Source of the DNA: Cordylochernes scorpioides
Taxonomy: Eukaryota; Arthropoda; Arachnida; Pseudoscorpiones; Chernetidae
Assembly: GCA_030710605.1 (NCBI GenBank)
Contig: CP092863.1
Coordinates: 138,044,994-138,108,993 of the forward strand
Length of the DNA: 64,000 nucleotides
Reading direction: 5' to 3'
The notes below the pieces were generated by a model. It had not been told where the DNA came from. It ran no database searches and saw only the letters and a program-made list of their open reading frames with translations. The position numbers were made by a program, and so were the translations under genes. The stretch's first letter is position 1. Each line of letters begins with the position of its first letter. This document shows positions 1-64,000 of the stretch, piece by piece.

Positions 1-695
1 ATCTTCAGCGACAAAGATCTTGAAACTATTTCCCATATAGTCGATGGCATTGATGTTTCTTCCTTCTTTTTGATGACGATCTCTCTCCTTAAAGAGGAGA
101 GGTGTTTGTACAGAGGGTTGTTGGTGGGGAAGGGGAGAGGTCGGACACTCAAGACGTGTCCATAGGGTCTTAGGGCTTTCGCGATGTCTTCATCCTGGAT
201 AAACAGCATCACGCCGGACAGGATGTATTTTTTGGGGATGTTAAACAGTGGGTAAGGGTAGATCGTTGGTTTTTCACCTTAAAGCCGGTGTTGATTAGCA
301 TTTCTGCCTGTTCAATCCCGGCCAATGAGACTATGGCCTGACCATTTATCTTTCCGATGGAGTGGATGCTGGGTCGGCCTATGACATTGGCGATTCCGTC
401 TAGGTGCTCTTCTGCGGTACAGTCCGGGAGTGAGACGAACTGTATCGTCGATTTTGTCGTTGAACTTCTATTTTCATACGTCGCCTTCCTATCTTGATCG
501 AATTTTTAAAGTTCTTCTTGGGAGAAGATTGTTCTTTGGGAAGTGATATTTGCATGTGGCTCTCTTGCCTTGCGTCTTGTATGTATATTTGACAGTTTGT
601 GGTTGCGACAATGAAGATGTAAATTGTGATTTCTGATCAGCGAATGAGGTGAGAGATGACGTCGATGACGCAACAGCCGGACCGGCTGTTGCCAT
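1..695 (-). pseudogene. Decayed retroelement ORF1/gag-like gene, open at the window edge
   Basis: Read on the minus strand, this region gives a broken protein in at least three frames. A 68-residue start (489-695) begins MATAGPAV and is Ser/Thr rich. A second piece (about 250-480) runs through DGIANVIGRPSIHSIGKING and GIEQAEMLINTGFKVKN. A third (1 to about 255) holds YPLFNIPKKYILSGVMLFIQ and LRREIVIKKKEE and is still open at base 1. The order and basic, RRM-like character resemble nucleic-acid-binding ORF1 proteins of non-LTR retrotransposons, but I see no zinc knuckle. Frameshifts near 255 and 490 and a stop near 497 mean it is not functional. The family assignment is inference. Confidence 0.45.
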
Positions 696-879
696 GGTGA
701 TGCCGCAAATCTACAACTTGTAGATTTACAAGTCTATGAAAATTAAATAGTTAAAAAAAAAAAATTAAACTTGATGAAATAATTTGAAAAGTGGCTCAGA
801 ATGGAGCCCGTCTAATGGTGATTCTGATGATATGAATGAGGTTTAGTAAAAATGGCAGTCAGTCAAATGAAAGACGAAA

Positions 880-1610
880 TACGCGGAGTTCGTGCGACGC
901 GTGGCCGCACGGTCAGCGTATGTATGTATGTATGTATGTATGTGGGTATCTATGTCGGCTATACACGTCCACAATACGTAACTAATCTGACTGAAATTTT
1001 AACAGTATATAGAGTAAAATCTGGAAAAACTTATAGTGAAAATTTCAGGTCTCTATTCCGAATATTCTTCGAGTTATTTGCAAATTGCGTTGCAAATTTG
1101 CCTTTTTCGCTCGCAAGCAGCGCCTCTAGCGGTGAAGATGGGAGGTAATATCAGCTGGTACATGTAAAACGTGTTTTGACAGGACATAGAGAAAATCTGG
1201 AAAAGATATTCATCGGATTTTTAGCCAATAAAAAATAAAATTGACAGGTTCTGGGCAAAAATAGTTGTTTTTTTAGTCAGAAAATGATGATGACAATATT
1301 GCTGTATCATGTTTGATTATCAGATACAAAATTATATCGGGAAAAATTCCAAAAAGCTGAGACCACGGGTGAAGCCAGTTCATTTTTAGTGTGCAGGAAC
1401 AAAATTCTAACAGAAAAACATTCATTCGAGCAGAAGACACAAAGCCAGATCATCTCTTTATAAAAATATCGCTTCTCTGACACAAAGTTTGGAGCGGGAC
1501 GTTTCACAAGAGTGACATCCACGGCGCCAATTTATAATTGTAACGAATAGTATTTGAATAAAAACATTTAATCGGGTAAAACCTGGGCGTTGCCCGGGTC
1601 ATTCGGCTAG
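880..1610 (+). mobile_element. Non-autonomous Helitron-like element, 3' end intact
   Basis: The right end is ACCTGGGCGTTGCCCGGGT, a strong GC hairpin, followed by CATTCGG and CTAG at 1607-1610, then T. A hairpin a few bases before CTRR with insertion before T is the Helitron 3' signature. The left end is not resolved and lies near a TATG microsatellite (about 917-945). The interior (960-1600) matches copies at 39455-40113, 50340-50793 and 43130-43611. On the opposite strand it contains a 71-codon ORF (1307-1522) conserved in other copies. No Rep/helicase is present. Confidence 0.6.
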
Positions 1611-1624
1611 TTTCTAACTAAAAG

Positions 1625-1770
1625 CGTTCCAATGGATTCTTGGATCCTCCTCAGTTCCACGCCGAGGAAGTATAGATGTGGGTCTTGGTCAGGATGGCGT
1701 TATCATCCAGGCTTCGCCCGAAGAGCCAGTCCTTCAGGTCAGGGGGCCGCTGAATGAGACGGTTAATAGA
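1625..1770 (-). pseudogene. LINE ORF2 C-terminal fragment
   Basis: The minus strand reads RPPDLKDWLFGRSLDDNAIL, then TKTHIYTSSAWN and stop. The same C-terminal motif (RPP/RPS, DLQGW, LDDDAL, KTHIYKYF) occurs at 54810-54975 and 56310-56430, so the three are dispersed 3' ends of one LINE family. No catalytic domain is present. Confidence 0.5.
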
Positions 1771-2114
1771 CAGCGCTTAGTTTCAGCGTTTGTTTTGACA
1801 GGATCTTTATTTTTATAGATCACTCTTCTCCCCCGCATACAATTTGCATAGCATTAGTTATGATAAATATGTTTCAATTAACACAATCCTTAGGTCTTAA
1901 CTATTACAATCAGTGAAAGCTACGGTGTGTAAACTACACTGGGTGTTAACTATAATTATTATAATGGGCCGGCCGCTACAATTAATTGCGTAATTAGTGC
2001 CGAGTGCTAATCATCCGGCCGAGTCCACTTCTAGTACTGGGCTTCAATTAGGAGCCGTGGAGGCACCGACTAATGGAGTAGCCACTTAGAGCCTGTCATC
2101 CTGCTTAATCTTTT
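1771..2114. other. Unassigned AT-rich spacer
   Basis: No coding potential or repeat shared with the rest of the window was recognised. A GGCCGGCC site lies near 1965. Confidence 0.4.
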
Positions 2115-3760
2115 TTGGCGGCTTTCCCTCTTTACGTCCTTTCAATCAGGCTTCCCGTTCATTCATTAATACTTCCCATCCATTCATTAGTACTTCTCCC
2201 TCATTCATTAATACTTCCTATCCATTCATTCATGCTTCACATCCATTCATTAATAATTCTCATACATTCATTCATGCTTCACATCCATCCATTAATAATT
2301 CCCATACATTAATTCATACTTCCCATCCATTCATTAATGCTTCCCATCCATTCATTCATGTTTCCCATCCATTTATTCAGGCTTCCCATCCATTCATTCA
2401 TGCTTCCATCCATCCATTCATGCTTCCCATCCATTCATTCATGCTTCCATCCATCCATTCATGCTTCCCGTTCATTCATTCATTAAGGCTTCACATCCTT
2501 TCATTCATGCTTCCCATCCATTCAGTCATGCTTCTCATCCATTCATTCATGCTTTACATCCATTCATTAATAATTCCCATCCATTCATTCATTCAGGCTT
2601 CCCATCCATTCATTCATGCTTCCATCCATCCATTCATGCTTACCGTCCATTCATTCATGCTTCCATACATTCATTCAGGCTTCCCATCCTTTCATTCATG
2701 CTTCCATCCATTCAGTCATGCTTCTCATCCATCCATTCATGCTTCACATCCATCCATTCATGCTTCACATCCATTCATGCTTCACATCCATTCATTGATG
2801 CTTCACATCCATTCATTCATGCTTCCCATCCATTCAGTCATGTTTCACATCCATTCATTCATGCCTCCCTTCCATTCAGTCATGCTTCACATCCATTCAA
2901 TCATGCTTCCCATCCATTCAGTCATATTTCTCATCCATTCAGTCAGGCTTCCCATCCATTCATTCATGCTTCCATCCATCCATTCATGCTTCACATCCAT
3001 TCTCTTTCATGCTTCACATCCATTCTCTTTCATGCTTCACATCCATTCAATCCTGCTTCCCATCCATTCAGTCATGCTTCCATCCATTCATTCAGGCTTC
3101 CCATCCATCCATTCATGCTTCACATCCATTCATTCATGCTTCACATCCATTCATGCTTCACATCCATTCATTCATGCTTCACATCCATTCATTCATGCTT
3201 CCCATCCATTCAGTCATGTTTCTCATCCATTCATTCATGCTTCACATCCATTCATTCATGCCTCCCTTCCATTCAGTCATGCTTCACATCCATTCAATCA
3301 TGCTTCCCATCCATTCAGTCATATTTCTCATCCATTCAGTCAGGCTTCCCATCCATTCATTCATGCTTCCATCCATCCATTCATGCTTCACATCCATTCT
3401 CTTTCATGCTTCACATCCATTCTCTTTCATGCTTCACATCCATTCAATCCTGCTTCCCATCCATTCAGTCATGCTTCCATCCATTCATTCATGCTTCACA
3501 TCCATTCTCTTTCATGCTTCACATCCATTCGATCCTGCTTCCCATCCATTCAGTCATGTTTCTCATCCATTCAGTCAGGCTTCCCATCCATTTATTCATG
3601 CCTTCCATCATTCAATCAAGCTTCCCATCCATCCATTCATGCTTCACATCCATTTTCTTTTATTCTTCCCCTACATTAATTCATACCTTTCATCCATTCT
3701 CATTATACCTCCCATCCATTATTTAGGCTTCCCATTATCTCTCTCTCATTCAGGATTCCC
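2115..3760. repeat. Minisatellite of about 20-24 bp, CATTCATTCATGCTTCCCAT type
   Basis: Dozens of degenerate units built from CATC-CATTCATT-CATGCTTCCCA are arrayed head to tail. Higher-order blocks are visible: a stretch near 2815-3010 recurs almost unchanged at about 3200-3430. Long open frames (up to 634 codons, translating as MLPIHSFMLHIHS-type repeats) run through it in all three plus frames. They are a by-product of a stop-free repeat, so no protein is called. Confidence 0.9.
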
Positions 3761-3964
3761 AATCATTCTTCCCACTCATTCATTTATGCTTCCTATCTAT
3801 TCATCTAGGCTTTCTATTCATTCATGCTTCTCATATATTCATTCAAGGTTCGCATCCATCCATTCATTCAAACCTCCCATCAATTCATTCAGGCTTCTTA
3901 TTCATTCATTCAGACCTCTCCATTATTTCAGGCTAACCATTCATCCATACTTTCAGGCTACTCA

Positions 3965-4900
3965 TCCATTGGAGTTCTCATTCTTCAGGTTTCACCATTT
4001 TTCCATTGGAGTTTCCATTCTTCAGCTTCACCATTTTCCCATTGGAGTTCCCTTTCTTCAGGCTTCACCATTTTTCCATTGGAGTTCTCATTCTTCAGGT
4101 TTTACCATTTTTCTATTGGAGTTCTCATTCTTCAGGCTTCACCATTTTTCCATTGGAGTTCTCATTCTTCAGGCTTCACCATTTTTCCATTGGAGTTCTC
4201 ATTCTTCAGGTTTCACCATTTTCCTATTGGAGTTCCCTTTCTTCAGGCTTCACCATTTTTCTATTGGAGTTCTCATTCTTCAGGTTTCACCATTTTTCCA
4301 TTGGAGTTTCCATTCTTCAGGCTTCACCATTTTCCCATTGGAGTTCCCTTTCTTCAGGCTTCACCATTTTTCCATTGGAGTTCTCATTCTTCAGGTTTTA
4401 CCATTTTTCTATTGGAGTTCTCATTCTTCAGGCTTCACCATTTTTCCATTGGAGTTCTCATTCTTCAGGCTTCACCATTTTCCCATTGGAATTCTCATTC
4501 TTCAGGTTTCATCATTTTTCTATTGGAGTTCTCATTCTTCAGGTTTCACCATTTTCCCATTGGAGTTCCTTTACTTCAGGCGTCACCATTTTTCTATTGG
4601 AGTTCTCATTCTTCAGGCTTCACCATTTTCCCATTGGAATTCTCATTCTTCAGGTTTCACCATTTTTCTATTGGAGTTCTCATTCTTCAGGTTTCACCAT
4701 TTTCCCATCGGAGTTCCTTTACTTCAGGCTTCAACATTTTTCTATTGGAGTTCTCATTCTTCAGGCCTCACCATTTTCCCATTGGAATTCTCATTCTTCA
4801 GGTTTCACCATTTTTCTATTGGAGTTCTCATTCTTCAGGCTTCGCCATTTTTCTATTGGAGTTCCCTTTCTTCAGGCTTCACCATTTTTTCCATTGGAGT
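3965..4900. repeat. Minisatellite, about 36-37 bp unit, left part
   Basis: About 25 units of the form TTGGAGTTCTCATTCTTCAG plus GCTTCACCATTTTTCCA. Variants such as CCC/CTC and TCC/CTA alternate, suggesting unequal exchange. The array stops at 4900, where copia begins, and resumes at 8464. Confidence 0.9.
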
Positions 4901-5118
4901 TGTTGAAGTTTGAGATTGAATCAAGGAATAAAAAGGATTATTTATTAAACAAAGTAACTTAAAACAAGATGTTAAAGTAGCAACATTTTAAAGGCAAGTA
5001 TATATAGGAAGGCGAGGGACAAAAACTAAATATCTTGACGTCGACCGCAGCGCCGCCGCGGCCGTTGATTGGTCGATCCCCAAATGCCTCACGCCAATTT
5101 TTGATCGCTATTCCAACA
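4901..5118 (-). repeat. Copia 3' LTR
   Basis: 218-bp LTR, TGTTGAAG...TTCCAACA, matching 8243-8463. It is the downstream LTR because the coding strand is minus. Confidence 0.93.
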
Positions 5119-5127
5119 CTCCCTCTC
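5119..5127 (-). other. Polypurine tract of the copia element
   Basis: On the minus strand GAGAGGGAG directly abuts the 3' LTR, the expected place and composition for the plus-strand primer. Confidence 0.75.
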
Positions 5128-5242
5128 GATCCAAAATGTTCAGTAGACCTCTTAAGTAGTGGAATTTGTTTCGTGGAAGAGGTTTAGTCATTATATCAGC
5201 TAGCTGTTCTGAGCTGCAAACATGATGCACTTTAAGTTCACC

Positions 5243-8125
5243 TTATTCATGTTTGGATCTAATGAAGTGGTAGCGAACATCAATATGTTTCGTTCGTTTG
5301 TGGAATACTGGATTTTCAACAAGTTTTATTGCTGCTTGGTTGTCGATATAAAGTTCAGTTTCTTTAGTAATATCACAGCCGATGCCCTGTAGAAGTCTTC
5401 TGATCCAAATCAATTCCTTAGCAGCACTGCAGGCAGCGATGTATTCACTTTCGGTGGTTGAAAGTGCGATAATTGGTTGTCGTTGGCTTGCCCAAGAAAC
5501 AGTTCCTCCGTTCATCATGAAGGCATAACCAGTCGTACTTTTTCTGGAGTCAACATTTTTGATTTGAGAATAGCCTTTTGCAACTAATCTGGCTTTGAAC
5601 CGTTGAATTGTACCATCGGACTCCGTTTTAATTTTATAAACCCATTTACAACCGATAGGTTTATGACCATCTGCCAAACGTTCTAAAGTCCATGTTTTAT
5701 TTTTATTTAATGCATCAATCTCTTCATCCATGGCTAATTTCCATCTTTCTGAATCTGAACTCGTTATTGCATCTATATAGTTACTGGGTTCATCAGCGAG
5801 CGCAAAGTTACATTGGCTATTCGAAACTTTAGAGCGTGTTATCATTGGATGCGAACTGATATCGGATACTGGCGGCATTTCCTGCACTGGAATGTTTGCT
5901 GTCGCAACTGGTGATTCATCCGGAGCGCTGTTAATCTGAAATATTATTTCTTTCGGTTTGGTAGATTCTCTATCTGGAGTAGCTTTCTCATCGAATGTGA
6001 CATCTTTAGAAATTCTTATTTTTCTAGTTTTCCAATCCCATAATATAAAATTTTTGCTTGTATTCTCATAACCTAAAAACATAAGTTTTATCGATTTATT
6101 ATCCCACTTTTTACGGTTTTCTTTGGGAATATGCATATAAGCATTACAGCCAAATATTTTATAGTTAGCTACATTAGGCTTTGTGCCAAAGAAAAGTTCA
6201 TAAGGTGTCGTTCCAGGGGTTTGCTTAGTCGCACTTCTATTTAGAATATTAGTGGCTGTGTTACATGCCTCAGCCCAAAAAAATCCTGGAAGATTTCGTG
6301 AATTTAGCATGGACCTGGCTGCTTCCACAATCGTACGATTGTCTCTTTCTATACGTCCTATCTGTTCGTGCACATAAGGTGCAGTGAACTCGTGAATTAT
6401 CCCAAATCTTTTACATAAATCTGCAAAATTATCGCTTTTGAATTCTAGCGGATTATCAGTCCTAAGAACTTTTATCTTATTTCCAGTTTGAGTATAGATT
6501 AGAGTAGCATATTCTTTGAATATATCTAGCACATCTGATTTGTTTTTAATAAAATAAATATGGCGATAACCACTAAAGTAATCTTTAAATAAGCAGAAAT
6601 ACAGATATTTACTTAATGATTGAGTCTGCATTGGGCCACAAATATCAGCATAAATAAACTCACCTAGCTGGTAGTTTTTGCCATCTGAGGGATAGCACGA
6701 CTTTCTATGGGCTTTTCCAAGTTGGCATCCTTCACAGAAGAAAAATTCTCCCTCTAAATCTTGAGGCTGCAGACCATCCAACAATCCTTTGGTCGCCATC
6801 TCTCGAAGTGTAGCAACTGGAAGATGCGCAAGTCTCTCGTGCCACAACTGAAGCTTGTTCTCGCTGGTGATGTATCCTTGTGATGATGACGTAACCTTGA
6901 AGTGCATCCTGTAGAGGTCGTCATGACGCACTCCTACGGCTTTTAGGTCATTATCCATGAAGATCTGTAGCTTGTCATGTTTGATAATGACGTTGAATCC
7001 TCTTCTTGTGGACGTAGAAAGGCTATACAAATTTTTCTTTAGTTGCGGCGAGTAGAGCACATTTCTTATGTACGTATTGTACCATCCACCGTCGACGTAG
7101 GCTTGAATCTCGATGTCTCCCATGCCTTCTGCAAGTAGTGTCGAGTTGTCTCCCAAGTAGATTGGATGATCACTGGTGAACGGCGTGTAGGTCTTGAACC
7201 ACTCTCGTCGAAATGTCATGCTGCAGCTTGCACCGCTGTCAGCATACCAAATATCATTGGGCTCTACTTGATTATCGCACAAAATAAGTCCATAATCACT
7301 TGAACTTCCTTTTGAATCATGAAGATTTTTGGATTTATTTTTCTCATTAGCTAATCTTTTTCTACATTCGCGGCTCCAATGTCCAATTTTGTGACAATAG
7401 TGGCATTTAGTGTTCTTCTTGGCATCTTGAAAAGAACGTTGTGTATCTTTAGGCTTAGTTCGTGCTTGCCTGTGTAATAAGGCCTCATCTTGTTTAGAAG
7501 AACCGCTTTGTTGATTCCTTGTTTCTTCAATCAAAAGTCTTGCAGTTAAATTGTTAAGAGTTTGAGCTTTCGGATCTAACGATTCCCACGCTGCAACAAA
7601 GTAGCGCATACTCGAAGGCAAAGTATTTAAAATTTTTGCTACCTTTTGATCTTCCGTTATGGTTCCGCCCATTTGTGAAATTTGTGCAGAAATATTTTCA
7701 ATTTTTGCTATGTAATCACTTATTGTTTCCGATGTCAATCGTGCATCGAAGAATTGTTGCCAAAGTAGGCCAATAGTAAATTCGGATTTTTGTTCATGAA
7801 TAGCAAGTAATTTCTGCCACATTTGTGAAGCGGAAGTACAGTTCATCAGGGGCTGAAGAAACCTTAATTCGATTGCCTGTGATAATAACATCCTTGCCTT
7901 AACGTCCTTTGATTTCCAATTCTGTAGTGAACTTTCAGAGTTACTGTCGGAGGAAACAACATTCGGCTTTATTTCTAAGCCTTCCAATAATTCTAGTAAT
8001 TTTTGTTGTTCCATAAGAAGCCTGAATTGGAATTTCCATAGTGAAAAGTTTTCACCATTAAAAACTTTAATCCTTGAAAGACAATCTTCGCTCATCTTCT
8101 TTGTCTTGGAATCGGCCAACGACAA
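5243..8125 (-). CDS. Copia Gag-Pol polyprotein with in-frame loss of reverse transcriptase (960 aa)
   Basis: One frame without frameshift encodes a Gag region (about residues 10-205), a CX2CX4HX4C knuckle (C241, C244, H249, C254), an aspartic protease (WYADSGAS, D296), and an integrase with HHCC (H429, H434, C464, C467) and a DD35E triad (D494, D557, E593). RT then begins (WVYKIK, FKARLVAKGYSQ) but jumps near residues 852-860 (DNA about 5550-5570) straight to SRKSTTGYAF of the C-terminal RNase H region, losing the RT palm and part of RNase H. TAA at 5243-5245 is probably a nonsense mutation: the frame continues through GELKVHHV and QLADIMTKPL to the LTR. The start is the first ATG after the primer site. 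Gag, protease and integrase look intact, so the element could be a parasite of a full copy. That last point is inference. Confidence 0.93.
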   Translation of the reverse strand: MSLADSKTKKMSEDCLSRIKVFNGENFSLWKFQFRLLMEQQKLLELLEGLEIKPNVVSSDSNSESSLQNWKSKDVKARMLLSQAIELRFLQPLMNCTSASQMWQKLLAIHEQKSEFTIGLLWQQFFDARLTSETISDYIAKIENISAQISQMGGTITEDQKVAKILNTLPSSMRYFVAAWESLDPKAQTLNNLTARLLIEETRNQQSGSSKQDEALLHRQARTKPKDTQRSFQDAKKNTKCHYCHKIGHWSRECRKRLANEKNKSKNLHDSKGSSSDYGLILCDNQVEPNDIWYADSGASCSMTFRREWFKTYTPFTSDHPIYLGDNSTLLAEGMGDIEIQAYVDGGWYNTYIRNVLYSPQLKKNLYSLSTSTRRGFNVIIKHDKLQIFMDNDLKAVGVRHDDLYRMHFKVTSSSQGYITSENKLQLWHERLAHLPVATLREMATKGLLDGLQPQDLEGEFFFCEGCQLGKAHRKSCYPSDGKNYQLGEFIYADICGPMQTQSLSKYLYFCLFKDYFSGYRHIYFIKNKSDVLDIFKEYATLIYTQTGNKIKVLRTDNPLEFKSDNFADLCKRFGIIHEFTAPYVHEQIGRIERDNRTIVEAARSMLNSRNLPGFFWAEACNTATNILNRSATKQTPGTTPYELFFGTKPNVANYKIFGCNAYMHIPKENRKKWDNKSIKLMFLGYENTSKNFILWDWKTRKIRISKDVTFDEKATPDRESTKPKEIIFQINSAPDESPVATANIPVQEMPPVSDISSHPMITRSKVSNSQCNFALADEPSNYIDAITSSDSERWKLAMDEEIDALNKNKTWTLERLADGHKPIGCKWVYKIKTESDGTIQRFKARLVAKGYSQIKNVDSRKSTTGYAFMMNGGTVSWASQRQPIIALSTTESEYIAACSAAKELIWIRRLLQGIGCDITKETELYIDNQAAIKLVENPVFHKRTKHIDVRYHFIRSKHE

Positions 8126-8211
8126 AAAGAAACTAGGGTTATGGTTGGCGGTTGACGCCTAAACTTCGAGCAAAACAAAGGCTTACTCACTGCTGGCGGT
8201 TAATCCTTTTA

Positions 8212-8242
8212 GGCGCAGTGGAAGCGTGCTGGGCCCATAACC
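8212..8242 (-). other. Copia primer-binding site matching the 5' half of initiator tRNA-Met
   Basis: Immediately inside the 5' LTR the plus strand reads GCGCAGTGGAAGCGTGCTGG followed by GCCCATAACC. This is the D-arm to anticodon-loop part of tRNA-iMet, about 31 nt. Drosophila copia is known to prime with a tRNA-iMet 5' half cut in the anticodon loop; the same mechanism is inferred here. Confidence 0.85.
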
Positions 8243-8463
8243 TGTTGAAGTTTGAGATTGAATCAAGGAATAAAAAGGATTATTTATTAAACAAAGTAAC
8301 TTAAAACAATATGTTAAAGTAGCAACATTTTAAAGGCAAGTATATATAGGAAGGCGAGGGACAAAGACTAAATATCTTGACGTCGACCGCAGCGCCGCCG
8401 TGGCCGTTGATTGGTCGATCCTCCAATGCTCCCCGCAGAGGTCCGTGGATCGCTATTCCAACA
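8243..8463 (-). repeat. Copia 5' LTR
   Basis: 221-bp LTR with TGTTG/CAACA ends, nearly identical to 4901-5118 except a diverged patch near 8423-8447. Followed by target duplication GGAGT. Confidence 0.93.
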
Positions 8464-8770
8464 GGAGTTCTCATTCTTCAGGCTTCACCGTTTTTCCATT
8501 GGAGTTCCCTTTCTTCAGGTTTCACCATTTTTTTATTGGAGTTCTCATTCTTCAGGTTTCACCATTTTCCCTTTGGAGTTCCCTTTCTTCAGGTTTCACC
8601 ATTTTTCTATTGGAGTTCTCATTCTTCAGGTTTCACCATTTTTCCATTTGAGTTTCCATTCTGCAGGCTTCACCATTTTCCCATTGGAGTTCTCATTCTT
8701 CAGGTTTCACCATTTTCCCATTGGAGTTCCCTTTCTTCATGCTTTGTCCTTTTCTCATTTATGTTCCTAT
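8464..8770. repeat. Minisatellite, 36-37 bp unit, right part
   Basis: Continuation of the 3965-4900 array after the copia insertion; it starts mid-unit with GGAGTTCTCATTCTTCAGG and decays after about 8740. Confidence 0.9.
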
Positions 8771-8933
8771 TCTTAAGCTTCACCATTTTCCTATCCTTCA
8801 TGCTTTTCCATTCTTCCCATCAAGTTCTTCCCATCTTTCTTAGATCTTTCCTTAACTTTTCTAAAAGACTTCTTATCCTTTAATCAGGTTTTTCATTTTT
8901 TTCCTATCGTATCGATATATTTTATATATTATA

Positions 8934-9475
8934 TATTCTCATGGGCAAAAACTTATAGAAGGGAAGAGTCTTTGATGTCGTCGGTCAATATTTTTTTAAG
9001 GAGACAAAGGCAATTTTGTTCACACTTGGTTATCTCGTGTGTCATCAATAAAGGTCACTGTAATATATTTCAGAGTTATTGTCTGAATCCCGATATACAT
9101 GCTGAAAGGTACAACTTCCTTAAGTTTTGCTCACACTTGGTTATCTCGTATGTCTTCAATAAAGGTCACTGTAATAACTTTCCGAGTTATTGTCTGAATC
9201 CCGATATACATGCTGAAAGGTACAACTTCCTTAAGTTTTGTTCACACTTGGTTATCTCGTATGTCTTCAATAAAGGTCACTGTAATAACTTTCAGAGTTA
9301 TTGTCTGAATCCCGATATACATGCTGAAAGGTACACCTTCCTTAAGTTTTGTTCACACTTGGTTTCCTCGTGTGTCTTCAATAAAGTTCACTGTAATATA
9401 TTTCAGAGTTATTGTCTGAATCCCAATATACATGCTGAAAGATAAACATCCTTTAATTTTGTCCATAAATGTATA
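8934..9475. mobile_element. MITE family D with four iterated internal units
   Basis: The ends resemble ACTCATGGGCAAAAACTTA and TTTTGTCCATAAATGTA. Inside are about four units of 111-115 bp, each with CACTTGGTTATCTCG, AATAAAGGTCACTGTAAT and CCCGATATACATGCTGAAAG, closing with a copy of the end motif TTCCTTAAGTTTTG. TA-type target sites and the absence of a gene mark a cut-and-paste non-autonomous element. Its transposase is not in this window. Confidence 0.8.
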
Positions 9476-10169
9476 TAGATAAGTTTTTCCTCTTCTTTAC
9501 TTTTTATTTACATATTCATTTTAAGTTATTGGAGAGAGTAGTATATCGCGTTGATCTTTTTTCCCCCCATATTTAATGCCCCACTATCGCTTCTCTCTTA
9601 TGAATAATGGCAAGGTCTGGCTCATCAGTAGTAAACCCTTTTGTTGTTTCTTTAAAAATTTAAATTCTAAACAGCTATCCTTCTCTGTATTGAATACACG
9701 CTACCACATATATATATATATAATACATATAATTTTTTTTTTATTTGACATATCGGAAGCGATATCCTTAAAAGAAACAATTTATATATTTAGAGGGGTA
9801 AATAATAGTTTAAAATATTTGAAGGAAAATTTAATTTATAAAATTCATCACCTTCAATAGAAAACCACTTTACGAAAAAATATAGTTGGAAAGTTTATTT
9901 CCCTTCGCGCCGGTGAAAACAATTCAAAGATGAGCCAAACTAAAGTGAGCTCCGCTAACAAAAAGGAACTCGCCGTTTGTCAAAGAAAGGATTATCGTGT
10001 CGTCTGAGTGTTTGAAGAAAGGCTAAGTTCTTTTGATAAAACCTTCGACATATGTTTCTCTTTTTTTCTATCCTATTAGGATTTGCTAACAAGCACTATA
10101 CCCCTATTTGGGAAAATATAATAAACCTATTTGATATATTAAATTAATACAAGTGTTGTCTCCAGTATG
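9476..10169. other. AT-rich spacer with a degenerate family H2 remnant
   Basis: About 9600-9660 contains GGCTCATCAGTAGTAAACCC, a decayed minus-strand copy of the permuted hammerhead-like motif described at 40522-40562. The rest shows no gene or clear repeat apart from a TATA run near 9710. Confidence 0.45.
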
Positions 10170-10769
10170 TACACTCATGAGCAAAACTTAAGAAAGTGGA
10201 AAGTCTTTGATGTCATCGGTCGTCTACTTATAAATATATATATATATATTTACAAAGACAGAGGCAATTTGGTTCATACTTGGTTATCTCGTATGTCTTC
10301 AATAAAGGTCACTGTAATATATTTCAGAGTTATTGTTTGAATCACGATATACATGCTGAAAGGTAAAACTTCCTTAAGTTTTGTTTACACTTGGTTATCT
10401 CGTGTGTCTTCAATTAAGGTCACTGTAATATCTTTCATAGTTATTGCCTGAATCCCGATATACATGCTGAAAGGTACAACTTTCTTAAGTTTTGTTTACA
10501 CTTGGTTATCTCGTGTGTCTTCAATAAGGTCACTATAATATATTTCAGAGTTATTGCCAGAATCCCGATATACATGCTGAAAGGTACAACTTTCTTAAGT
10601 TTTGTACATGAGTGTATCTTTCAGAGTTATTGTCTGAATCCCGATATACATGCTGAAAGATACAACTTCCTTAAGTTTTGTCCCTGAGTGTATCTTTCAG
10701 AGTTATTGCCTGAATTCCGATATACATGCTAAAAGGTACAACTTCCTTAAGTTTTGTCCATGAATGTAC
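10170..10769. mobile_element. MITE family D, about five iterated units
   Basis: Begins TACACTCATGAGCAAAACTT and ends GTTTTGTCCATGAATGTA. Internal units carry GATATACATGCTGAAAGGTA; some are the short (about 76 bp) type and some the long type with CACTTGGTTATCTCG. No transposase. Confidence 0.85.
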
Positions 10770-10874
10770 ATGGCAGTATCGGTTTCAACTGGTTGATTCA
10801 TTGCTGTTTGAATTGTTGCCATTTTAGAATAGGAACGCTGGGAGGGGTCGAATGTAAATTAGTGATTTAATATT

Positions 10875-11270
10875 TGCAATGTGAAAAAAATAGTACAAAT
10901 GTGAAATTGTATTAGGATAAGATGGATAAATTAAGAAAAAGGCATCTCTTTATCATGCAAACTTTCAGTTGCATGATAATGGAGATGCTTTTTTTCTTAA
11001 TGTGAAATTTGTTTTCTATTTTACTCTCCAATTCTCTTTGTTTCTCTTTTTTGTTATTGCCAATTTTTTAAAAAATCTTAATTTTAAGAGAAAGGTATCT
11101 CCTGATAGCGCAAGTAAAAGTTGCTGATGGCTTGCTCCTCCTGTCGGAATTTACGTGGAACTTGCGCCATCAACAATTTTTAGTTAAACGATCAGGAGAT
11201 GCCTTTTTCCGAATTTATTCAACTGATCTCTGTATAATTTCACCTTTGTATTATTTTTTTCAAATATTAA
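10875..11270. mobile_element. Family E TIR element with two nested palindromes, hammerhead part missing
   Basis: Outer inverted repeats: AATAGTACAAATGTGAAATT near 10890 and its mirror near 11240. Inside, 10928-11001 is a near-perfect hairpin (TTAAGAAAAAGGCATCTC and its complement), and 11085-11205 is a second, looser one (GGTATCTCCTGAT...ATCAGGAGATGCC). The 41865-42180 copy shares both flanks but keeps a hammerhead between the arms, so this is an internally deleted relative. Confidence 0.7.
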
Positions 11271-11690
11271 TGTTTCAAACTTGATGTATTACGAAAAAAT
11301 CTGTTTAACTCTTTGAAACCACCTGGTTCTCCATCTTTAGAGATTTTTTTTTTTATAAACTTCTTTCTCTCTCTTAATTGCAATATCGACATAGGGAATG
11401 TAAACTCTCCCGTAGTTAATAACATGTCATAAAATCTTGGTGGATTCATTTTCCACAAAGAACTTTGAAATATATATGTATATATTAGTTAACTAAAAGC
11501 TAGAGTTCAACAACAACAAAAAGAAGCAAACTTCTGGTTTATTCATTCGCGTGAAGAAACTTGAGCCACTGGGGAGACTTGAAGACCTTGCTTGCTTGCT
11601 TGGACTGGAAGAAACATTGGCCTGGATCAGATGTCTTTGAACTATCATGTACAGAACCTTTATTGAACAACACTGGGAGTAAACTTCTGA
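11271..11690. other. Unassigned spacer before the 32-bp minisatellite
   Basis: Short ORFs on both strands have no recognisable motif. Confidence 0.35.
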
Positions 11691-11699
11691 TCCAGGACC

Positions 11700-13690
11700 A
11701 AGACCACGAGAGTCCCAGTTCCGTGCACAGCGAGCCGAAGAGAGTCCCAGGTCCGAGCATAGCGAGCCGACGAGAGTCCCAGTTCCGATCACAGCGAGCC
11801 GACGAAAGTCCCAGTTCCGAGCACAGCGAGCCGAAGAGAGTCCCAGGTCCGAGCACAGCGAGCCGAAGAGAGTCCCAGTTCCGATCACAGCGAGCCGACG
11901 AAAGTCCCAGTTCCGAGCACAGCGAGCCGAAGAGAGTCCCAGGTCCGAGCACAGCGAGCCGAAGAGAGTCCCAGTTCCGAGCACAGCGAGCCGAAGAAAG
12001 TCCCAGTTCCGAGCACAGCGAGCCGACGAGAGTCCCAGGTCCGATCACAGCGAGCCGACGAAAGTCCCAGTTCCGAGCACAGCGAGCCGAAGAGAGTCCC
12101 AGGTCCGAGCACAGCGAGCCGACGAGAGTCCCAGTTCCGATCACAGCGAGCCGACGAAAGTCCCAGTTCCGAGCACAGCGAGCCGAAGAGAGTCCCAGGT
12201 CCGAGCACAGCGAGCCGAAGAGAGTCCCAGTTCCGAGCACAGCGAGCCGAAGAAAGTCCCAGTTCCGAGCACAGCGAGCCGACGAGAGTCCCAGGTCCGA
12301 TCACAGCGAGCCGACGAGAGTCCCAGTTCCGAGCACAGCGAGCCGAAGAGAGTCCCAAGTCCGATCACAGCGAGCCGACGAGAGTCCCAGTTCCGAGCAC
12401 AGCGAGCCGAAGAAAGTTCCAGTTCCGATCACAGCGAGCCGAAGAGTGTCCCAAGTCCGAGCACAGCGAGCCGAAGAGAGTCCCAAGTCCGAGCACAGCG
12501 AGCCGAAGAGAGTCCCAAGTCCGAGCACAGCGAGCCGAAGAGAGTCCCAAGTCCGATCACAGCGAGCCGAAGAGAGTCCCAGTTCCGATCACAGCGAGCC
12601 GACGAGAGTCCCAGTTCCGATCACAGCGAGCCGATAAGAGTCCCAAGTCCTAGCACAGCGAGCCGATAAGAGTCCCAAGTCCGAGCACAGCGAGCCGAAG
12701 AGAGTCCCAGTTCCGAGCACAGCGAGCCGAAGAAAGTCCCAGTTCCGAGCACAGCGAGCCGACGAGAGTCCCAGTTCCGAGCACAGCGAGCCGACGAGAG
12801 TCCCAGTTCCGATCACAGCGAGCCGACGAGAGTCCCAGTTCCGAGCACAGCGAGCCGACGAGAGTCCCAGTTCCGAGCACAGCGAGCCGAAGAAAGTTCC
12901 AGTTCCGAGCACAGCGAGCCGAAGAAAGTCCCAGTTCCGATCACAGCGAGCCGACGAGAGTCCCAGTTCCGATCACAGCGAGCCGACGAGAGTCCCAGTT
13001 CCGATCACAGCGAGCCGACGAGAGTCCCAGTTCCGATCACAGCGAGCCGACGAGAGTCCCAGTTCCGATCACAGCGGGCCGACGAGAGTCCCAGTTCCGA
13101 TCACAGCGGGCCGACGAGAGTCCCAGTTCCGATCACAGCGGGCCGACGAGAGTCCCAGTTCCGATCATAGCGAGCCGACGAGAGTCCCAGTTCCGATCAT
13201 AGCGAGCCGACGAGAGTCCCAGTTCCGATCACAGCGAGCCGACGAGAGTCCCAGTTCCGATCACAGCGGGCCGACGAGAGTCCCAGTTCCGATCACAGCG
13301 GGCCGACGAGAGTCCCAGTTCCGATCATAGCGAGCCGACGAGAGTCCCAGTTCCGAGCACAGCAAGCCGACGAGAGTCCCAGTTCCGAGCACATCTAGCC
13401 AATAAGAGTCCCAGTTTCGAGCACAGCGAGCCGATAAAAACTCCAGTTCCGAGCACAGCGAGCCGATAAGAGTCCCAGGTCCGAGCAAAGCGAGCCGATA
13501 AAAACTCCAGTTCCGAGCACAGCGAGCTAATAAGAGTCCCAGGTCCGAGCACGGCGAGCCGATAAGAGTCAGGTCCGAGCACAGCGAGCCGATAAGAATC
13601 CCAGGTCCGAGCACAGTAAGCCGATAAGAGTCCCAGGTCCGAGCACTGCGAGCCGACGAGAGTCCCAGGTCCGAGCACAGTAGGAAACAA
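11700..13690. repeat. GC-rich 32-bp minisatellite, about 60 units
   Basis: The unit is GAGAGTCCCAGTTCCGAGCA followed by CAGCGAGCCGAC. Alternating variants (GTTCCGAGC / GGTCCGAGC / GTTCCGATC and GACGAGA / GAAGAGA / GATAAGA) form higher-order blocks. Composition contrasts sharply with the AT-rich flanks. Because 32 is not a multiple of 3 and the unit lacks stops, both strands show long repetitive ORFs (358, 233, 204 codons) with a 32-residue protein period. I treat these as artefacts. Confidence 0.95.
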
Positions 13691-14372
13691 GAGACAGAAG
13701 ACCGCAGCAAGAATCGCTCCAGACAATCGGTGACCAACTATCTCCAAGTTACCATTGTTGCCATCTTGAGATCTAACTGGATCAATAATAAGATATTGAT
13801 AGACGACCCTCTTGTTAAGAAAATAGCACCGTGTACCGAGGTTCGCACACCTTGTCAATAAATAAAGTGACATGGCTAGAGGATATAAATCTAGGTCGCC
13901 TTGAAGAGCTATAGTAGAGTCTCCTATGCCAAGTTCCATCTAAATCAACCTTTTTACCTTGTTTATTTAAAAAAAATTACTACATACAGAAATTTATTAT
14001 TAATATTATTATCCTTTGTACAGCTGGTCATAATAATCATGGTGGGTAGAAGTTGCGAATGCTTTTAGTCTAAATGCACCACATGGCTTTATTAAAGACA
14101 CACGAGATTACCAAGTGTATACAAAATTGCCTTTTTCGCTTTCAAAAAAAAAATATATATATATATATATATTGTTATATGAAATGTAAATAATAAAGTT
14201 TATCAAATAAAATTATAAATCTTAAATATAATTTAAATTAAGTTGATATTATAGAGTGATTTAAGATGGATTTATATATTGATATAACTATATTTAAAAC
14301 TTTTAATAATAGTAATATTTATATATAAAAAGGAAATTATATTAGATTAGCAAGCTAAATCTAAATTAATTA
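13691..14372. other. Unassigned spacer
   Basis: AT-rich, with a TA run near 14155. At 14090-14130 a short trace of MITE D (ACACACGAGATTACCAAGTG) is visible. No gene seen. Confidence 0.4.
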
Positions 14373-15428
14373 TATAAGATAAAAGTTGATAATTATTTTT
14401 GTGTTTAAGTTAGATGAGATTAAAAAGTTCTTTATATGTATTATATTTATATCTTATTTAGGAGAGAAAAATGTAATAAAAGTAATTATATGTTAGAATA
14501 ATATGTTTTTATTTTAGATAGAAAAAAAAAAAATTTGAAAAATAAAAAGAAAATTTAACAAGAAAAGAAGATTTAACAACGTAACGTCTTTTAGCATCGG
14601 CTTTTACCCGTCATTTAGACATACTCTTAAAATAAATAGGAATAAAGAAGAGATTTATAATGATTATATATTTATTTTTTAGTAAAAGAGAGGAAAGAGA
14701 TAAAGAAAGAACCATACACTTTTATTTCAAACAGGTAGAGAATTGAAAGGTTGTTAGTATTTTTTTAGTTAATTAATAGTTTTTGTAATTTTTTTATATA
14801 ATTTTTTTTTTCCTATATAATTTTAGATTTTTTTTTGTGTAATGTCCTGGTCTACCATTAGGGTTCCAAAAATAATTTCTAATAGGCAAAGATTTAAAAT
14901 ATGTTTATCTATCCTTAACTAGGCAAAAACATTATTTCATATTATTCTTACTCTTAGAAAAAAAAAAAAAATCTAAAATTATATAGGAAAAAAAAAATTA
15001 TATAAAAAAATTACAAAAACTATTAATTAACTAAAAAAATACTAACAACCTTTCAATTCTCTACCTGTTTGAAATAAAAGTGTATGGTTCTTTCTTTATC
15101 TCTTTCCTCTCTTTTACTAAAAAATAAATATATAATCATTATAAATCTCTTCTTTATTCCTATTTATTTTAAGAGTATGTCTAAATGACGGGTAAAAGCC
15201 GATGCTAAAAGACGTTACGTTGTTAAATCTTCTTTTCTTGTTAAATTTTCTTTTTATTTTTCAATTTTTTTTTTTCTATCTAAAATAAAAACATATTATT
15301 CTAACATATAATTACTTTTATTACATTTTTCTCTCCTAAATAAGATATAAATATAATACATATAAAGAACTTTTTAATCTCATCTAACTTAAACACAAAA
15401 ATAATTATCAACTTTTATCTTATATATA
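14373..15428. mobile_element. Foldback element, arms about 440 bp, loop about 150 bp
   Basis: The left arm (14373-14830) and right arm (14968-15428) are almost perfect reverse complements: for example AAGTTGATAATTATTTTTGT at 14386 against ACAAAAATAATTATCAACTT near 15400. Both hold GACGGGTAAAAGCCGATGC and AAAAGACGTTACGTTGTT. No ORF. The block GACG(G/A)GTAAA..CCGATG recurs at 41570-41600, linking it to the 40181-41731 element. Confidence 0.88.
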
Positions 15429-15433
15429 TATTG

Positions 15434-15880
15434 TTATATATATAGATGACCGGCGTCATCAAAACTTTCCACTTCCTTAAAGTCTTGTCCATAAGTATTG
15501 GCGTTATTCTCAACATTAAACAACTCACCTTGAACTAAAATCTTCATAAAATATATATTGAGACGGTTTCTTTCTTTATGAAAGTGACAGATCAAGTACA
15601 CAGCTCTACCTAACGGAAATTGTTCCTTCGCGCTTGACAGAATAGAATTGATTGATATGATCTTCAATATACTCGTATAGGAGCAAGTTTATGATTTAAA
15701 TCTCTTATTGTCGCAGATCTCTTTCAAATAAATATATATTCAAGGTATATTTTGGTCACTACTGTTGTAAGGTGTCGTATGTGCGTGGAATAAAAAAAGA
15801 AATTTTAAATATTTTGGGAAGGTCTAGGTAATGATACCCCGGTTTAATCTACCATATACCGCTGCTCTTTTATTACAAGT
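15434..15880. other. Spacer with a MITE D-like end
   Basis: TTCCACTTCCTTAAAGTCTTGTCC at 15466-15490 resembles a MITE D terminus. A short minus ORF (15434-15667) has no recognisable motif. Confidence 0.3.
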
Positions 15881-16352
15881 ATAACGACATTTGAAGTTTC
15901 ACCGCATGAGTTTCTTTTCAACGAAAAATCTAAATTTTATTTCAAGGTGAAATATCGACTATTTCTATCCTTTTTTGATGAGGTATGAAAGGGTGAATTA
16001 TGAAGAGTAATGATGAACGGAAAAATAAAAGTGTCCAGGGATGGTAATCGAACCCACAATCACAAGCCGCAGTGTATTATATTGTATTATAAGTTACTTT
16101 ATGTATCATTTACGAATGGAAAAATACGTCCAGGGTAGCCTAGTGGACATGGCATCTGCCCGGTAAGCGGAACATTGTGGGTTCGATTCCCATCCCTGGA
16201 CACTTTTATTTTTCCGTTCATCATTACTCTTCATAATTCACCCTTTCATACCTCATCAAAAAAGGATAGAAATAGTCGATATTTCACCTTGAAATAAAAT
16301 TTCGATTTTTCGTTGAAAAGAAACTCATGCGGTGAAACATCAAGTGTCGTTT
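15879..16352. mobile_element. Foldback element containing a tRNA-like gene
   Basis: The left arm (15885-16060) and right arm (16155-16350) are inverted copies sharing GAGTTTCTTTTCAACGAAAA and GGATAGAAATAGTCGATATT. The left arm carries the 3' half of the tRNA-like sequence; the right arm is joined to a full one (16129-16201). A direct repeat, GCCGCAGTGTATTATATTGT, lies at about 16070 and 16364. A sister copy without the full tRNA lies at 31455-31715. Confidence 0.82.
16129..16201 (+). tRNA. tRNA-like gene, anticodon position GGT (Thr) but lacking U33; probable pseudo-tRNA
   Basis: A full cloverleaf can be drawn: acceptor TCCAGGG/CCCTGGA (7 bp), TA at positions 8-9, D arm GCC/GGC, anticodon stem TCTGC/GCGGA, loop CCGGTAA, T arm GTGGG-TTCGATT-CCCAT. 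The invariant U33 is C and one anticodon-stem pair is G-U, so decoding function is doubtful. A and B boxes look usable and a T-run (TTTTATTTTT) follows. It sits in a foldback element, which suggests mobility rather than a conserved gene. Confidence 0.5.
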
Positions 16353-16532
16353 TACAATCACAGGCCGCAGTGTATTATATTGTATTATAAGTATATTGTT
16401 ACTTGTATTATTAGCTGTTAGGTCAGATCGCTATAACTTTATAAGATAGATAACCATCTCCTCAACGATGATGCATGCGATCTACGTTCACTATCTTTTG
16501 AAACATAAATACCATCCTCGCGCAACTTTATA

Positions 16533-16896
16533 TCTATATATATATAAATCAAAGTTTGTATGTTTGTTTGTTTGTATGTATGTATGTGCGGTATACAAAT
16601 TCGCAGTAGTTCACTAATTCAAACCAAAATTTCCATACATAGGTAAAAAAAAAAAAAACGGGGAAGTCGATAGACTATTTAAAAAAATATATAAATCAAT
16701 TATTAAAACTATATTCAAATTATTATACTTAGAGGGCGCTGTTCGTGAGCTAATTTAGATTAAATTATGCTGATGCAATCAAATAGATAATGCTAATAAC
16801 AAACAATTATAAAAAAAAATCTTATCTAAATATATATCACTCGGCTAGATATGCACACGGGTCAATCCCGGGGCGAAGCCCGGGTCACCCGTCTAG
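16533..16896 (+). mobile_element. Non-autonomous Helitron-like element, complete, 364 bp
   Basis: Starts TC after A (16532) with a TA run, then TTTGTATGTTTGTTTGT and ACAAATTCGCAGTAGTTCAC. The 3' end is CCCGGGGCGAAGCCCGGG, then TCACCCGT and CTAG (16893-16896) before T. A-TC...hairpin-CTAG-T is the Helitron format. A near twin of 368 bp lies inverted at 17372-17739. Confidence 0.7.
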
Positions 16897-17054
16897 TTGT
16901 ATATAAAAAAAATAAAAATAAAAACTCTTTCAATTCTACTCTATAGACGAGGTATATCTGTTTATTCTCGTCAATCAATAATTTCTCCTTCTAAATTGTA
17001 AAAGGGAGGCTTAGAGGGGTATATAACATATAACAGAGAGTTGTGGGAGGATTA

Positions 17055-17345
17055 TATCCATGTACCTAGGGAGACATCTCTCCCTTTAATTATACATCAG
17101 AACAATTTTGGTAAATTTGACCGATGTCATAATTCCTCACATAGGATGTTATGAAATCGAAGCCGTCCCTGTACTGATGAGGGCCATAGTCCGAAACCAT
17201 GGTATACAGGTTGTTGGATTTTGTCTAAATTTTCCTAAACTGGTGTTGTGTGGCTCATTCCTTATCACTAGTAAAGTTTTTTTTTTACTAGGGTGATAAA
17301 CATAAGGCAACGTTCTGATGTATTATTAAAAAGAGAGGTGCCCCT
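17055..17345 (+). mobile_element. Hammerhead-bearing non-autonomous element, unit 1
   Basis: Bounded by inverted motifs: GTACCTAGGGAGACATCTCT at the left and AAAGAGAGGTGCCCCTC at the right. It contains TGGTAAATTTGACCGATG, the intact hammerhead at 17168-17210 and the conserved AAACTGGTGTTGTGTGGCTC. Relatives lie at 24935-25175, 58075-58250, 59270-59500 and, truncated, 63536-63640. It is followed by a Helitron-like insertion and then an inverted partial unit (17755-17925), the same order as at 24935-25365. No ORF. Confidence 0.75.
17168..17210 (+). ncRNA. Type I hammerhead ribozyme with minimal stem III
   Basis: Stem I CCTGTA (17168-17173) pairs with TACAGG (17205-17210). The core CTGATGA is at 17174-17180. 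Stem II is GGGC/GTCC with a CATA loop. GAAA is at 17193-17196. Stem III is ACC/GGT closed by AT, so ACCATGGT is palindromic. The cleavage site is GTA, after A17204. Every core base is present. Self-cleaving RNAs of this form with 2-3 bp stem III are known from Penelope-like elements and were shown to act as dimers; activity here is inferred. Confidence 0.88.
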
Positions 17346-17371
17346 CTATAGGTATATATATATATATAACA

Positions 17372-17739
17372 CTAGACGGGTGACCCGGGCTTCGCCCCGG
17401 GATTGACCCGTGTGCATATCTACCCGAGTGATATATATTTAGATAAGATTTTTTAAATAATTGTTTGTTATTAGCATTATCTATTTGTTTGCATCAGCAT
17501 AATTTAAACTAATCTTTGATAGAGGGCACTGTTCGTGAGCTAAGTAGAATAATTTGAATATATAGTTGTAATAATTTATTTATATATATTTTTTTTGAAT
17601 AGGCTCTCTATCGTCTTCCCCGTATTTTTTTTACCTATATATGGAAATTTTGGTTTGAATTAGTGAACTACTGCGAATTTGTATACCGGACATACAAACA
17701 AACATACAAACATTCATTTATATATATATAACATATAGA
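17372..17739 (-). mobile_element. Non-autonomous Helitron-like element, complete, 368 bp
   Basis: Minus-strand twin of 16533-16896. CTAG at 17372-17375, hairpin CCCGGGCTTCGCCCCGGG next to it, and the 5' TCTATATG end at 17739 after A. It is inserted between the HHR unit (17055-17345) and the inverted HHR fragment (17755-17925). Confidence 0.7.
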
Positions 17740-17754
17740 TGAGATTTTTTTTCC

Positions 17755-17925
17755 GGAAGGAAATAGATCTATAAAAACATCGGTTGTCTCTCCCGTCAAA
17801 ATAAACGTCAAAACTAGACGCCATCTATTGACCGTCACGACAAACTAGCGTACTCAGGTCGGTGACAAAGCCACAACACCAGCTTTGGCAAACTGAGAAG
17901 TGTCCACCTAGAGCTATATAACGGT
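17755..17925 (-). mobile_element. Inverted, core-less fragment of the hammerhead element
   Basis: The minus strand reads CTCTAGGTGGACACTTCTCA, then GTTTGCCAAAGCTGGTGTTG, GACGGTCAATAGATGGCGTC and TTGACGGGAGAGACAACC, matching what follows the hammerhead at 25475-25650. It breaks within stem I, so the catalytic core is absent. Confidence 0.7.
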
Positions 17926-17976
17926 TATAGAATAAGAAACACAAGTCGGTGAGAAGAGATTCTTTATGTAAGACGA

Positions 17977-18377
17977 CTAGCCGAATGACCCGGGCAACGC
18001 CCGTGTTTTACCCGATTGAATGTTTTGATTCAAATACTATTTGTTACAATTATAAATTGGCGCCTTAAATAAATGCATATATTAGTTAATAACTATAGCC
18101 TATGTGCTTTATCTGTCTATGTACTGTTGGCTTCCGTAGGCGTCTCTTACTGGGTAAAAGAAAGAGAGGATTCCATTTCTTTATTAACTAATATGTGCAT
18201 TTATTTAAGGAGCGACCCGCTCCAACACAATAGTTACAAAAACAACAAAGCGAGTGGGGGGGGGGGGGGGGGCATGATCGTAGCCAACCAATAGGAGTGC
18301 GCCATTCAAAAAAAAAAAAAAAATCAAACGGTGACAGAGATGAAAAAGAATTGATGACGCTCGTAACTGTATATAGA
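17977..18377 (-). mobile_element. Non-autonomous Helitron-like element, about 401 bp, with a nested palindrome
   Basis: CTAG at 17977-17980 plus hairpin CCCGGGCAACGCCCGTG; the 5' end, TCTATATACAGTTACGAGCG on the minus strand, starts at 18377. A poly-G tract (18247-18263) and poly-A tract (18307-18322) are internal. Nearly identical to 30109-30524. A foldback insert (about 18064-18209) with TTAAATAAATGCATATATTA ends splits the older Helitron sequence GGCGCC...GGAGCG. Confidence 0.7.
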
Positions 18378-18889
18378 ATGATTATAGAAGCGTAGAAGGA
18401 AGTCTTGCCCGAGCTTGTATCGTCCTCTTATATAAAGAAGCTTTTCTCCCCAACTTGTATTTCTACTTCTACAGCCAATAGGGAAATTATCGTTGTATTA
18501 ACGGCTGTAAAGAGATAAGGTGGTGGTCGAGGGTCTGAAGTAGAAGTTGGGCCAAGGACCAATCGGAACTAAGGGTACGATGACCTTCTAGAGAGCCACG
18601 TGTCAAGTTTTTGTCCTCTCGACTCATCGACCTCCTCAAGTCTCATTCCTTCCACAGCTGATATCCTATATGTGACGTCACAATGCCAAGGTGTGGCTAG
18701 TTCCTTGCTTCTCTATATACCGGGACTTAGGTTCGATTCCACATAGGACAAACACAGAATTGGAGATTTGTGATTGATATCATCTTCAATATATAAGAGC
18801 GCAGGTTTGTTTTTAATCTCTCATTGTCGCAGAGAGCTATTTTTAAATATGTGTGGATTATTTTTTAAATAAATAAATACACTCATAAA
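18378..18889. other. Unassigned spacer
   Basis: Slightly higher GC than its neighbours near 18530-18680, with no ORF or repeat recognised. Confidence 0.35.
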
Positions 18890-19475
18890 TAAAACTTAAG
18901 GAAGTTGTACCTTTTAGCATGTATATCGGGATTAAGACAATAACTCTGAAAGTACACTCATGGACAAAACTTAAGGAAGTTGTACCTTTTAGCATGTATA
19001 TCGGGATTAAGACAATAACTCTGAAAGTACACTCATGGACAAAACTTAAGAATGTTGTACCTTTTAGCATGTATATCGGGATTAAGACAATAACTCTGAA
19101 AGTACACTCATGGACAAAACTTAAGGAAGTTGTACCTTTTAGCATGTATATCGGGATTCAGACTATAACTCTGAAAGATACACTCATGGACAAAACTTAA
19201 GGAAGTTGTACCTTTTAACATGTATACCGGAATTAAGACAATAACTCTGAAAGATACACTCATGGACAAAACTTAAGAAAGTTGTACCTTTTAGCATGTA
19301 TATCAGGATTCTGACAATAACTCTGAAATATATTTGATACACAGTGACCTTTATTGAAGACACACGAGATAACCAAGTGTAAACAAAAAATTGCTTCATC
19401 CCCTCAAAAAAAAAAAAAAAAAGATGACCGGCTATTGCAAAATATTTCCACTTCCTTAAGTTTTGTCCATGAATG
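18890..19475. mobile_element. MITE family D, six iterated short units
   Basis: TA-flanked, with end motif CACTCATGGACAAAACTTAA repeated about every 76 bp. Each unit has TGTACCTTTTAGCATGTATA, TCGGGATTAAGAC and AATAACTCTGAAAG. The last unit leads into the long-type segment and the inverted end CTTCCTTAAGTTTTGTCCAT at 19450-19475. The internal units are copies of the terminus itself. Confidence 0.88.
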
Positions 19476-20097
19476 TATAACGAATATTACAATATATATA
19501 GTTCTCACATAATGTCTGGGTAAAAAAATGAAATTAAAAAAGGGCAATGAGCTTTGACATTTCTGAGTCCTCACTCACCACGGTGATGACACTTTCCTTA
19601 GATTAATGAGGTGACATTTTTTTAGTGGAGCGAGGTTGTACCCCATATGTAAATGATATTTATGCAAATTTTTGGAACTTTTAATTTGCCTTTTTGGAAA
19701 CATCTTATTTATAAGGCAATAACGAGCCATTTTATATAAGAAATGAAAGCATTAAAGAAGAAATGTTTCTTCTACACATTAAACAAACTTTTACTGTTGT
19801 GAATGCCATATTGTACCACGAAAGTATGCAACATGGTACATGCTTTTGCAACAGATAACGCCTCTATTTAGGGATAAAATAATTTCAAGTTCGAAACCTG
19901 GAAGGCTCTTTTTGTTTTATGAATATCATCTCCCCCTTAATGCATTGTCGGAATACAGAGTTTCTGTCGGGTAGCTATCGTAAGAACATGTACCTTGTGT
20001 GTGATAGAAGAAATAACATAGAAAAAAATTAAATAATGCTAATATAATATCGTTATTACTAAGAATTCGTGCATCATAGTTTCATTTCGTAAATATA
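19476..20097. other. Unassigned spacer
   Basis: No gene or shared repeat recognised. AT-rich, with a methionine-poor run of stops in all frames. Confidence 0.35.
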
Positions 20098-20292
20098 CAC
20101 TCATGGATAAAACTTAAGTGGAAAGTATTTGATATCGCCGGTTGCTTTTTTTTTTTAAGGAGACAGAGGCAATTTTTTGTTCAAACTTGGTTATTTCGTA
20201 TGTCTTAAATAAAGGCCACTCTTCAGAGGTATTGTCTGAATCCTGATATACATGGTAAAAGGTACAACTTCCTTAAGTTTTGTCTATGAGTG
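20098..20292. mobile_element. MITE family D, minimal single-unit member, 195 bp
   Basis: TA, then CACTCATGGATAAAACTTAA at the left; CTTCCTTAAGTTTTGTCTAT and GAGTG, then TA, at the right. One long-type unit lies between. This is the simplest copy and defines the family ends. Confidence 0.88.
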
Positions 20293-20382
20293 TAGATGGC
20301 GAGTTATGTTCAATTTATGCCTAACTGGCGTTCTAAAAATTGTTTGCTGAGGAGACCTTCAATTTATATATATATATATATA

Positions 20383-20745
20383 CTAGCCGAATGACCCGGG
20401 CAACGCCCGGGTTTTACCCGATTAAATGTTTTTATTCAAATAATATTCGTTACAATTATAAATTGGCACCGTGGATGTCACTTTTGTGAAACGTCCCGCT
20501 CCAAACTTTGTGTCTGAGAAGCGATATTTTTATAGAAAGATGATCTGGCTTTTGTTTTCTGCTCGAATGAATGTTTTTCTGTTAGAATTTTGTTCCTGCG
20601 TACAAAATAATGAACTGGTTTCACCCGTGGTCTCTGCTTTTTGGAATTTTTCCCGATATAATTATGTATCTAATAATCAAACATGATACAGCAATATCGT
20701 CATCATTATTTTCTGACTAAAAATATATAGTTTTAATAATTGATT
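20383..20745 (-). mobile_element. Non-autonomous Helitron-like element
   Basis: CTAG at 20383-20386 after a TA run, hairpin ACCCGGGCAACGCCCGGGT, then GTTACAATTATAAATTGGCA and a 71-codon ORF (20471-20686) beginning MDVTFVKRPAPNFVSEKRYF. That ORF is conserved in length at 1307-1522 and 39810-40025. The distal end is unclear, near 20745. Confidence 0.65.
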
Positions 20746-21045
20746 TGATTAATATAGTTGATATAATAATATCTATATTAATAAAATGCAAATTTCATAA
20801 GAGGACATCACTAAAAACTTTCGTTACAATGCATCAATTTCGACCAAATTTTCAACATTTATGTAAAACGAGATGGAGCAGGTTTTGCTTAACGTCAAAA
20901 TATTTTTCCCTAACATTAACATGCGTAACTTCGCTGTTATCGATTAAATACAAAAAAATCAACAGAGTTAATTTTATTTATATATAAATACAAAATTAAA
21001 TTTCAACAGAGTTAATATTTTTACATACTAGCTAATAATCTCAAT
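20746..21045. other. Unassigned AT-rich spacer
   Basis: No recognisable gene. It may be the 5' part of the neighbouring Helitron-like copy, but I found no match for it in the window. Confidence 0.3.
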
Positions 21046-21049
21046 CTAA

Positions 21050-21275
21050 AAATATAATATAAAAAGCCAACAATGAAGAGTAAATGTAATATAAAAAGCC
21101 AAAAATGAAGAATGAATGTAAGATAAAAAGCCAACAATGAAGAATGAATGTAAGATAAAAAGCCAACAATAAAGAGTAAATGTAATATAAAAAGCCAACA
21201 ATGAAGAATAAATTTAAGATAAAAAGCCAACAATGAAGAGTAAATATAATATAAAAAGCCAACAATGAAGAATAA
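21050..21275. repeat. 32-bp AT-rich minisatellite, about seven units
   Basis: Unit ATAAAAAGCCAACAATGAAG plus AATGAATGTAAG, with alternating GAAGAG/GAAGAA. Stop-free minus frames give repetitive hydrophobic ORFs (LLAFYLTFILH type) that are artefacts. Confidence 0.88.
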
Positions 21276-21429
21276 AGGCAATGTGACACGGCAATGTGAC
21301 ACGGGAAAAAATGTTCACTAGATAAAACTATGATTTTCTAATGTAGAAAATTAGGAAAGACAAAATTCAGGATGACACGGCACACAGGGACCGGGAAAAA
21401 ATGTTCACTTTATCGAGAGATTCAAATTT

Positions 21430-21651
21430 ACGAGTTTCAAATTATCAAAATATATCTTTCTTTTTTTTAAATAAGTTTTTAGAGAATTGTTTTAACAAAT
21501 GTTCGCTAGACAAACCTTTACTCGGGTAAAACCCCGGGCGAAGCCGAGTACGTTTTATAAGTTTATAGATAATTGTTTTAACAAATGTTCGTTAGACAAA
21601 CATTCACTCGGGTAAAACCCGGGCGAAGCCGGGCACATCCGCTAGTATATT
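21430..21651 (+). mobile_element. Two tandem Helitron-like 3' ends
   Basis: Two consecutive copies of GAATTGTTTTAACAAATGTTC... ending in hairpins CCCCGGGCGAAGCCGAG (about 21523) and CCCGGGCGAAGCCGGG (about 21618). The second finishes CACATCCG and CTAG before T near 21645. A duplicated 3' end can produce read-through transposition, a known Helitron behaviour. Confidence 0.5.
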
Positions 21652-21699
21652 TATATTATATATAATATAAATGAGTTTTAAAAATTGTAAAAAAAAAAA

Positions 21700-21770
21700 T
21701 GCATCGGCCGGGAATCGAACCCGGGCCGCCCGCGTGGCAGGCAAGCATTCTACCACTGAACCACCGATGC
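21700..21770 (-). tRNA. tRNA-Gly (GCC)
   Basis: 71-nt canonical tRNA: acceptor GCATCGG/CCGATGC with A73, D arm GTTC...GAAT, anticodon loop CTGCCAC (anticodon GCC), T arm CGGG-TTCGATT-CCCG. A poly-T terminator follows on the minus strand. One anticodon-stem pair is T-G where the 39280 copy has C-G. The flanks are homologous to those of 39280-39350, so the gene lies in a dispersed repeat. Confidence 0.9.
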
Positions 21771-21774
21771 TTAA

Positions 21775-22008
21775 AAAAATGGCCATATTTAGGTATTCAT
21801 TCCATTCCGGATTAGTCCGTGTAAAAAAAAGTTCTTCAAATGAAAAAAAGAAATAGCCAAAAATACTAATCAAAATGCAGCCGAAAATTTTCCTCAGGTT
21901 TATAAAAAGCGACATGCAAAATTTGGTACCAATTGGTTCAGTAGTTTTTGAGTTTATCGCGAAACAGACAGATAGACAGAAATTGACTTTTATATATATA
22001 GAGATATA
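21775..22008 (-). mobile_element. 5' part of a Helitron-like element leading to tRNA-Gly
   Basis: The minus strand begins TCTATATATATAAAAGTC at 22008, then CTGTCTATCTGTCTGTTTCG and AACTACTGAACCAATTGGTA, the usual start of such elements, and runs on to the tRNA at 21770. The segment next to the tRNA (GGAATGAATACCTAAATATG, GGCCATTT) matches 39245-39280. Confidence 0.5.
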
Positions 22009-22012
22009 GCCA

Positions 22013-22245
22013 CGACACGATCAAATCCCGTATTAGAGACTTTTTTTTCAGAAAAAAAAATTGCTTCAATGGCTCCCCGATTCTTGCACAAGTCTAATCC
22101 CACGAGTGAGAGCAAATACCCAAACGGGGCTCTGACACACGTCGAACTGCTTTCCACATTTGTAAACTTGTGATGTACTTACAGCAGTCGTCAACTACTA
22201 CCCACTATGATTACCATGGCCTTTACCATGTGTGCTAGGAATTAA
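22013..22245 (+). mobile_element. tRNA-derived SINE, decayed copy
   Basis: A decayed B-box region (GATCAAATCCCG) is followed by an A-rich join and the conserved body: TTCAATGGCTCCCCGATTCT, CAAACGGGGCTCTG, GTCGAACTGCTTTCCACA, CTACTACCCACTATGATTAC, CCATGTGTGCTAGG. The same body occurs at 31967-32270, 36875-37172 and elsewhere. Confidence 0.75.
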
Positions 22246-22344
22246 AAAAAAAACAAATAAATAAAAGAAAAGACTCTATCATATTTAATATATGTAAAAG
22301 CTTCACAGGTGGAAAGATAAAGAATATCTATGTGAACAGCTGAA

Positions 22345-22685
22345 TACGCGACGATACGTAGATACCACAATAAACATCAATGCTCCACAATAATATCTGT
22401 TTTTCTTCCCATTACAAATTTTCTTCACATTTCTGAATGAAGAAACGTCTAAGTCCTCGCAAATAAATAATTATCCGATTTAAACACTCACAGAGGGCTG
22501 TGGTACCAGATTGATACGCGACGATACGTAGATACCACAATAAACATCAATGCTCCACAAAAATATCTGTTTCTCTTCCCGTTACAAACTTTCTTCACAT
22601 TTCTGAATGAAGAAACGTCAAGTCCTCGCAAAGAAATAATTATCCGATTTAAACACTGACAGAGGGCAGTGGTACCAGACTGATT
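22345..22685. repeat. Direct duplication of about 170 bp
   Basis: GCGACGATACGTAGATACCA begins both units (about 22347 and 22517). They differ by a few substitutions and share TCTGAATGAAGAAACGTC and CACAGAGGGC. Confidence 0.88.
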
Positions 22686-22884
22686 CGCGCAGTACTTTCT
22701 CAGAAGTGGCCCGACAGTCCAAAGTTTTTATGCAACTCAAGAGTGTCCCACGCGTCAGACAGATGAGCAAACATTGAAAAAACTGTCACCACATCAAACC
22801 TCTATGTCATCCTCGGTACAATTTGGTTGGTGCTCAGTCTGACTTTGATATCTTTGTATATATGCAATATTTACATATTATATA

Positions 22885-23440
22885 TGCACACACACAAAGC
22901 TTTATTAAGACCACCGGTCTTATACAGATTCACCACCGGAAGAAAGGAAGCATAGATAGAGCTCCTATACTCCAGGCAGCACAGAACCCAACAATATTTG
23001 ATACACACATACAGCTTTATTAAGACCACCAGTCTTATACAGATTCACCACAGGAAGAAAGGAAGTATAGATGGAGCTCCTATACTCCAAGCAGCACAGA
23101 ACCCAACAATATTTGATACACACATACAGCTTTATTAAGACCACCAGTCTTATGCAGATTCGACACAGGAAGGAAGCATAGATGGAGCTCCTATAATCCA
23201 GGCAGCACAGAACCCAACAATATTTGATACACACATACAGCTTTGTTAAGACCACCAGTCTTACACAGAATCACCACAGGAAGAAAGGAAGCATAGATGG
23301 AGCTCCTATACTCCAGGCAGAACAGAACCCAACAATATTTTATACACACATACAGCTTCATTAAGACCACAGGTCTAATACAGATTCACCACAGGAAGAA
23401 ATAATAGATGGAGCTCCTGTACTCCAGGCAGCGCAGCACC
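22885..23440 (-). repeat. Tandem array of a LINE 3' tail, five units of about 115 bp
   Basis: Each unit has CAGCTTTATTAAGACCACCA, GTCTTATACAGATTCACCAC, AGGAAGAAAGGAAGCATAGA and CAGAACCCAACAATATTTGA. On the minus strand every unit carries the hairpin AAGACCxxTGGTCTT followed by AATAAAGC, the same 3' end as the LINE at 28500-29668. A retroelement tail appears to have become a minisatellite. Confidence 0.82.
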
Positions 23441-23544
23441 CAACAACAGACTCCATGTCCGACGCATGTCCAATGGCCACACGTTCCTTCGTGCATTACA
23501 TATTATATATTCAATGAGCTTAAATAGGAAAGAAATCTCCATTA

Positions 23545-23760
23545 TATATGTCGTATTTATACATAGGCGCCTAAAGCGCGAAACGCGTTCGTGGATGGCT
23601 TTTCTTGATTTATCAAGAAATTGGGTTGGCCAAATATCAGGGAACAGGCTAAATCAATGAATAGTTGATTTCTGTTCTACCAGATGGCGCTCTGCCTTCT
23701 GAAAAGCACATGTGCTCCTGCTCAGGATATGCCATTTTTATTTTCAATACATAGGAATGT
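23545..23760 (+). mobile_element. Family E hammerhead element, decayed
   Basis: GCGCGAAACGCGTTCGTGG keeps the GAAAC, stem III and stem I half of the hammerhead at 41982-42023, but CTGATGA is lost. The downstream palindrome TTCTTGATTTATCAAGAA, TTGGCC and the end GAATAGTTGATTTCTGTTCT...AGATGGCGC match the 42024-42130 copy. Confidence 0.65.
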
Positions 23761-24934
23761 TTTACAGGTACTAATCCTGATGGATCGCCTTTTGATTCAA
23801 ACCATAGGAATACCATCCTCCTGCAACTTTAGGCTAAAACATAATATATTTCGGGATAAGTAAAAAAAAAACAATTATTCATATATTTATATTTACAATC
23901 ACATTACAATTTCATCACATTATAATATCTAATATTTTAGCTGTAAACAGCCTGATGCACGTCCACACATGCCAACAACACATTTTCAATTATTACTGTA
24001 CAAAGTTCATCTTGATATTGTACATAGAAGTATATGCCCGTTGAAGAGCAGAAATTTTGCTCGAAAGCTTGCGAAAATTAAAAGAAACCCTTTACCTTAA
24101 TATTGTTTATTCCTTCTTTTTCGAACAATCACATTGCATAAAACAAACCCGATCTATAAATCTAAATGCAGTTTGATAACGCATTTTAAAAACACGCTAA
24201 AAGGAATGTACCATTATATAATATAGAGTAAACATCATGTATATTAAATATTAAACGTCGGGTTAGAGTGTTTATGTATACAACGTAAGGTTATATTAAA
24301 TATTTACGTATTTGTTTTAACCCTAGCACAACGTAAAATGTTTATTATTCATTGACTCTATGTATATACGTAATATACATCAAAATAATTTAATTTTTAA
24401 AATAATATTAGAATTAAGAAAAAGGATAGTGGGATGCCAAGACTAAAGAGAGGCTTTGTACTATTTTAGAGGAGAAAAATGGAACACTTGAGGTATGGGG
24501 TAATATCTTCTTCTTTCTTATCTCCACTCTCAATCATATTAGGGTATCAAGCTTGTTTGACAACCATCATGACTGGGTGAAATAGAATGCGTCTGCCATT
24601 GTCATTAAAACTGGGAGCACTACTCAGTGGCAGGCCACTGGCTTAGCTCCAAAAGAAATGGCCGCCTCTGACATGAGGAACAGACGTCATGTGCAGCCGC
24701 TCCTAACATAGAGTACAAACGCTGTTCTTCCTGTATCCCTGGAGCCCTTACAGGGTACTATCAGCCGGGCCAGCTGAGCCCAGGTTTTTTAGTGATCTTG
24801 TTACTGCTCCCCCTCCTCCTTTTTTATCCGGGCTTGGGACTGGCAAAGGCGGAGTTGTGGGGTAATATGATTTACATAAATGATTTTAACTATTGTAGTC
24901 TTGTATTGTAATCTTGCCTGAAAATCGGTACTTG
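23761..24934. other. Unassigned region with a hairpin motif and a possible LINE relic
   Basis: 24045-24085 reads GTTGAAGAGCAGAAATTTTG then CTCGAAAGCTTGCG, a hairpin (GAGCA/TGCTC) like the GGAAGAGCATTGCTCGATG hairpin of family H2. 24640-24860 is GC-richer and reads CCTCCTTTTTTATCCGGGCT and TGGGACTGGCAAAGG, perhaps a decayed LINE 5' part. No intact gene. Confidence 0.35.
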
Positions 24935-25175
24935 CCATTGGTAAATTCGACCGAATTCATAACTCTTCCCGTAAGATATGAAATCTAAGCCGTCCCTCTA
25001 CTGATGAGGGCTATAAACCGAAGTCATGGTATACAGGCTGGCTTTTTGTCTGAATTTTCCAAAACTGGTGTTGTGGCTCATTCATTATCATCACTAGTAT
25101 TTTTTAACTAGGGTGATGTAATAGTGTCATCGTTCTGATGCAGATTTAAAAGGAGAGGTGTGCCTCTTTTGATAC
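24935..25175 (+). mobile_element. Hammerhead-bearing element, unit 2 (core decayed)
   Basis: Same order as 17055-17345: TGGTAAATTCGACCGAATTC, hammerhead relic at 24995-25037, AAAACTGGTGTTGTGGCTCA, and the closing motif AAAAGGAGAGGTGTGCCTCT. No ORF. Confidence 0.75.
24995..25037 (+). ncRNA. Hammerhead ribozyme relic
   Basis: CTGATGA is intact at 25001-25007, but GAAAC has become GAAGTC, stem II retains only two G-C pairs, and stem I (CCTCTA against TACAGG) has a mismatch. Stem III TCATGGTA is damaged. Probably inactive. Confidence 0.7.
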
Positions 25176-25187
25176 ATAATTGATATT

Positions 25188-25365
25188 GATGGAAAATTTG
25201 CCGGGAGGAAATTGATCCATGGAAGCATAGAGCGCCTCTCCCGTCAAAATAAACGTCAAAAGCTGACGCCATCTATTGACCGTCACCGCAAACTAGCCGC
25301 CTCGGGTCGGTGACAAAGCCACAACACCAGCTTTGGCAAACTTTCCTCCCGGAAGATTTTCCATC
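25188..25365 (-). mobile_element. Inverted core-less hammerhead-element module with 24-bp inverted ends
   Basis: GATGGAAAATTTGCCGGGAG and its complement (25188-25211 and 25342-25365) bracket an inverted copy of the post-hammerhead sequence (TTGCCAAAGCTGGTGTTGTG, GACGGTCAATAGATGGCGTC). The same inverted module follows the unit at 17055, so the arrangement is ancestral to both loci. Confidence 0.72.
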
Positions 25366-25427
25366 TATATTCTAGCCATAGATTTGGCCCAGCCACCTTG
25401 CCAGAAAAACACCTCTTTGGTAGATTG

Positions 25428-25650
25428 TGAGGATTCCATTAGATCCCGTGTGGATCTCATGGAATAAAGTCCGCCCTAGGCTGACGAGGGCCATTAGCCC
25501 GAAACCATGGTCTCTAGGTGGACGCTTCTCAGTTTGTCAAATCTGGTGTTGTGGCTTTGTCACCGACCCGAGGCCGCTAGTTTGCGGCGACGGTCAATAT
25601 ATGGCGTCAGATTTTGACGGGAAAGGCGCCCTATGCTTCCATAATTGATA
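25428..25650 (+). mobile_element. Hammerhead-bearing element, unit 3
   Basis: CATTAGATCCCGTGTGGATC (hairpin GATCC/GGATC) leads into an intact hammerhead, then TTTGTCAAATCTGGTGTTGT, CACCGACCCGAGGCCGCTAG, GACGGTCAATATATGGCGTC and a stop near ATGCTTCCAT. It is the plus-strand equivalent of the inverted modules at 17755-17925 and 25212-25341. Confidence 0.75.
25475..25518 (+). ncRNA. Type I hammerhead ribozyme with minimal stem III
   Basis: Stem I CCTAGG (25475-25480) pairs with TCTAGG (25513-25518), closing on a G-U pair. The core is CTGACGA (position 7 is variable in hammerheads). Stem II GGGC/GCCC with CATTA loop is perfect. GAAA lies at 25501-25504. Stem III is ACC/GGT closed by AT. The cleavage triplet is GTC, after C25512, the best natural triplet. 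All conserved bases are present. Confidence 0.87.
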
Positions 25651-26055
25651 TTGTAAAAATAAAAAAATCTACTTCTACTTGATATTTATGCCGATAGATG
25701 GCAATAGCGATCATTACAACGTTTAGTTGCCCAATCAGGAGATTGACTTGTAGCTATATGAAATTGCCCCATTACAGCAGACTAACAGTTTGCCAACAGC
25801 TTACGAATGCATCTTCATTAAAGTAATTAAAACACCGCTAATCCGGATTGATTGACTGCTAATTGGGACCTCGTGTCTTAATGACATCGCGGTGGATAAT
25901 GATTGATTCATCCCCTCCTTCATTCTCCCCGGACCTATCTCCAACATCTATCCTATTTACATATCTCCGGACTCTTTGAAGATTGCTTGACCGAGCTGTA
26001 CGAGAGATCGATGGTGATGAAAAATAAATTGTGAATACGCTTTTTTGTACTTATC
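25651..26055. other. Unassigned spacer
   Basis: 25675-25750 reads ATGCCGATAGATGGCAATAG and GTTTAGTTGCCCAATCAGGA, echoing the family E end (CCGATAGATGGCGC...AGTTGC). The remainder shows nothing recognisable. Confidence 0.35.
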
Positions 26056-26420
26056 TCAACACGTGGTATAAGCCATGATAATCAACAACAACACAGCTTT
26101 ATTAAGACCAACGGTCTTATACAGATTCGCCACAGGAAGAAAGTAAGCTAAGCCATGATATTCATGGTGGGTAGTTAGCGACTGCTTTTACTCTAAATGC
26201 ACCATATATTTACATATGTAGAAAACAATTCAACTTTGGTACACACAAGTGTGCCAGAGCCCCTTTGGTTACTCGCATTCACTGATGGGGTTAATATTAT
26301 GCAAGAATCGGAGGCTATTGAAACAATTTTTCTCTCTAAAAAGTGTCCGATGAGGGATTCAATCCCGGGTTGTAAAATCGAAGGTTTATACCACGCTTTC
26401 ACTAAGCCTCCGGTTATTTG
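26056..26420 (-). mobile_element. SINE with a 66-bp LINE tail inserted
   Basis: The minus strand carries the tRNA-like head (ACAACCCGGGATTGAATCCC near 26365) and the SINE body ending CATGATTATC...ACCACGTG near 26060. The body is split by 26084-26149. Confidence 0.7.
26084..26149 (-). mobile_element. Ultra-short LINE 3' end insertion with 12-bp target duplication
   Basis: TAAGCCATGATA flanks it at 26072-26083 and 26150-26161. The insert is only the LINE 3' tail: hairpin AAGACCGTTGGTCTT, AATAAAGC and a TGTTGTTGTTG tail on the minus strand. This is target-primed insertion with extreme 5' truncation. Confidence 0.75.
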
Positions 26421-26468
26421 TATGGCAGAGTTATTAGGCAAATATAAGACATATTATCTTGAAATATA

Positions 26469-26644
26469 CAGTTAAACCTGTCTATAGCGCCCCCTCTTGG
26501 GACTCACCAAAATAGGGTGCTATAGAGAGGGGGTGCTATAGACAGGTCACTTTTAATGTAAATCGCATCGTACTACGTATTTAAAATGGGCGCTATAGAG
26601 AGGGAGGCGCTATTTAGAGGAGACGCTATAAACAGGTTTAACTG
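26469..26644. mobile_element. Palindromic MITE, pogo/Tc1-like ends, 176 bp
   Basis: CAGTTAAACCTGTCTATAGC at the left and its complement ending AACAGGTTTAACTG at the right, between TA dinucleotides. CAGT...ACTG with a TA target is typical of pogo/Tigger-type MITEs. Internal GCTATAGA blocks are repeated in both orientations. Confidence 0.82.
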
Positions 26645-26789
26645 TATATATATATAATATTTAAAAAATATTCTACAGATCTGTTCTTTCAGATAGTGTT
26701 GTGAATGCTTACTTGATTGTATTTCAAAAATCTCTTTATCGTCTCCCTACTTTGTCACATTCACACTGGGCATGTAGGTAAAAAAAGTT

Positions 26790-26890
26790 GAACTGCTTTC
26801 TACATGTGTAGACGTGTGTACGTAATAGTAAACGGCAATCTCTACCTACTACGATTATCATTGGTATGTACCAGCCAAGAGAAATATAGA
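26790..26890 (+). mobile_element. SINE body fragment
   Basis: TTGAACTGCTTTCTACATGT, GTAGACGTGTG, CTACCTACTACGATTATCAT; the tRNA head is missing. Confidence 0.6.
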
Positions 26891-26894
26891 ATTT

Positions 26895-27179
26895 CACTCA
26901 TGGACAAAACTTGAGGAATTTGTACTTTTCAGCATGTATATCGGGATTTAGACATTAACTCTGAAAGATATTACAGTGACCTTTATTGAAAACACACGAG
27001 ATAACCAAGTGTGAACAAAACTTAAGGAAGTTGTACCTTTCAGCATGTATATCGGGATTCATACAATAACTCTGAAATATATCACAGTGACCTTTATTGC
27101 AGACACATAAGATAACCAAGTGTCAACAACGTCCGGCGACATCAAAGACTTTCCTCTCCTTAAGTTTTGTCCATGAGTG
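26895..27179. mobile_element. MITE family D, two units
   Basis: CACTCATGGACAAAACTTGA at the left, TTAAGTTTTGTCCATGAGTG at the right, two long-type units between (ATTACAGTGACCTTTATTGA, ACACACGAGATAACCAAGTG). Confidence 0.86.
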
Positions 27180-27700
27180 TAAATAAATAATAGACACGAG
27201 ATTGTAAATAATAATGAAGAGTTTAATGATGAGTGGTATATGATGGTTTAGATATTTCTCCAAGAAATCTTTTGATCACCCCTCAGCCAATAGACTCGTT
27301 GATTTATAAATCAAAATATAAATTCAATAAAATATCAAAAGAACATCTACCCAAATTCCTGGATATTATACAGAGCTGTTTAGAATAAATTAAATGACAA
27401 AATTCCTCTTAAATTGCTCACTTGACGTTTTGAAAGAATAATTCAACCAATCAGTGAATAGCCCCCAACAATATTAGTAAAATGTTTAGTCAGCAGTCAA
27501 ATATAATAAACTGAATATATTTCACAGATTATAATTAGATTATTTAATACGAATGTGTCATATTTAAGAAACCAAAATGATAGTTTTGGAATTATGATAT
27601 AAACATAAGGAAATATCGCGACATCTATATGTTAAAAATGAAATTATTTTAGCACGATTCTTTTATAAATATAACGTTTACTACTGTCTCCTTACTGCAA
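27180..27700. other. Unassigned AT-rich spacer
   Basis: No gene, RNA or shared repeat recognised. Confidence 0.35.
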
Positions 27701-27709
27701 TGGAAAATT

Positions 27710-28400
27710 AAAAAAATAAACTGGCGAAACCGCTGGAATGGTTCACCAATGATGAGCCAGGCCCTCCCAATATTTTTCATTTGCATATATATATATACAA
27801 GATCTAAAAAGAGAGCCCAGTACTATATCAGAGCAGGATAGTAGATTAAACTGGCATAACTGCTGGAAGGAGGGTTCACCACTGATGAGCCAGGCCCACC
27901 ACTCAATATGTTCCATTGCATAAAGGACAGTAGAAAGTTTATTATTTTTTAATATCGCACTAGATACTACAATTCTCCTATATATATGTTTTGTCAAATG
28001 TACCTATAATTATATGTATTTCTTGAAGTAAACGAAAAAATTGCGCTACAAATTATAAAAATAAAAATACAACCTTTCGCAATGAGTTTCTTTTATTATT
28101 TTATTATAATAAAAGAAACTCATTGCGAAAGGTTGCATTTTTATTTTTATAATGTGTATTTCTACTGTCTTCAAAGCTTATGTCCATAGTTCATTTAAAA
28201 TACATTTTTCAATAGTTCATCATCGGTTTAAAAACAAAACAGCCTAATGCAATATTAAAACGGTATTTTAGATTAAACTGGTGAAACCGCTGAAAGGGTT
28301 CACCACTGATCAGCTAAACCCTTCCTATTTTACCATTGCAATAAGGGCAGTAAAAAATTGTTATATTTTAAAAAGAAGTTTACGCGCCAAAAAAATAGTT
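27710..28400 (+). mobile_element. Family H2 fragments: three permuted hammerhead-like motifs and a perfect palindrome
   Basis: Motif copies at 27721-27760 (CTGGC-GAAAC...ATGATGA-GCCAG), 27851-27903 and 28278-28318 each lie next to CCTCCCAATATTTTTCATTGC or ATTGCAATAAGGGCAGTA. The palindrome 28052-28153 lies between the second and third. No ORF. The family recurs at 33420-34215, 34720-35150, 40396-40970, 49150-49500 and 57810-58060. Confidence 0.65.
28052..28153. repeat. Inverted repeat, 48-bp arms, one mismatch
   Basis: ACAACCTTTCGCAATGAGTT in the left arm mirrors AACTCATTGCGAAAGGTTGC in the right, with a 6-nt loop. The arms differ at a single base. Confidence 0.95.
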
Positions 28401-28499
28401 TAGTTTTATTCTAACTGTATTTAAGGTAAAAATGTTAATTATATCTGTCCTGTTGTTGACGGAGCTGTACCCAGTTTTTAACATTGAATGAATTCAATG

Positions 28500-29317
28500 A
28501 CAACCAAAAAAACTTGGTTGACAGGGTACAAGACAATTTCTTACGGAGACTTCTAAATTTACCCAGATATACTCCTGGTTTTATTCTACGTATGGAGTGC
28601 GGAAGAACGTCACTGGGAGTTACGGTGCTGAAACTTACACTCGGGTTCTGGCTTAGAATTCTAAATATGAACAGCAGCCGACTCCCCCATATATGCTTAG
28701 CTCAACTATATGAGATATCAAGAAATAGAAATATATATATTGGACTTGCGGAAAGTTTGGCCAACATACTCAACTCAACAGGATTTTCTTCGTTTATTAA
28801 CTGCAACGATGCAAGGATTATCCGGCAAGAAATACCATTAACAACTAAAATTGCAATAGAACAATCTATTCAAAGTGATCAGGCAAAAATAGAGAATTCT
28901 AAATTTTACCCTCATTATAAGTATTTACACAGTTCATTCCGAATTGAAAACTATTTACTTAGCAACTTTCCATTCCCAGTAAAACGCTATATCGCACAAC
29001 AGAGAATACTATATTCGTTTTTCAAGGAAAACCATACAAACATTTTCAAAGAGGGTGATAAGATTTGTGATCTCTGCAAAGAAAATATGGAAACTGAACT
29101 ATCTCATTATATCTATGAATGCCAAGATATTAGTGAGGAGAGAAGGACATTCTTTTCAATGGTAGACACCAGCCAACTTAGGTCAATCCAAATGATGTTA
29201 ACCAGTGCCCAAACAAGCAGACTAGTTGCTCAGGCCCTATATAATTTTTACAAGGCAGTAGGTGTAAAGAGGGAGAAAAGAGAACTTGGAAGCTATTGTT
29301 CTTACACCTCAGAATGA
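28500..29317 (+). pseudogene. LINE ORF2 C-terminal region (5'-truncated)
   Basis: An open frame of about 270 residues corresponds to the C-terminal part of a non-LTR retrotransposon ORF2: RVQDNFLRRLLNLPRYTPGF, a helical middle region, and a zinc-binding C-x2-C-x7-H-x4-C (CDLCKENMETELSHYIYEC). Endonuclease and reverse transcriptase are missing. The frame is open from the insertion point; the apparent start codon lies in flanking DNA, so no real start exists. Stop at 29315-29317, then 3' UTR. Confidence 0.75.
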
Positions 29318-29668
29318 TGACGAAACATCGAGGGGCCATCGTGTTGGTCGACGATGAGATTGCGGAGCTGGTAATATGGATGGCTGTGCTGGAGTAAACC
29401 TCCTTTTTTGTGTCTGGATGCTATATTTATGGCGAACTAAATAACTTGGTCCCTATTTCTGCTCCGCGCTTATGGAATTGAAGACTTGGGGCGATGGCGT
29501 CGACCTTTCATATTAAATCTTACTTTTCCTTATTACTAATAATTGTATATAGCTGCAGAACTACTGGTTTCCTGTGCTGCTCTTTTCCTGATATTGCACC
29601 TTGTACGGAGAATCTGTATAAGACTAATGTCTTAATAAAGGCTTTGTGTGTGTGTGTGTGTGTGTGTG
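28500..29668 (+). mobile_element. 5'-truncated LINE with TSD and TG-rich tail
   Basis: AATTCAATG duplicates flank it (28491-28499 and 29669-29677). The 3' end has a hairpin, AAGACTAATGTCTT, then AATAAAGGCTTTG and (TG)n. The same 3' end with covarying stem is seen at 33022-33213, 26084-26149 and 22885-23440. Confidence 0.82.
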
Positions 29669-29677
29669 AATTCAATG

Positions 29678-30108
29678 GCTTCTGGTACCCACCACTCTAC
29701 ATGTTTTTTTGTTTACGAAGTAGGTCGCGATATGATTCCAATCTCTATACTATAGGATGAGCGCCAAAATAACTAAGCTCATCTTTCTTGTTAAATAAGT
29801 ACGAATTGACCAATGCTATGCTTTACGAAACTAATCTACGACCTAGTATTGAATAATATGAAGATAAATTTGTGAATATATTATACGCTCAATCTTTAGA
29901 TATCAAGTAATTTCAAACAATAACTATAATATAAGAAGACAACAATCCCCGAGATGCGTGATCATAGATACCAAGGGAACTACTCGATTGAAAGTGAGAT
30001 ACATTAAAACTGGTCTATGTCCAGCTAAACTCCTTCTATCGTCAACTTGTTGCTATTCAGCGTTATCTCTCTGTCCCTTTGCTGAGATATCTCTAATCTA
30101 TAATACAA
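29678..30108. other. Unassigned spacer
   Basis: No gene or shared repeat recognised. Confidence 0.35.
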
Positions 30109-30524
30109 CTAGCCGAATGACCCGGGCAACGCCCGTGTTTTACCCGATTGAATGTTTTGATTCAAATACTATTTGTTACAATTATAAATTGGCGCCTTAA
30201 ATAATTGCATATGTTAGTTAATAACTATAGCCTATGTGCTTTATCTGTCTATGTACTGTTGGCTTCCGTAGGCGTCTCTTACTGGGAAAAAGAAAGAGAG
30301 GATTCCATTTGGTTATTATCTAATATATGCATTTATTTAGGGAGCGACCCGCTCCAACACAATAGTTACAAAGACGAAATAGCGAGTGGGGGGGGGGGGG
30401 GGGCAAAGGTGCGTGATCGTAGCCGACCAATAGGAGGGCGCCATTCCAAAAAAAAAAAAAAAGCAAACCGTGACAGAGTTGATTGATTAGGAGATGAAGA
30501 ATGGCGCTCGTAACTGTATATAGA
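30109..30524 (-). mobile_element. Non-autonomous Helitron-like element, 416 bp
   Basis: CTAG at 30109-30112, hairpin CCCGGGCAACGCCCGTG, nested palindromic insert (about 30194-30344), poly-G (30388-30403), and 5' end TCTATATACAGTTACGAGCG on the minus strand at 30524. Near-identical to 17977-18377. Confidence 0.7.
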
Positions 30525-30527
30525 ATA

Positions 30528-30605
30528 CTAGACGAATGGCCCGGGCAACGCCCGGGTTTTACCCGAGTGCGAATATATTTTAAAAACGTTTTAATCTTCA
30601 TCTAG
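30528..30605 (-). mobile_element. Helitron-like 3' end fragment
   Basis: CTAG at 30528-30531 with hairpin CCCGGGCAACGCCCGGG, directly abutting the previous element. Upstream part absent. Confidence 0.55.
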
Positions 30606-30644
30606 ATCTTCATCTTGTCTACACCTTGTATACATCTTGCTTCC

Positions 30645-31336
30645 TAGGGTTGCCTAGAGTGGCCGCTATAGACAGGGTGGTCTGTATAGACAGGTGGATG
30701 TATCACACAGCTGGTAACAGGGTTGCCTAGAGTGGCCGCTATAGACAGGGTGGTCTGTATAGACAGGTGGATGTATCACACAGCTGATAACAGGGTTGTC
30801 TAGAGTGGCCGCTATAGACAGGTGTATGTATCACACAGCTGATAACAGGGTTGCCTAGAGTGGCCGCTATAGTCAGGGTGGTCTGTATAGACAGGTGGAT
30901 GTATCACACAGCTGATAACAGGGTTGTCTAGAGTGGCCGCTATAGACAGGTGTATGTATCACACAGCTGATAACAGGGTTATCTAGAATGGCCGCTATAT
31001 ACAGGGTGGTCTGTATAGACAGGTTGACGTATCACACAGCTGATAACAGGGTTGTCTAGAGTGGTCGCTATAGACAGGGTGGTCTGTATAGACAGGTGGA
31101 TGTATCACACAGCTGATAACAGGGTTGTCTAGGGTGGTCGCTATAGGCAGGGTGGTCTGTATAGACAGGTGTATGTATCACACTGCTGATAACAGGGTTG
31201 CCTAGAGTGACCGCTGTAGACAGGGTGGTCTGTATAGACAGGTGGATGTAACACACTGCTGATAACAGGGTTGTCTAGAATGGCCGCTATAGACAGGTGT
31301 ATGTATCACACAGCTGATAACAGGGTTGTCTAGAGG
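30645..31336. repeat. Minisatellite of 55- and 73-bp units, about ten copies
   Basis: Unit: GGGTTGCCTAGAGTGGCCGC, TATAGACAGGGTGGTCTGTA, TAGACAGGTGGATGTATCAC, ACAGCTGATAACA. Short units lack one GGGTGGTCTGTATAGACA block. GCTATAGACAGG is also the terminal motif of the MITE at 26469-26644, so the satellite may derive from such an end. Confidence 0.92.
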
Positions 31337-31454
31337 GGGGCAGGGAGGACACGTGTTCGCCGGCAGCCAATGGGCGCGCATTCTATCCGTGAGCTTCAGA
31401 CAGAATAAGGCAATTATATATATAGATAATGCGGCTTATGATTGTAGAACGATG

Positions 31455-31715
31455 TTTGACAATTTTACCGCCAATGTTTCTTTTGAACGAAAAATCGTAA
31501 TTTATTTTAAGGAGAAATAACGATTATTTCTATCCTTAGGGATGAAGTATGAAAGGATGAATCCCTGGACACTTTTATTTTTCCGTTAATAATTACTCTT
31601 AACAATTCATCCTTTCATACTTCATCCCTAAGGATAGAAATAATCGTTATTTCTAATTAAAATAAAATTTACGATTTTTCGTTCAAAAGAAACATTTGCG
31701 GTAAAATTGTCAAAC
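31455..31715. mobile_element. Foldback element, sister of 15879-16352 without full tRNA
   Basis: The arms share GGATAGAAATAATCGTTATT and TTCTTTTGAACGAAAAATCG and meet at CCCTGGACACTTTTATTTTT, the 3' end of the tRNA-like gene. Confidence 0.8.
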
Positions 31716-31966
31716 GTCCTAATCTACTTAATTCAGCTCTCACAATTAAAGATTCATTTTGATTTTTCCGCAATCATTAATTAGCTAATGTAAGTCATAC
31801 TTTGGACATAACGAATTAGAGAGCTTCAAGTTTCAATTATATTGTAAGGTAATTAATTAGACAAATTGAATTTATCGATAAGATAGAATATTTTATTTAT
31901 GAATCTGAAGATCAAAATCTGAAAGAAAGGCTAATCACATTCTTTTACTAAAACAAAATATACAAG

Positions 31967-32270
31967 AGGGGGTCCGTGGATGGTCTAAACTGTTGGTTGT
32001 CCACCGCTGCGGCCCGGGTTCGATTCCCGCATTGGGCACTTTTTTTCTGATAAAAAAAAAAAATTATTCAATGGCCCCCGATTATTGCAAAAGTCCAACC
32101 CCACCACGAGTGCAAGTAACCAAACGGGGCTCTGGCACATTTGTAAGTGCAAAGTCGAACTGCTTTTCACATGTGTAGACATGTGGTGCACTTACAATAA
32201 AAGCAGTCGCCTACTTCTACCCCACATGATTATCATGGCCTATACCACGTGTACTAGGGATAAGCAATAT
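31967..32270 (+). mobile_element. tRNA-derived SINE, near full length
   Basis: The tRNA-like head (about 31969-32040) has an A-box relic (TCCGTGGATGG) and a good B box (GGTTCGATTCCC). An A/T-rich join follows, then the conserved body (CAATGGCCCCCGATTATTGC, CCAAACGGGGCTCTGGCACA, AGTCGAACTGCTTTTCACAT, GATTATCATGGCC). It ends near ACCACGTGTACTAGGGATAA. No ORF; transcription by RNA polymerase III is expected. Confidence 0.82.
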
Positions 32271-32379
32271 ATATATACAAGAGTTCTTTTTCTCGCGACC
32301 AGCGCGCCGATACACGCGCACGCGATTAATAAATGTTACAATATATAAAAGTCAAATAACTATGTAGACAAATAAAAGA

Positions 32380-33330
32380 TTAATCTTTATTTATGTTTTA
32401 TTTACATGGATTACCTGTAAGTATGTTTCATACAGACTTCTCACCTTGAATTGTGACCAAAACCAGTCTGTATCGATCAAGTCGTAAAGTACTCCAAGCG
32501 TCCTTGAAGTCTCAGTGAAAACAAATAAATAAAAAGTTTTAAAGCTTTTTCCTCGTTTTGGAGACAAATAGTTCATTTAAGATCCCAATAACCTGATATA
32601 TTTGACCAATGACCGTGTATCAATAGTTCTGTCACACTTCTGATCAATGTTTTCTAATATTTTCCCCGTCACAGATTTATTATTATTATTTAACAGTTGG
32701 GAGAGACACGCCATATCCACAATTAGGATAATTGCGTGTATATCTGAAATTATATGCAATTAACACAATTGAACGTTTTGCATATAGTAATTAGAAATAG
32801 TAGCTTGAAATATGTAAAGTCAATACTTTCGCCATAAAATATACAGCCTGCAGAATCTATTAAACTTGATGTATTGGTCTTTATTGTGTAAGCAACTTGT
32901 TTTGTATTAGTCAGGTAAAGTTGGTTTTCTTCCCTTAGATCAGAAGTTAACGGACAGTTTAATAGAAGGTGTTCAGGGTTTTGTTTTTCGTTTCCACAAG
33001 TGCACTTTGTGTTCTCCATTTCACACACACACAAAAGCCTTTATTAAGACACACAGGTCTTACAGAGGATTCTCCTTGGGGTTACAAGACGGAGAAACCT
33101 ATGAAAGTGGGAAATAAAAAATGGAGAAAGATTATATACATATGGTAAATATATACAGATTATAAGAAAGAATAAAAAATAAGAAGAATAAAAAATAATA
33201 ATAATAATAAAATGTGTTCTCCATTTCTTTAATCTACTCTGTTACAATGGGTACGTTTTTTAATCATTAGTAAGGCGTTTGCTGATCTTAAATTACATAT
33301 TCTTTTGGTCTCAGGAATTGTCGAATGTTT
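32380..33330 (-). pseudogene. LINE ORF2 C-terminal fragment interrupted by another retro-insertion
   Basis: The minus strand reads NVPIVTE, then MENTKCTCGNEKQNPEHLLL and NCPLTSDLREENQ: a C-x-C-x8-H-x4-C zinc motif typical of LINE ORF2 ends. The frame is cut at 33021/33214 by the 192-bp insertion 33022-33213. The terminal stop is at about 32750, followed by 3' sequence. Confidence 0.62.
33022..33213 (-). mobile_element. 5'-truncated LINE 3' UTR insertion with 15-bp target duplication
   Basis: TGTGTTCTCCATTTC lies on both sides (33007-33021 and 33214-33228). The insert on the minus strand ends with hairpin AAGACCTGTGTGTCTT, AATAAAGGCTTTTG and (TG)n, the same tail as 29620-29668. Confidence 0.85.
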
Positions 33331-33419
33331 TTCTTTATCAAACAATAACATGGTTGTGAAAGTTGGATATTAGTTGATATTTTTACATCTAAAAATACCA
33401 ATAACAAATAAAAACATTA

Positions 33420-34215
33420 AGACGCTAATGTTTTTTTCACACATAAATCAAACTTCTATTGTCCTTACTGCTATGAAAAAATATTGGGAGGACTTGGTTT
33501 ATCAGTGGTGAACCCTCCCAGCGGTTTCGTCAATTTAATCTACCAGACCGCTTCTTGAGAACTCTGATACTGTATTGGATCATTCTGCTTTTATATGATA
33601 CACTGAAGGGTGGAATCTTAGAAATGGTATTTAAGCAAATTATGGACCTACGCTTTTAGAACAGTAGAATTACCTATAAATATTTGCATCAAGCAATACT
33701 CTTCCGCAAACAATAAGATCAAGTTAGACTAGATGAGCACTAACGCGCCATCTATATATAACGAATGAAGACATTATATGATGCAAAGTAAGGACAGTAG
33801 AAGTTTGATTTATTTGTGAAAAAAACATCCGCGTCTTAATGTCTTCATTCGTTATATATAATTGGCGCGTTATTGCTTTGTGTTAATTTATGCCTAACTG
33901 GCCTTGTCCTTATTGTTTGCGGAAGAGCATTGCTCGATGTAAATATTTGAATGTAATTCTATCGTCCTAAAAGCATATGTCCATAGTTTGCTTAAATACA
34001 ATTTATATGATTCCACCCTTCAGTGTAACATATAAAAGCAGAATGATCCAATACAGTATTGAATCATTAAGGAAACGGTCAGGTAGATTAAAATTGGCGA
34101 AACCGCTGAGAGGATTCACCACTGATGAACCAAGCCCTCCCAATATTTTTCATAGTAGAAGTTTGATTTATTTGTGAAAAAGAAACATTCGCGTCTTAAT
34201 GTCTTCATTCAGTAT
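33420..34215. mobile_element. Family H2 inverted pair
   Basis: Two copies of a roughly 300-bp unit face each other. The left (minus) has TGGTTTATCAGTGGTGAACC near 33496; the right (plus) has TTGGCGAAACCGCTGAGAGG at 34094. Both carry AAGCAGAATGATCCAATACA and the hairpin GGAAGAGCATTGCTCGATG or its decayed mirror. The centre (33730-33860) has inverted copies of TTAATGTCTTCATTCGTTAT. Confidence 0.72.
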
Positions 34216-34719
34216 TTTATTTTTTATTTTTCCTCTAGGAGTTTCAGTGGGGTGTGTAACAATACTAATGATGATAAGATGATTGCTCTATGAATTCCTT
34301 GATTTCACAGAGGTTGGCTTATCATCATCCTAACTTCCTCCCCCTATCTCCACCTGGCGCCACTGGTGCTCCACCAATTAAACAAGATTTGGAATTGATC
34401 GACTCCATAGCTTCAAGGATGAATATTTCCATTTAACTGCTTTCCCTTCCTAAGTCCCATACTTATGTTTTAAACATTCCTTTTATCCTGAATTTATTTA
34501 TTTCAACACACAAAACGCGATATCCCGGCTACGGATAATTGCGTCGATTTACTTTTTTTTTAAACAGAAACAGTTATAAACATATTGTACAAGAAAAAGT
34601 AAGAAAAATAAAAAAAGAGAAACAGTAATATATATTAGGAACCTGAACCTGAATTTTATCCTGAATGGTATCTTAATTTATCCAACTTTATTCTGAATTT
34701 TGTTGTTTACTGTTGACCC
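34216..34719. other. Unassigned spacer
   Basis: AT-rich; TTTTATCCTGAAT occurs at about 34480 and 34655, possibly flanking an A-rich insertion. No gene. Confidence 0.35.
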
Positions 34720-35150
34720 CATTGACATTTAAAATAAATTTAAATGCCATCTATTGATAAAATTTGTAACAATAATTTTTGGCAATGTGTTTCTTTTCAA
34801 TAATTTCATCAAATATTATCTCTACAGACCTTACTGCAATGATAAAATTTGTTGAGCGAGAGGGCTTGCCTCATCAATAGTGAACTCACTCAGCAGTTTC
34901 GCCAAATTAATCTCCAGACCGCTCTACTATTGTATTGGATTGGTTTGGTATATAGCCTGGTTTTACTATGGAAGGCAGAGGTCTGGATATTAATTTAGCG
35001 AAACCGCTGAGAGGTTTCATCACTGATGAGCCAAGCCATTTCGTTCAACAACTTTTATCATTGTAGTAAGGTCTGTAGAGATATTTGATGATAAAGTTTA
35101 GAAGAAACACATTTCCAAAAATTTATTGCTACAAATTTTATAGATCTTTT
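34720..35150. mobile_element. Family H2 inverted pair, compact copy
   Basis: The outer arms share GGCAATGTGTTTCTTTTCAA...ATCAAATATTATCTCTACAG and its mirror near 35060-35120. The motif GCCTCATCAATAGTGAACTC...AGTTTCGCC (minus) is at 34866-34903 and GCGAAACCGCTGAGAGGTTT...CTGATGAGCC (plus) at 34988-35025. Either strand's transcript could therefore contain one motif. Confidence 0.72.
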
Positions 35151-35574
35151 ACAAATCTTGAATCTTTGATAATTTGAACCTATTTTCTATATCCAATACT
35201 TTGTGCCTATATAAAAAAAGCCTGCCATTTTCCCTCATTAGTTTAACTTTATTTGAATTATCAAACTTTGTATAATCTTGATTTTTCTGTTGTTTTACAA
35301 AATTAAAAAGTTTGTCTATTCTGAAATAACAGCATCTCAAGACACGTTTTATAAGAAAATTGTTCAAAATTACTCAGCGTGGTACAGGCTGTATATAAAC
35401 GACCAAATATTTGATCCAAGAAACTTCCTGAGATTTCAAGAAATGGGTATTTTCAATGAATAATCGAACAAATAATTTTTACTAAGCTCATATATTTTTC
35501 GCAATATTTGATATTAAGGAAGCAATATGATGTCTCTGATACAAGATCTTAAAACCTATATCTGCGATTTTTTA
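35151..35574. other. Unassigned spacer with short ORFs
   Basis: 35278-35463 encodes 61 residues (DTFYKKIVQNYSAWYRLYIN) with no family recognised. Confidence 0.3.
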
Positions 35575-35915
35575 TTGAAAAGACATATATTGGATCACAA
35601 TATCATTTATTTTACCAATATTTCAGTTGGCTGAACGCCAACCTTTATCAAGGTATTATAACGTATTGTAGCAAAGTATTTATTATTTTTTTAACATATT
35701 ATTTTAATTTTGATGTCTATATATATATTATTAAAAAAACTTCCCTCACATAGCGCTTCTCTTGTATTTAATCATTTTTTAATTTGTGCTTGGTTTAAAT
35801 AAATTGCTGTGTCATCCTGAAGTTTGTCTTTCCTAATTTTCTACGTTACAATATTAATGTGTGTATTGGTAAAATAAATGATATTTTGATCCAATATATG
35901 CCTTTTGAATTAAAT
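35575..35915. mobile_element. TIR element with hairpin motif
   Basis: AAAAGACATATATTGGATCA...TCATTTATTTTACCAAT at the left is mirrored at 35873-35915. Inside, GTTGGCTGAACGCCAACCTT and TATCAAGGT form a hairpin (TTGGC/GCCAA); the complement reads CTTGATAAAGG...TTGGC-GTTCA-GCCAA-CTGAAA, loosely hammerhead-like. Confidence 0.6.
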
Positions 35916-36308
35916 ATTTATTTATGGATTGCGCTCTATTTTCAAAACAATATCGACGATTATAAAAAATAATAGTAGAATAACTCTTTCAAGTTACTGG
36001 AACTTCTATTTTTTATCTCTCGAAAGTGTACTTCAAACACTAAATAGGAAATTCTCTCTCCGGCTTATTTGTAACTTGTCCCGAAACCTTGGTAGAATCG
36101 AAGAATGTTCCTCTATCACAATACCCCCTTCCAAGAAATGTTAAGTTTCGAAACAATCTCGACAAATTTTTATATCCTTTTCATCAGGAAGAGATTTTTA
36201 GATTTTTTTAAATTCCTTGATCCATATAGAAATATATGACTTCCTTACGACCGTTCTTAATACAATTTATTTTTTGGATACCATATCTAAAGCGGCACAC
36301 CTAATTAC
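35916..36308. other. Unassigned spacer
   Basis: No gene or shared repeat recognised. Confidence 0.3.
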
Positions 36309-36676
36309 ACGCTTGTTTGGCGGTACAACTACTACAGTAGGAAGGATACAGAGAAGATTAGCATGGCCTCTGTGATACCAGTTCGGCGGTACAACTACTA
36401 CAGTAGGAAGGATACAGAGAAGATTAGCATGGCCTCTGTGATACCAGTTCGGCGGTACAACTACTACAGTAGGAAGGATACAGAGAAGATTAGCATGGCC
36501 CCTGTGATACCAGTTCGGCGGTACAACTACTACAGTAGGAAGGATACAGAGAAGATTAGCATGGCCTCTGTGATACCAGTTCGGTGGTACAATTACTACA
36601 ATAGGAAGGATACTAAGAAGATTAGCATGGCCCCTGTGCAAGGATGACACACAAAATCGTGAAGCGTTCTAAAGTG
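36309..36676 (+). ncRNA. Tandem partial U6 snRNA array: five 66-bp units, last one with the U6 3' half
   Basis: Each unit contains the U6 signature GGATACAGAGAAGATTAGCA plus TGGCC: the ACAGAGA box and the AGC triad. GCATGGCC recurs at 36361, 36427, 36493, 36559 and 36625, a strict 66-bp period. Only the last unit continues into CCCCTGTGCAAGGATGACAC and AATCGTGAAGCGTTCTA, the U6 3' stem-loop region, but its ACAGAGA is mutated to ACTAAGA. So no single unit is a complete functional U6. The 22-residue repeat ORFs on both strands are artefacts. Confidence 0.85.
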
Positions 36677-36714
36677 GCGCACAAAACATATGTAATACTC
36701 GATAGCTCGACTTT

Positions 36715-36820
36715 TGTACTTCAAGTCTGCCATAGTCTCCGTTTGATTACTTGCACTCACTGGTAAAGGGTTGTACTTCTGCCAGAATCAAGGGGCCATT
36801 GAAGAAATTTTCTCCTCAGA
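36715..36820 (-). mobile_element. Truncated SINE body next to poly-A/T
   Basis: The minus strand has CAATGGCCCCTTGATTCTGG and GTGCAAGTAATCAAACGGAG, ending at a long A-tract (36820-36845). Confidence 0.6.
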
Positions 36821-36874
36821 AAAAAAAAAAAAAAAAAAAAAAAAACGGTGAAAATCCACCTATGTAATTTTTTA

Positions 36875-37172
36875 AATATTATCCTTAGTACACGTGTTAA
36901 AGATTATCATAATCATGGTGGGTAGTTAGCGACTGCTTTTACTGTAAGTGCACCACATGTCTACACATGTGAAAAGCAGTTCGATTTTGCACTTACAAAT
37001 GTGCAAGAGCCCCGTTTGATTATTTGCACTCACTGGTGGTGTTGAACTTTTGCAATATTCGGGATCATTGGAGCATTTTTTAAATTAGAAAAGAGGTACC
37101 CAGTGCGGGATTCGATCCCGGGTCGTAGCGGTCTAAAACCAATGGTTTAGACCATTCTTCCACCGACCCCCA
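36875..37172 (-). mobile_element. tRNA-derived SINE, full length
   Basis: The head on the minus strand, GGGGGTCGGTGGAAGAATGG, has a B box (GGGATCGAATCCC). The body is co-linear with 31967-32270, including CAAACGGGGCTCTTGCACAT and TGTAGACATGTGGTGCACTT. The end is near 36875. Confidence 0.82.
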
Positions 37173-37834
37173 ACCGATGTAATGATAAAGGGAAGGGTTA
37201 AGACCGTTAATGATAAACTTTGTGTAGAAAAGGAATTGAAGACAAGGTCCATTATGTGGTAATGTATTTGGTGTCTCTCTCGATAAAACTAATATCACTA
37301 AGAACAGAAAATGAACGTTTAAGTTTATATATATTCCGATAAATGGCAATAAACAATCTTGCAACATTAATTTGCATAATCAAGATATGTTCTGGCATAA
37401 TATTTTTCACCTCTTATCTTATTTTCTTCACCAATTCTTATGGAATTTTACGACAATGTGGTTAGCTGTAAAAACGGCGTAGTTCGGGAGCCCGTGCACC
37501 TTTCAGACAAGCTGTCAGAATGGTGAGGGAGGCACTAAAAAAAAAAAGGTCAGACGATCCTGGGGTAAACTTGGCCTACATCATCGAACAGGAAGTCGTC
37601 TGCTGAGGCCACATATGCTTCTAATTACTACCCAGACGACGCTTCTATTGACTCCCCTTCGGAAATGTGATCTTCTGACAAGTTTTTCCTTCTCCCCCCC
37701 CCCCACCACCACTGAGTCTACGGAATGTTAACTTCACAGAATTCTTTTTTTTGACTATCGATTTGTATTCGTCTGTTAATTTTCCCTAAACTCTCGTCTG
37801 CTTTTCTTTAAATCGTCTGCTTTATATATATATA
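37173..37834. other. Unassigned spacer
   Basis: Poly-C (37697-37706) and poly-A tracts; no gene recognised. Confidence 0.35.
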
Positions 37835-37989
37835 CACTATATAAAAAAATCGACGCACCAAGAAGGAGTTGTCAGATTAGGACGAAAATTGGTGTATGTA
37901 AAGAGCATGTATAGGGGGAAAAACGATTAAAATTTCAGAACAATTAATTGCTTTATTTTTCAGAGTTTGATCGTCATAAATTGAGAATG

Positions 37990-39003
37990 TCAATATGTCG
38001 TTGGACCCCCACTGGCCTGCATGCAGGCTGCCACCCGGCGTGTCATGGACTGATAAAGATTCCGGATGGTGTGCTGCGGGATTTCTTGCCAAATTGTCTC
38101 CAGCTGTCGGGCTAAATAGTCAAAATTCCGGGATGGTTGCAATCGCCTTCCCATCACGTCCCAGATGTGCTCTATGGGCGAGAGATCAGGCGACCTTGCT
38201 GGCCACGGAAGAGTTCGGCAAGATTGAAGACAATTCATAGTAACACGTGCCGTGTGTGGCCGGGCATTATCTTGTTGAAAAGTAAGCCCGGGGTGGTGTG
38301 AGAGGAACGGCAACAAAACAGGCCGTAGAATGTCATCTACGTAACGTTGTGCTGTCAGGGTGCCAGGAATGACTCCCAATGGGGTCCTGCTATCAAATGA
38401 AATGGCACCCCAGACCATAACGCCCTGTTGTGGACCTGTGTGGTGTTCGACAGTAAGGCCAGGATCCACACGCTGCCCAGGACGTCTCCAGACACGTTTG
38501 CGACGGTCGTCAGGACACAGTAAGAAACGGGACTCGTCACTAAAGACTATACGTCCCCAGTCAGCGCAGTTCCAAGTTGATCGCTCCCGACACCACTGTA
38601 GTCGGACTTGTCGGTGCACGGGTGTGAGGGGTAGGCATCGTAACGGTCGGCGAGCTCTTAGATTCCGCTCTCTCAGTCGCCTGTTGATGGTCATTTTGGA
38701 CACTTGTGTGCCGGTCACACGTTGGATGGTAGATAACGTGGATTCCGGTGCTGCGACAGCCATTTTGACAATTGCTCTCTCCTCCCGTTCTGTTGTTGCC
38801 CTTGGTCGACCGCTGCCGTCCTGACGTTGCATACTTCTGTTGTTGACCCACTTTTGCCAACATCGCCTAATAGCCGCATCACTTCGACACAGATGTCGCG
38901 CGATTAGTCGATTAGACCAACCAGCCTCTTTCAATCCAATGGCACGACCAGCTTCAAACTCTGACATATGTTCGTAATGAGCACGAATCTTTCGGCGAGG
39001 CAT
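37990..39003 (-). CDS. Tc1-like transposase (337 aa)
   Basis: Cut-and-paste DDE transposase that binds its own inverted repeats and inserts at TA. An N-terminal paired-type helix-turn-helix region (EFEAGRAIGLKEAGWSNRLI, about residues 15-50) and a second one (residues 75-115) precede the catalytic domain. The triad is D156 (IVFSDESRF), D245 (QQDNARPHTA) and E278 (SPDLSPIEHIW), leaving 32 residues between the last two rather than the 34 of Tc1 and Sleeping Beauty. Length is usual for the superfamily and the frame is uninterrupted. The TIRs differ at several sites and one side is interrupted, so mobility in cis is doubtful although the protein may be active. Confidence 0.93.
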   Translation of the reverse strand: MPRRKIRAHYEHMSEFEAGRAIGLKEAGWSNRLIARHLCRSDAAIRRCWQKWVNNRSMQRQDGSGRPRATTEREERAIVKMAVAAPESTLSTIQRVTGTQVSKMTINRRLRERNLRARRPLRCLPLTPVHRQVRLQWCRERSTWNCADWGRIVFSDESRFLLCPDDRRKRVWRRPGQRVDPGLTVEHHTGPQQGVMVWGAISFDSRTPLGVIPGTLTAQRYVDDILRPVLLPFLSHHPGLTFQQDNARPHTARVTMNCLQSCRTLPWPARSPDLSPIEHIWDVMGRRLQPSRNFDYLARQLETIWQEIPQHTIRNLYQSMTRRVAACMQASGGPTTY

Positions 39004-39194
39004 TGATACAGTAGAAATAGGCTTACTGCTAAAATATTAAACAGAAATTCTGAAAATCAGCTCGTGCCGCGCCGAATATTGAGTCCAGAATGCTCGTGCT
39101 GGATGCGCAGTTCAGATGCGCTGGAGCTCTTGCTTTGCATAATTCGGCCACCAAATTTCAATCATTTGCATTTTTGGTCGAAACCTCCATGTAT

Positions 39195-40113
39195 ACGTAT
39201 TAAAATATACAAGTATCAATTCTGTCACCGTTTGCTTTTGTGAATGGAATAAATACCCAAATATGGCCATTTCTTATAACCATCGGTGGTTCAGTGGTAG
39301 AATGCTCGCCTGCCACGCGGGCGGCCCGGGTTCGATTCCCGGCCGATGCATTTTTTTATAATTTTTAAAACTCATTTATATTATTATTAAAATATACAAG
39401 TATCAGAGTCATCAATTCTGTCATCGTTTGCTTTTGTGAATGGAATGCTTTTACGTAATATACGTAAAATACGTAACTAATATGACTGAAATTTTAGCAG
39501 TATGTATAGTAGAATCTGGAAAAACTTATATTGAATATTTCAGGTCTCTAACCCGAATATTCTTCGAGTTATTTGCAAATTTGAGTTGCAAATTTGCTCT
39601 TTCGCTCTCAAGCAGCGCCTCTAGCGGTGAAGATGGAAGGTAATATCAGCTGACCTAATGTACATGTAAAACGTGTTTTAACAGGACATAGAAAAAATAT
39701 GGAAGAGATATTTGTCGCATTTTTAGCCAAGAAAACTTGAAATTGACAGGTTCTGGGCAAAAATAGTTGCTTTTTTTAGTCAGAAAATGATTATGACAAT
39801 ATTGCTGTATCATATTTGATTATCAGATACAAAATTATATCCGGAAAATTTCCAAAAAGCAGAGACCACGGGTGTAGCCAGTTCATTTTTAGTATGCAGG
39901 AACAAAATTCTAACAGAAAAACATTCATTCGAGCAGAAGACACAAAGCCAGATCATCTCTTTATAAAAATATCGCTTCTCAGACACAAAGTTTGAAGCGG
40001 GACGTTTCACAAGAATGACATCCACGGCGCCAATTTATAATTGTAACGAATAGTATTTGAATAAAAGCATTTAATCGGGTAAAACCCGGGCGTTGCCCGG
40101 GTCATTCGGCTAG
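39195..40113 (+). mobile_element. Non-autonomous Helitron-like element carrying tRNA-Gly
   Basis: The 3' end is ACCCGGGCGTTGCCCGGGT, CATTCGG, CTAG (40110-40113), T. Near the left end TCTGTCACCGTTTGCTTTTG matches the 5' region of the 63936 copy. ATTAAAATATACAAGTATCA is duplicated at 39199 and 39389, bracketing the tRNA-Gly module. The 71-codon conserved ORF is at 39810-40025 on the minus strand. The element sits inside the Tc1-like transposon. Confidence 0.68.
39280..39350 (+). tRNA. tRNA-Gly (GCC), C1-C72 mismatch
   Basis: Identical cloverleaf to 21700-21770 except CTCGC in the anticodon stem (the canonical form) and C instead of G at position 1, which breaks the first acceptor pair. Anticodon GCC, intact A and B boxes, poly-T terminator right after. 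The position 1 change may hinder maturation. The flanks are homologous to the other copy. Confidence 0.85.
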
Positions 40114-40395
40114 TTTTCATATAAATCGTACAACTGCTTCTTGGTGCGTCGATTTTTTTGTTATAGAGTATATATATATAGTAGAATTAAATATATTTAT
40201 ATGAAAAGTAGTTGTAAATTAATGTTGATTAAAACAAATTATTAAATATTATTATTATATGCATTATATATACATGAAATATTCACACATAATTACTCCT
40301 TTTAAAAAAGGATACACCTTGTTAATTTTTGTTGATTATAATTCGAACTTGCTTGACACTTGTCATTGAACATTTATACTAATAAATTAAATTTT

Positions 40396-40970
40396 ATTGC
40401 CATCTATCGTTAAAATTGTTTACACAAATAAATTTACTGGCAATGCGTTTCTTTTTTAAATATCATCAAATATTATCTCTACAGACCTTACTGCAATGGT
40501 ATGAGTTATTGAATGAGAGGGCTTGGCTCATCAGTAGTGAACCCTCTCAGCGGTTTCGCCAAATTAATCTCTAGCCCGCTCTACTATTGTATTGGACTGG
40601 TTTTGTTATATACCCTGCATTTTCTATGGATGGCAGCTTAGGGGTGTTTAAGGAACTATGGACATAAGCTTATAGGTCTGTAGAAGTACATACATCTAAT
40701 TTCAAGGTATTGCATCGAGCAAAGCTCTTCCGCAAAATATGTTTTCATAACCAATATATATTAGTAAATTAAATTTTATTGCCATCTATCGTTAAAATAT
40801 TTTACACAAATAAATTTACTGGCAATGCGTTTCTTTTTTAAATATCATCAAATATTATCTCTACAGACCTTACTGCAATGGTATTAAGGTCTGTAGAGAT
40901 AATATTTGATGATATTTAAAAAAGAAACGCATTGCCAGTAAATTTATTTGTGTAAAAAATGTATACTAAT
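40396..40970. mobile_element. Family H2 unit plus perfect 72-bp palindrome
   Basis: GGCTTGGCTCATCAGTAGTG ... CAGCGGTTTCGCCAA (40520-40562) is the minus-strand permuted hammerhead-like motif with a 5-bp TTGGC/GCCAA stem. The flank TTTACTGGCAATGCGTTTCT is present at about 40436 and again as both arms of 40801-40956. Confidence 0.75.
40801..40956. repeat. Perfect inverted repeat, 72-bp arms, 12-nt loop
   Basis: The left arm runs TTTACACAAATAAATTTACT to CTCTACAGACCTTA (40801-40872); the right arm (40885-40956) is its exact complement. The loop is CTGCAATGGTAT. Confidence 0.95.
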
Positions 40971-41021
40971 GTTTAAGAGTAAACATGAAATATTCACACA
41001 TAATTACTCCTTTTAAAAAAG

Positions 41022-41340
41022 TCACAAACACAAGAATGTATACACACACTTAATCTTTAGAAAATACACATAAACACACACACAGACTAATACACATACA
41101 ACACACACATATAATTCCAACCACACACAACAAAAGCAAAATTTATAAATTTTAAGGTCTTTTTCAACTCTTTCTTCTATTTTAATCCAAATATTCATTG
41201 GTCGAAGAGATTGGTAGGTGAGTAAACCAGCAGGGACGAAACTACCGCCGGGTTTAGTTTTGACAAGTACCGGCCCGGTACCAATCTCTTTCCATCCTGG
41301 TCGAACCATTATGGTTTCCATCAAAACAACACAAAAAATT
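41022..41340. other. CA-rich microsatellite region with a short minus ORF
   Basis: 41029-41140 is (CA)n-like. The minus frame 41324-41022 encodes RPGWKEIGTGPVLVKTKPGG and SFVPAGLLTYQSLRPMNIW; no family recognised. It could be a captured fragment. Confidence 0.35.
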
Positions 41341-41864
41341 TTACTCCATCTTACAATAAAATGTTGATATTTTTAAGTGTTTTCCACACAAAAAAAAAAA
41401 TAAAATAAATTATAAAATTACACAAAATATTACTTTAAAAAATATTTTAAAATGTTCTTTCTTAATAAATTTAAATTGTTTGATAAAAAGATTACATGGT
41501 TCTGTCTTTGCTCTTTTTCCTACTCTAATATCTTCAATTCTTCCTTTTTTTCTATGTTCTGCTTCAATGACGAGTAAAGTCCGATGTAATAAGCGTGAAC
41601 TTGTTATAGCCCTATATTGTTACATAAAGAATTAAAACCTTTTTGATACCCAAATAATAATATTTAATAATTTGTTTTAATCATCATTAATTTACAACTA
41701 CTTTTCATATAAATTATATTTAATTCTACTTATTCGTTCAGTAATAGCTTGCTATACTGACATTATACTCTCAATTCGACTTTATACTCTTAAATCAACA
41801 TCGAAATTTTCGATATCTTTCCTTGAAAAAATATTATAAAACCTTTTATATATATATATATATG

Positions 41865-42180
41865 AAAAAATAGTACAAATATAACATTGTACTGGGATAA
41901 GGTGCATAAATTAAGAAAAAGGCATCTCCTTATCGTGCAACTGAAAGTTTTTTTTTTTTTGGTCGTTGAGGTACAGCTTGCACCACGCTGATGAGGGCCA
42001 ACAGCCCGAAACGCGTCCGTGGTTAGCTTTTCTTGATTAATCAAGAATGGGTATTTGGCCAATTCTGGAATAATTAAAAATCAACGAGAATAGTTGATAT
42101 TTATTCCGATAGATGGCGCAAGCCATCAGCAACTTTCAGTTGCACGATAAGGAGATGCCTTCTTCTTAATATATATATAT
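41865..42180 (+). mobile_element. Family E TIR element carrying an intact hammerhead
   Basis: Inverted arms TTAAGAAAAAGGCATCTCCT (41909) and TATCGTGCAACTGAAAG versus CTTTCAGTTGCACGATAAGG and AGATGCC (42130-42160) enclose a T-run, the hammerhead, the palindrome TTCTTGATTAATCAAGAA, and GAATAGTTGATATTTATTCC. Relatives: 10875-11270 (no hammerhead), 23545-23760 and 49535-49660. Confidence 0.78.
41982..42023 (+). ncRNA. Type I hammerhead ribozyme with 2-bp stem III
   Basis: Stem I ACCACG (41982-41987) pairs with CGTGGT (42018-42023), 6 bp. The core CTGATGA is at 41988-41994. Stem II GGGC/GCCC has loop CAACA. GAAA is at 42008-42011. Stem III is AC/GT closed by GC (ACGCGT, palindromic). The cleavage triplet is GTC, after C42017. 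All core bases are conserved. Its element family differs from the 17168 and 25475 hammerheads. Confidence 0.87.
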
Positions 42181-42333
42181 ATATATATATTAAAATAAAG
42201 AAGGCATCTTATATATATATGTAATGTGGTGAGGGCCTGGTAGCCTCTTGTAGAATCCTGTCGACTAAAACTGTGGTGAAGTATCCAGTCGACTTAAACT
42301 ATGGTGTGAGTCCCTGTCAACCCTCGCTATACT

Positions 42334-42627
42334 GTGTTGACCGAGAGTAACAGTCAGGATGGGGAGTTTCCCAGTACCTCTCTGCACCTTGGAAGACCTT
42401 TTACAGTTCTCACAAAGTACAGGCAGTCGTGGTCGAGGCAGAGTGGAAAGCTTGGGAATGTCCACACAAAAAACGAAGACACAGTTGCACTAAGAAAGTT
42501 CCGTGAACAGATCAAAGTTGAGCTAGGAGCGAAAGATGGAGAGATAGAAGATTTCTTACTGGTCTACATGATGGATGAGATGGACCTGGGGTACGACCGA
42601 CAAGGGCTCGCGCTGATGCTGAACTGA
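42334..42627 (+). CDS. Possible host exon or small protein with a Nab2/ZC3H14-like helical segment
   Basis: A 97-codon frame lies in a locally GC-richer island (42230-42780). Its C-terminal half, FREQIKVELGAKDGEIEDFL followed by LVYMMDEMDLG and LALMLN, resembles by eye the N-terminal helical (PWI-like) domain of ZC3H14/Nab2 poly(A)-binding proteins in the spacing of L-G-A, E-x-x-D-[YF] and the final hydrophobic L-x-L pattern. The N-terminal half has no resemblance and may not be coding; a first exon could start within the frame. Resemblance from memory only, so this is tentative. Confidence 0.28.
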   Translation: MLTESNSQDGEFPSTSLHLGRPFTVLTKYRQSWSRQSGKLGNVHTKNEDTVALRKFREQIKVELGAKDGEIEDFLLVYMMDEMDLGYDRQGLALMLN

Positions 42628-42639
42628 CTGTATTTTTAG

Positions 42640-43009
42640 CTAGGACGGGGGCTTTATATACCGTTTCTGAGAAAGGGGGTTTTGCATTTCAACAGATGTG
42701 AAGAGTGTGGGTCGTCTGGTGACAATCTAAACTGGCGCCGTGGCAGTTTCCATTTTTAGACCTTGTTGTGGGAATTCTAAATCTATCTCGATTTTAGACG
42801 TTATGACTTCTATATCTTGCTTAGCTCAACTCTTAATATATTACAGAGTTTTATTTATTTATCCTCAGTTTGTACCAAGTACAATACATATGATGATGTA
42901 ATGATACATGTCAATCATGCGTATAATCATTTGCAGATGTGTTTCTATTATACAACATGAAAATCTTGTTATAAGTTATATACAATATGGGGTTGTTGGT
43001 TTAAATTAC
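42640..43009. other. Unassigned spacer
   Basis: No gene or repeat recognised; the first 100 bp keep the higher GC of the preceding ORF. Confidence 0.3.
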
Positions 43010-43611
43010 CATATATATATATATAAATGAATGTTTGTATGTTTGTTTGTATGTATGTCCGGTATACAAATTCGCAGTAGTTCACTAATTCAAAGTTCAC
43101 TTCATCAATTATTAAAACTATATATTTTTAGTCAGAAAATGATGATGACGATATTGCTGTATCATGTTTGATTATCAGATACAAAATTATATCGGGAAAA
43201 ATTCCCAAAAGCAGAGACCACGGGTGAAACCAGTTCATTATTTTGTATGCAGGAACAAAATTCTAACAGAAAACATTCATTCGAGCAGAAAACAAAAGCC
43301 AGATCATCTTTCTATAAAAATATAGCTTCTCAGACACAAAGTTTGGAGCGGGACGTTTCACAAGAGTGACATCCACGGCGCCAATTTATAATTGTAACGA
43401 ATAGTATTTGAAAATCTAAATAATATAATTTTCAAATATCGTTGTGAAAATTTACATATTTATTTTTATATTTTAAAAACACACAAAGTTTGGAGCGGGA
43501 CGTTTCACAAAAGTGACATCCACGGTGCCAATTTATAATTGTAACGAATAGTATTTGAATAAAAACATTTAATCGGGTAAAACCCGGGCGTGGCCCGGGT
43601 CATTCGGCTAG
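43010..43611 (+). mobile_element. Non-autonomous Helitron-like element, chimeric
   Basis: The left end (TA run, AATGAATGTTTGTATGTTTG, ACAAATTCGCAGTAGTTCAC) matches 16533 and 17739; the right half (43130-43611) matches the 39780-40113 type and ends CTAG (43608-43611). AGTTTGGAGCGGGACGTTTC is repeated at 43340 and 43488, an internal duplication. Confidence 0.65.
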
Positions 43612-43900
43612 TATGTTATAAATAAAAAATGAATAGAGATTTCCTACTTGAATTTAGATCATGTTGAGGATTATGGTAATGTAAGTTATTTGCTGGTTCT
43701 TTTTAGTACTATATGGTATTGGTGATGCAGTCGTGGCAAGAATCTTGAAAGTAAAATAATAAAAATAGTAAAGATTAGAAATCGCTTTAATTGAGCTTAT
43801 AAGATATACAAAAACATAATTTGATAAAAGTACTGCCTGGCTTAAGGCGTAAGAATAAAAATGAAAAGCTTATTTACATAATGTACAAAGGTTTTGAGCC
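43612..43900. other. Unassigned spacer
   Basis: AT-rich, no gene recognised. Confidence 0.3.
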
Positions 43901-43914
43901 GGCCATCGGGAAAG

Positions 43915-45464
43915 AGAGAGAGAGAAAATATCTTTATTTACGGGCTACTAACCAAAAGTTATGATTTTTGAGCCCAAAATCGATGTCAGGTGGCAAGGGA
44001 CCCTAGGATGTGGAAGCAGGAGATGTCTCGCAGGGGTGGTGGAAACGTTGGGCAAGCAGGGGAATAGCGCCAGGGTGCAGTGAGGCGGGTGCGTTGAATA
44101 GGCCAGGAATCCAGGAGAAGTGGCAGATGGAAATGGAGGCAGAAGGTCCTTGAAGCCTAGAACTTGAGGGCCCTAGACTTCAGGATGGGGCAGCTTGAGG
44201 CTCTCGCCTCGTGCTTGTCAGGAAGGCCCTGGGAGCAGCAGTTGGCACATTTGGAGGTGCGCTGGTCAGCAATGGATGGGCAGGTTCGGCCTTCATGGCC
44301 GTCTTCACCGCAGTGGAAGCACTTAGGAGCTCTGGTGCATTGGGCAGAGTTGTGGCCGAAGCCACAACAGCGGAAGCAGACGCGGGCGCGGATGGACTCC
44401 TCGAAGTTGAGGATTACTCCATCCATCACGATCCTCCCGCGAACGCCCAGGGCTCTAAAGGTCTTGAGGTCCACCTCGATGAAGGCGGTGCAGGTCCCGT
44501 TTCTGGGTGCAGAACGGTGCGCCACGCGCACCACCTTGTCCCCAGGAAGTTTTCTAACAGCAGCGGTTTCCAGGAAGGTCTCCTCAATTGTGGAGTTGGA
44601 TGTCTCCTCATCCACTTTGAAGAGGCAGATCCGTGGCAGGATCTCCTTCTGCTGGCGGACCTTCATTCCATTCAACTTGCTGGCCAGGGAGGTTGTAACC
44701 TCAGGGATGGTGTCAGGATTGCTGGAATGGAGGACCAGCTTCCCCTTGGTGCGCAGGGAGGCCCAAACGTCTTGGGGGAGAGTGTGAGCAGCGCGGACTG
44801 TTTTCAGCATCTCCCTTGGGTCAGCCTGTGGGTCATCTGAGATGACCACTGTGTGGGCCGCTGATTTTTCTCCATGAAGGATCACTTGGGCGGCCGCAGG
44901 CTTGGAGACGTGGGAAGGCACAGGTTTTGAAGGACCATTCAGGTTTGTCCTCTTTGCAGGCGGGTTGGGAGCTTCAGACTGCTTCCTTTTGGTTGGAGCA
45001 GGAGCAGGCAGGGTGGAGGCAGGCTTCTTGGCAGGGAGAGCAGCAGGAGCAGGAGTGGCGGGCTTGATTGGGTCAGTCTGGGAGCTGGTTTCATTGCAGG
45101 AAGGAGCAGGGCAGGTTTGAGTGCCGCGGCAAGCAGTCTTGGGCTTGTTGGCCTCCTCAATTTCGTCCAACTCTGCGAAGGACTCGAGGGTGTCAGTGAG
45201 GTTCTCTACATTGGTAGCGAGGGCCTTGATCATTTCAGTCCGCGAGGCGATGTAGCGGATCAGGTCCTCATGCAGGGATTTCAGGGCAGGATGGCCAATG
45301 GAGCTCAGGATGCTGCAGTTGCGTGAGATCACCATCTCATCTTCCCTCTCCAGGTCGGCGACGTTCACGATGCGGGTTGTAGGCTTGTAGGCCTTCTTTT
45401 TCTTCTTGGCAGGATTCATGTCAAGAGCGACAATTATTAACAGGTCAGCCAAAACGACCACGAG
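43915..45464 (-). mobile_element. ORF1-only LINE, intact, with 14-bp target duplication
   Basis: GGCCATCGGGAAAG occurs on both sides (43901-43914 and 45465-45478). Between them, on the minus strand, lie a 45-nt leader, a complete ORF1, a 3' UTR of about 200 nt, AATAAAG and a (TC)n end. ORF2 is absent, and the join from ORF1 to the 3' UTR is clean. This format matches half-LINE (HAL1-like) non-autonomous elements. Confidence 0.88.
44157..45419 (-). CDS. LINE ORF1 / Gag-like zinc-knuckle protein (420 aa)
   Basis: Likely RNA-binding protein packaging the element's RNA. The start MNPAKKKKKAYKP (45419) is preferred over the upstream ATG at 45470, which lies inside the target duplication. N-terminal helical region (about residues 20-95, LHEDLIRYIASRTEMIKALA), a Pro/Ala-rich basic linker (about 100-180), an RRM-like region with ICLFKVDEE and TAFIEVDLKTF, then three cysteine motifs: CFRCCGFGHNSAQC, CFHCGEDGHEGRTC and CANCCSQG...HEARASSC. 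This matches Gag-like ORF1 proteins of Jockey/R1-type LINEs. No stops or frameshifts. GC content is much higher than in the flanks. Confidence 0.9.
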   Translation of the reverse strand: MNPAKKKKKAYKPTTRIVNVADLEREDEMVISRNCSILSSIGHPALKSLHEDLIRYIASRTEMIKALATNVENLTDTLESFAELDEIEEANKPKTACRGTQTCPAPSCNETSSQTDPIKPATPAPAALPAKKPASTLPAPAPTKRKQSEAPNPPAKRTNLNGPSKPVPSHVSKPAAAQVILHGEKSAAHTVVISDDPQADPREMLKTVRAAHTLPQDVWASLRTKGKLVLHSSNPDTIPEVTTSLASKLNGMKVRQQKEILPRICLFKVDEETSNSTIEETFLETAAVRKLPGDKVVRVAHRSAPRNGTCTAFIEVDLKTFRALGVRGRIVMDGVILNFEESIRARVCFRCCGFGHNSAQCTRAPKCFHCGEDGHEGRTCPSIADQRTSKCANCCSQGLPDKHEARASSCPILKSRALKF

Positions 45465-45478
45465 GGCCATCGGGAAAG

Positions 45479-46248
45479 AACAACAACGAGTTTTTATAGG
45501 GGAAGCATGACCTCTGGCGGTCGATTTAACAGAGTATTTGGATCTATGAAATATAAATTTGAATAGAAAATATTTTAAAATAACATTTCCCCCCTGTGAA
45601 GAAAATAATATGGGTTAATTGAGAGGAAAGTGATAAAAATATAGCTTTAAAAAAAAAAAAAAGATAAAATGATTGATGTAATGAAAACAACATGAGAAGT
45701 GATATTCACTTATTATATTGGTTTTTGGATAGTAACCAATAGACAGGAAAGTACAAAATGGTATAAAGTGTGAATGATTATTTAAAAAGTGAGAAATAAA
45801 AGGATGATATTCCTTGATCATATTGGCTTGTTGTGAGCCAATAGATTGGAAAAGTAGTGAGAAAATGGTACACATATATTATTAATGAGGAAGAAAAATA
45901 AAATGCAGAATTATTAAAAATTATATAATTGAAAATTTTAAGAAAAGATAACATAGAAAACAAATTAATTGTATTGGTAAAGGATAGGCAGCAACACTTT
46001 ATTTATTATCATTTACAAAGCACGCGATATCCGTCTTGGACATTTGCATGCATACACAAGTTTGGGAGCTTATTTACAGTAATTATTAATATGATTTTAG
46101 TTATTATAATAAAAATTATTAACATATTTGTCAGTTAGTTAACGATTTAATTACCCTATAATGAATATTAGTGAAAATCACAGATATAAGAACAGAAATT
46201 TAGAGCTATTTACAGCATATAACTATATATCAGTTATTACAGCCCAGG
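45479..46248. other. Unassigned AT-rich region with a weak duplication
   Basis: About 45700-45790 and 45800-45880 share AAT/GATATTC and AATAGA..GGAAA-AGTA patterns, a roughly 110-bp decayed tandem duplication. No gene. Confidence 0.35.
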
Positions 46249-47840
46249 CTATCTATTACTAAAAAACATTCTACAAAATCTATTAAAATTTATATACATA
46301 TATCTATTATTAACTATTTGATTTAGACAATTTATATTTATTTGATTTTTGACTCTCAAGTCCTCTACAAGTCGACAGTCCGTTAGAATATGTACAGGAT
46401 TTTCTTCTTCTGCACCACATGAGCATTTAGGCGAATCCGTCTTTCTGACTTTATACAAATATGATCTAACGTTACCGTGTCCAGTAAAAAATTGGACATT
46501 GTAAAAATTTGGCTTGACATATTTGGGTATTTGGGAATCAGTGAAGAAGGACTTGAAAATGGTATTAGTCTTCTCATAGTATTTCTGCAATTTTTCCCTT
46601 ATATAATTAGAAATTATATTCCTACTTGAAGAGTCAAATCGGTTGTAATTTATTTCGGTTTTCAACATGTTAGATTCAATATATTCAGTAAGTTTGGGGA
46701 CTTGTGCAAGTATATGTGTACAATCAGATGATGTTGTACTGTAGGCCTGTATACAATGTTTTAATATACTTTATTGAAGAGAATTTAGTTTGTCCTTAGA
46801 CCTTTTGTTTATGAATGGATACCATATTGGATAACCATAAGTAATTTTACTTCGATATAATGTCTTATACAATATCAGTCTTCGTCTGAAGTCTAGACCC
46901 CATGCTTTCTTTGTCAGGCCAAATAGGTATCCACTAGCTCTAGTTACTTTATGATCATTTCATTAATGTGAGGCGTAAAGTCCAGTTTGCTTCTGACTAG
47001 GTGATTTTTAATAGTCACTCCTAGGATCTTAAGTTCTTCAACCGGTTTAATTAACTTGCTACCTGAGACTATTATATCGCTATTGCATTTATATAAATAT
47101 AATATCTTTGTTTTTTCATCTGACAATTTTAATTTACGACTTTCATACCACATATTGATTTTTCTTAATACATTATCTATTGTCTTTCTTAGTTGTTCAG
47201 GAGTTTTATTCCAACATATTAACGTAATACCATCTGCATATCCTATTGTTTCACAATTATCATCCAGATTATTATTCAGTATCTCATTAATAAGAATATT
47301 CCATAATGTGGGAGACAGTGGTCCTCCCTGTGGACATCCTTTACTTAGTTTCTTATTAATTTCAGTTGAGGAATATCTAAATCTTATTCTTCTATTATCA
47401 AAGTATGATTGTAGAAGTTTTATCATTGAAGCCTGCACACCATCTTCATCTAGTCTTTTCATCAAGGCCGGCCACCATGCATTATCAAACGCTGCACTAA
47501 TATCCACTGCAATTATTGCTGCATATTCTCTTGTTTTATGTTCTAACGCAATTTTTATTATTTCAGTTAGTGCAGTAATAGTATATTTCGATCTTCTAAA
47601 GCCATGTTGTCGATCACTTAGTAAATTAAAATCTTCATAATATTTTATTATTCTGTTATTAATTATTTTTTTCAAATATTTTAGAAATGTTGGAATTAAG
47701 ACATAAAGGTCTATAATTTTTAAAGTTATTAAAATCTGTTTTTCCCGGTTTCGGAATAATTATTGCCTCTGCTCTTTTCCATTCAGCAGCAAGACTTGAT
47801 GATTATAAGAAAATAAGCCATTTGTGAAAAAGCAATAAGT
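46249..47840 (-). pseudogene. Non-LTR retrotransposon ORF2 (reverse transcriptase to C-terminus), dead
   Basis: The minus strand reads EWKRAEAIIIPKPGKTDF (RT block 1, about 47790), LCLNSNISKIFEK, then after a frameshift in an A-run near 47670: HGFRRSKYTITAL, AVDISAAFDNAWW, GCPQGGPLSPTLWNILINEI, then GYADGITLI where the catalytic YADD is YADG. Further on come LSDEKTKILYLY and LKILGVTI. The C-terminal piece (46249-46668) has TGHGNVRSYLYK and zinc motif CSCGAEEENPVHILTDC. Endonuclease and 5' part missing. Order and TGHG motif fit Jockey/R1-like LINEs. Confidence 0.85.
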
Positions 47841-48904
47841 TGAGACAAGATTAATGTACAAAAGGCAAATGTGAATACAAGGAATGAACAGGTAAAGATT
47901 TTAAAAAGGTAATGGCAAGAATAAAGAATGGTCATTTGAAGAAAAATAATCAAGGTGGATAATAAGAGGTAAAATTTTACATAATTGATATCGCTAAATT
48001 TACATATTGGCAGAAACGTTTTTAGACATTAATTACATATGAAATAAGTAATGGGGGTAAAAATGCAAATTTTGAAAATAAAAACATATTGTCAAATAAG
48101 ATTAAATAAGAAATAGCAAAATATTAAAAGTTTGGGAATTTAAACACAAGTTACATAGGATATTGTGGTCTATGGTAAAAATATGATAAACAATGTCAAA
48201 GATAGCTTAATAAAATATTGAAGATGTGGGAAATAGGTAATGTTATTTTGTTGTTGTGTTCCCGGCCGACTGTTTTACATATGGTGTGTTAAAATGGTAT
48301 AACCTTATTGCAAAAATTAAATAAAAAATGAAATGAGATATATTTAATAACTAATTATACAAAGGAAAATAAGATTTAAAAGGATTAAAAGGTGTGATAA
48401 AATTTAAAGGGCAAAAAAAACAACTATGGTAGAATTGATATGCAAAAATGATTTGAGAAAAGGTAAATAACTAAGAAAATAGACATTATATATTGTATGC
48501 GAAAACTAAAATAGCAGGAAAAAGTGGGAGCATGGAAGACAGGTAGACAGATATAAAGTACCTTGGAAAGGATGATTCCGGCTTGATTTGAAGACCTCGG
48601 GAGATTGCTGGTGTTGGGCGGAAGGTGTGATGGCTGGAGTGGCTGTAGATGACTGGTGTTGCAGAGGATGGCTGGAGTTGATTTCCGGAGATGGCTGTAT
48701 GGAGTTAACTGGAGATGTTGGCTGGTTGCGTTGAAGCTGACTATTTGGTTGGCATAATGGAATTAAGCTATTTTTGGCTGGAGTGGCATATTAGGTTGAT
48801 GGCTTTGTTTACAGTATTTGCATATGTGATATTGAATAATATTGATTTTCCCATTTTAAACAGGTAAATATCCTGTCGGCTTCTTGTTATAAAATATATA
48901 CACT
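47841..48904. other. Unassigned AT-rich region, with GC-richer GGCTGGAG repeats
   Basis: 48550-48800 contains irregular repeats of ATGGCTGGAGTTGA and TGGCTG. No ORF with recognisable motif. Confidence 0.35.
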
Positions 48905-49100
48905 CATAGACAAAATTTTACTAAACCAATTGGAACCATTGGAGAAGAACTGCATTCTACAATGGATTCCTGCCCATGTTGGGATCGAGGGTAATGAGAA
49001 GGCGGATGAATTAGCAAAGAAAGCCAGAAGGTTGAGCCAAAGGAAAGAACAAATGTCAGTATTTGATGCTGATGCTTTGGCAAAATACAAGACGATTTAA
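48905..49100 (+). pseudogene. LINE RNase H fragment
   Basis: In frame to the stop at 49098: LNQLEPLEKNCILQWIPAHV, GIEGNEKADELAKKARRLSQ, then KYKTI. WIPAHVGIEGNEKADELAK is the last part of RNase H of Jockey/R1-type LINEs, including the GNE..AD helix. Upstream catalytic parts are absent. The join at ATACACTCATAGACAAAAT resembles a MITE D end. Confidence 0.75.
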
Positions 49101-49149
49101 CAAAAGGAAAGATCAAATATGCGAAATAAACTTTCTGAGAGAAGAATTA

Positions 49150-49500
49150 CATAGGCAATAAGGCACGAATGTTTCTTTTACACATAAGACAAACTTCTAT
49201 TATCCTTACTGCGATTAAAAATATTGGGAGGGCTTGGCTCATCAGTGGTGAACCCTCCTAGCGGTTTCCCTCTCCCAGCTTTATAAGCAGGATCGTCCAA
49301 TATAGTATTAAAGCTCTAAGAAGCGGTCTGGTAGATTAAATTGGGGAAACTGCTGGAAGACTTTACCACTGGTGAGCCAAGCCCTCCCAATATTTTTCAT
49401 CGCAGCAAGGACAGTAGAAGTTTGATTTATGTGCAAAATAAACATTCGCATCTTAATGTTTTCCTTTCCTGTGTTTAGATGGCACGTTATTGCTTTATAT
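49150..49500. mobile_element. Family H2 inverted pair, small copy
   Basis: Minus motif GGCTTGGCTCATCAGTGGTG...GCGGTTTCCC at 49211-49270; plus motif TTGGGGAAACTGCTGGAAGA...CTGGTGAGCCAA at 49341-49380. Outer flanks ACAAACTTCTATTATCCTTA and its mirror lie at about 49188 and 49425. Confidence 0.7.
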
Positions 49501-49534
49501 GGATTCTCCTTCTTTGTAACTTTGCGTATATTAA

Positions 49535-49660
49535 GAACAAAGCGTCTTCTTAATCGTGCAACTAAAAGTTGATAGTGCGCCATCTATTGGATTAAATATC
49601 AACTAATCGTTGATTTTTAAAAATTATTTTAGAATATTGTGACCATATTCCCCTTATTGA
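49535..49660 (-). mobile_element. Family E end fragment
   Basis: The minus strand AAAAATCAACGATTAGTTGA, TAGATGGCGCAC, TATCAACTTTTAGTTGCACG matches 42075-42150. No hammerhead. Confidence 0.6.
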
Positions 49661-49689
49661 TAAATTAATAATTATTTCTTACGCAAATA

Positions 49690-49945
49690 CAACTCCACAA
49701 GTTAGCGCAAATGACCAAACGGGGCTCTGGTACACTTATAAGTGCAAAAGTCGGACTGCGCGCTTTCTATATGTGTAGTAATTCAAAATATTTTATTGGC
49801 ACTTTTAGTCAATTTTTACAAAATTTAATCAGAAATTAAACAAAGAATTGTCTATATGTGTAGAGATGTGGTGCACTAGCAGTAAAATCTGTAGCTAACT
49901 ACCCACCATTATTATCATAGCCCGTACTACGCATTCTAGAGATAA
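49690..49945 (+). mobile_element. SINE body with 74-bp nested insertion and 12-bp target duplication
   Basis: The SINE body (ACCAAACGGGGCTCTGGTAC, ACTACCCACC) is split: CTATATGTGTAG occurs on both sides of a short insert (about 49788-49850), which on the minus strand ends GTGCCAATAAAATATTTTG, like a truncated retro-insert with an AATAAA signal. Confidence 0.68.
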
Positions 49946-50339
49946 TAACAAATATTATGATTTCCTTTTTCATGAGTTAATGGTGGCAGTAAATTAGACT
50001 TCCCCCCAAGTCTTATGTCAGATTGGGACAATCACCACTACTGCCATCTACCGACGACTGGAGTCCCAACTAATTACCAGATAATTAGCATAGTCTAATT
50101 GACCCGGATTCTCATTTGTCGTCTTCCCAACAGAGCTCACGGTGCCATGAGGACAAGGTATACTCGATGGGAGAAATATTCCATTTAAAAAATTGCCCAT
50201 CATAAAGTGTTGTGAAGTCTTCCCTTCGTGTCTTTACTGAACCTATAACGGTAAACTTCTATATTGTTTTCCTGGAGGCTCTTTCCTCACCTGTGTTGCT
50301 CCTGACGCTTATGTACACTCATGGACAAAACTTACTGAC
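49946..50339. other. Unassigned spacer
   Basis: No gene recognised. It ends in a partial MITE D terminus (TACACTCATGGACAAAACTT at 50314). Confidence 0.35.
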
Positions 50340-50793
50340 CTAATGGACATGTAAAACGTGTTTTAACAGGACATAGAGAAAAATCTGGAAGAGATATTTT
50401 TCGGATTTTTAGTCAAGAAAAATAAATTGACAGGTTCTGGGAAAAAATAGTTGTTTTTTATTCAGAAAATGATGATAACAATATTGCTATATCATATTTG
50501 ATTATCAGATACAAAATTATATCCGGAAAAATCCAAAAAGCAGAGACCACGGGTGAAGCCAGTTCATTTTTAGTATGCAGGAACAAAATTCTAACAGAAA
50601 ACATTCATTCGAGCAGAAGACACAAAGCCAGATCATCTCTTTATAAAAATAGCGCTTCTCAGACACAAAGTTTGGAGCGGGACGTTTCACAAGAATGACA
50701 TACACGGCGCCAATTTATAATTGTAACGAATAGTATTTGAATAAAAGCATTTAATCGGGTAAAACCCGGGCGTTGCCCGGGTCATTCGGCTAG
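50340..50793 (+). mobile_element. Non-autonomous Helitron-like element, 5'-truncated
   Basis: CTAG at 50790-50793 after hairpin ACCCGGGCGTTGCCCGGGT and CATTCGG. The interior matches 39660-40113. It is joined on the left to a MITE D terminus. Confidence 0.65.
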
Positions 50794-50801
50794 TAGATTA
50801 T

Positions 50802-50966
50802 AAACACAAGGTAAGAAGACCAAATCCAAATAAATAAATAGTGTGTAACGTTTCGATAACAGCGTTGTTACCATCTTCAAAGTACTTTTGTCTGAAGATG
50901 GTAACAACGCTGTTACCGAAACGTCACACACTATTTATTTATTTGGTCTTATTACCTTGTGTTTAA
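50802..50966. mobile_element. Foldback mini-element with hammerhead-like arms
   Basis: Arms of about 75 bp: AAACACAAGGTAAGAAGACC and AATAAATAGTGTGT at the left, mirrored on the right. Each arm reads inward-outward TGAAGATGGTAACAACGCTG, TTA(T/C)CGAAACG. CTGAAGA and GAAAC fit hammerhead core positions, with stem GGTAAC/GTTACC, but an extra T sits at 10.1. Confidence 0.72.
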
Positions 50967-51239
50967 ATTAAAATGTTTGATCTTTTCTAAGTATAACAAT
51001 GAAGTAAAAATATTTTTAGTTAGAAATATAACCATCCACATATATTTAAATTTTTATATTTTTTAATATCATATATAATCTTAATTTTACAAAAAAAAAC
51101 TAATAATTTAAATCTTTACTTAGTAAATGGAACACAAAAACGATTTTAAAAACCCTAAATCCATTTCAAAGTACCGGTTCAAAATCACTTTATTAGGTAC
51201 CGCTCAACAAGAGCAACCTAGTTTATGATAATTGAAACA

Positions 51240-51350
51240 GTGAATAATATGTGAAGTTCACATATTAAACAAAATTTTAACGCGGGATTCAATCCCGGTT
51301 CATGACTGTCGGGAATCGAGGGTGGTACCTACTCGTCCCCATTTCAAAGT
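51240..51350 (-). mobile_element. tRNA-like remnant
   Basis: The minus strand GGTACCACCCTCGATTCCCG, then CATGAACCGGGATTGAATCC, looks like a decayed tRNA-like SINE head with a B box; no SINE body follows. Confidence 0.4.
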
Positions 51351-51399
51351 AAATTGTAGAAAAAAAAATAATCATTGATATATCGTGATATTTTATTGA

Positions 51400-53600
51400 A
51401 ATTTGACCACGTGGAAGGTCCAATTGGCAATAACAACACTTGAAACAAATACAATTAATTCTCTCTCTCTGTTGATTATGATAAAATAAGTTATTTGATA
51501 AAATATAATTAAAGAAAGAATAAAAATATATAATAAGAACGATAATGAATAAAATATTACTTTTAAAATTAGAAAAGTTACGAGGAAAATTATTATTACA
51601 AAATTTTGATATAATTCAATATTTTTTGATAACGAGAAAATACTGGTACAAATTTAGAAAGAAGAAAGAAGTAATACATGTATATTAAAACAATAATACA
51701 AGCTTCATTGTAAATTCATATACCAATATGTTGAAGAATGCAGGTAAGAATTCACCCTGAATACCGAAGACCAGAGGAATCTTGTATCAATCTCAGATGT
51801 CAACTCTGGTGTCTACTGATGAGGGCCACAATGTCAACTGGACAGCTTCTTGATCACCAAATCTTGATACACCATCAGCCAACCAGAAGTTGGATAAATA
51901 TCACGTGATGTGAACTGGACCAACTGATTGGTTGGATTGATAGAAATCAACATTATACCAGTTGTGCTTCTTTTTAGCTCAAGCTTAATATTCTTTAAGA
52001 AATCTGTTCCTAATATTGCGTCACGAAATTTATCTAACTTTGACTATCAAAAATGCTCTGATAGCAGAAATTGTCAAGATGTCTCTAACTCAGCTCCATT
52101 ATATTTATTGAAGGAAAAGCTCCTTATTTCAGTCAATAGGATTCAAATAGAAATGGAGTACCATTCTGATATGACACGACAACAAAAATTATTTAAGTTT
52201 TTAATATAATTTTGAAAAATTTAATTAGCAATCTAAACTAGATATGAGCATAAGACCTTTGGAGAATTATAGGTAAAATATTAGTTTACGAATATTAAAC
52301 ACTGGGGTGAAATTGTATTGAAAAGATCAAAGAAAGGACTAAATGATAATCATACATTCCCAACCTATTCAGTTACCTTTTTAATAAATATAGTGGTTTC
52401 GGCAACAAATATTTTACATCGTTTTACAGTTTTATAACTGAAGTGTTTTATTATATAACTTGAGGAATTGTAACTAGAAGGTTTTCCCGAGGTTCTTGGA
52501 GGAATTTGATGCTTGGTTCCTGATTAGAGCTGTTCCATTAATTGATTAGTTACAACGGAATTGTGATGAGTTCATTGTCATAGTTAGAATCTCTACTTGT
52601 GAACTTTGCTCTTTTCTAATTGAAATCACCAGGAATCATATAAAACTTACAAACCGCGTGAATGCCAAGAATAAAAAAGGGACTCGGTGACAATAGCAAT
52701 CTGTTGACCATAAAGTCTGAATTCTAGGCTGCTGTGTGTAATAGATGCTCCAGATGGAGAGCCGTGACTTCCCTGTGTTCCAGCTCTACTAACGGCGTTG
52801 TTTCAGGATCTAGCTAGTGTTAGACAGTAGCTATTGACAGCGGGGCGGGTTTTAGCGCTTACACCTCTGTGATGATCACAGCAGGGGCTGTGGTCATTTA
52901 CCATTCCACGTTGGGCGGGAGGACCCACTACTTTAACCCTGTGTCACATAACGTGGATTGGTACTCAACTTCTCCTCCGGCAGCTTGGCTCGCTCCACAG
53001 ACCCAGGACTAGGTACTGATTACTAGTCTGCTGGTTCTGGTGCAAAACTCCAATGGGAGGCCTCGCGTGTGACGTTAAGTCCGGCTTTCAGCGTTGGCAG
53101 TGTCAGCAGTTCTGTCTTCGGTCTCTAGTCCGCTCCATTCCACTTTGTTGTCCAATAGTGAACTCAACGAGTTCATCGAGTTGTCGGAATTGGGAAGTTG
53201 GGTTCAGGGGTGTGTAGCAATACATGACGGTGTGTGATAGTATAGTCTACCTTTAACCCCCTCTGTGTTATGTATCTAGATATCACGTGGAGCCCTCACC
53301 GTGTCTAGTTAACATTTAGGTAAATGTCTTTCTTTAAGCTCCCTCCTTAGTTCACTGAGTCCCTTCTTTATAACTTGGTCTTCACGCGGTATTAGCTACA
53401 TTTTGGAGAGTGAAATAAAGCAATAATCCTACCTTTAAATATGTAGACATTTCTCATAACTTGAAATAATTTTAATATATAAAAAATGTGGTGACTAAAC
53501 TCCGTGGTGCAATAACAGTGGAAAGTTATCTTTCCAGCTCTGTGTAACATCTATGGTGTTTAAAGTGTAGTTCTGGTATCTCCATGTTAGATGGACGGAG
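51400..53600. other. Unassigned region with one hammerhead-like relic
   Basis: 51810-51870 reads GGTGTCTACTGATGAGGGCC, ACAATGTC, AACTGGACAGC: the CTGATGAGGGCC half is intact but GAAAC is absent. 52700-53340 is GC-richer with no recognisable protein. ORF 51928-52209 has no known motif. Confidence 0.35.
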
Positions 53601-54576
53601 CTATACCGCACGCCCGCACGATGGACTGTAGGGACCAGGTGTTGGCATCAACGAAGGTCGAAACTTCTCTAACCTATACTTGAGCTTTCTCGATGTACCA
53701 TAATATTGGTGTGGCCATAATAATGTCAAATCTGTGTATATTACAACAAAATGGTATTTAAGGTAATTGACATGGGATAGAAATGTCTGAAACAAGGAGA
53801 ACCAAAGTAGTTGTTGAAGGTAAAGAGTACAATTACTGAATATGTAGGACTCAAGTATAAAATAGCATCAATATAATTTGTGTTCTATACTATAATTGAA
53901 AATAGATAAAGTTCAAATAAAAGTTATATATAAAAGATAATCCTCTTTCGCAAAAAATTATTAACTTATAACTATTAACTCTTGTGGCGACCACACTTTG
54001 CTTCAGTGAGCGCGAACTGGGACAAAGTTTCAATACACATACTACGGGTAATAGAGTGGCGGCCCCACTATGCCTTGGCAAGCACGTGCTGGGAGAACAC
54101 GTCACTACGCATGCGCGGGCGTAATCCGGAACTTTCTAGCGACTGGCGCGGTAAACAACAAGGCCTGCTCCCAACGGCCGTTACTTCAACCGTTACTTCT
54201 TTTCTCTTTATATATTTCTGGCTTTAGATAAATTAATTTTAATTATAATTTTATCAGCGGCCTTTCACAAGCCACACCAATACATCACGCAACCATCCAC
54301 AAACTTATTAAATCTATGAACTTTCGTACTATCGCTCTTCAATGGGCAAAAGGTGTTTCTCCAATTATAGTTCCATTTCTGTATTGACATCTTATGTTCA
54401 CATCTTAGTTGGATACTTGATTTTTTTCTGCCTCTTTTCATCTAATGATTTAAAAAATGACTTGATTTGCAAGCTCGATAACTCGTGATTAAAGTTAATA
54501 CAAGAAACTTTTTGCAATAAGATTTTCTTATATACATAATGTTCCATGCTATGTTGAGGTACCTCGGTTTGCGAGT
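53601..54576. other. Unassigned region
   Basis: Locally GC-rich near 53990-54180 with short ORFs on both strands that match nothing I recognise. Confidence 0.3.
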
Positions 54577-54639
54577 ATGATCCGTTCAAGAGAAATGTCT
54601 GTAATCCAAACGAGGAACCTACCTTGTATAAATCTGCCC

Positions 54640-54979
54640 ATCAATATCGGCTGGTCGTCGCTCCGGCGCTGCGTCTTCTCAGGGCACAACGCGGCAGTGA
54701 GGCTAGCTCGGCATACCTTGCCCCATCCTGCCCATCCGGCATCGGTACAACAGTCCTGCGTTGCCTGTGGGTCCGGCGACCTGTCGCTGGTCCTGCCGCT
54801 GCATCAGGTCTCTGATCTGGGAGGCCTTCACCATGAGCCAGCGGCCTTCTTAACTGCAGGGCTGGATCTTCAGGCATATCCTGGATGATGACGCCCTGGC
54901 CATCCTGGGGTCTGCCAAGACACACATCTATAAGTACTTCCTCATGGAACTGAGGAGTGTTCAAGAAGACCTTGTCTGA
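54640..54979 (+). pseudogene. LINE ORF2 C-terminal fragment
   Basis: Two frames give SGHNAAVRLARHTLPHPAHP and SCVACGSGDLSL (a C-x2-C pair), then, after a stop and frameshift, LQGWIFRHILDDDALAIL, SAKTHIYKYFLMELRSVQED and stop. The same end is found at 56130-56430 and 1625-1770. Confidence 0.6.
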
Positions 54980-54999
54980 AGGAGGACTTTCTCAAGGTG

Positions 55000-55350
55000 G
55001 GGAAGCCTTCCTTGCTTAAGAAATTTGTACATGTGTACAACTGTATATATTTATCTACATTTTATCTAGTCTTTTATTATATATTACGCCTTTATTTATT
55101 TATTTTTGTAACAATTTATTAGATGGGTCAATAGTTCTACTGCTGTATTGGGAGGCTTGTGGAGGTTGTGTTGACTTAGAGACCGTACTTTGTGTTCTAG
55201 AGTACTGGGACCTCGGAAGCCCGGAGTCAACTGGGAGTAGGACCACGCTCTCTTCAGTCCTGCTCCTCCCACAGTGGCTGCTATCCCACCCAGCTCCTGC
55301 GGTCTCCTTGGTCCTAGCACGAGCATCAGCGCAGTTGGAAGGCCTCTCGA
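55000..55350. other. Unassigned spacer
   Basis: No confident feature; opposite-strand ORFs overlap and lack motifs. Confidence 0.3.
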
Positions 55351-55353
55351 TGG

Positions 55354-56435
55354 ATGAGGAAATCTGGGGTTCTACCACTTGATGGAGGGGCTACAGCTCG
55401 GCGCATCATTAGAGCGGATCCACAGCTCGCCGAACTTCTTGCGCCGTACAAGGGAGAAATTATAGAGGCCCTCGTTTCTATTCCCTGGCCTGAAGAGCCT
55501 CCTCAAGAAAATGGGAAATGGCCAAAGATCGTACTTCACAGGATGGCCCTGCCAGAGTACTTGCCCCGTAACCCAAACCGCACTTTATAAACATTTCGTA
55601 GCTGTCCAAGAAAAGACCATGTGCTCCAAATGTGATTCAGTCTGGCATCCAGGCTTGCCGCTCGCGAGCTTCGAACTCCACCACTTCCTGAGTCAACATC
55701 GCGTAGATGTCGCCTTCGTACAGGAGACCCAACGTCGCTGGACTATGTTCGAGACTGTTGCCTACAAGGCTACATAGACCTCTTCGTCCCTCCTACAGCC
55801 GTCAGGAGTTGGGGTATCGCCTGCGTCTTTGGGCTGGGCGTCGTCTTCTTGCGGCAACGTGTCCTGCTGCCGGACCACATCGCCATCGAGAGACGCTTAC
55901 TGGGGAGGTTCTTCCGTCAAAGCCGAACTCCTGGCAAAAGACAGATCCCTTTACGTCTTTCACGGTGGGAACGCCAGGCGGTTTCTATAGGCCATCGGTC
56001 CAAGCGGGAGGCCTCCACACCAGAGCTTCTACTGCACGCCGTATGTTGGAGAGCCCGCGCCTGGCTACACTGCCCAACTTCTGCGAAGGTGGACGATTCA
56101 TTCGGACATCCCCAACACCATCAGATGGTTGTCGCCGCGGCGTTCTCCAGACACAACGCCGATGTTGCAGTTAGGCTGGCCATGTATCCTGACCACTCGA
56201 CCCGACAGTCCTTCGTCGCTTATGAATCCTGGTCTTTTCGCTGGTCCACCGTTCCGGCCGCTGACTCAGTCCTCTGTTCCCGGAGGTCTTCACATCACCC
56301 GGCGGCCCCCTGACCTGTAGTGCTGCTGAACCTTCGAGCGAGGCCTGGATGACGACTTTCTGGACATCCTGGTGTCCGCCAGGGGAGTGAGAGAAGACCC
56401 TCTCTGTATAGAGGAGGACTCTCTGAAGATGTAAA
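55354..56435 (+). pseudogene. LINE relic: possible ORF1 end, endonuclease start and ORF2 C-terminus fused
   Basis: 55354-55590 is an open frame (LAELLAPYKGEIIEALVSIP, ENGKWPKIVLHRMALPEY) of unknown identity. 55600-55780 reads FELHHFLSQHRVDVAFVQET, the start of an APE-type LINE endonuclease (E in the QET motif). After frameshifts, 56090-56430 gives SRHNADVAVRLAMYPDH and RPPDL...ERGLDDDFLDIL, the C-terminus also seen at 54640. The central RT is missing, so this is a deleted, frameshifted copy. Confidence 0.55.
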
Positions 56436-56443
56436 TGTAAATA

Positions 56444-56764
56444 CACTCATGGACAAAACTTAAGGAAGTTTTACCTTCTAGCATGTATATCGGGATTCAG
56501 ACAATACCTCTGAAAGATATTACAGTGACCTTTATTGAAGACACACGAGATAACCAAGTGTGAACAAAACTTAAGGAAGTTGTACCTTTTATCATGTATA
56601 TCGGGATTCAGAAAATAGCTATGAAATATATTACTGTGACCTTTATTGAAGAAACACGAGATAACCAAGTGTGAACAACCTCTGTCTCCTTAAAAATAAA
56701 TAAATAAAATAGACGACCGGTGGCATCAAAGAATTTCCACTTCCTTAAGTTTTGTCTATGATTG
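56444..56764. mobile_element. MITE family D, two units
   Basis: CACTCATGGACAAAACTTAA at the left and CTTCCTTAAGTTTTGTCTAT at the right, TA at both ends, two long-type units between. Confidence 0.87.
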
Positions 56765-56929
56765 TATGTCTTTATCACTCTCTCTCTCTTTGTATATATT
56801 TTCAGGTATAATTTGTATGTTTATCTTTAATTGTTATTCTCGTTGATTAAATATCAATAAAGGTTTTTAAAATAATCAATTGTCTTGATGCATCTCAACA
56901 AACAAATGTAAGATTTTTTTTTTTGCTTA

Positions 56930-57070
56930 TCCCTAGTACACGTGGTACAGGCCATGATAATCATGGTGGGTAGTTAGCGACTGCTTACACATGTGAAAAG
57001 CAGTTCGACTTTGCACTTACAAATGTGCCAGAGCCCCGTTTGGTTACTTGCACTCGCTGGTGGGACAAAT
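56930..57070 (-). mobile_element. SINE body fragment
   Basis: Minus strand: CAAACGGGGCTCTGGCACAT, GTCGAACTGCTTTTCACATG, CTACCCACCATGATTATCAT, ACCACGTGTACTAGGGATAA. Head missing. Confidence 0.72.
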
Positions 57071-57560
57071 GTAAAATGGACTTTGTAAGTATGATTCCTT
57101 ACAACAAGTATTTGGGCACTTACAACACTCCAAGATAATTGTTGTTGCTTCTTATCCCCTTGTGTAAAGATTACACTCATTTCATGATCTCATGGAATGG
57201 GGTGTAGGGGTGCAGCTTTCGTTTATCATGGTACCATGATCCAGACACACTTTGGTGAAAGTCTGACATTGCCTGTATACTGACATTGTCAGGTGGTAAA
57301 ATTTATGTCACAACGGAAACAATTGAGATAAACAAAGATCACACAAATATCTCTTGATGGGACTACCTAACTGTGAAATCATTTTTGGAACACTGTCGTT
57401 AAAAAACTAAAAAAATCAAGGTGAAAATGCTCTTTTGTCTTTTTAAAAAAGTCAATGTTAGAATAGATGTGCAGAGCGAAATTAGGAATTTTATATTTTT
57501 TATATATATAAGTAGACACTTTTAACAATTCTAAATATGATGGCACGCTAATGCATAATA

Positions 57561-57794
57561 CAGTAGACTCTCCTATAACGCGAGTTTTTACAACGCGATT
57601 TCGTACAACGCGATAAAAAAATTGCGACAAATTTATTTATACAACGCGAATTTTCGTATAACGCGCTATAAAATAAAACAATTTGCCCTAACAACATTCG
57701 CGTTATACAAGTTTTATTTCGTACAACGCGAATTCCTATAACGCGATTTCATACAACACGGAACACATTAATCGCGTTATAGGAGAGTTTACTG
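57561..57794. mobile_element. MITE, pogo/Tc1-like ends, 234 bp, rich in AACGCG
   Basis: CAGTAGACTCTCCTATAACG at the left; mirrored CGTTATAGGAGAGTTTACTG at the right; TA on both sides. The interior repeats (A/T)ACAACGCGA in both orientations. Confidence 0.88.
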
Positions 57795-57809
57795 TACTAT
57801 AATTATTCT

Positions 57810-58060
57810 TAAAAAAAAAGTACTTTACTGTTTGCGGAAGAACATCGCTCTCAAAGCATATTATATATTCTTAATTATATTTATTTATACTATTCTCAAA
57901 GCTTATATTCATAGTTTCACTTAAAATAACTTTTTCCAAGATGTCAGTATTAGTATAAAAACAAACAGCCCAATACAATATTACAGCAGTATGATAGATT
58001 AAACTGGCGAAACCACTGGAAGGGTTTACCGCTGATGAGCCAAGCTCATGCCATTTTGCT
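57810..58060 (+). mobile_element. Family H2 fragment with permuted hammerhead-like motif
   Basis: GTTTGCGGAAGAACATCGCT hairpin at about 57830, then CTGGCGAAACCACTGGAAGG at 58004 and CTGATGAGCCAAG at 58032. Confidence 0.65.
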
Positions 58061-58074
58061 TATCTCCCCAGATA

Positions 58075-58250
58075 CAGAATGTAATGCTGGGGATATTTAC
58101 ATACACCTAAACAATGGTAAACAAATTGGTTTTTGTCTGAATTTTCCAAAACTGGTGTTGGGGCTTATTCCTTATCAACAAAATTGAGATCTGTACAGGG
58201 TGTTAAACAAAAATGTATTTTAAAGGGAGAGGTGCTCCTTTTGTGGTACA
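58075..58250 (+). mobile_element. Hammerhead-bearing element, unit 4, decayed
   Basis: GAATGTAATGCTGGGG marks the lost core; ATTTTCCAAAACTGGTGTTG and AAAGGGAGAGGTGCTCCTTT are retained. It is followed, as at 59270, by a linker and a palindrome X copy. Confidence 0.6.
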
Positions 58251-58354
58251 TATAAATTTAAATATGTATTTGAGATACAACAAAACTATATAGAACTTAG
58301 GCAAATTATTTTTTAATATAAAATTAGAAAGAAATTGTAAATTAATAGAGTTTT

Positions 58355-58612
58355 ATTGACCAAATATCAGCTCGACGGTGGCGCTCGAGTGGCAGAAATG
58401 GGAACTAAAGTTAATGTTTTCCGTTCCATTTAAAGATAGGTCACGTGTGTAATCATGATTATCATATATTTAAATATATATATTTACAAAAATGTTTCTA
58501 TTTAAATTTTACATTAAACAGGGCGTAAATATTACAAAGCCAATTTTAGTTCCAACTTTGGCCACTTGAGCGCCACAGTCGAGCTGATATTTGGTCCATA
58601 AAACTGACTTAA
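58355..58612. mobile_element. Palindromic element X, copy 1
   Basis: ACCAAATATCAGCTCGACGG and TGGCGCTCGAGTGGCAGAAA at the left, mirrored by TGGCCACTTGAGCGCCACAG and TCGAGCTGATATTTGGTCC at the right, about 250 bp. Confidence 0.82.
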
Positions 58613-58794
58613 ATGAATCATTGTCTTTTGATTTCTATTTTTCACTCAAATTGGCAATACAATTGGTCTATAACGAAGTTTTCCTGAATTCCCAGTCACG
58701 TTACATTTTAAAATAATATCTACACATATGGGAAATTCCTAGATGTTGAATTCTTTTGTTTTATTGGTGGTTCATAGCGTCGCGATTTGACAGC

Positions 58795-59240
58795 CACTTT
58801 TATCTGGAAAATCATTGCTCCAATGGCCCCCGATTATTGCAAAAGTCCAACCACACCAGTGAGTTTAAGTAACCAAACGGATTTCTAGAACACATGTATA
58901 CTCATAGGAACTTAAGGAAGTGAAAAGTCTATTATGCGCCGGTCGACTATTTTTTATTTTATCATTATTTTTTTGAGACATTATCAATTTTGTTCACACT
59001 TGGTTATCTCGTGTGTCTTCAATATAGGTTACTGTGTATAAAATATTTCTCAGAGTTATTGTTCAAATCCCGATATAATGCTAAATGGCACAACTTCCTT
59101 AAGTTTTGTCCATGAGCGTAAGTACAAAAGTGGAAATGAATTCTTCATGTGTGGATATGTGATGTATTTACAGCGAAAGAATTCACCAACTACTACCCAC
59201 CATGATTATCATGGCCTCTACAACGTGTAACAGAGATAAT
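58795..59240 (+). mobile_element. SINE split by MITE family D
   Basis: CAATGGCCCCCGATTATTGC and AACCAAACGGATTTCTAGAA precede, and GTACAAAAGTGGAAATGAAT, ACTACCCACCATGATTATCA follow, the TA-bounded MITE (58901-59118). Confidence 0.75.
58901..59118. mobile_element. MITE family D, single unit, nested in a SINE
   Basis: CTCATAGGAACTTAAGGAAG at the left and CTTCCTTAAGTTTTGTCCAT plus GAG at the right; one long-type unit (CACTTGGTTATCTCGTGTGT). Confidence 0.82.
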
Positions 59241-59269
59241 AAAAAATAAATATAACATTAATTTGCGGA

Positions 59270-59500
59270 AGGGGATAGGTATTCTTGTACCTGAAGAGAC
59301 ACCTCTCCCTTTCAAAAAACAACGTATTTCTGTTGATTACCTTAGTACAGGATGTAATGATGTGGCCATAGACCGAAACCATGGTATACATGTTGGTCGT
59401 TTTCTGAATTTACCAATACTGGTTTTGTATTCTTTATCACCAATAAACAAAAATGTATTTTTAAAGGGAGAGGTGCCTCTTTTAGTACATATATATACAA
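59270..59500 (+). mobile_element. Hammerhead-bearing element, unit 5
   Basis: Terminal inverted motifs GTACCTGAAGAGACACCTCT and CCCTTT versus AAAGGGAGAGGTGCCTCTTT and TAGTAC. Contains a hammerhead relic and TTTACCAATACTGGTTTTGT. Confidence 0.72.
59348..59391 (+). ncRNA. Hammerhead ribozyme relic
   Basis: CCGAAACCATGGTATACATG preserves GAAAC, palindromic stem III and the cleavage side, but CTGATGA has become AATGATGT and stem I is broken. Probably inactive. Confidence 0.65.
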
Positions 59501-59584
59501 ATATATATTTTAGATACAACAACACTCTATACAATTGATTAAAATTAATTCAAAATGTGAAATAAAAAATTCTCAATTAATAGA

Positions 59585-59850
59585 GTTTTATGGACCTAAT
59601 TTCAGCTCGACGGTGGCGCTCGAGTGGCAGAAATGGGAACTAAAATTTATTTTTTTTTTTTTGTCCCATTTAAATATAGGTCACGTGTGTGATTTTGATA
59701 ATCACACATATATAAATATATATAATTACAAAAATGTTTCTATTTAATTTTTTACATTGAAAACGGCGTAAATATTACAAAGCCAATTTTAGTTCCAACT
59801 TTGGCCACTTGAGCGCCACAGTCGAGCTGATACTTGGTTCATAAAATTGA
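59585..59850. mobile_element. Palindromic element X, copy 2
   Basis: TCAGCTCGACGGTGGCGCTC at the left and GAGCGCCACAGTCGAGCTGA at the right, as at 58355. Joined to hammerhead unit 5 by the same linker (GATACAACAACACTCTATA). Confidence 0.82.
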
Positions 59851-60067
59851 CTTAAATGAATTGTCTTTTAATTTATGTTTTTTAATTAAATATAATAAAA
59901 CTAAGATGAAACTTCTATATTTTGAACTCGAAAATTTGAACTTTTCATGACGCATTTATTCATTATTTTTAAAAATGGAACATACGCTTCATAAATAGTT
60001 TAAATTTCCGATAACAGATGGCGCCCTAATACATATTGTTATATATTGATCTCTGATAATTACAGAA

Positions 60068-61243
60068 AGGATAAAAGCCAGACGATATAAGCCAGACCTC
60101 TTGAGCTCTGGGTCTTGATCTCCGGTCTTGATCCCTGAAATGATCTCTTGACTATTTTTGAAGCCTGCAGCGCTTTAGTTGTGCTTGGCGCTGCCTTGGT
60201 TCCCTCATTTTTTTTTTTTTTTTTTTACATCCGGATTGCTCTGCTTTCCAAGCCGAACTGCTTGCCATTCTTTGGGCAACTCGCCTCGCGGAAAGTATGC
60301 CAACCAACCCAGGAGTCACTATAGCGTCTGACTGCAGATCTGCACTGGCCGCTATATGTGCTCCTGGTCCAGCCCAAACGGCTCTAATTGCCGAAATAAT
60401 TCTAGCCCTAGACCAAGCACCTCAGGTCAGCCTCTGTTGGGTAAAGGGCCACAGTGGAGTTGCAGGCAATGAACTGGCTGACCAGGCAGCAAAGACTGCA
60501 GCAATCTCTAACCTGGAACAATCCTACTCCATCCTTCCCCAAAGCTTTGCCCGCAGCCGTGCCCACTCATCGGCTATGGAAGCTTGGACCTTAGTCTACA
60601 CCCAGGATTACCATAACAGAAACCTAAAAAGATTTGCGACCTCCCCAATCCGCCTTAGGTCATTCCTGTCCAAAATACGTCTTGGGATGGCCACCACTAC
60701 CATCCTTACCGGTCACGGCCACGTTCTGGCAGATCTAGCGCTCTGGCATAGAGATCTAGATCCAACTTGTCCTCACTGCCGGGAAGAGCCACAGACTGTG
60801 GATCACCTCCTCTTCTCCTGTCCAGCTTTTATGCTACACAGGCTACAGACAGCCCTACTGCTTGGAGTACAAGACTTCAGCCCGACAGCCCTGCCCCTAC
60901 TTCCTGACTCCCTGCCGGCCTGGAACTACCTGGTTACCTGGTTCACCTCAGCAATCGGCCCTCCCCATGACTAGACTTCTCCTCTAGACTGTAGCTGTAC
61001 AGCCCGGGTAGTTGGCGATTTACGCTCCAGGAGCCCGGGTTACCTCTATTTTCTTCTCTCTCTCTTCTTCCCTCAAAACGGCGTGCACTAGCCCTCCTCT
61101 CCCCCGGGGTGCCCACGGCCTCGCCGTCGCCTCTCCAGCCCTCTCCTTGGCCCTCCTCTGCGGCGGGTTGCTCGGAGACACCTAAATATGAGTTATGCCT
61201 TAAAATGCTTACCGAAGCATGTAGAAGGCACAATAATAGTATA
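60068..61243 (+). mobile_element. Internally deleted LINE with 14-bp target duplication
   Basis: TGATAATTACAGAA flanks it (60054-60067 and 61244-61257). A 5' leader of about 140 nt is joined through a T-run (60208-60226) to the RNase H and C-terminal part of ORF2 and the 3' UTR. Endonuclease and RT are absent although the 5' end seems retained, so this is an internal deletion rather than ordinary 5' truncation. Confidence 0.75.
60228..60974 (+). CDS. LINE ORF2 remnant: RNase H (partial) plus C-terminal zinc motif
   Basis: The frame is open from the T-run: CSAFQAELLAILWATRLAES, then ATG at 60297, IASDCRSALAAI, CWVKGHSGVAGNELADQAAK. These carry the RNase H catalytic E (FQAEL), D (SDCRSAL) and final D (NELAD); the first strand with its Asp is lost. 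Then come LRSFLSKIRLG, TGHGHVLADLALWHRDLDPT and the C-x2-C-x8-H-x4-C motif CPHCREEPQTVDHLLFSC. Typical of I/R1/Jockey-type ORF2 ends. No stop within 249 codons, but there is no RT, so no autonomous function is expected. Confidence 0.83.
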   Translation, partial: HPDCSAFQAELLAILWATRLAESMPTNPGVTIASDCRSALAAICAPGPAQTALIAEIILALDQAPQVSLCWVKGHSGVAGNELADQAAKTAAISNLEQSYSILPQSFARSRAHSSAMEAWTLVYTQDYHNRNLKRFATSPIRLRSFLSKIRLGMATTTILTGHGHVLADLALWHRDLDPTCPHCREEPQTVDHLLFSCPAFMLHRLQTALLLGVQDFSPTALPLLPDSLPAWNYLVTWFTSAIGPPHD

Positions 61244-61257
61244 TGATAATTACAGAA

Positions 61258-61754
61258 TTTCTCTCTATAGCGAAGTTTTTATTGACAATTCCTTTTTAAA
61301 CTATTGAAATAATTTTTATATATCGTAAAAATCTTTTAAATATATTATTTTCACATATTTCATAGCATTTTGAGCTATTATTCCAAAATTTATGCTTGAT
61401 TAAATATAACGCTGGACCTTTTATATCTTCATTTAAATTATTATCAATTTCTTTTATTCTAAAATAATAATTATTTAATGTGAAAATATAAAAACGGTCA
61501 GGAAATGCCTTTTTTGTGTTTGATAAACGATAGTTCAAAATTCTATGAAGTAAGTGAAAAATAAATCAATATATAACATTTTTACGATATATGGAAATTA
61601 TTTTAAATGTAACGCTCTTGGAATTCAATAAAACTTCGTTATCTCAGAGAAATTCTATAATTAAATGTCCAATATAAAGAAATCCCACCGTAGTTTGATT
61701 TTATTTAAGTGAAAAATAGAAATCAAAAGACAACAATATATTTAAGTCAGCTTT
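61258..61754. other. Unassigned AT-rich spacer
   Basis: No gene recognised; a weak inverted similarity between 61300-61330 and 61570-61600 (TTTTTATATATCGTAAAAAT type) is visible. Confidence 0.35.
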
Positions 61755-62015
61755 ATGTACCAAATATCAGCTCAACTGTGGCGCTCAAGTGGCCAAAGTT
61801 GGAACTAAAATTGGCTTTGTAATATTTACGCCGTTTTTAATGTAAAATAAAAATAAAAACATTTTTGTAATTATATATATTTATATATATATGGTTATCA
61901 TTATCACACACGTGACCTATCTTTAAATGGGACCAAAAAATATATAAGGTAAATTTTAGTTCCCGATTCTGCCACTTGAACGCCACCGTCGAGCTGATAT
62001 TGGGTCCATAAAATT
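61755..62015. mobile_element. Palindromic element X, copy 3
   Basis: ACCAAATATCAGCTCAACTG and TTGAACGCCACCGTCGAGCT arms. With the linker (62016-62097) it is the reverse complement of the 59500-59850 arrangement; the rest of that composite lies beyond the Tc1 insertion at 63517-63640. Confidence 0.8.
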
Positions 62016-62097
62016 CAATTAATTAAGATTTTTTTCTTTCTAATTTTAAAATAATTTTAATCAATTCTATAGAGTGTTGTTGTATCTAATATATATA

Positions 62098-63516
62098 CAC
62101 TGCGTGACATTGAAAATGGAACACCAAGAAATAGTGGCCAGAAAATTATGCAAATTTCAGGGTAGACGCGCCTAACCGAGTTATGCAAATGATGTAAAAT
62201 GCGCAGCTCTCGTGCGCACATGGAGTAAGATATAAGGTAAGGAACTTGCAGAAAGGACAGTATTCGTGTCGTTATTTCTTCAAGGAAAATCATTGTAGAA
62301 ATTTTGTTCTTGTGTCAAAAGACACGTGTAATAACAGAGAATGCCAGGTCATCGTAAACGGAGGCAGTTCATGCAGACAGACACTTTTACGAGGGGCATG
62401 GTGATCGGACTGAAAAGGGCAGGTTGGTCCATACGTCAAATCGCAGCTGATACACACCTTGGTGCGTCCACGGTGCACCGACTGTGGAGAAGATGGTTGG
62501 AACAAGGAAATGTGGCAATTTATAGGAATGTCGGTGCAACCAGAGTGACGTCAGCACGTGTGGATCGGCGTATCCTTCGACAAGCAGTGGCGGCCCCACA
62601 AGCCACTTGTACCGCCATCCTGCAACATGTGCAAGACACCCTAGATCATTCCATCTCGACCAGAACCATTTCCCGTCGATTGGTTGCTAATGGCTTGCAC
62701 TCATGCCGTCCGCTAAGAAGACTGCCGTTGACCCCACCGAATAGGCGCCAACGTTTGGAATGGTGCCGGGCTAGATCGACGTGGATGACGGAATGGCACA
62801 GGGTCGTGTTCTCAGATGAGTCGCGTTTCTGCTTGTCCAGTGATAGTCGCCGTGTACGCGTGTGGCGTCGACGTGGAGAAAGGTCCAATCCGGCAGCAAT
62901 TGTGGAACGCCCCACCGTGCGACAACGTGGAATCATGGTTTGGGGCGCAATCGCGTATGATTCCAGGTCACCTTTACTTCGTATTCAGGGCACTATGACG
63001 GCCCAACGATACGTTGATGATGTGCTGCGACCGGTGACATTCCCCTACCTTCAGGGGGTACCCAGTGCCCTTTATCAGCAGGATAACGCCCGACCGCACA
63101 CTGCTCGCATTAGCCAACAAGCTCTGCAAGATGTACAGATGCTTCCCTGGCTACCGTACTCTCCTGATCTCTCACCAATCGAGCACATCTGGGACATCAT
63201 TGGACGCCGTTTGCATGCCTTGCCACAGCCGCGTTCAGAAGACGAACTGTGGCAAATGGTTGAGAGGGAATGGAGAGCCATCCCTCAGGACGCCATCCGT
63301 ACTCTGATTGACTCTCTACCTAGACGTGTTGCTGCGTGCATCGCCGTCCGCGGTGGTCCTACTTGCTACTAAGCCGACGCCGTTCTCGCTCTGTATTATG
63401 ACTATCATTTTGAAATAAAGATCACTTATTGTTCGTCCCTGTCTCTCTCTGTCTGCCGAGTTTCATCACTTTCTGGCCACTATTTCTTGGTGTTCCATTT
63501 TCAATGTCACGCAGTG
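62098..63516 (+). mobile_element. Complete Tc1-like transposon, 1419 bp, identical TIRs
   Basis: A 47-bp TIR starting CACTGCGTGACATTGAAAAT is identical at both ends (62098-62144 and 63470-63516 mirrored), with TA on each side. An intact transposase and an AATAAAG signal (63413) are inside. It is inserted in a hammerhead/X composite. Identical ends and an open frame suggest recent movement. Confidence 0.96.
62341..63372 (+). CDS. Tc1-like transposase, intact (343 aa)
   Basis: DDE transposase with two N-terminal helix-turn-helix regions (residues about 15-50, TRGMVIGLKRAGWSIRQIAA; about 75-115) and catalytic D159 (VVFSDESRF), D248 (YQQDNARPHTA) and E281 (SPDLSPIEHIW); 32 residues separate D248 and E281. 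GIMVWGAIAYD and the C-terminal RRVAACIAVRGGPTCY are conserved with the 37990-39003 transposase, which is a clear but different subfamily member. Start: first ATG after the 5' TIR, with PGHRKRRQ. No stops, length normal. Acts in the nucleus on its own TIRs. Confidence 0.96.
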   Translation: MPGHRKRRQFMQTDTFTRGMVIGLKRAGWSIRQIAADTHLGASTVHRLWRRWLEQGNVAIYRNVGATRVTSARVDRRILRQAVAAPQATCTAILQHVQDTLDHSISTRTISRRLVANGLHSCRPLRRLPLTPPNRRQRLEWCRARSTWMTEWHRVVFSDESRFCLSSDSRRVRVWRRRGERSNPAAIVERPTVRQRGIMVWGAIAYDSRSPLLRIQGTMTAQRYVDDVLRPVTFPYLQGVPSALYQQDNARPHTARISQQALQDVQMLPWLPYSPDLSPIEHIWDIIGRRLHALPQPRSEDELWQMVEREWRAIPQDAIRTLIDSLPRRVAACIAVRGGPTCY

Positions 63517-63535
63517 TATATATATTTCAATATAT

Positions 63536-63640
63536 ATGTACCAAAAGAGGCACCTCTCCCTTTAAAAATGCATTTTGTTTATCATTGGTAATATATAAAG
63601 AAGTCACAGCAGTATTGGAAAATACAGACAATGTTCTTTA
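63536..63640 (-). mobile_element. Hammerhead-bearing element, end fragment
   Basis: GTACCAAAAGAGGCACCTCT and CCCTTTAAAAATGCATTTTG mirror the right end of 59270-59500. The part with the core is missing. Confidence 0.65.
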
Positions 63641-63649
63641 TGTAATGTT

Positions 63650-63777
63650 TTTTTATTATCCATAGTACACATGGTACATGCCATGATAATCGTGGTGGGA
63701 ATTAGTTAGCGACTGCTTTTACAGTAAATATACCACATATCTTACACATAAAGACACCATTTCGACTTTTGCAATTA
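63650..63777 (-). mobile_element. SINE fragment cut by a MITE D
   Basis: TACACATGGTACATGCCATG, TTAGCGACTGCTTTTACAGT and TTCGACTTTTGCAATTA are SINE body on the minus strand; MITE D begins at the TA. Confidence 0.7.
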
Positions 63778-63935
63778 CACTCATGAACAAAACTTAAGGA
63801 AGTTGTATCTTTTAGCATGTATATCGGGATTCAGACTATAACTCTGAAAGATATTACAGTGACCTTTATTGAAAACACACTAGATAACCAAGTGTGAACA
63901 AAATTGCTTCTGTTTTTTTTTTCTAAAAAACATAT
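63778..63935. mobile_element. MITE family D, truncated by a Helitron-like end
   Basis: CACTCATGAACAAAACTTAA at the left and one long-type unit; the right terminus is lost at 63935. Confidence 0.78.
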
Positions 63936-64000
63936 TCTATATACAGTTACGAGCGTCATTCTTCATCTCCTAATCAACTCTGTCACCGTTTGCTTTTTTT
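63936..64000 (+). mobile_element. 5' end of a Helitron-like element, continuing past the window
   Basis: TCTATATACAGTTACGAGCG, TCATTCTTCATCTCCTAATC and AACTCTGTCACCGTTTGC match the 5' ends (minus strand) of 17977-18377 and 30109-30524. Confidence 0.7.

What the first reader, a model, noticed from the sequence alone, without database searches (positions are those of the whole stretch)
17168..17210. Intact 43-nt hammerhead ribozyme with palindromic stem III
All core bases are present, stem I is 6 bp perfect, and stem III is ACC/GGT with a 2-nt loop, so ACCATGGT is self-complementary. Such small variants are described from Penelope-like elements and cleave better as dimers. Here the host is a short, ORF-less element with terminal inverted motifs. 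That suggests a ribozyme-dependent, possibly circular-RNA-producing non-autonomous retroelement.
Basis: partly seen in the sequence, partly recalled or inferred. Interest (0 to 1): 0.85.

Follow-up and report, generated by a model that had tools for sequence, protein, structure and literature searches.

The report
Hammerhead ribozyme in Penelope-type short retroelement
A real self-cutting RNA motif sits in a short non-coding jumping element, and the way copies of that element are truncated and mirrored suggests that Penelope-type reverse transcriptases move them.

Summary
The 43-nt type I hammerhead motif at 17168-17210 is really there: complete core, predicted cut after A17204, none in 100 random (Markov-1) windows. 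It belongs to a repeat family. The window holds three such families (motifs at 17168, 25475, 41982), with 437, 9,556 and 24,482 exact genome matches to their core patterns and 0 for the reversed controls. Stems covary between families.

The host element has no sizeable ORF. Its unit is about 325 nt (319 and 338 in the sister families), partly in tandem, as in animal retrozymes. The "terminal inverted motifs" are a second, truncated arm joined head to head. In 68 of 109 mapped segments the 3' end lies at one of two sites about 30 nt apart (about 11 expected); 5' ends scatter. Head-to-head joints prevail 29:4. The genome's GIY-YIG (Penelope-like) matches show the same rule in 11 of 11 close pairs. 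Two papers describe both traits for Penelope-like elements.

Best reading: a non-autonomous retrozyme moved by Penelope-like enzymes. This copy has one ribozyme, so it cannot itself yield a circle. Cleavage, circles and trans-mobilisation are untested.

The parts
17020..17028 (.). TATATAACA, candidate left target-site duplication
   Evidence: identical to 17363-17371; as a class, shared flanks were only slightly longer than in controls
17028..17106 (-). inverted arm: a short head-to-head copy of the element's 3' end, reaching site B (with the tail)
17106..17363 (+). main arm of the family-1 element, 5'-truncated, ending at site A (without the tail)
17168..17210 (+). type I hammerhead ribozyme motif, predicted cut after A17204
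17196..17203 (+). ACCATGGT, palindromic stem III
17363..17371 (.). TATATAACA, candidate right target-site duplication, abutting a Helitron-like end
24938..25167 (+). family-1 relative (78-79%) in which the motif is decayed
25220..25342 (-). inverted arm of the family-2 element, ends read by eye
25475..25518 (+). family-2 hammerhead motif (CTGACGA core)
41860..41949 (-). inverted arm of the family-3 element, ending at its site B
   Evidence: (L102)
41955..42174 (+). main arm of the family-3 element, ending at its site A
   Evidence: L102
41982..42023 (+). family-3 hammerhead motif, stem III ACGCGT without a loop
58109..58251 (+). decayed family-1 fragment
59249..59496 (.). decayed family-1 fragments, - arm then + arms
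63530..63573 (-). family-1 3'-end fragment

Best explanation
17020-17371 is one 5'-truncated, head-to-head insertion of a non-coding hammerhead retroelement of the animal retrozyme kind, unit about 325 nt. Proposed cycle: tandem loci are transcribed; the hammerhead, perhaps as a dimer through its palindromic stem III, can cut the RNA, and cut units may be closed into circles; a Penelope-like enzyme acting in trans starts reverse transcription inside the RNA at one of two sites about 30 nt apart, primed from both cut target strands, and the two cDNAs are joined head to head after random 5' loss. Shown here: the motif and its covariation, tandem non-coding units, two 3' sites, scattered 5' ends, the head-to-head rule, and many GIY-YIG matches with the same rule. 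Inferred: cleavage, circles, dimer action, and the Penelope-like enzyme as driver.
For: Motif absent from 100 random windows; 437, 9,556 and 24,482 exact core matches, controls 0; 550 of 578 stem cells paired against 15-39% for slid partners, seven pairs changed on both sides. Tandem spacing 338 nt, five copies in a row, and 319 nt in three pairs of the listing. Family-1 3' ends at two sites in 68 of 109 segments of 71 loci, 5' ends 11 of 109; family 3, 30 of 34 uncut ends. Head to head against tail to tail: family 1 29:4, family 3 21:0 in fetched loci and 7:1 in the first 100 listed places, family 2 10:0 in the first 100 places, counted by hand. GIY-YIG: 146 matches, 11 close pairs, 11 head to head. 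L071 carries RT then GIY-YIG, and 3 of 24 GIY-YIG loci hold a minimal palindromic hammerhead-like motif. Double cutting and extension and two internal start sites: PMC11167929; inverted pLTR, optional 31-bp tail and head-to-head joints: PMC3846280.
Against: No activity or RNA data. No autonomous partner that shares the element's sequence was found: three noncoding families compared with 24 GIY-YIG loci gave only neighbouring family-3 pieces, and the protein search for partners did not complete. 5' ends are not enriched at the ribozyme cut: 2 of 111, 3.1 expected; 3 of 57 in family 3, a set partly chosen for starts there. TSD evidence is weak. Only 5 of 28 loci found by a ribozyme-free query keep an intact family-1 motif by the strict scan. 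The end windows were drawn after seeing the data. One GIY-YIG match (L068) gave no Pfam hit when its ORF was scanned.
Confidence: 0.75

Rival explanations
1. The elements are 5'-truncated pieces of an autonomous Penelope-like element's own pLTR, not a separate non-autonomous retrozyme.
For: Ends, tail and joints are those of Penelope-like elements; no complete autonomous element of this genome was read from pLTR to pLTR.
Against: Where a segment runs upstream past the unit it enters the tail of another short unit, not a coding region: 15 of 109 family-1 segments are longer than one unit; unit spacing of exactly 338 or 319 nt.
Confidence: 0.13
2. Mobilised by a LINE with twin priming, which also gives an inverted 5' part.
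For: Inverted part lies 5' of a sense part; the window holds LINE-like RT frames, judged by eye.
Against: In twin priming (recalled) the inverted part is internal sequence; here the outer end of the inverted arm is often the same 3' site: of 30 joints, AB 10 (9 distinct), AA 3, BB 1, one end only 11, neither 5.
Confidence: 0.06
3. A MITE-like DNA transposon with terminal inverted repeats that happens to carry the motif.
For: An imperfect inverted pair 17067-17103 / 17312-17348, 81%.
Against: 39 of 72 loci show a single segment without an inverted arm, some with only 400 bp of flank; arm lengths and inner junctions vary; tandem units exist.
Confidence: 0.03
4. The motif is a chance look-alike or an inactive relic without a part in the element's life.
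For: Below the Rfam threshold; no better fold than shuffles; decayed in many copies.
Against: Covariation across families, H17 A, C or T and never G in 42 rows; core columns vary least, 0.4% against 6.5-7.6% in flanks, in a sample chosen by similarity.
Confidence: 0.05

Closest known systems
Metazoan non-LTR retrozymes (PMC7229834, parts 1-4 of 6 read)
   Same: type I hammerhead, no ORF, tandem units of 170-400 nt, GC below 45% (here 0.39 and 0.40 for two units), Penelope-like elements in the same genome
   Different: single and head-to-head copies with two 3' sites, not described in the parts read; stem III palindromic and very short; circles untested here
Penelope-like elements (PMC11167929 parts 1-3 of 4; PMC3846280 passages)
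   Same: inverted arm, optional tail of about 30 nt, head-to-head joints, hammerhead near the start site
   Different: no RT or GIY-YIG frame in the element
Small dimeric hammerheads of Penelope-like elements (Lunse 2017; title seen in a reference list; paper not held)
   Same: short palindromic stem III (content recalled)
   Different: not compared letter by letter
Newt and axolotl satellite retrozymes (PMC7229834)
   Same: short helix III, dimer action
   Different: single-pair helix III with a palindromic tetraloop there; ACC/GGU or ACGCGU here

Membership tests
Type I hammerhead ribozyme | invariant core, NUH cut triplet, three stems | tested here: met
Type I hammerhead ribozyme | stem covariation among relatives | tested here: met
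   seven pairs with two-sided changes, 42 rows
Type I hammerhead ribozyme | score above an Rfam gathering cut-off | tested here: not met
   HH9 19.9 against 52 bits
Type I hammerhead ribozyme | self-cleavage | not testable with these tools
   needs in vitro transcription
Metazoan retrozyme | non-coding unit of 170-400 nt with a type I HHR | tested here: met
   319, 325 and 338 nt
Metazoan retrozyme | tandem copies | tested here: met
   family level; the window copy itself is not tandem
Metazoan retrozyme | circular RNA | not testable with these tools
   no RNA data
Penelope-like element | RT and GIY-YIG frame | tested here: not met
   longest stop-free frame 68 codons
Penelope-like element | optional tail and head-to-head inverted arm | tested here: met
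Penelope-like element | short target-site duplication | tested here: inconclusive
   shared flank of 7 or more in 6 of 10 against 28% of controls
MITE | terminal inverted repeats at both ends of copies | tested here: not met
   single segment in 39 of 72 loci

The most novel reading that the evidence does not exclude
Animal retrozymes are passengers of Penelope-like enzymes. In one genome both carry the same insertion scar: two cDNAs joined head to head, and, in the retrozymes, two alternative internal start sites 30-50 nt apart. The scar tells which enzyme moves retrozymes, and cDNAs longer than one unit point to a multimeric or circular RNA template.
Probability: 0.6. Interest if true: 0.65.

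Novelty: new member of a known kind. Interest (0 to 1): 0.52.

Why it matters
Which enzyme moves animal hammerhead retrozymes is an open question. PMC7761336 (passage) says that their repeats show no conserved motif from which the autonomous partner could be deduced; PMC7229834 (part 4) calls Penelope-like elements a strong candidate. The insertion scar seen here links the two in one genome and can be counted in any genome that holds both. Tens of thousands of copies give a large natural data set.

Tried and rejected
Transposon TIRs: rejected, see rivals. Helitron membership: two Helitron-like copies with inward-facing CTAG ends flank the element, but it is separate from them. Run-off of reverse transcription at the ribozyme cut: not seen. 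Excess of joints with one end of each kind (9 distinct AB, 3 AA, 1 BB): not tested formally. TSDs: suggestive at most. Autonomous partner by protein: the search did not complete. Full hammerhead next to GIY-YIG matches: 1 of 20 loci, L060. A first extraction of family-2 and family-3a motifs failed through wrong anchors and was redone.

Prior report of the shared scar: (retrozyme, penelope, head-to-head) 0 papers; (penelope-like, naiad, hammerhead) 0; one search listed 11, two of them read further; some searches gave listings. The library holds open-licence papers only, and three key papers were not held, so I say only that I did not find such a report.

Full report
Observation. The sequence at 17168-17210 is as described. 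A structural scan found three hammerheads in the window, all on the + strand, and none in 100 Markov-1 sequences of 64 kb, both strands. Rfam stays below threshold, and the 43-mer folds no better than its shuffles. The two-molecule MFE of the 43-mer is the double hammerhead with an 8-bp stem III, -30.4 against 2 x -9.5 kcal/mol; for the family-2 and family-3 motifs the dimer gain is smaller (-7.2 and -5.8) and only family 2 shows the double hammerhead. In 67-nt context neither monomer nor dimer MFE shows the ribozyme.

Family and number. The window lies in G000, 2.62 Gb in 24 contigs, unnamed; U6 and tRNA genes show a eukaryote, and animal is an inference. A 161-nt query gave 4,836 candidates, the best 40 scored. 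Exact core patterns gave 437 places for family 1, 9,556 for family 2 and 24,482 for family 3, controls 0. The patterns differ in degeneracy, so these are not family sizes.

Covariation. Motifs were taken by flank or alignment, without asking for pairing: 27 distinct family-1, 5 family-2 and 11 family-3 rows; one truncated family-3 row was dropped, leaving 42. 550 of 578 cells pair (95.2%), against 15-39% for slid partners; seven pairs have changes on both sides; H17 is A 27, C 10, T 5. In the first 100 listed family-3 places the second stem II pair is G-C 60, C-G 36, other 4. Family-1 rows come from a query that held the motif, so conservation within that family is biased upward. Of 28 loci found with a motif-free query, 5 keep an intact family-1 motif by the strict scan.

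Unit. Family 1 runs up, HHR, tail, up, about 325 nt; 15 of 109 segments exceed one unit, some of them near-duplicate loci. Family 3 repeats at 338 nt (five in a row at C1:5965536-5966888) and at 347-350; family 2 at 319 nt in three pairs.

Ends. In 71 family-1 loci, 109 segments were mapped on a repeated real unit. Of the 3' ends 43 lie at site A and 25 at site B, about 30 nt downstream; about 11 are expected for both windows together. Of the 5' ends 11 lie in the same windows. A rotated reference gave the same. Dropping ten near-duplicate loci gave 61 of 99. The windows were drawn after seeing the data. In family 3, 23 of 57 segment ends were cut off by the fetched stretch, and 30 of the other 34 lie at two sites about 46 nt apart.

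Joints. Neighbouring opposite-strand segments are head to head: family 1 29 against 4; family 2 10 against 0, counted by hand in the first 100 places; family 3 21 against 0 in fetched loci and 7 against 1 in the first 100 places. The 146 listed GIY-YIG matches, 150 scored of 17,015 candidates, hold 11 close pairs, all head to head. L069, L070 and L071 are inverted pairs of 98-100% identity. L071 has RT before GIY-YIG; in L069 and L070 GIY-YIG stands near the start of its frame; the L068 frame gave no Pfam match although one search listed it. A minimal motif with stem III ACGT lies in 3 of 24 loci (L052, L067, L071); its first stem II pair does not pair.

Mechanism. PMC11167929 (parts 1-3) reports an enzyme that cuts and extends both strands and starts inside the RNA at two adjacent sites, which explains the optional tail; there the ribozyme needed protein and its loss did not affect insertion in vitro. 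PMC3846280 (passages) describes the inverted pLTR, a 31-bp optional tail, 8-10-bp TSDs in some copies, and head-to-head joints as most frequent, and offers self-priming on an antisense template as the cause. The families here show the tail and the joints, and the window copies at 17168 and 41982 have one arm with the tail and one without. The TSD test was inconclusive. 5' ends do not cluster at the cut, so the copied RNA seems to be an uncut multimer or a circle, with random 5' loss. The ribozyme's part in the cycle stays open.

This copy. Other genome copies match the 161-nt query at 87-92%, apart from one identical copy 40 kb away, part of a segmental duplication of 98.5% over 3.2 kb. Two inward-facing Helitron-like copies flank it. 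With one ribozyme it could at most cut a passing transcript.

Judgement. A real ribozyme motif in a known kind of element; the new point is a Penelope-type insertion scar on retrozymes in a genome whose own Penelope-like matches show the same head-to-head rule.

Noticed in passing
16534-16896 (+) and 17372-17735 (-): Two Helitron-like copies, 84% alike, with identical hairpin-CTAG 3' ends facing each other on both sides of the ribozyme element (the Helitron label is recalled).
   Followed up: partly
15590-18766: Segmental duplicate 40 kb upstream in the genome (L002), 98.5% identical over 3.2 kb.
   Followed up: partly
36375-36678: Three 66-nt U6 5' parts in a row directly before a full-length U6 match.
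   Followed up: no
16001-16240: A tRNA match (16129-16201) whose flank is also present inverted upstream (by eye).
   Followed up: no
3988-4900 and 8518-8703: Tandem repeats of about 37 bp that give long repetitive open frames.
   Followed up: no
37990-39036 (-) and 62335-63372 (+): Two long frames that look like Tc1/mariner-type transposases; judged by eye, not searched.
   Followed up: no
5243-8158 (-): A 971-codon frame that looks like a Copia-type polyprotein; judged by eye, not searched.
   Followed up: no
L069, L070: GIY-YIG domain near the start of its frame, in L069 followed by an RT frame just below the Pfam cut-off; recalls permuted Penelope-like elements.
   Followed up: partly
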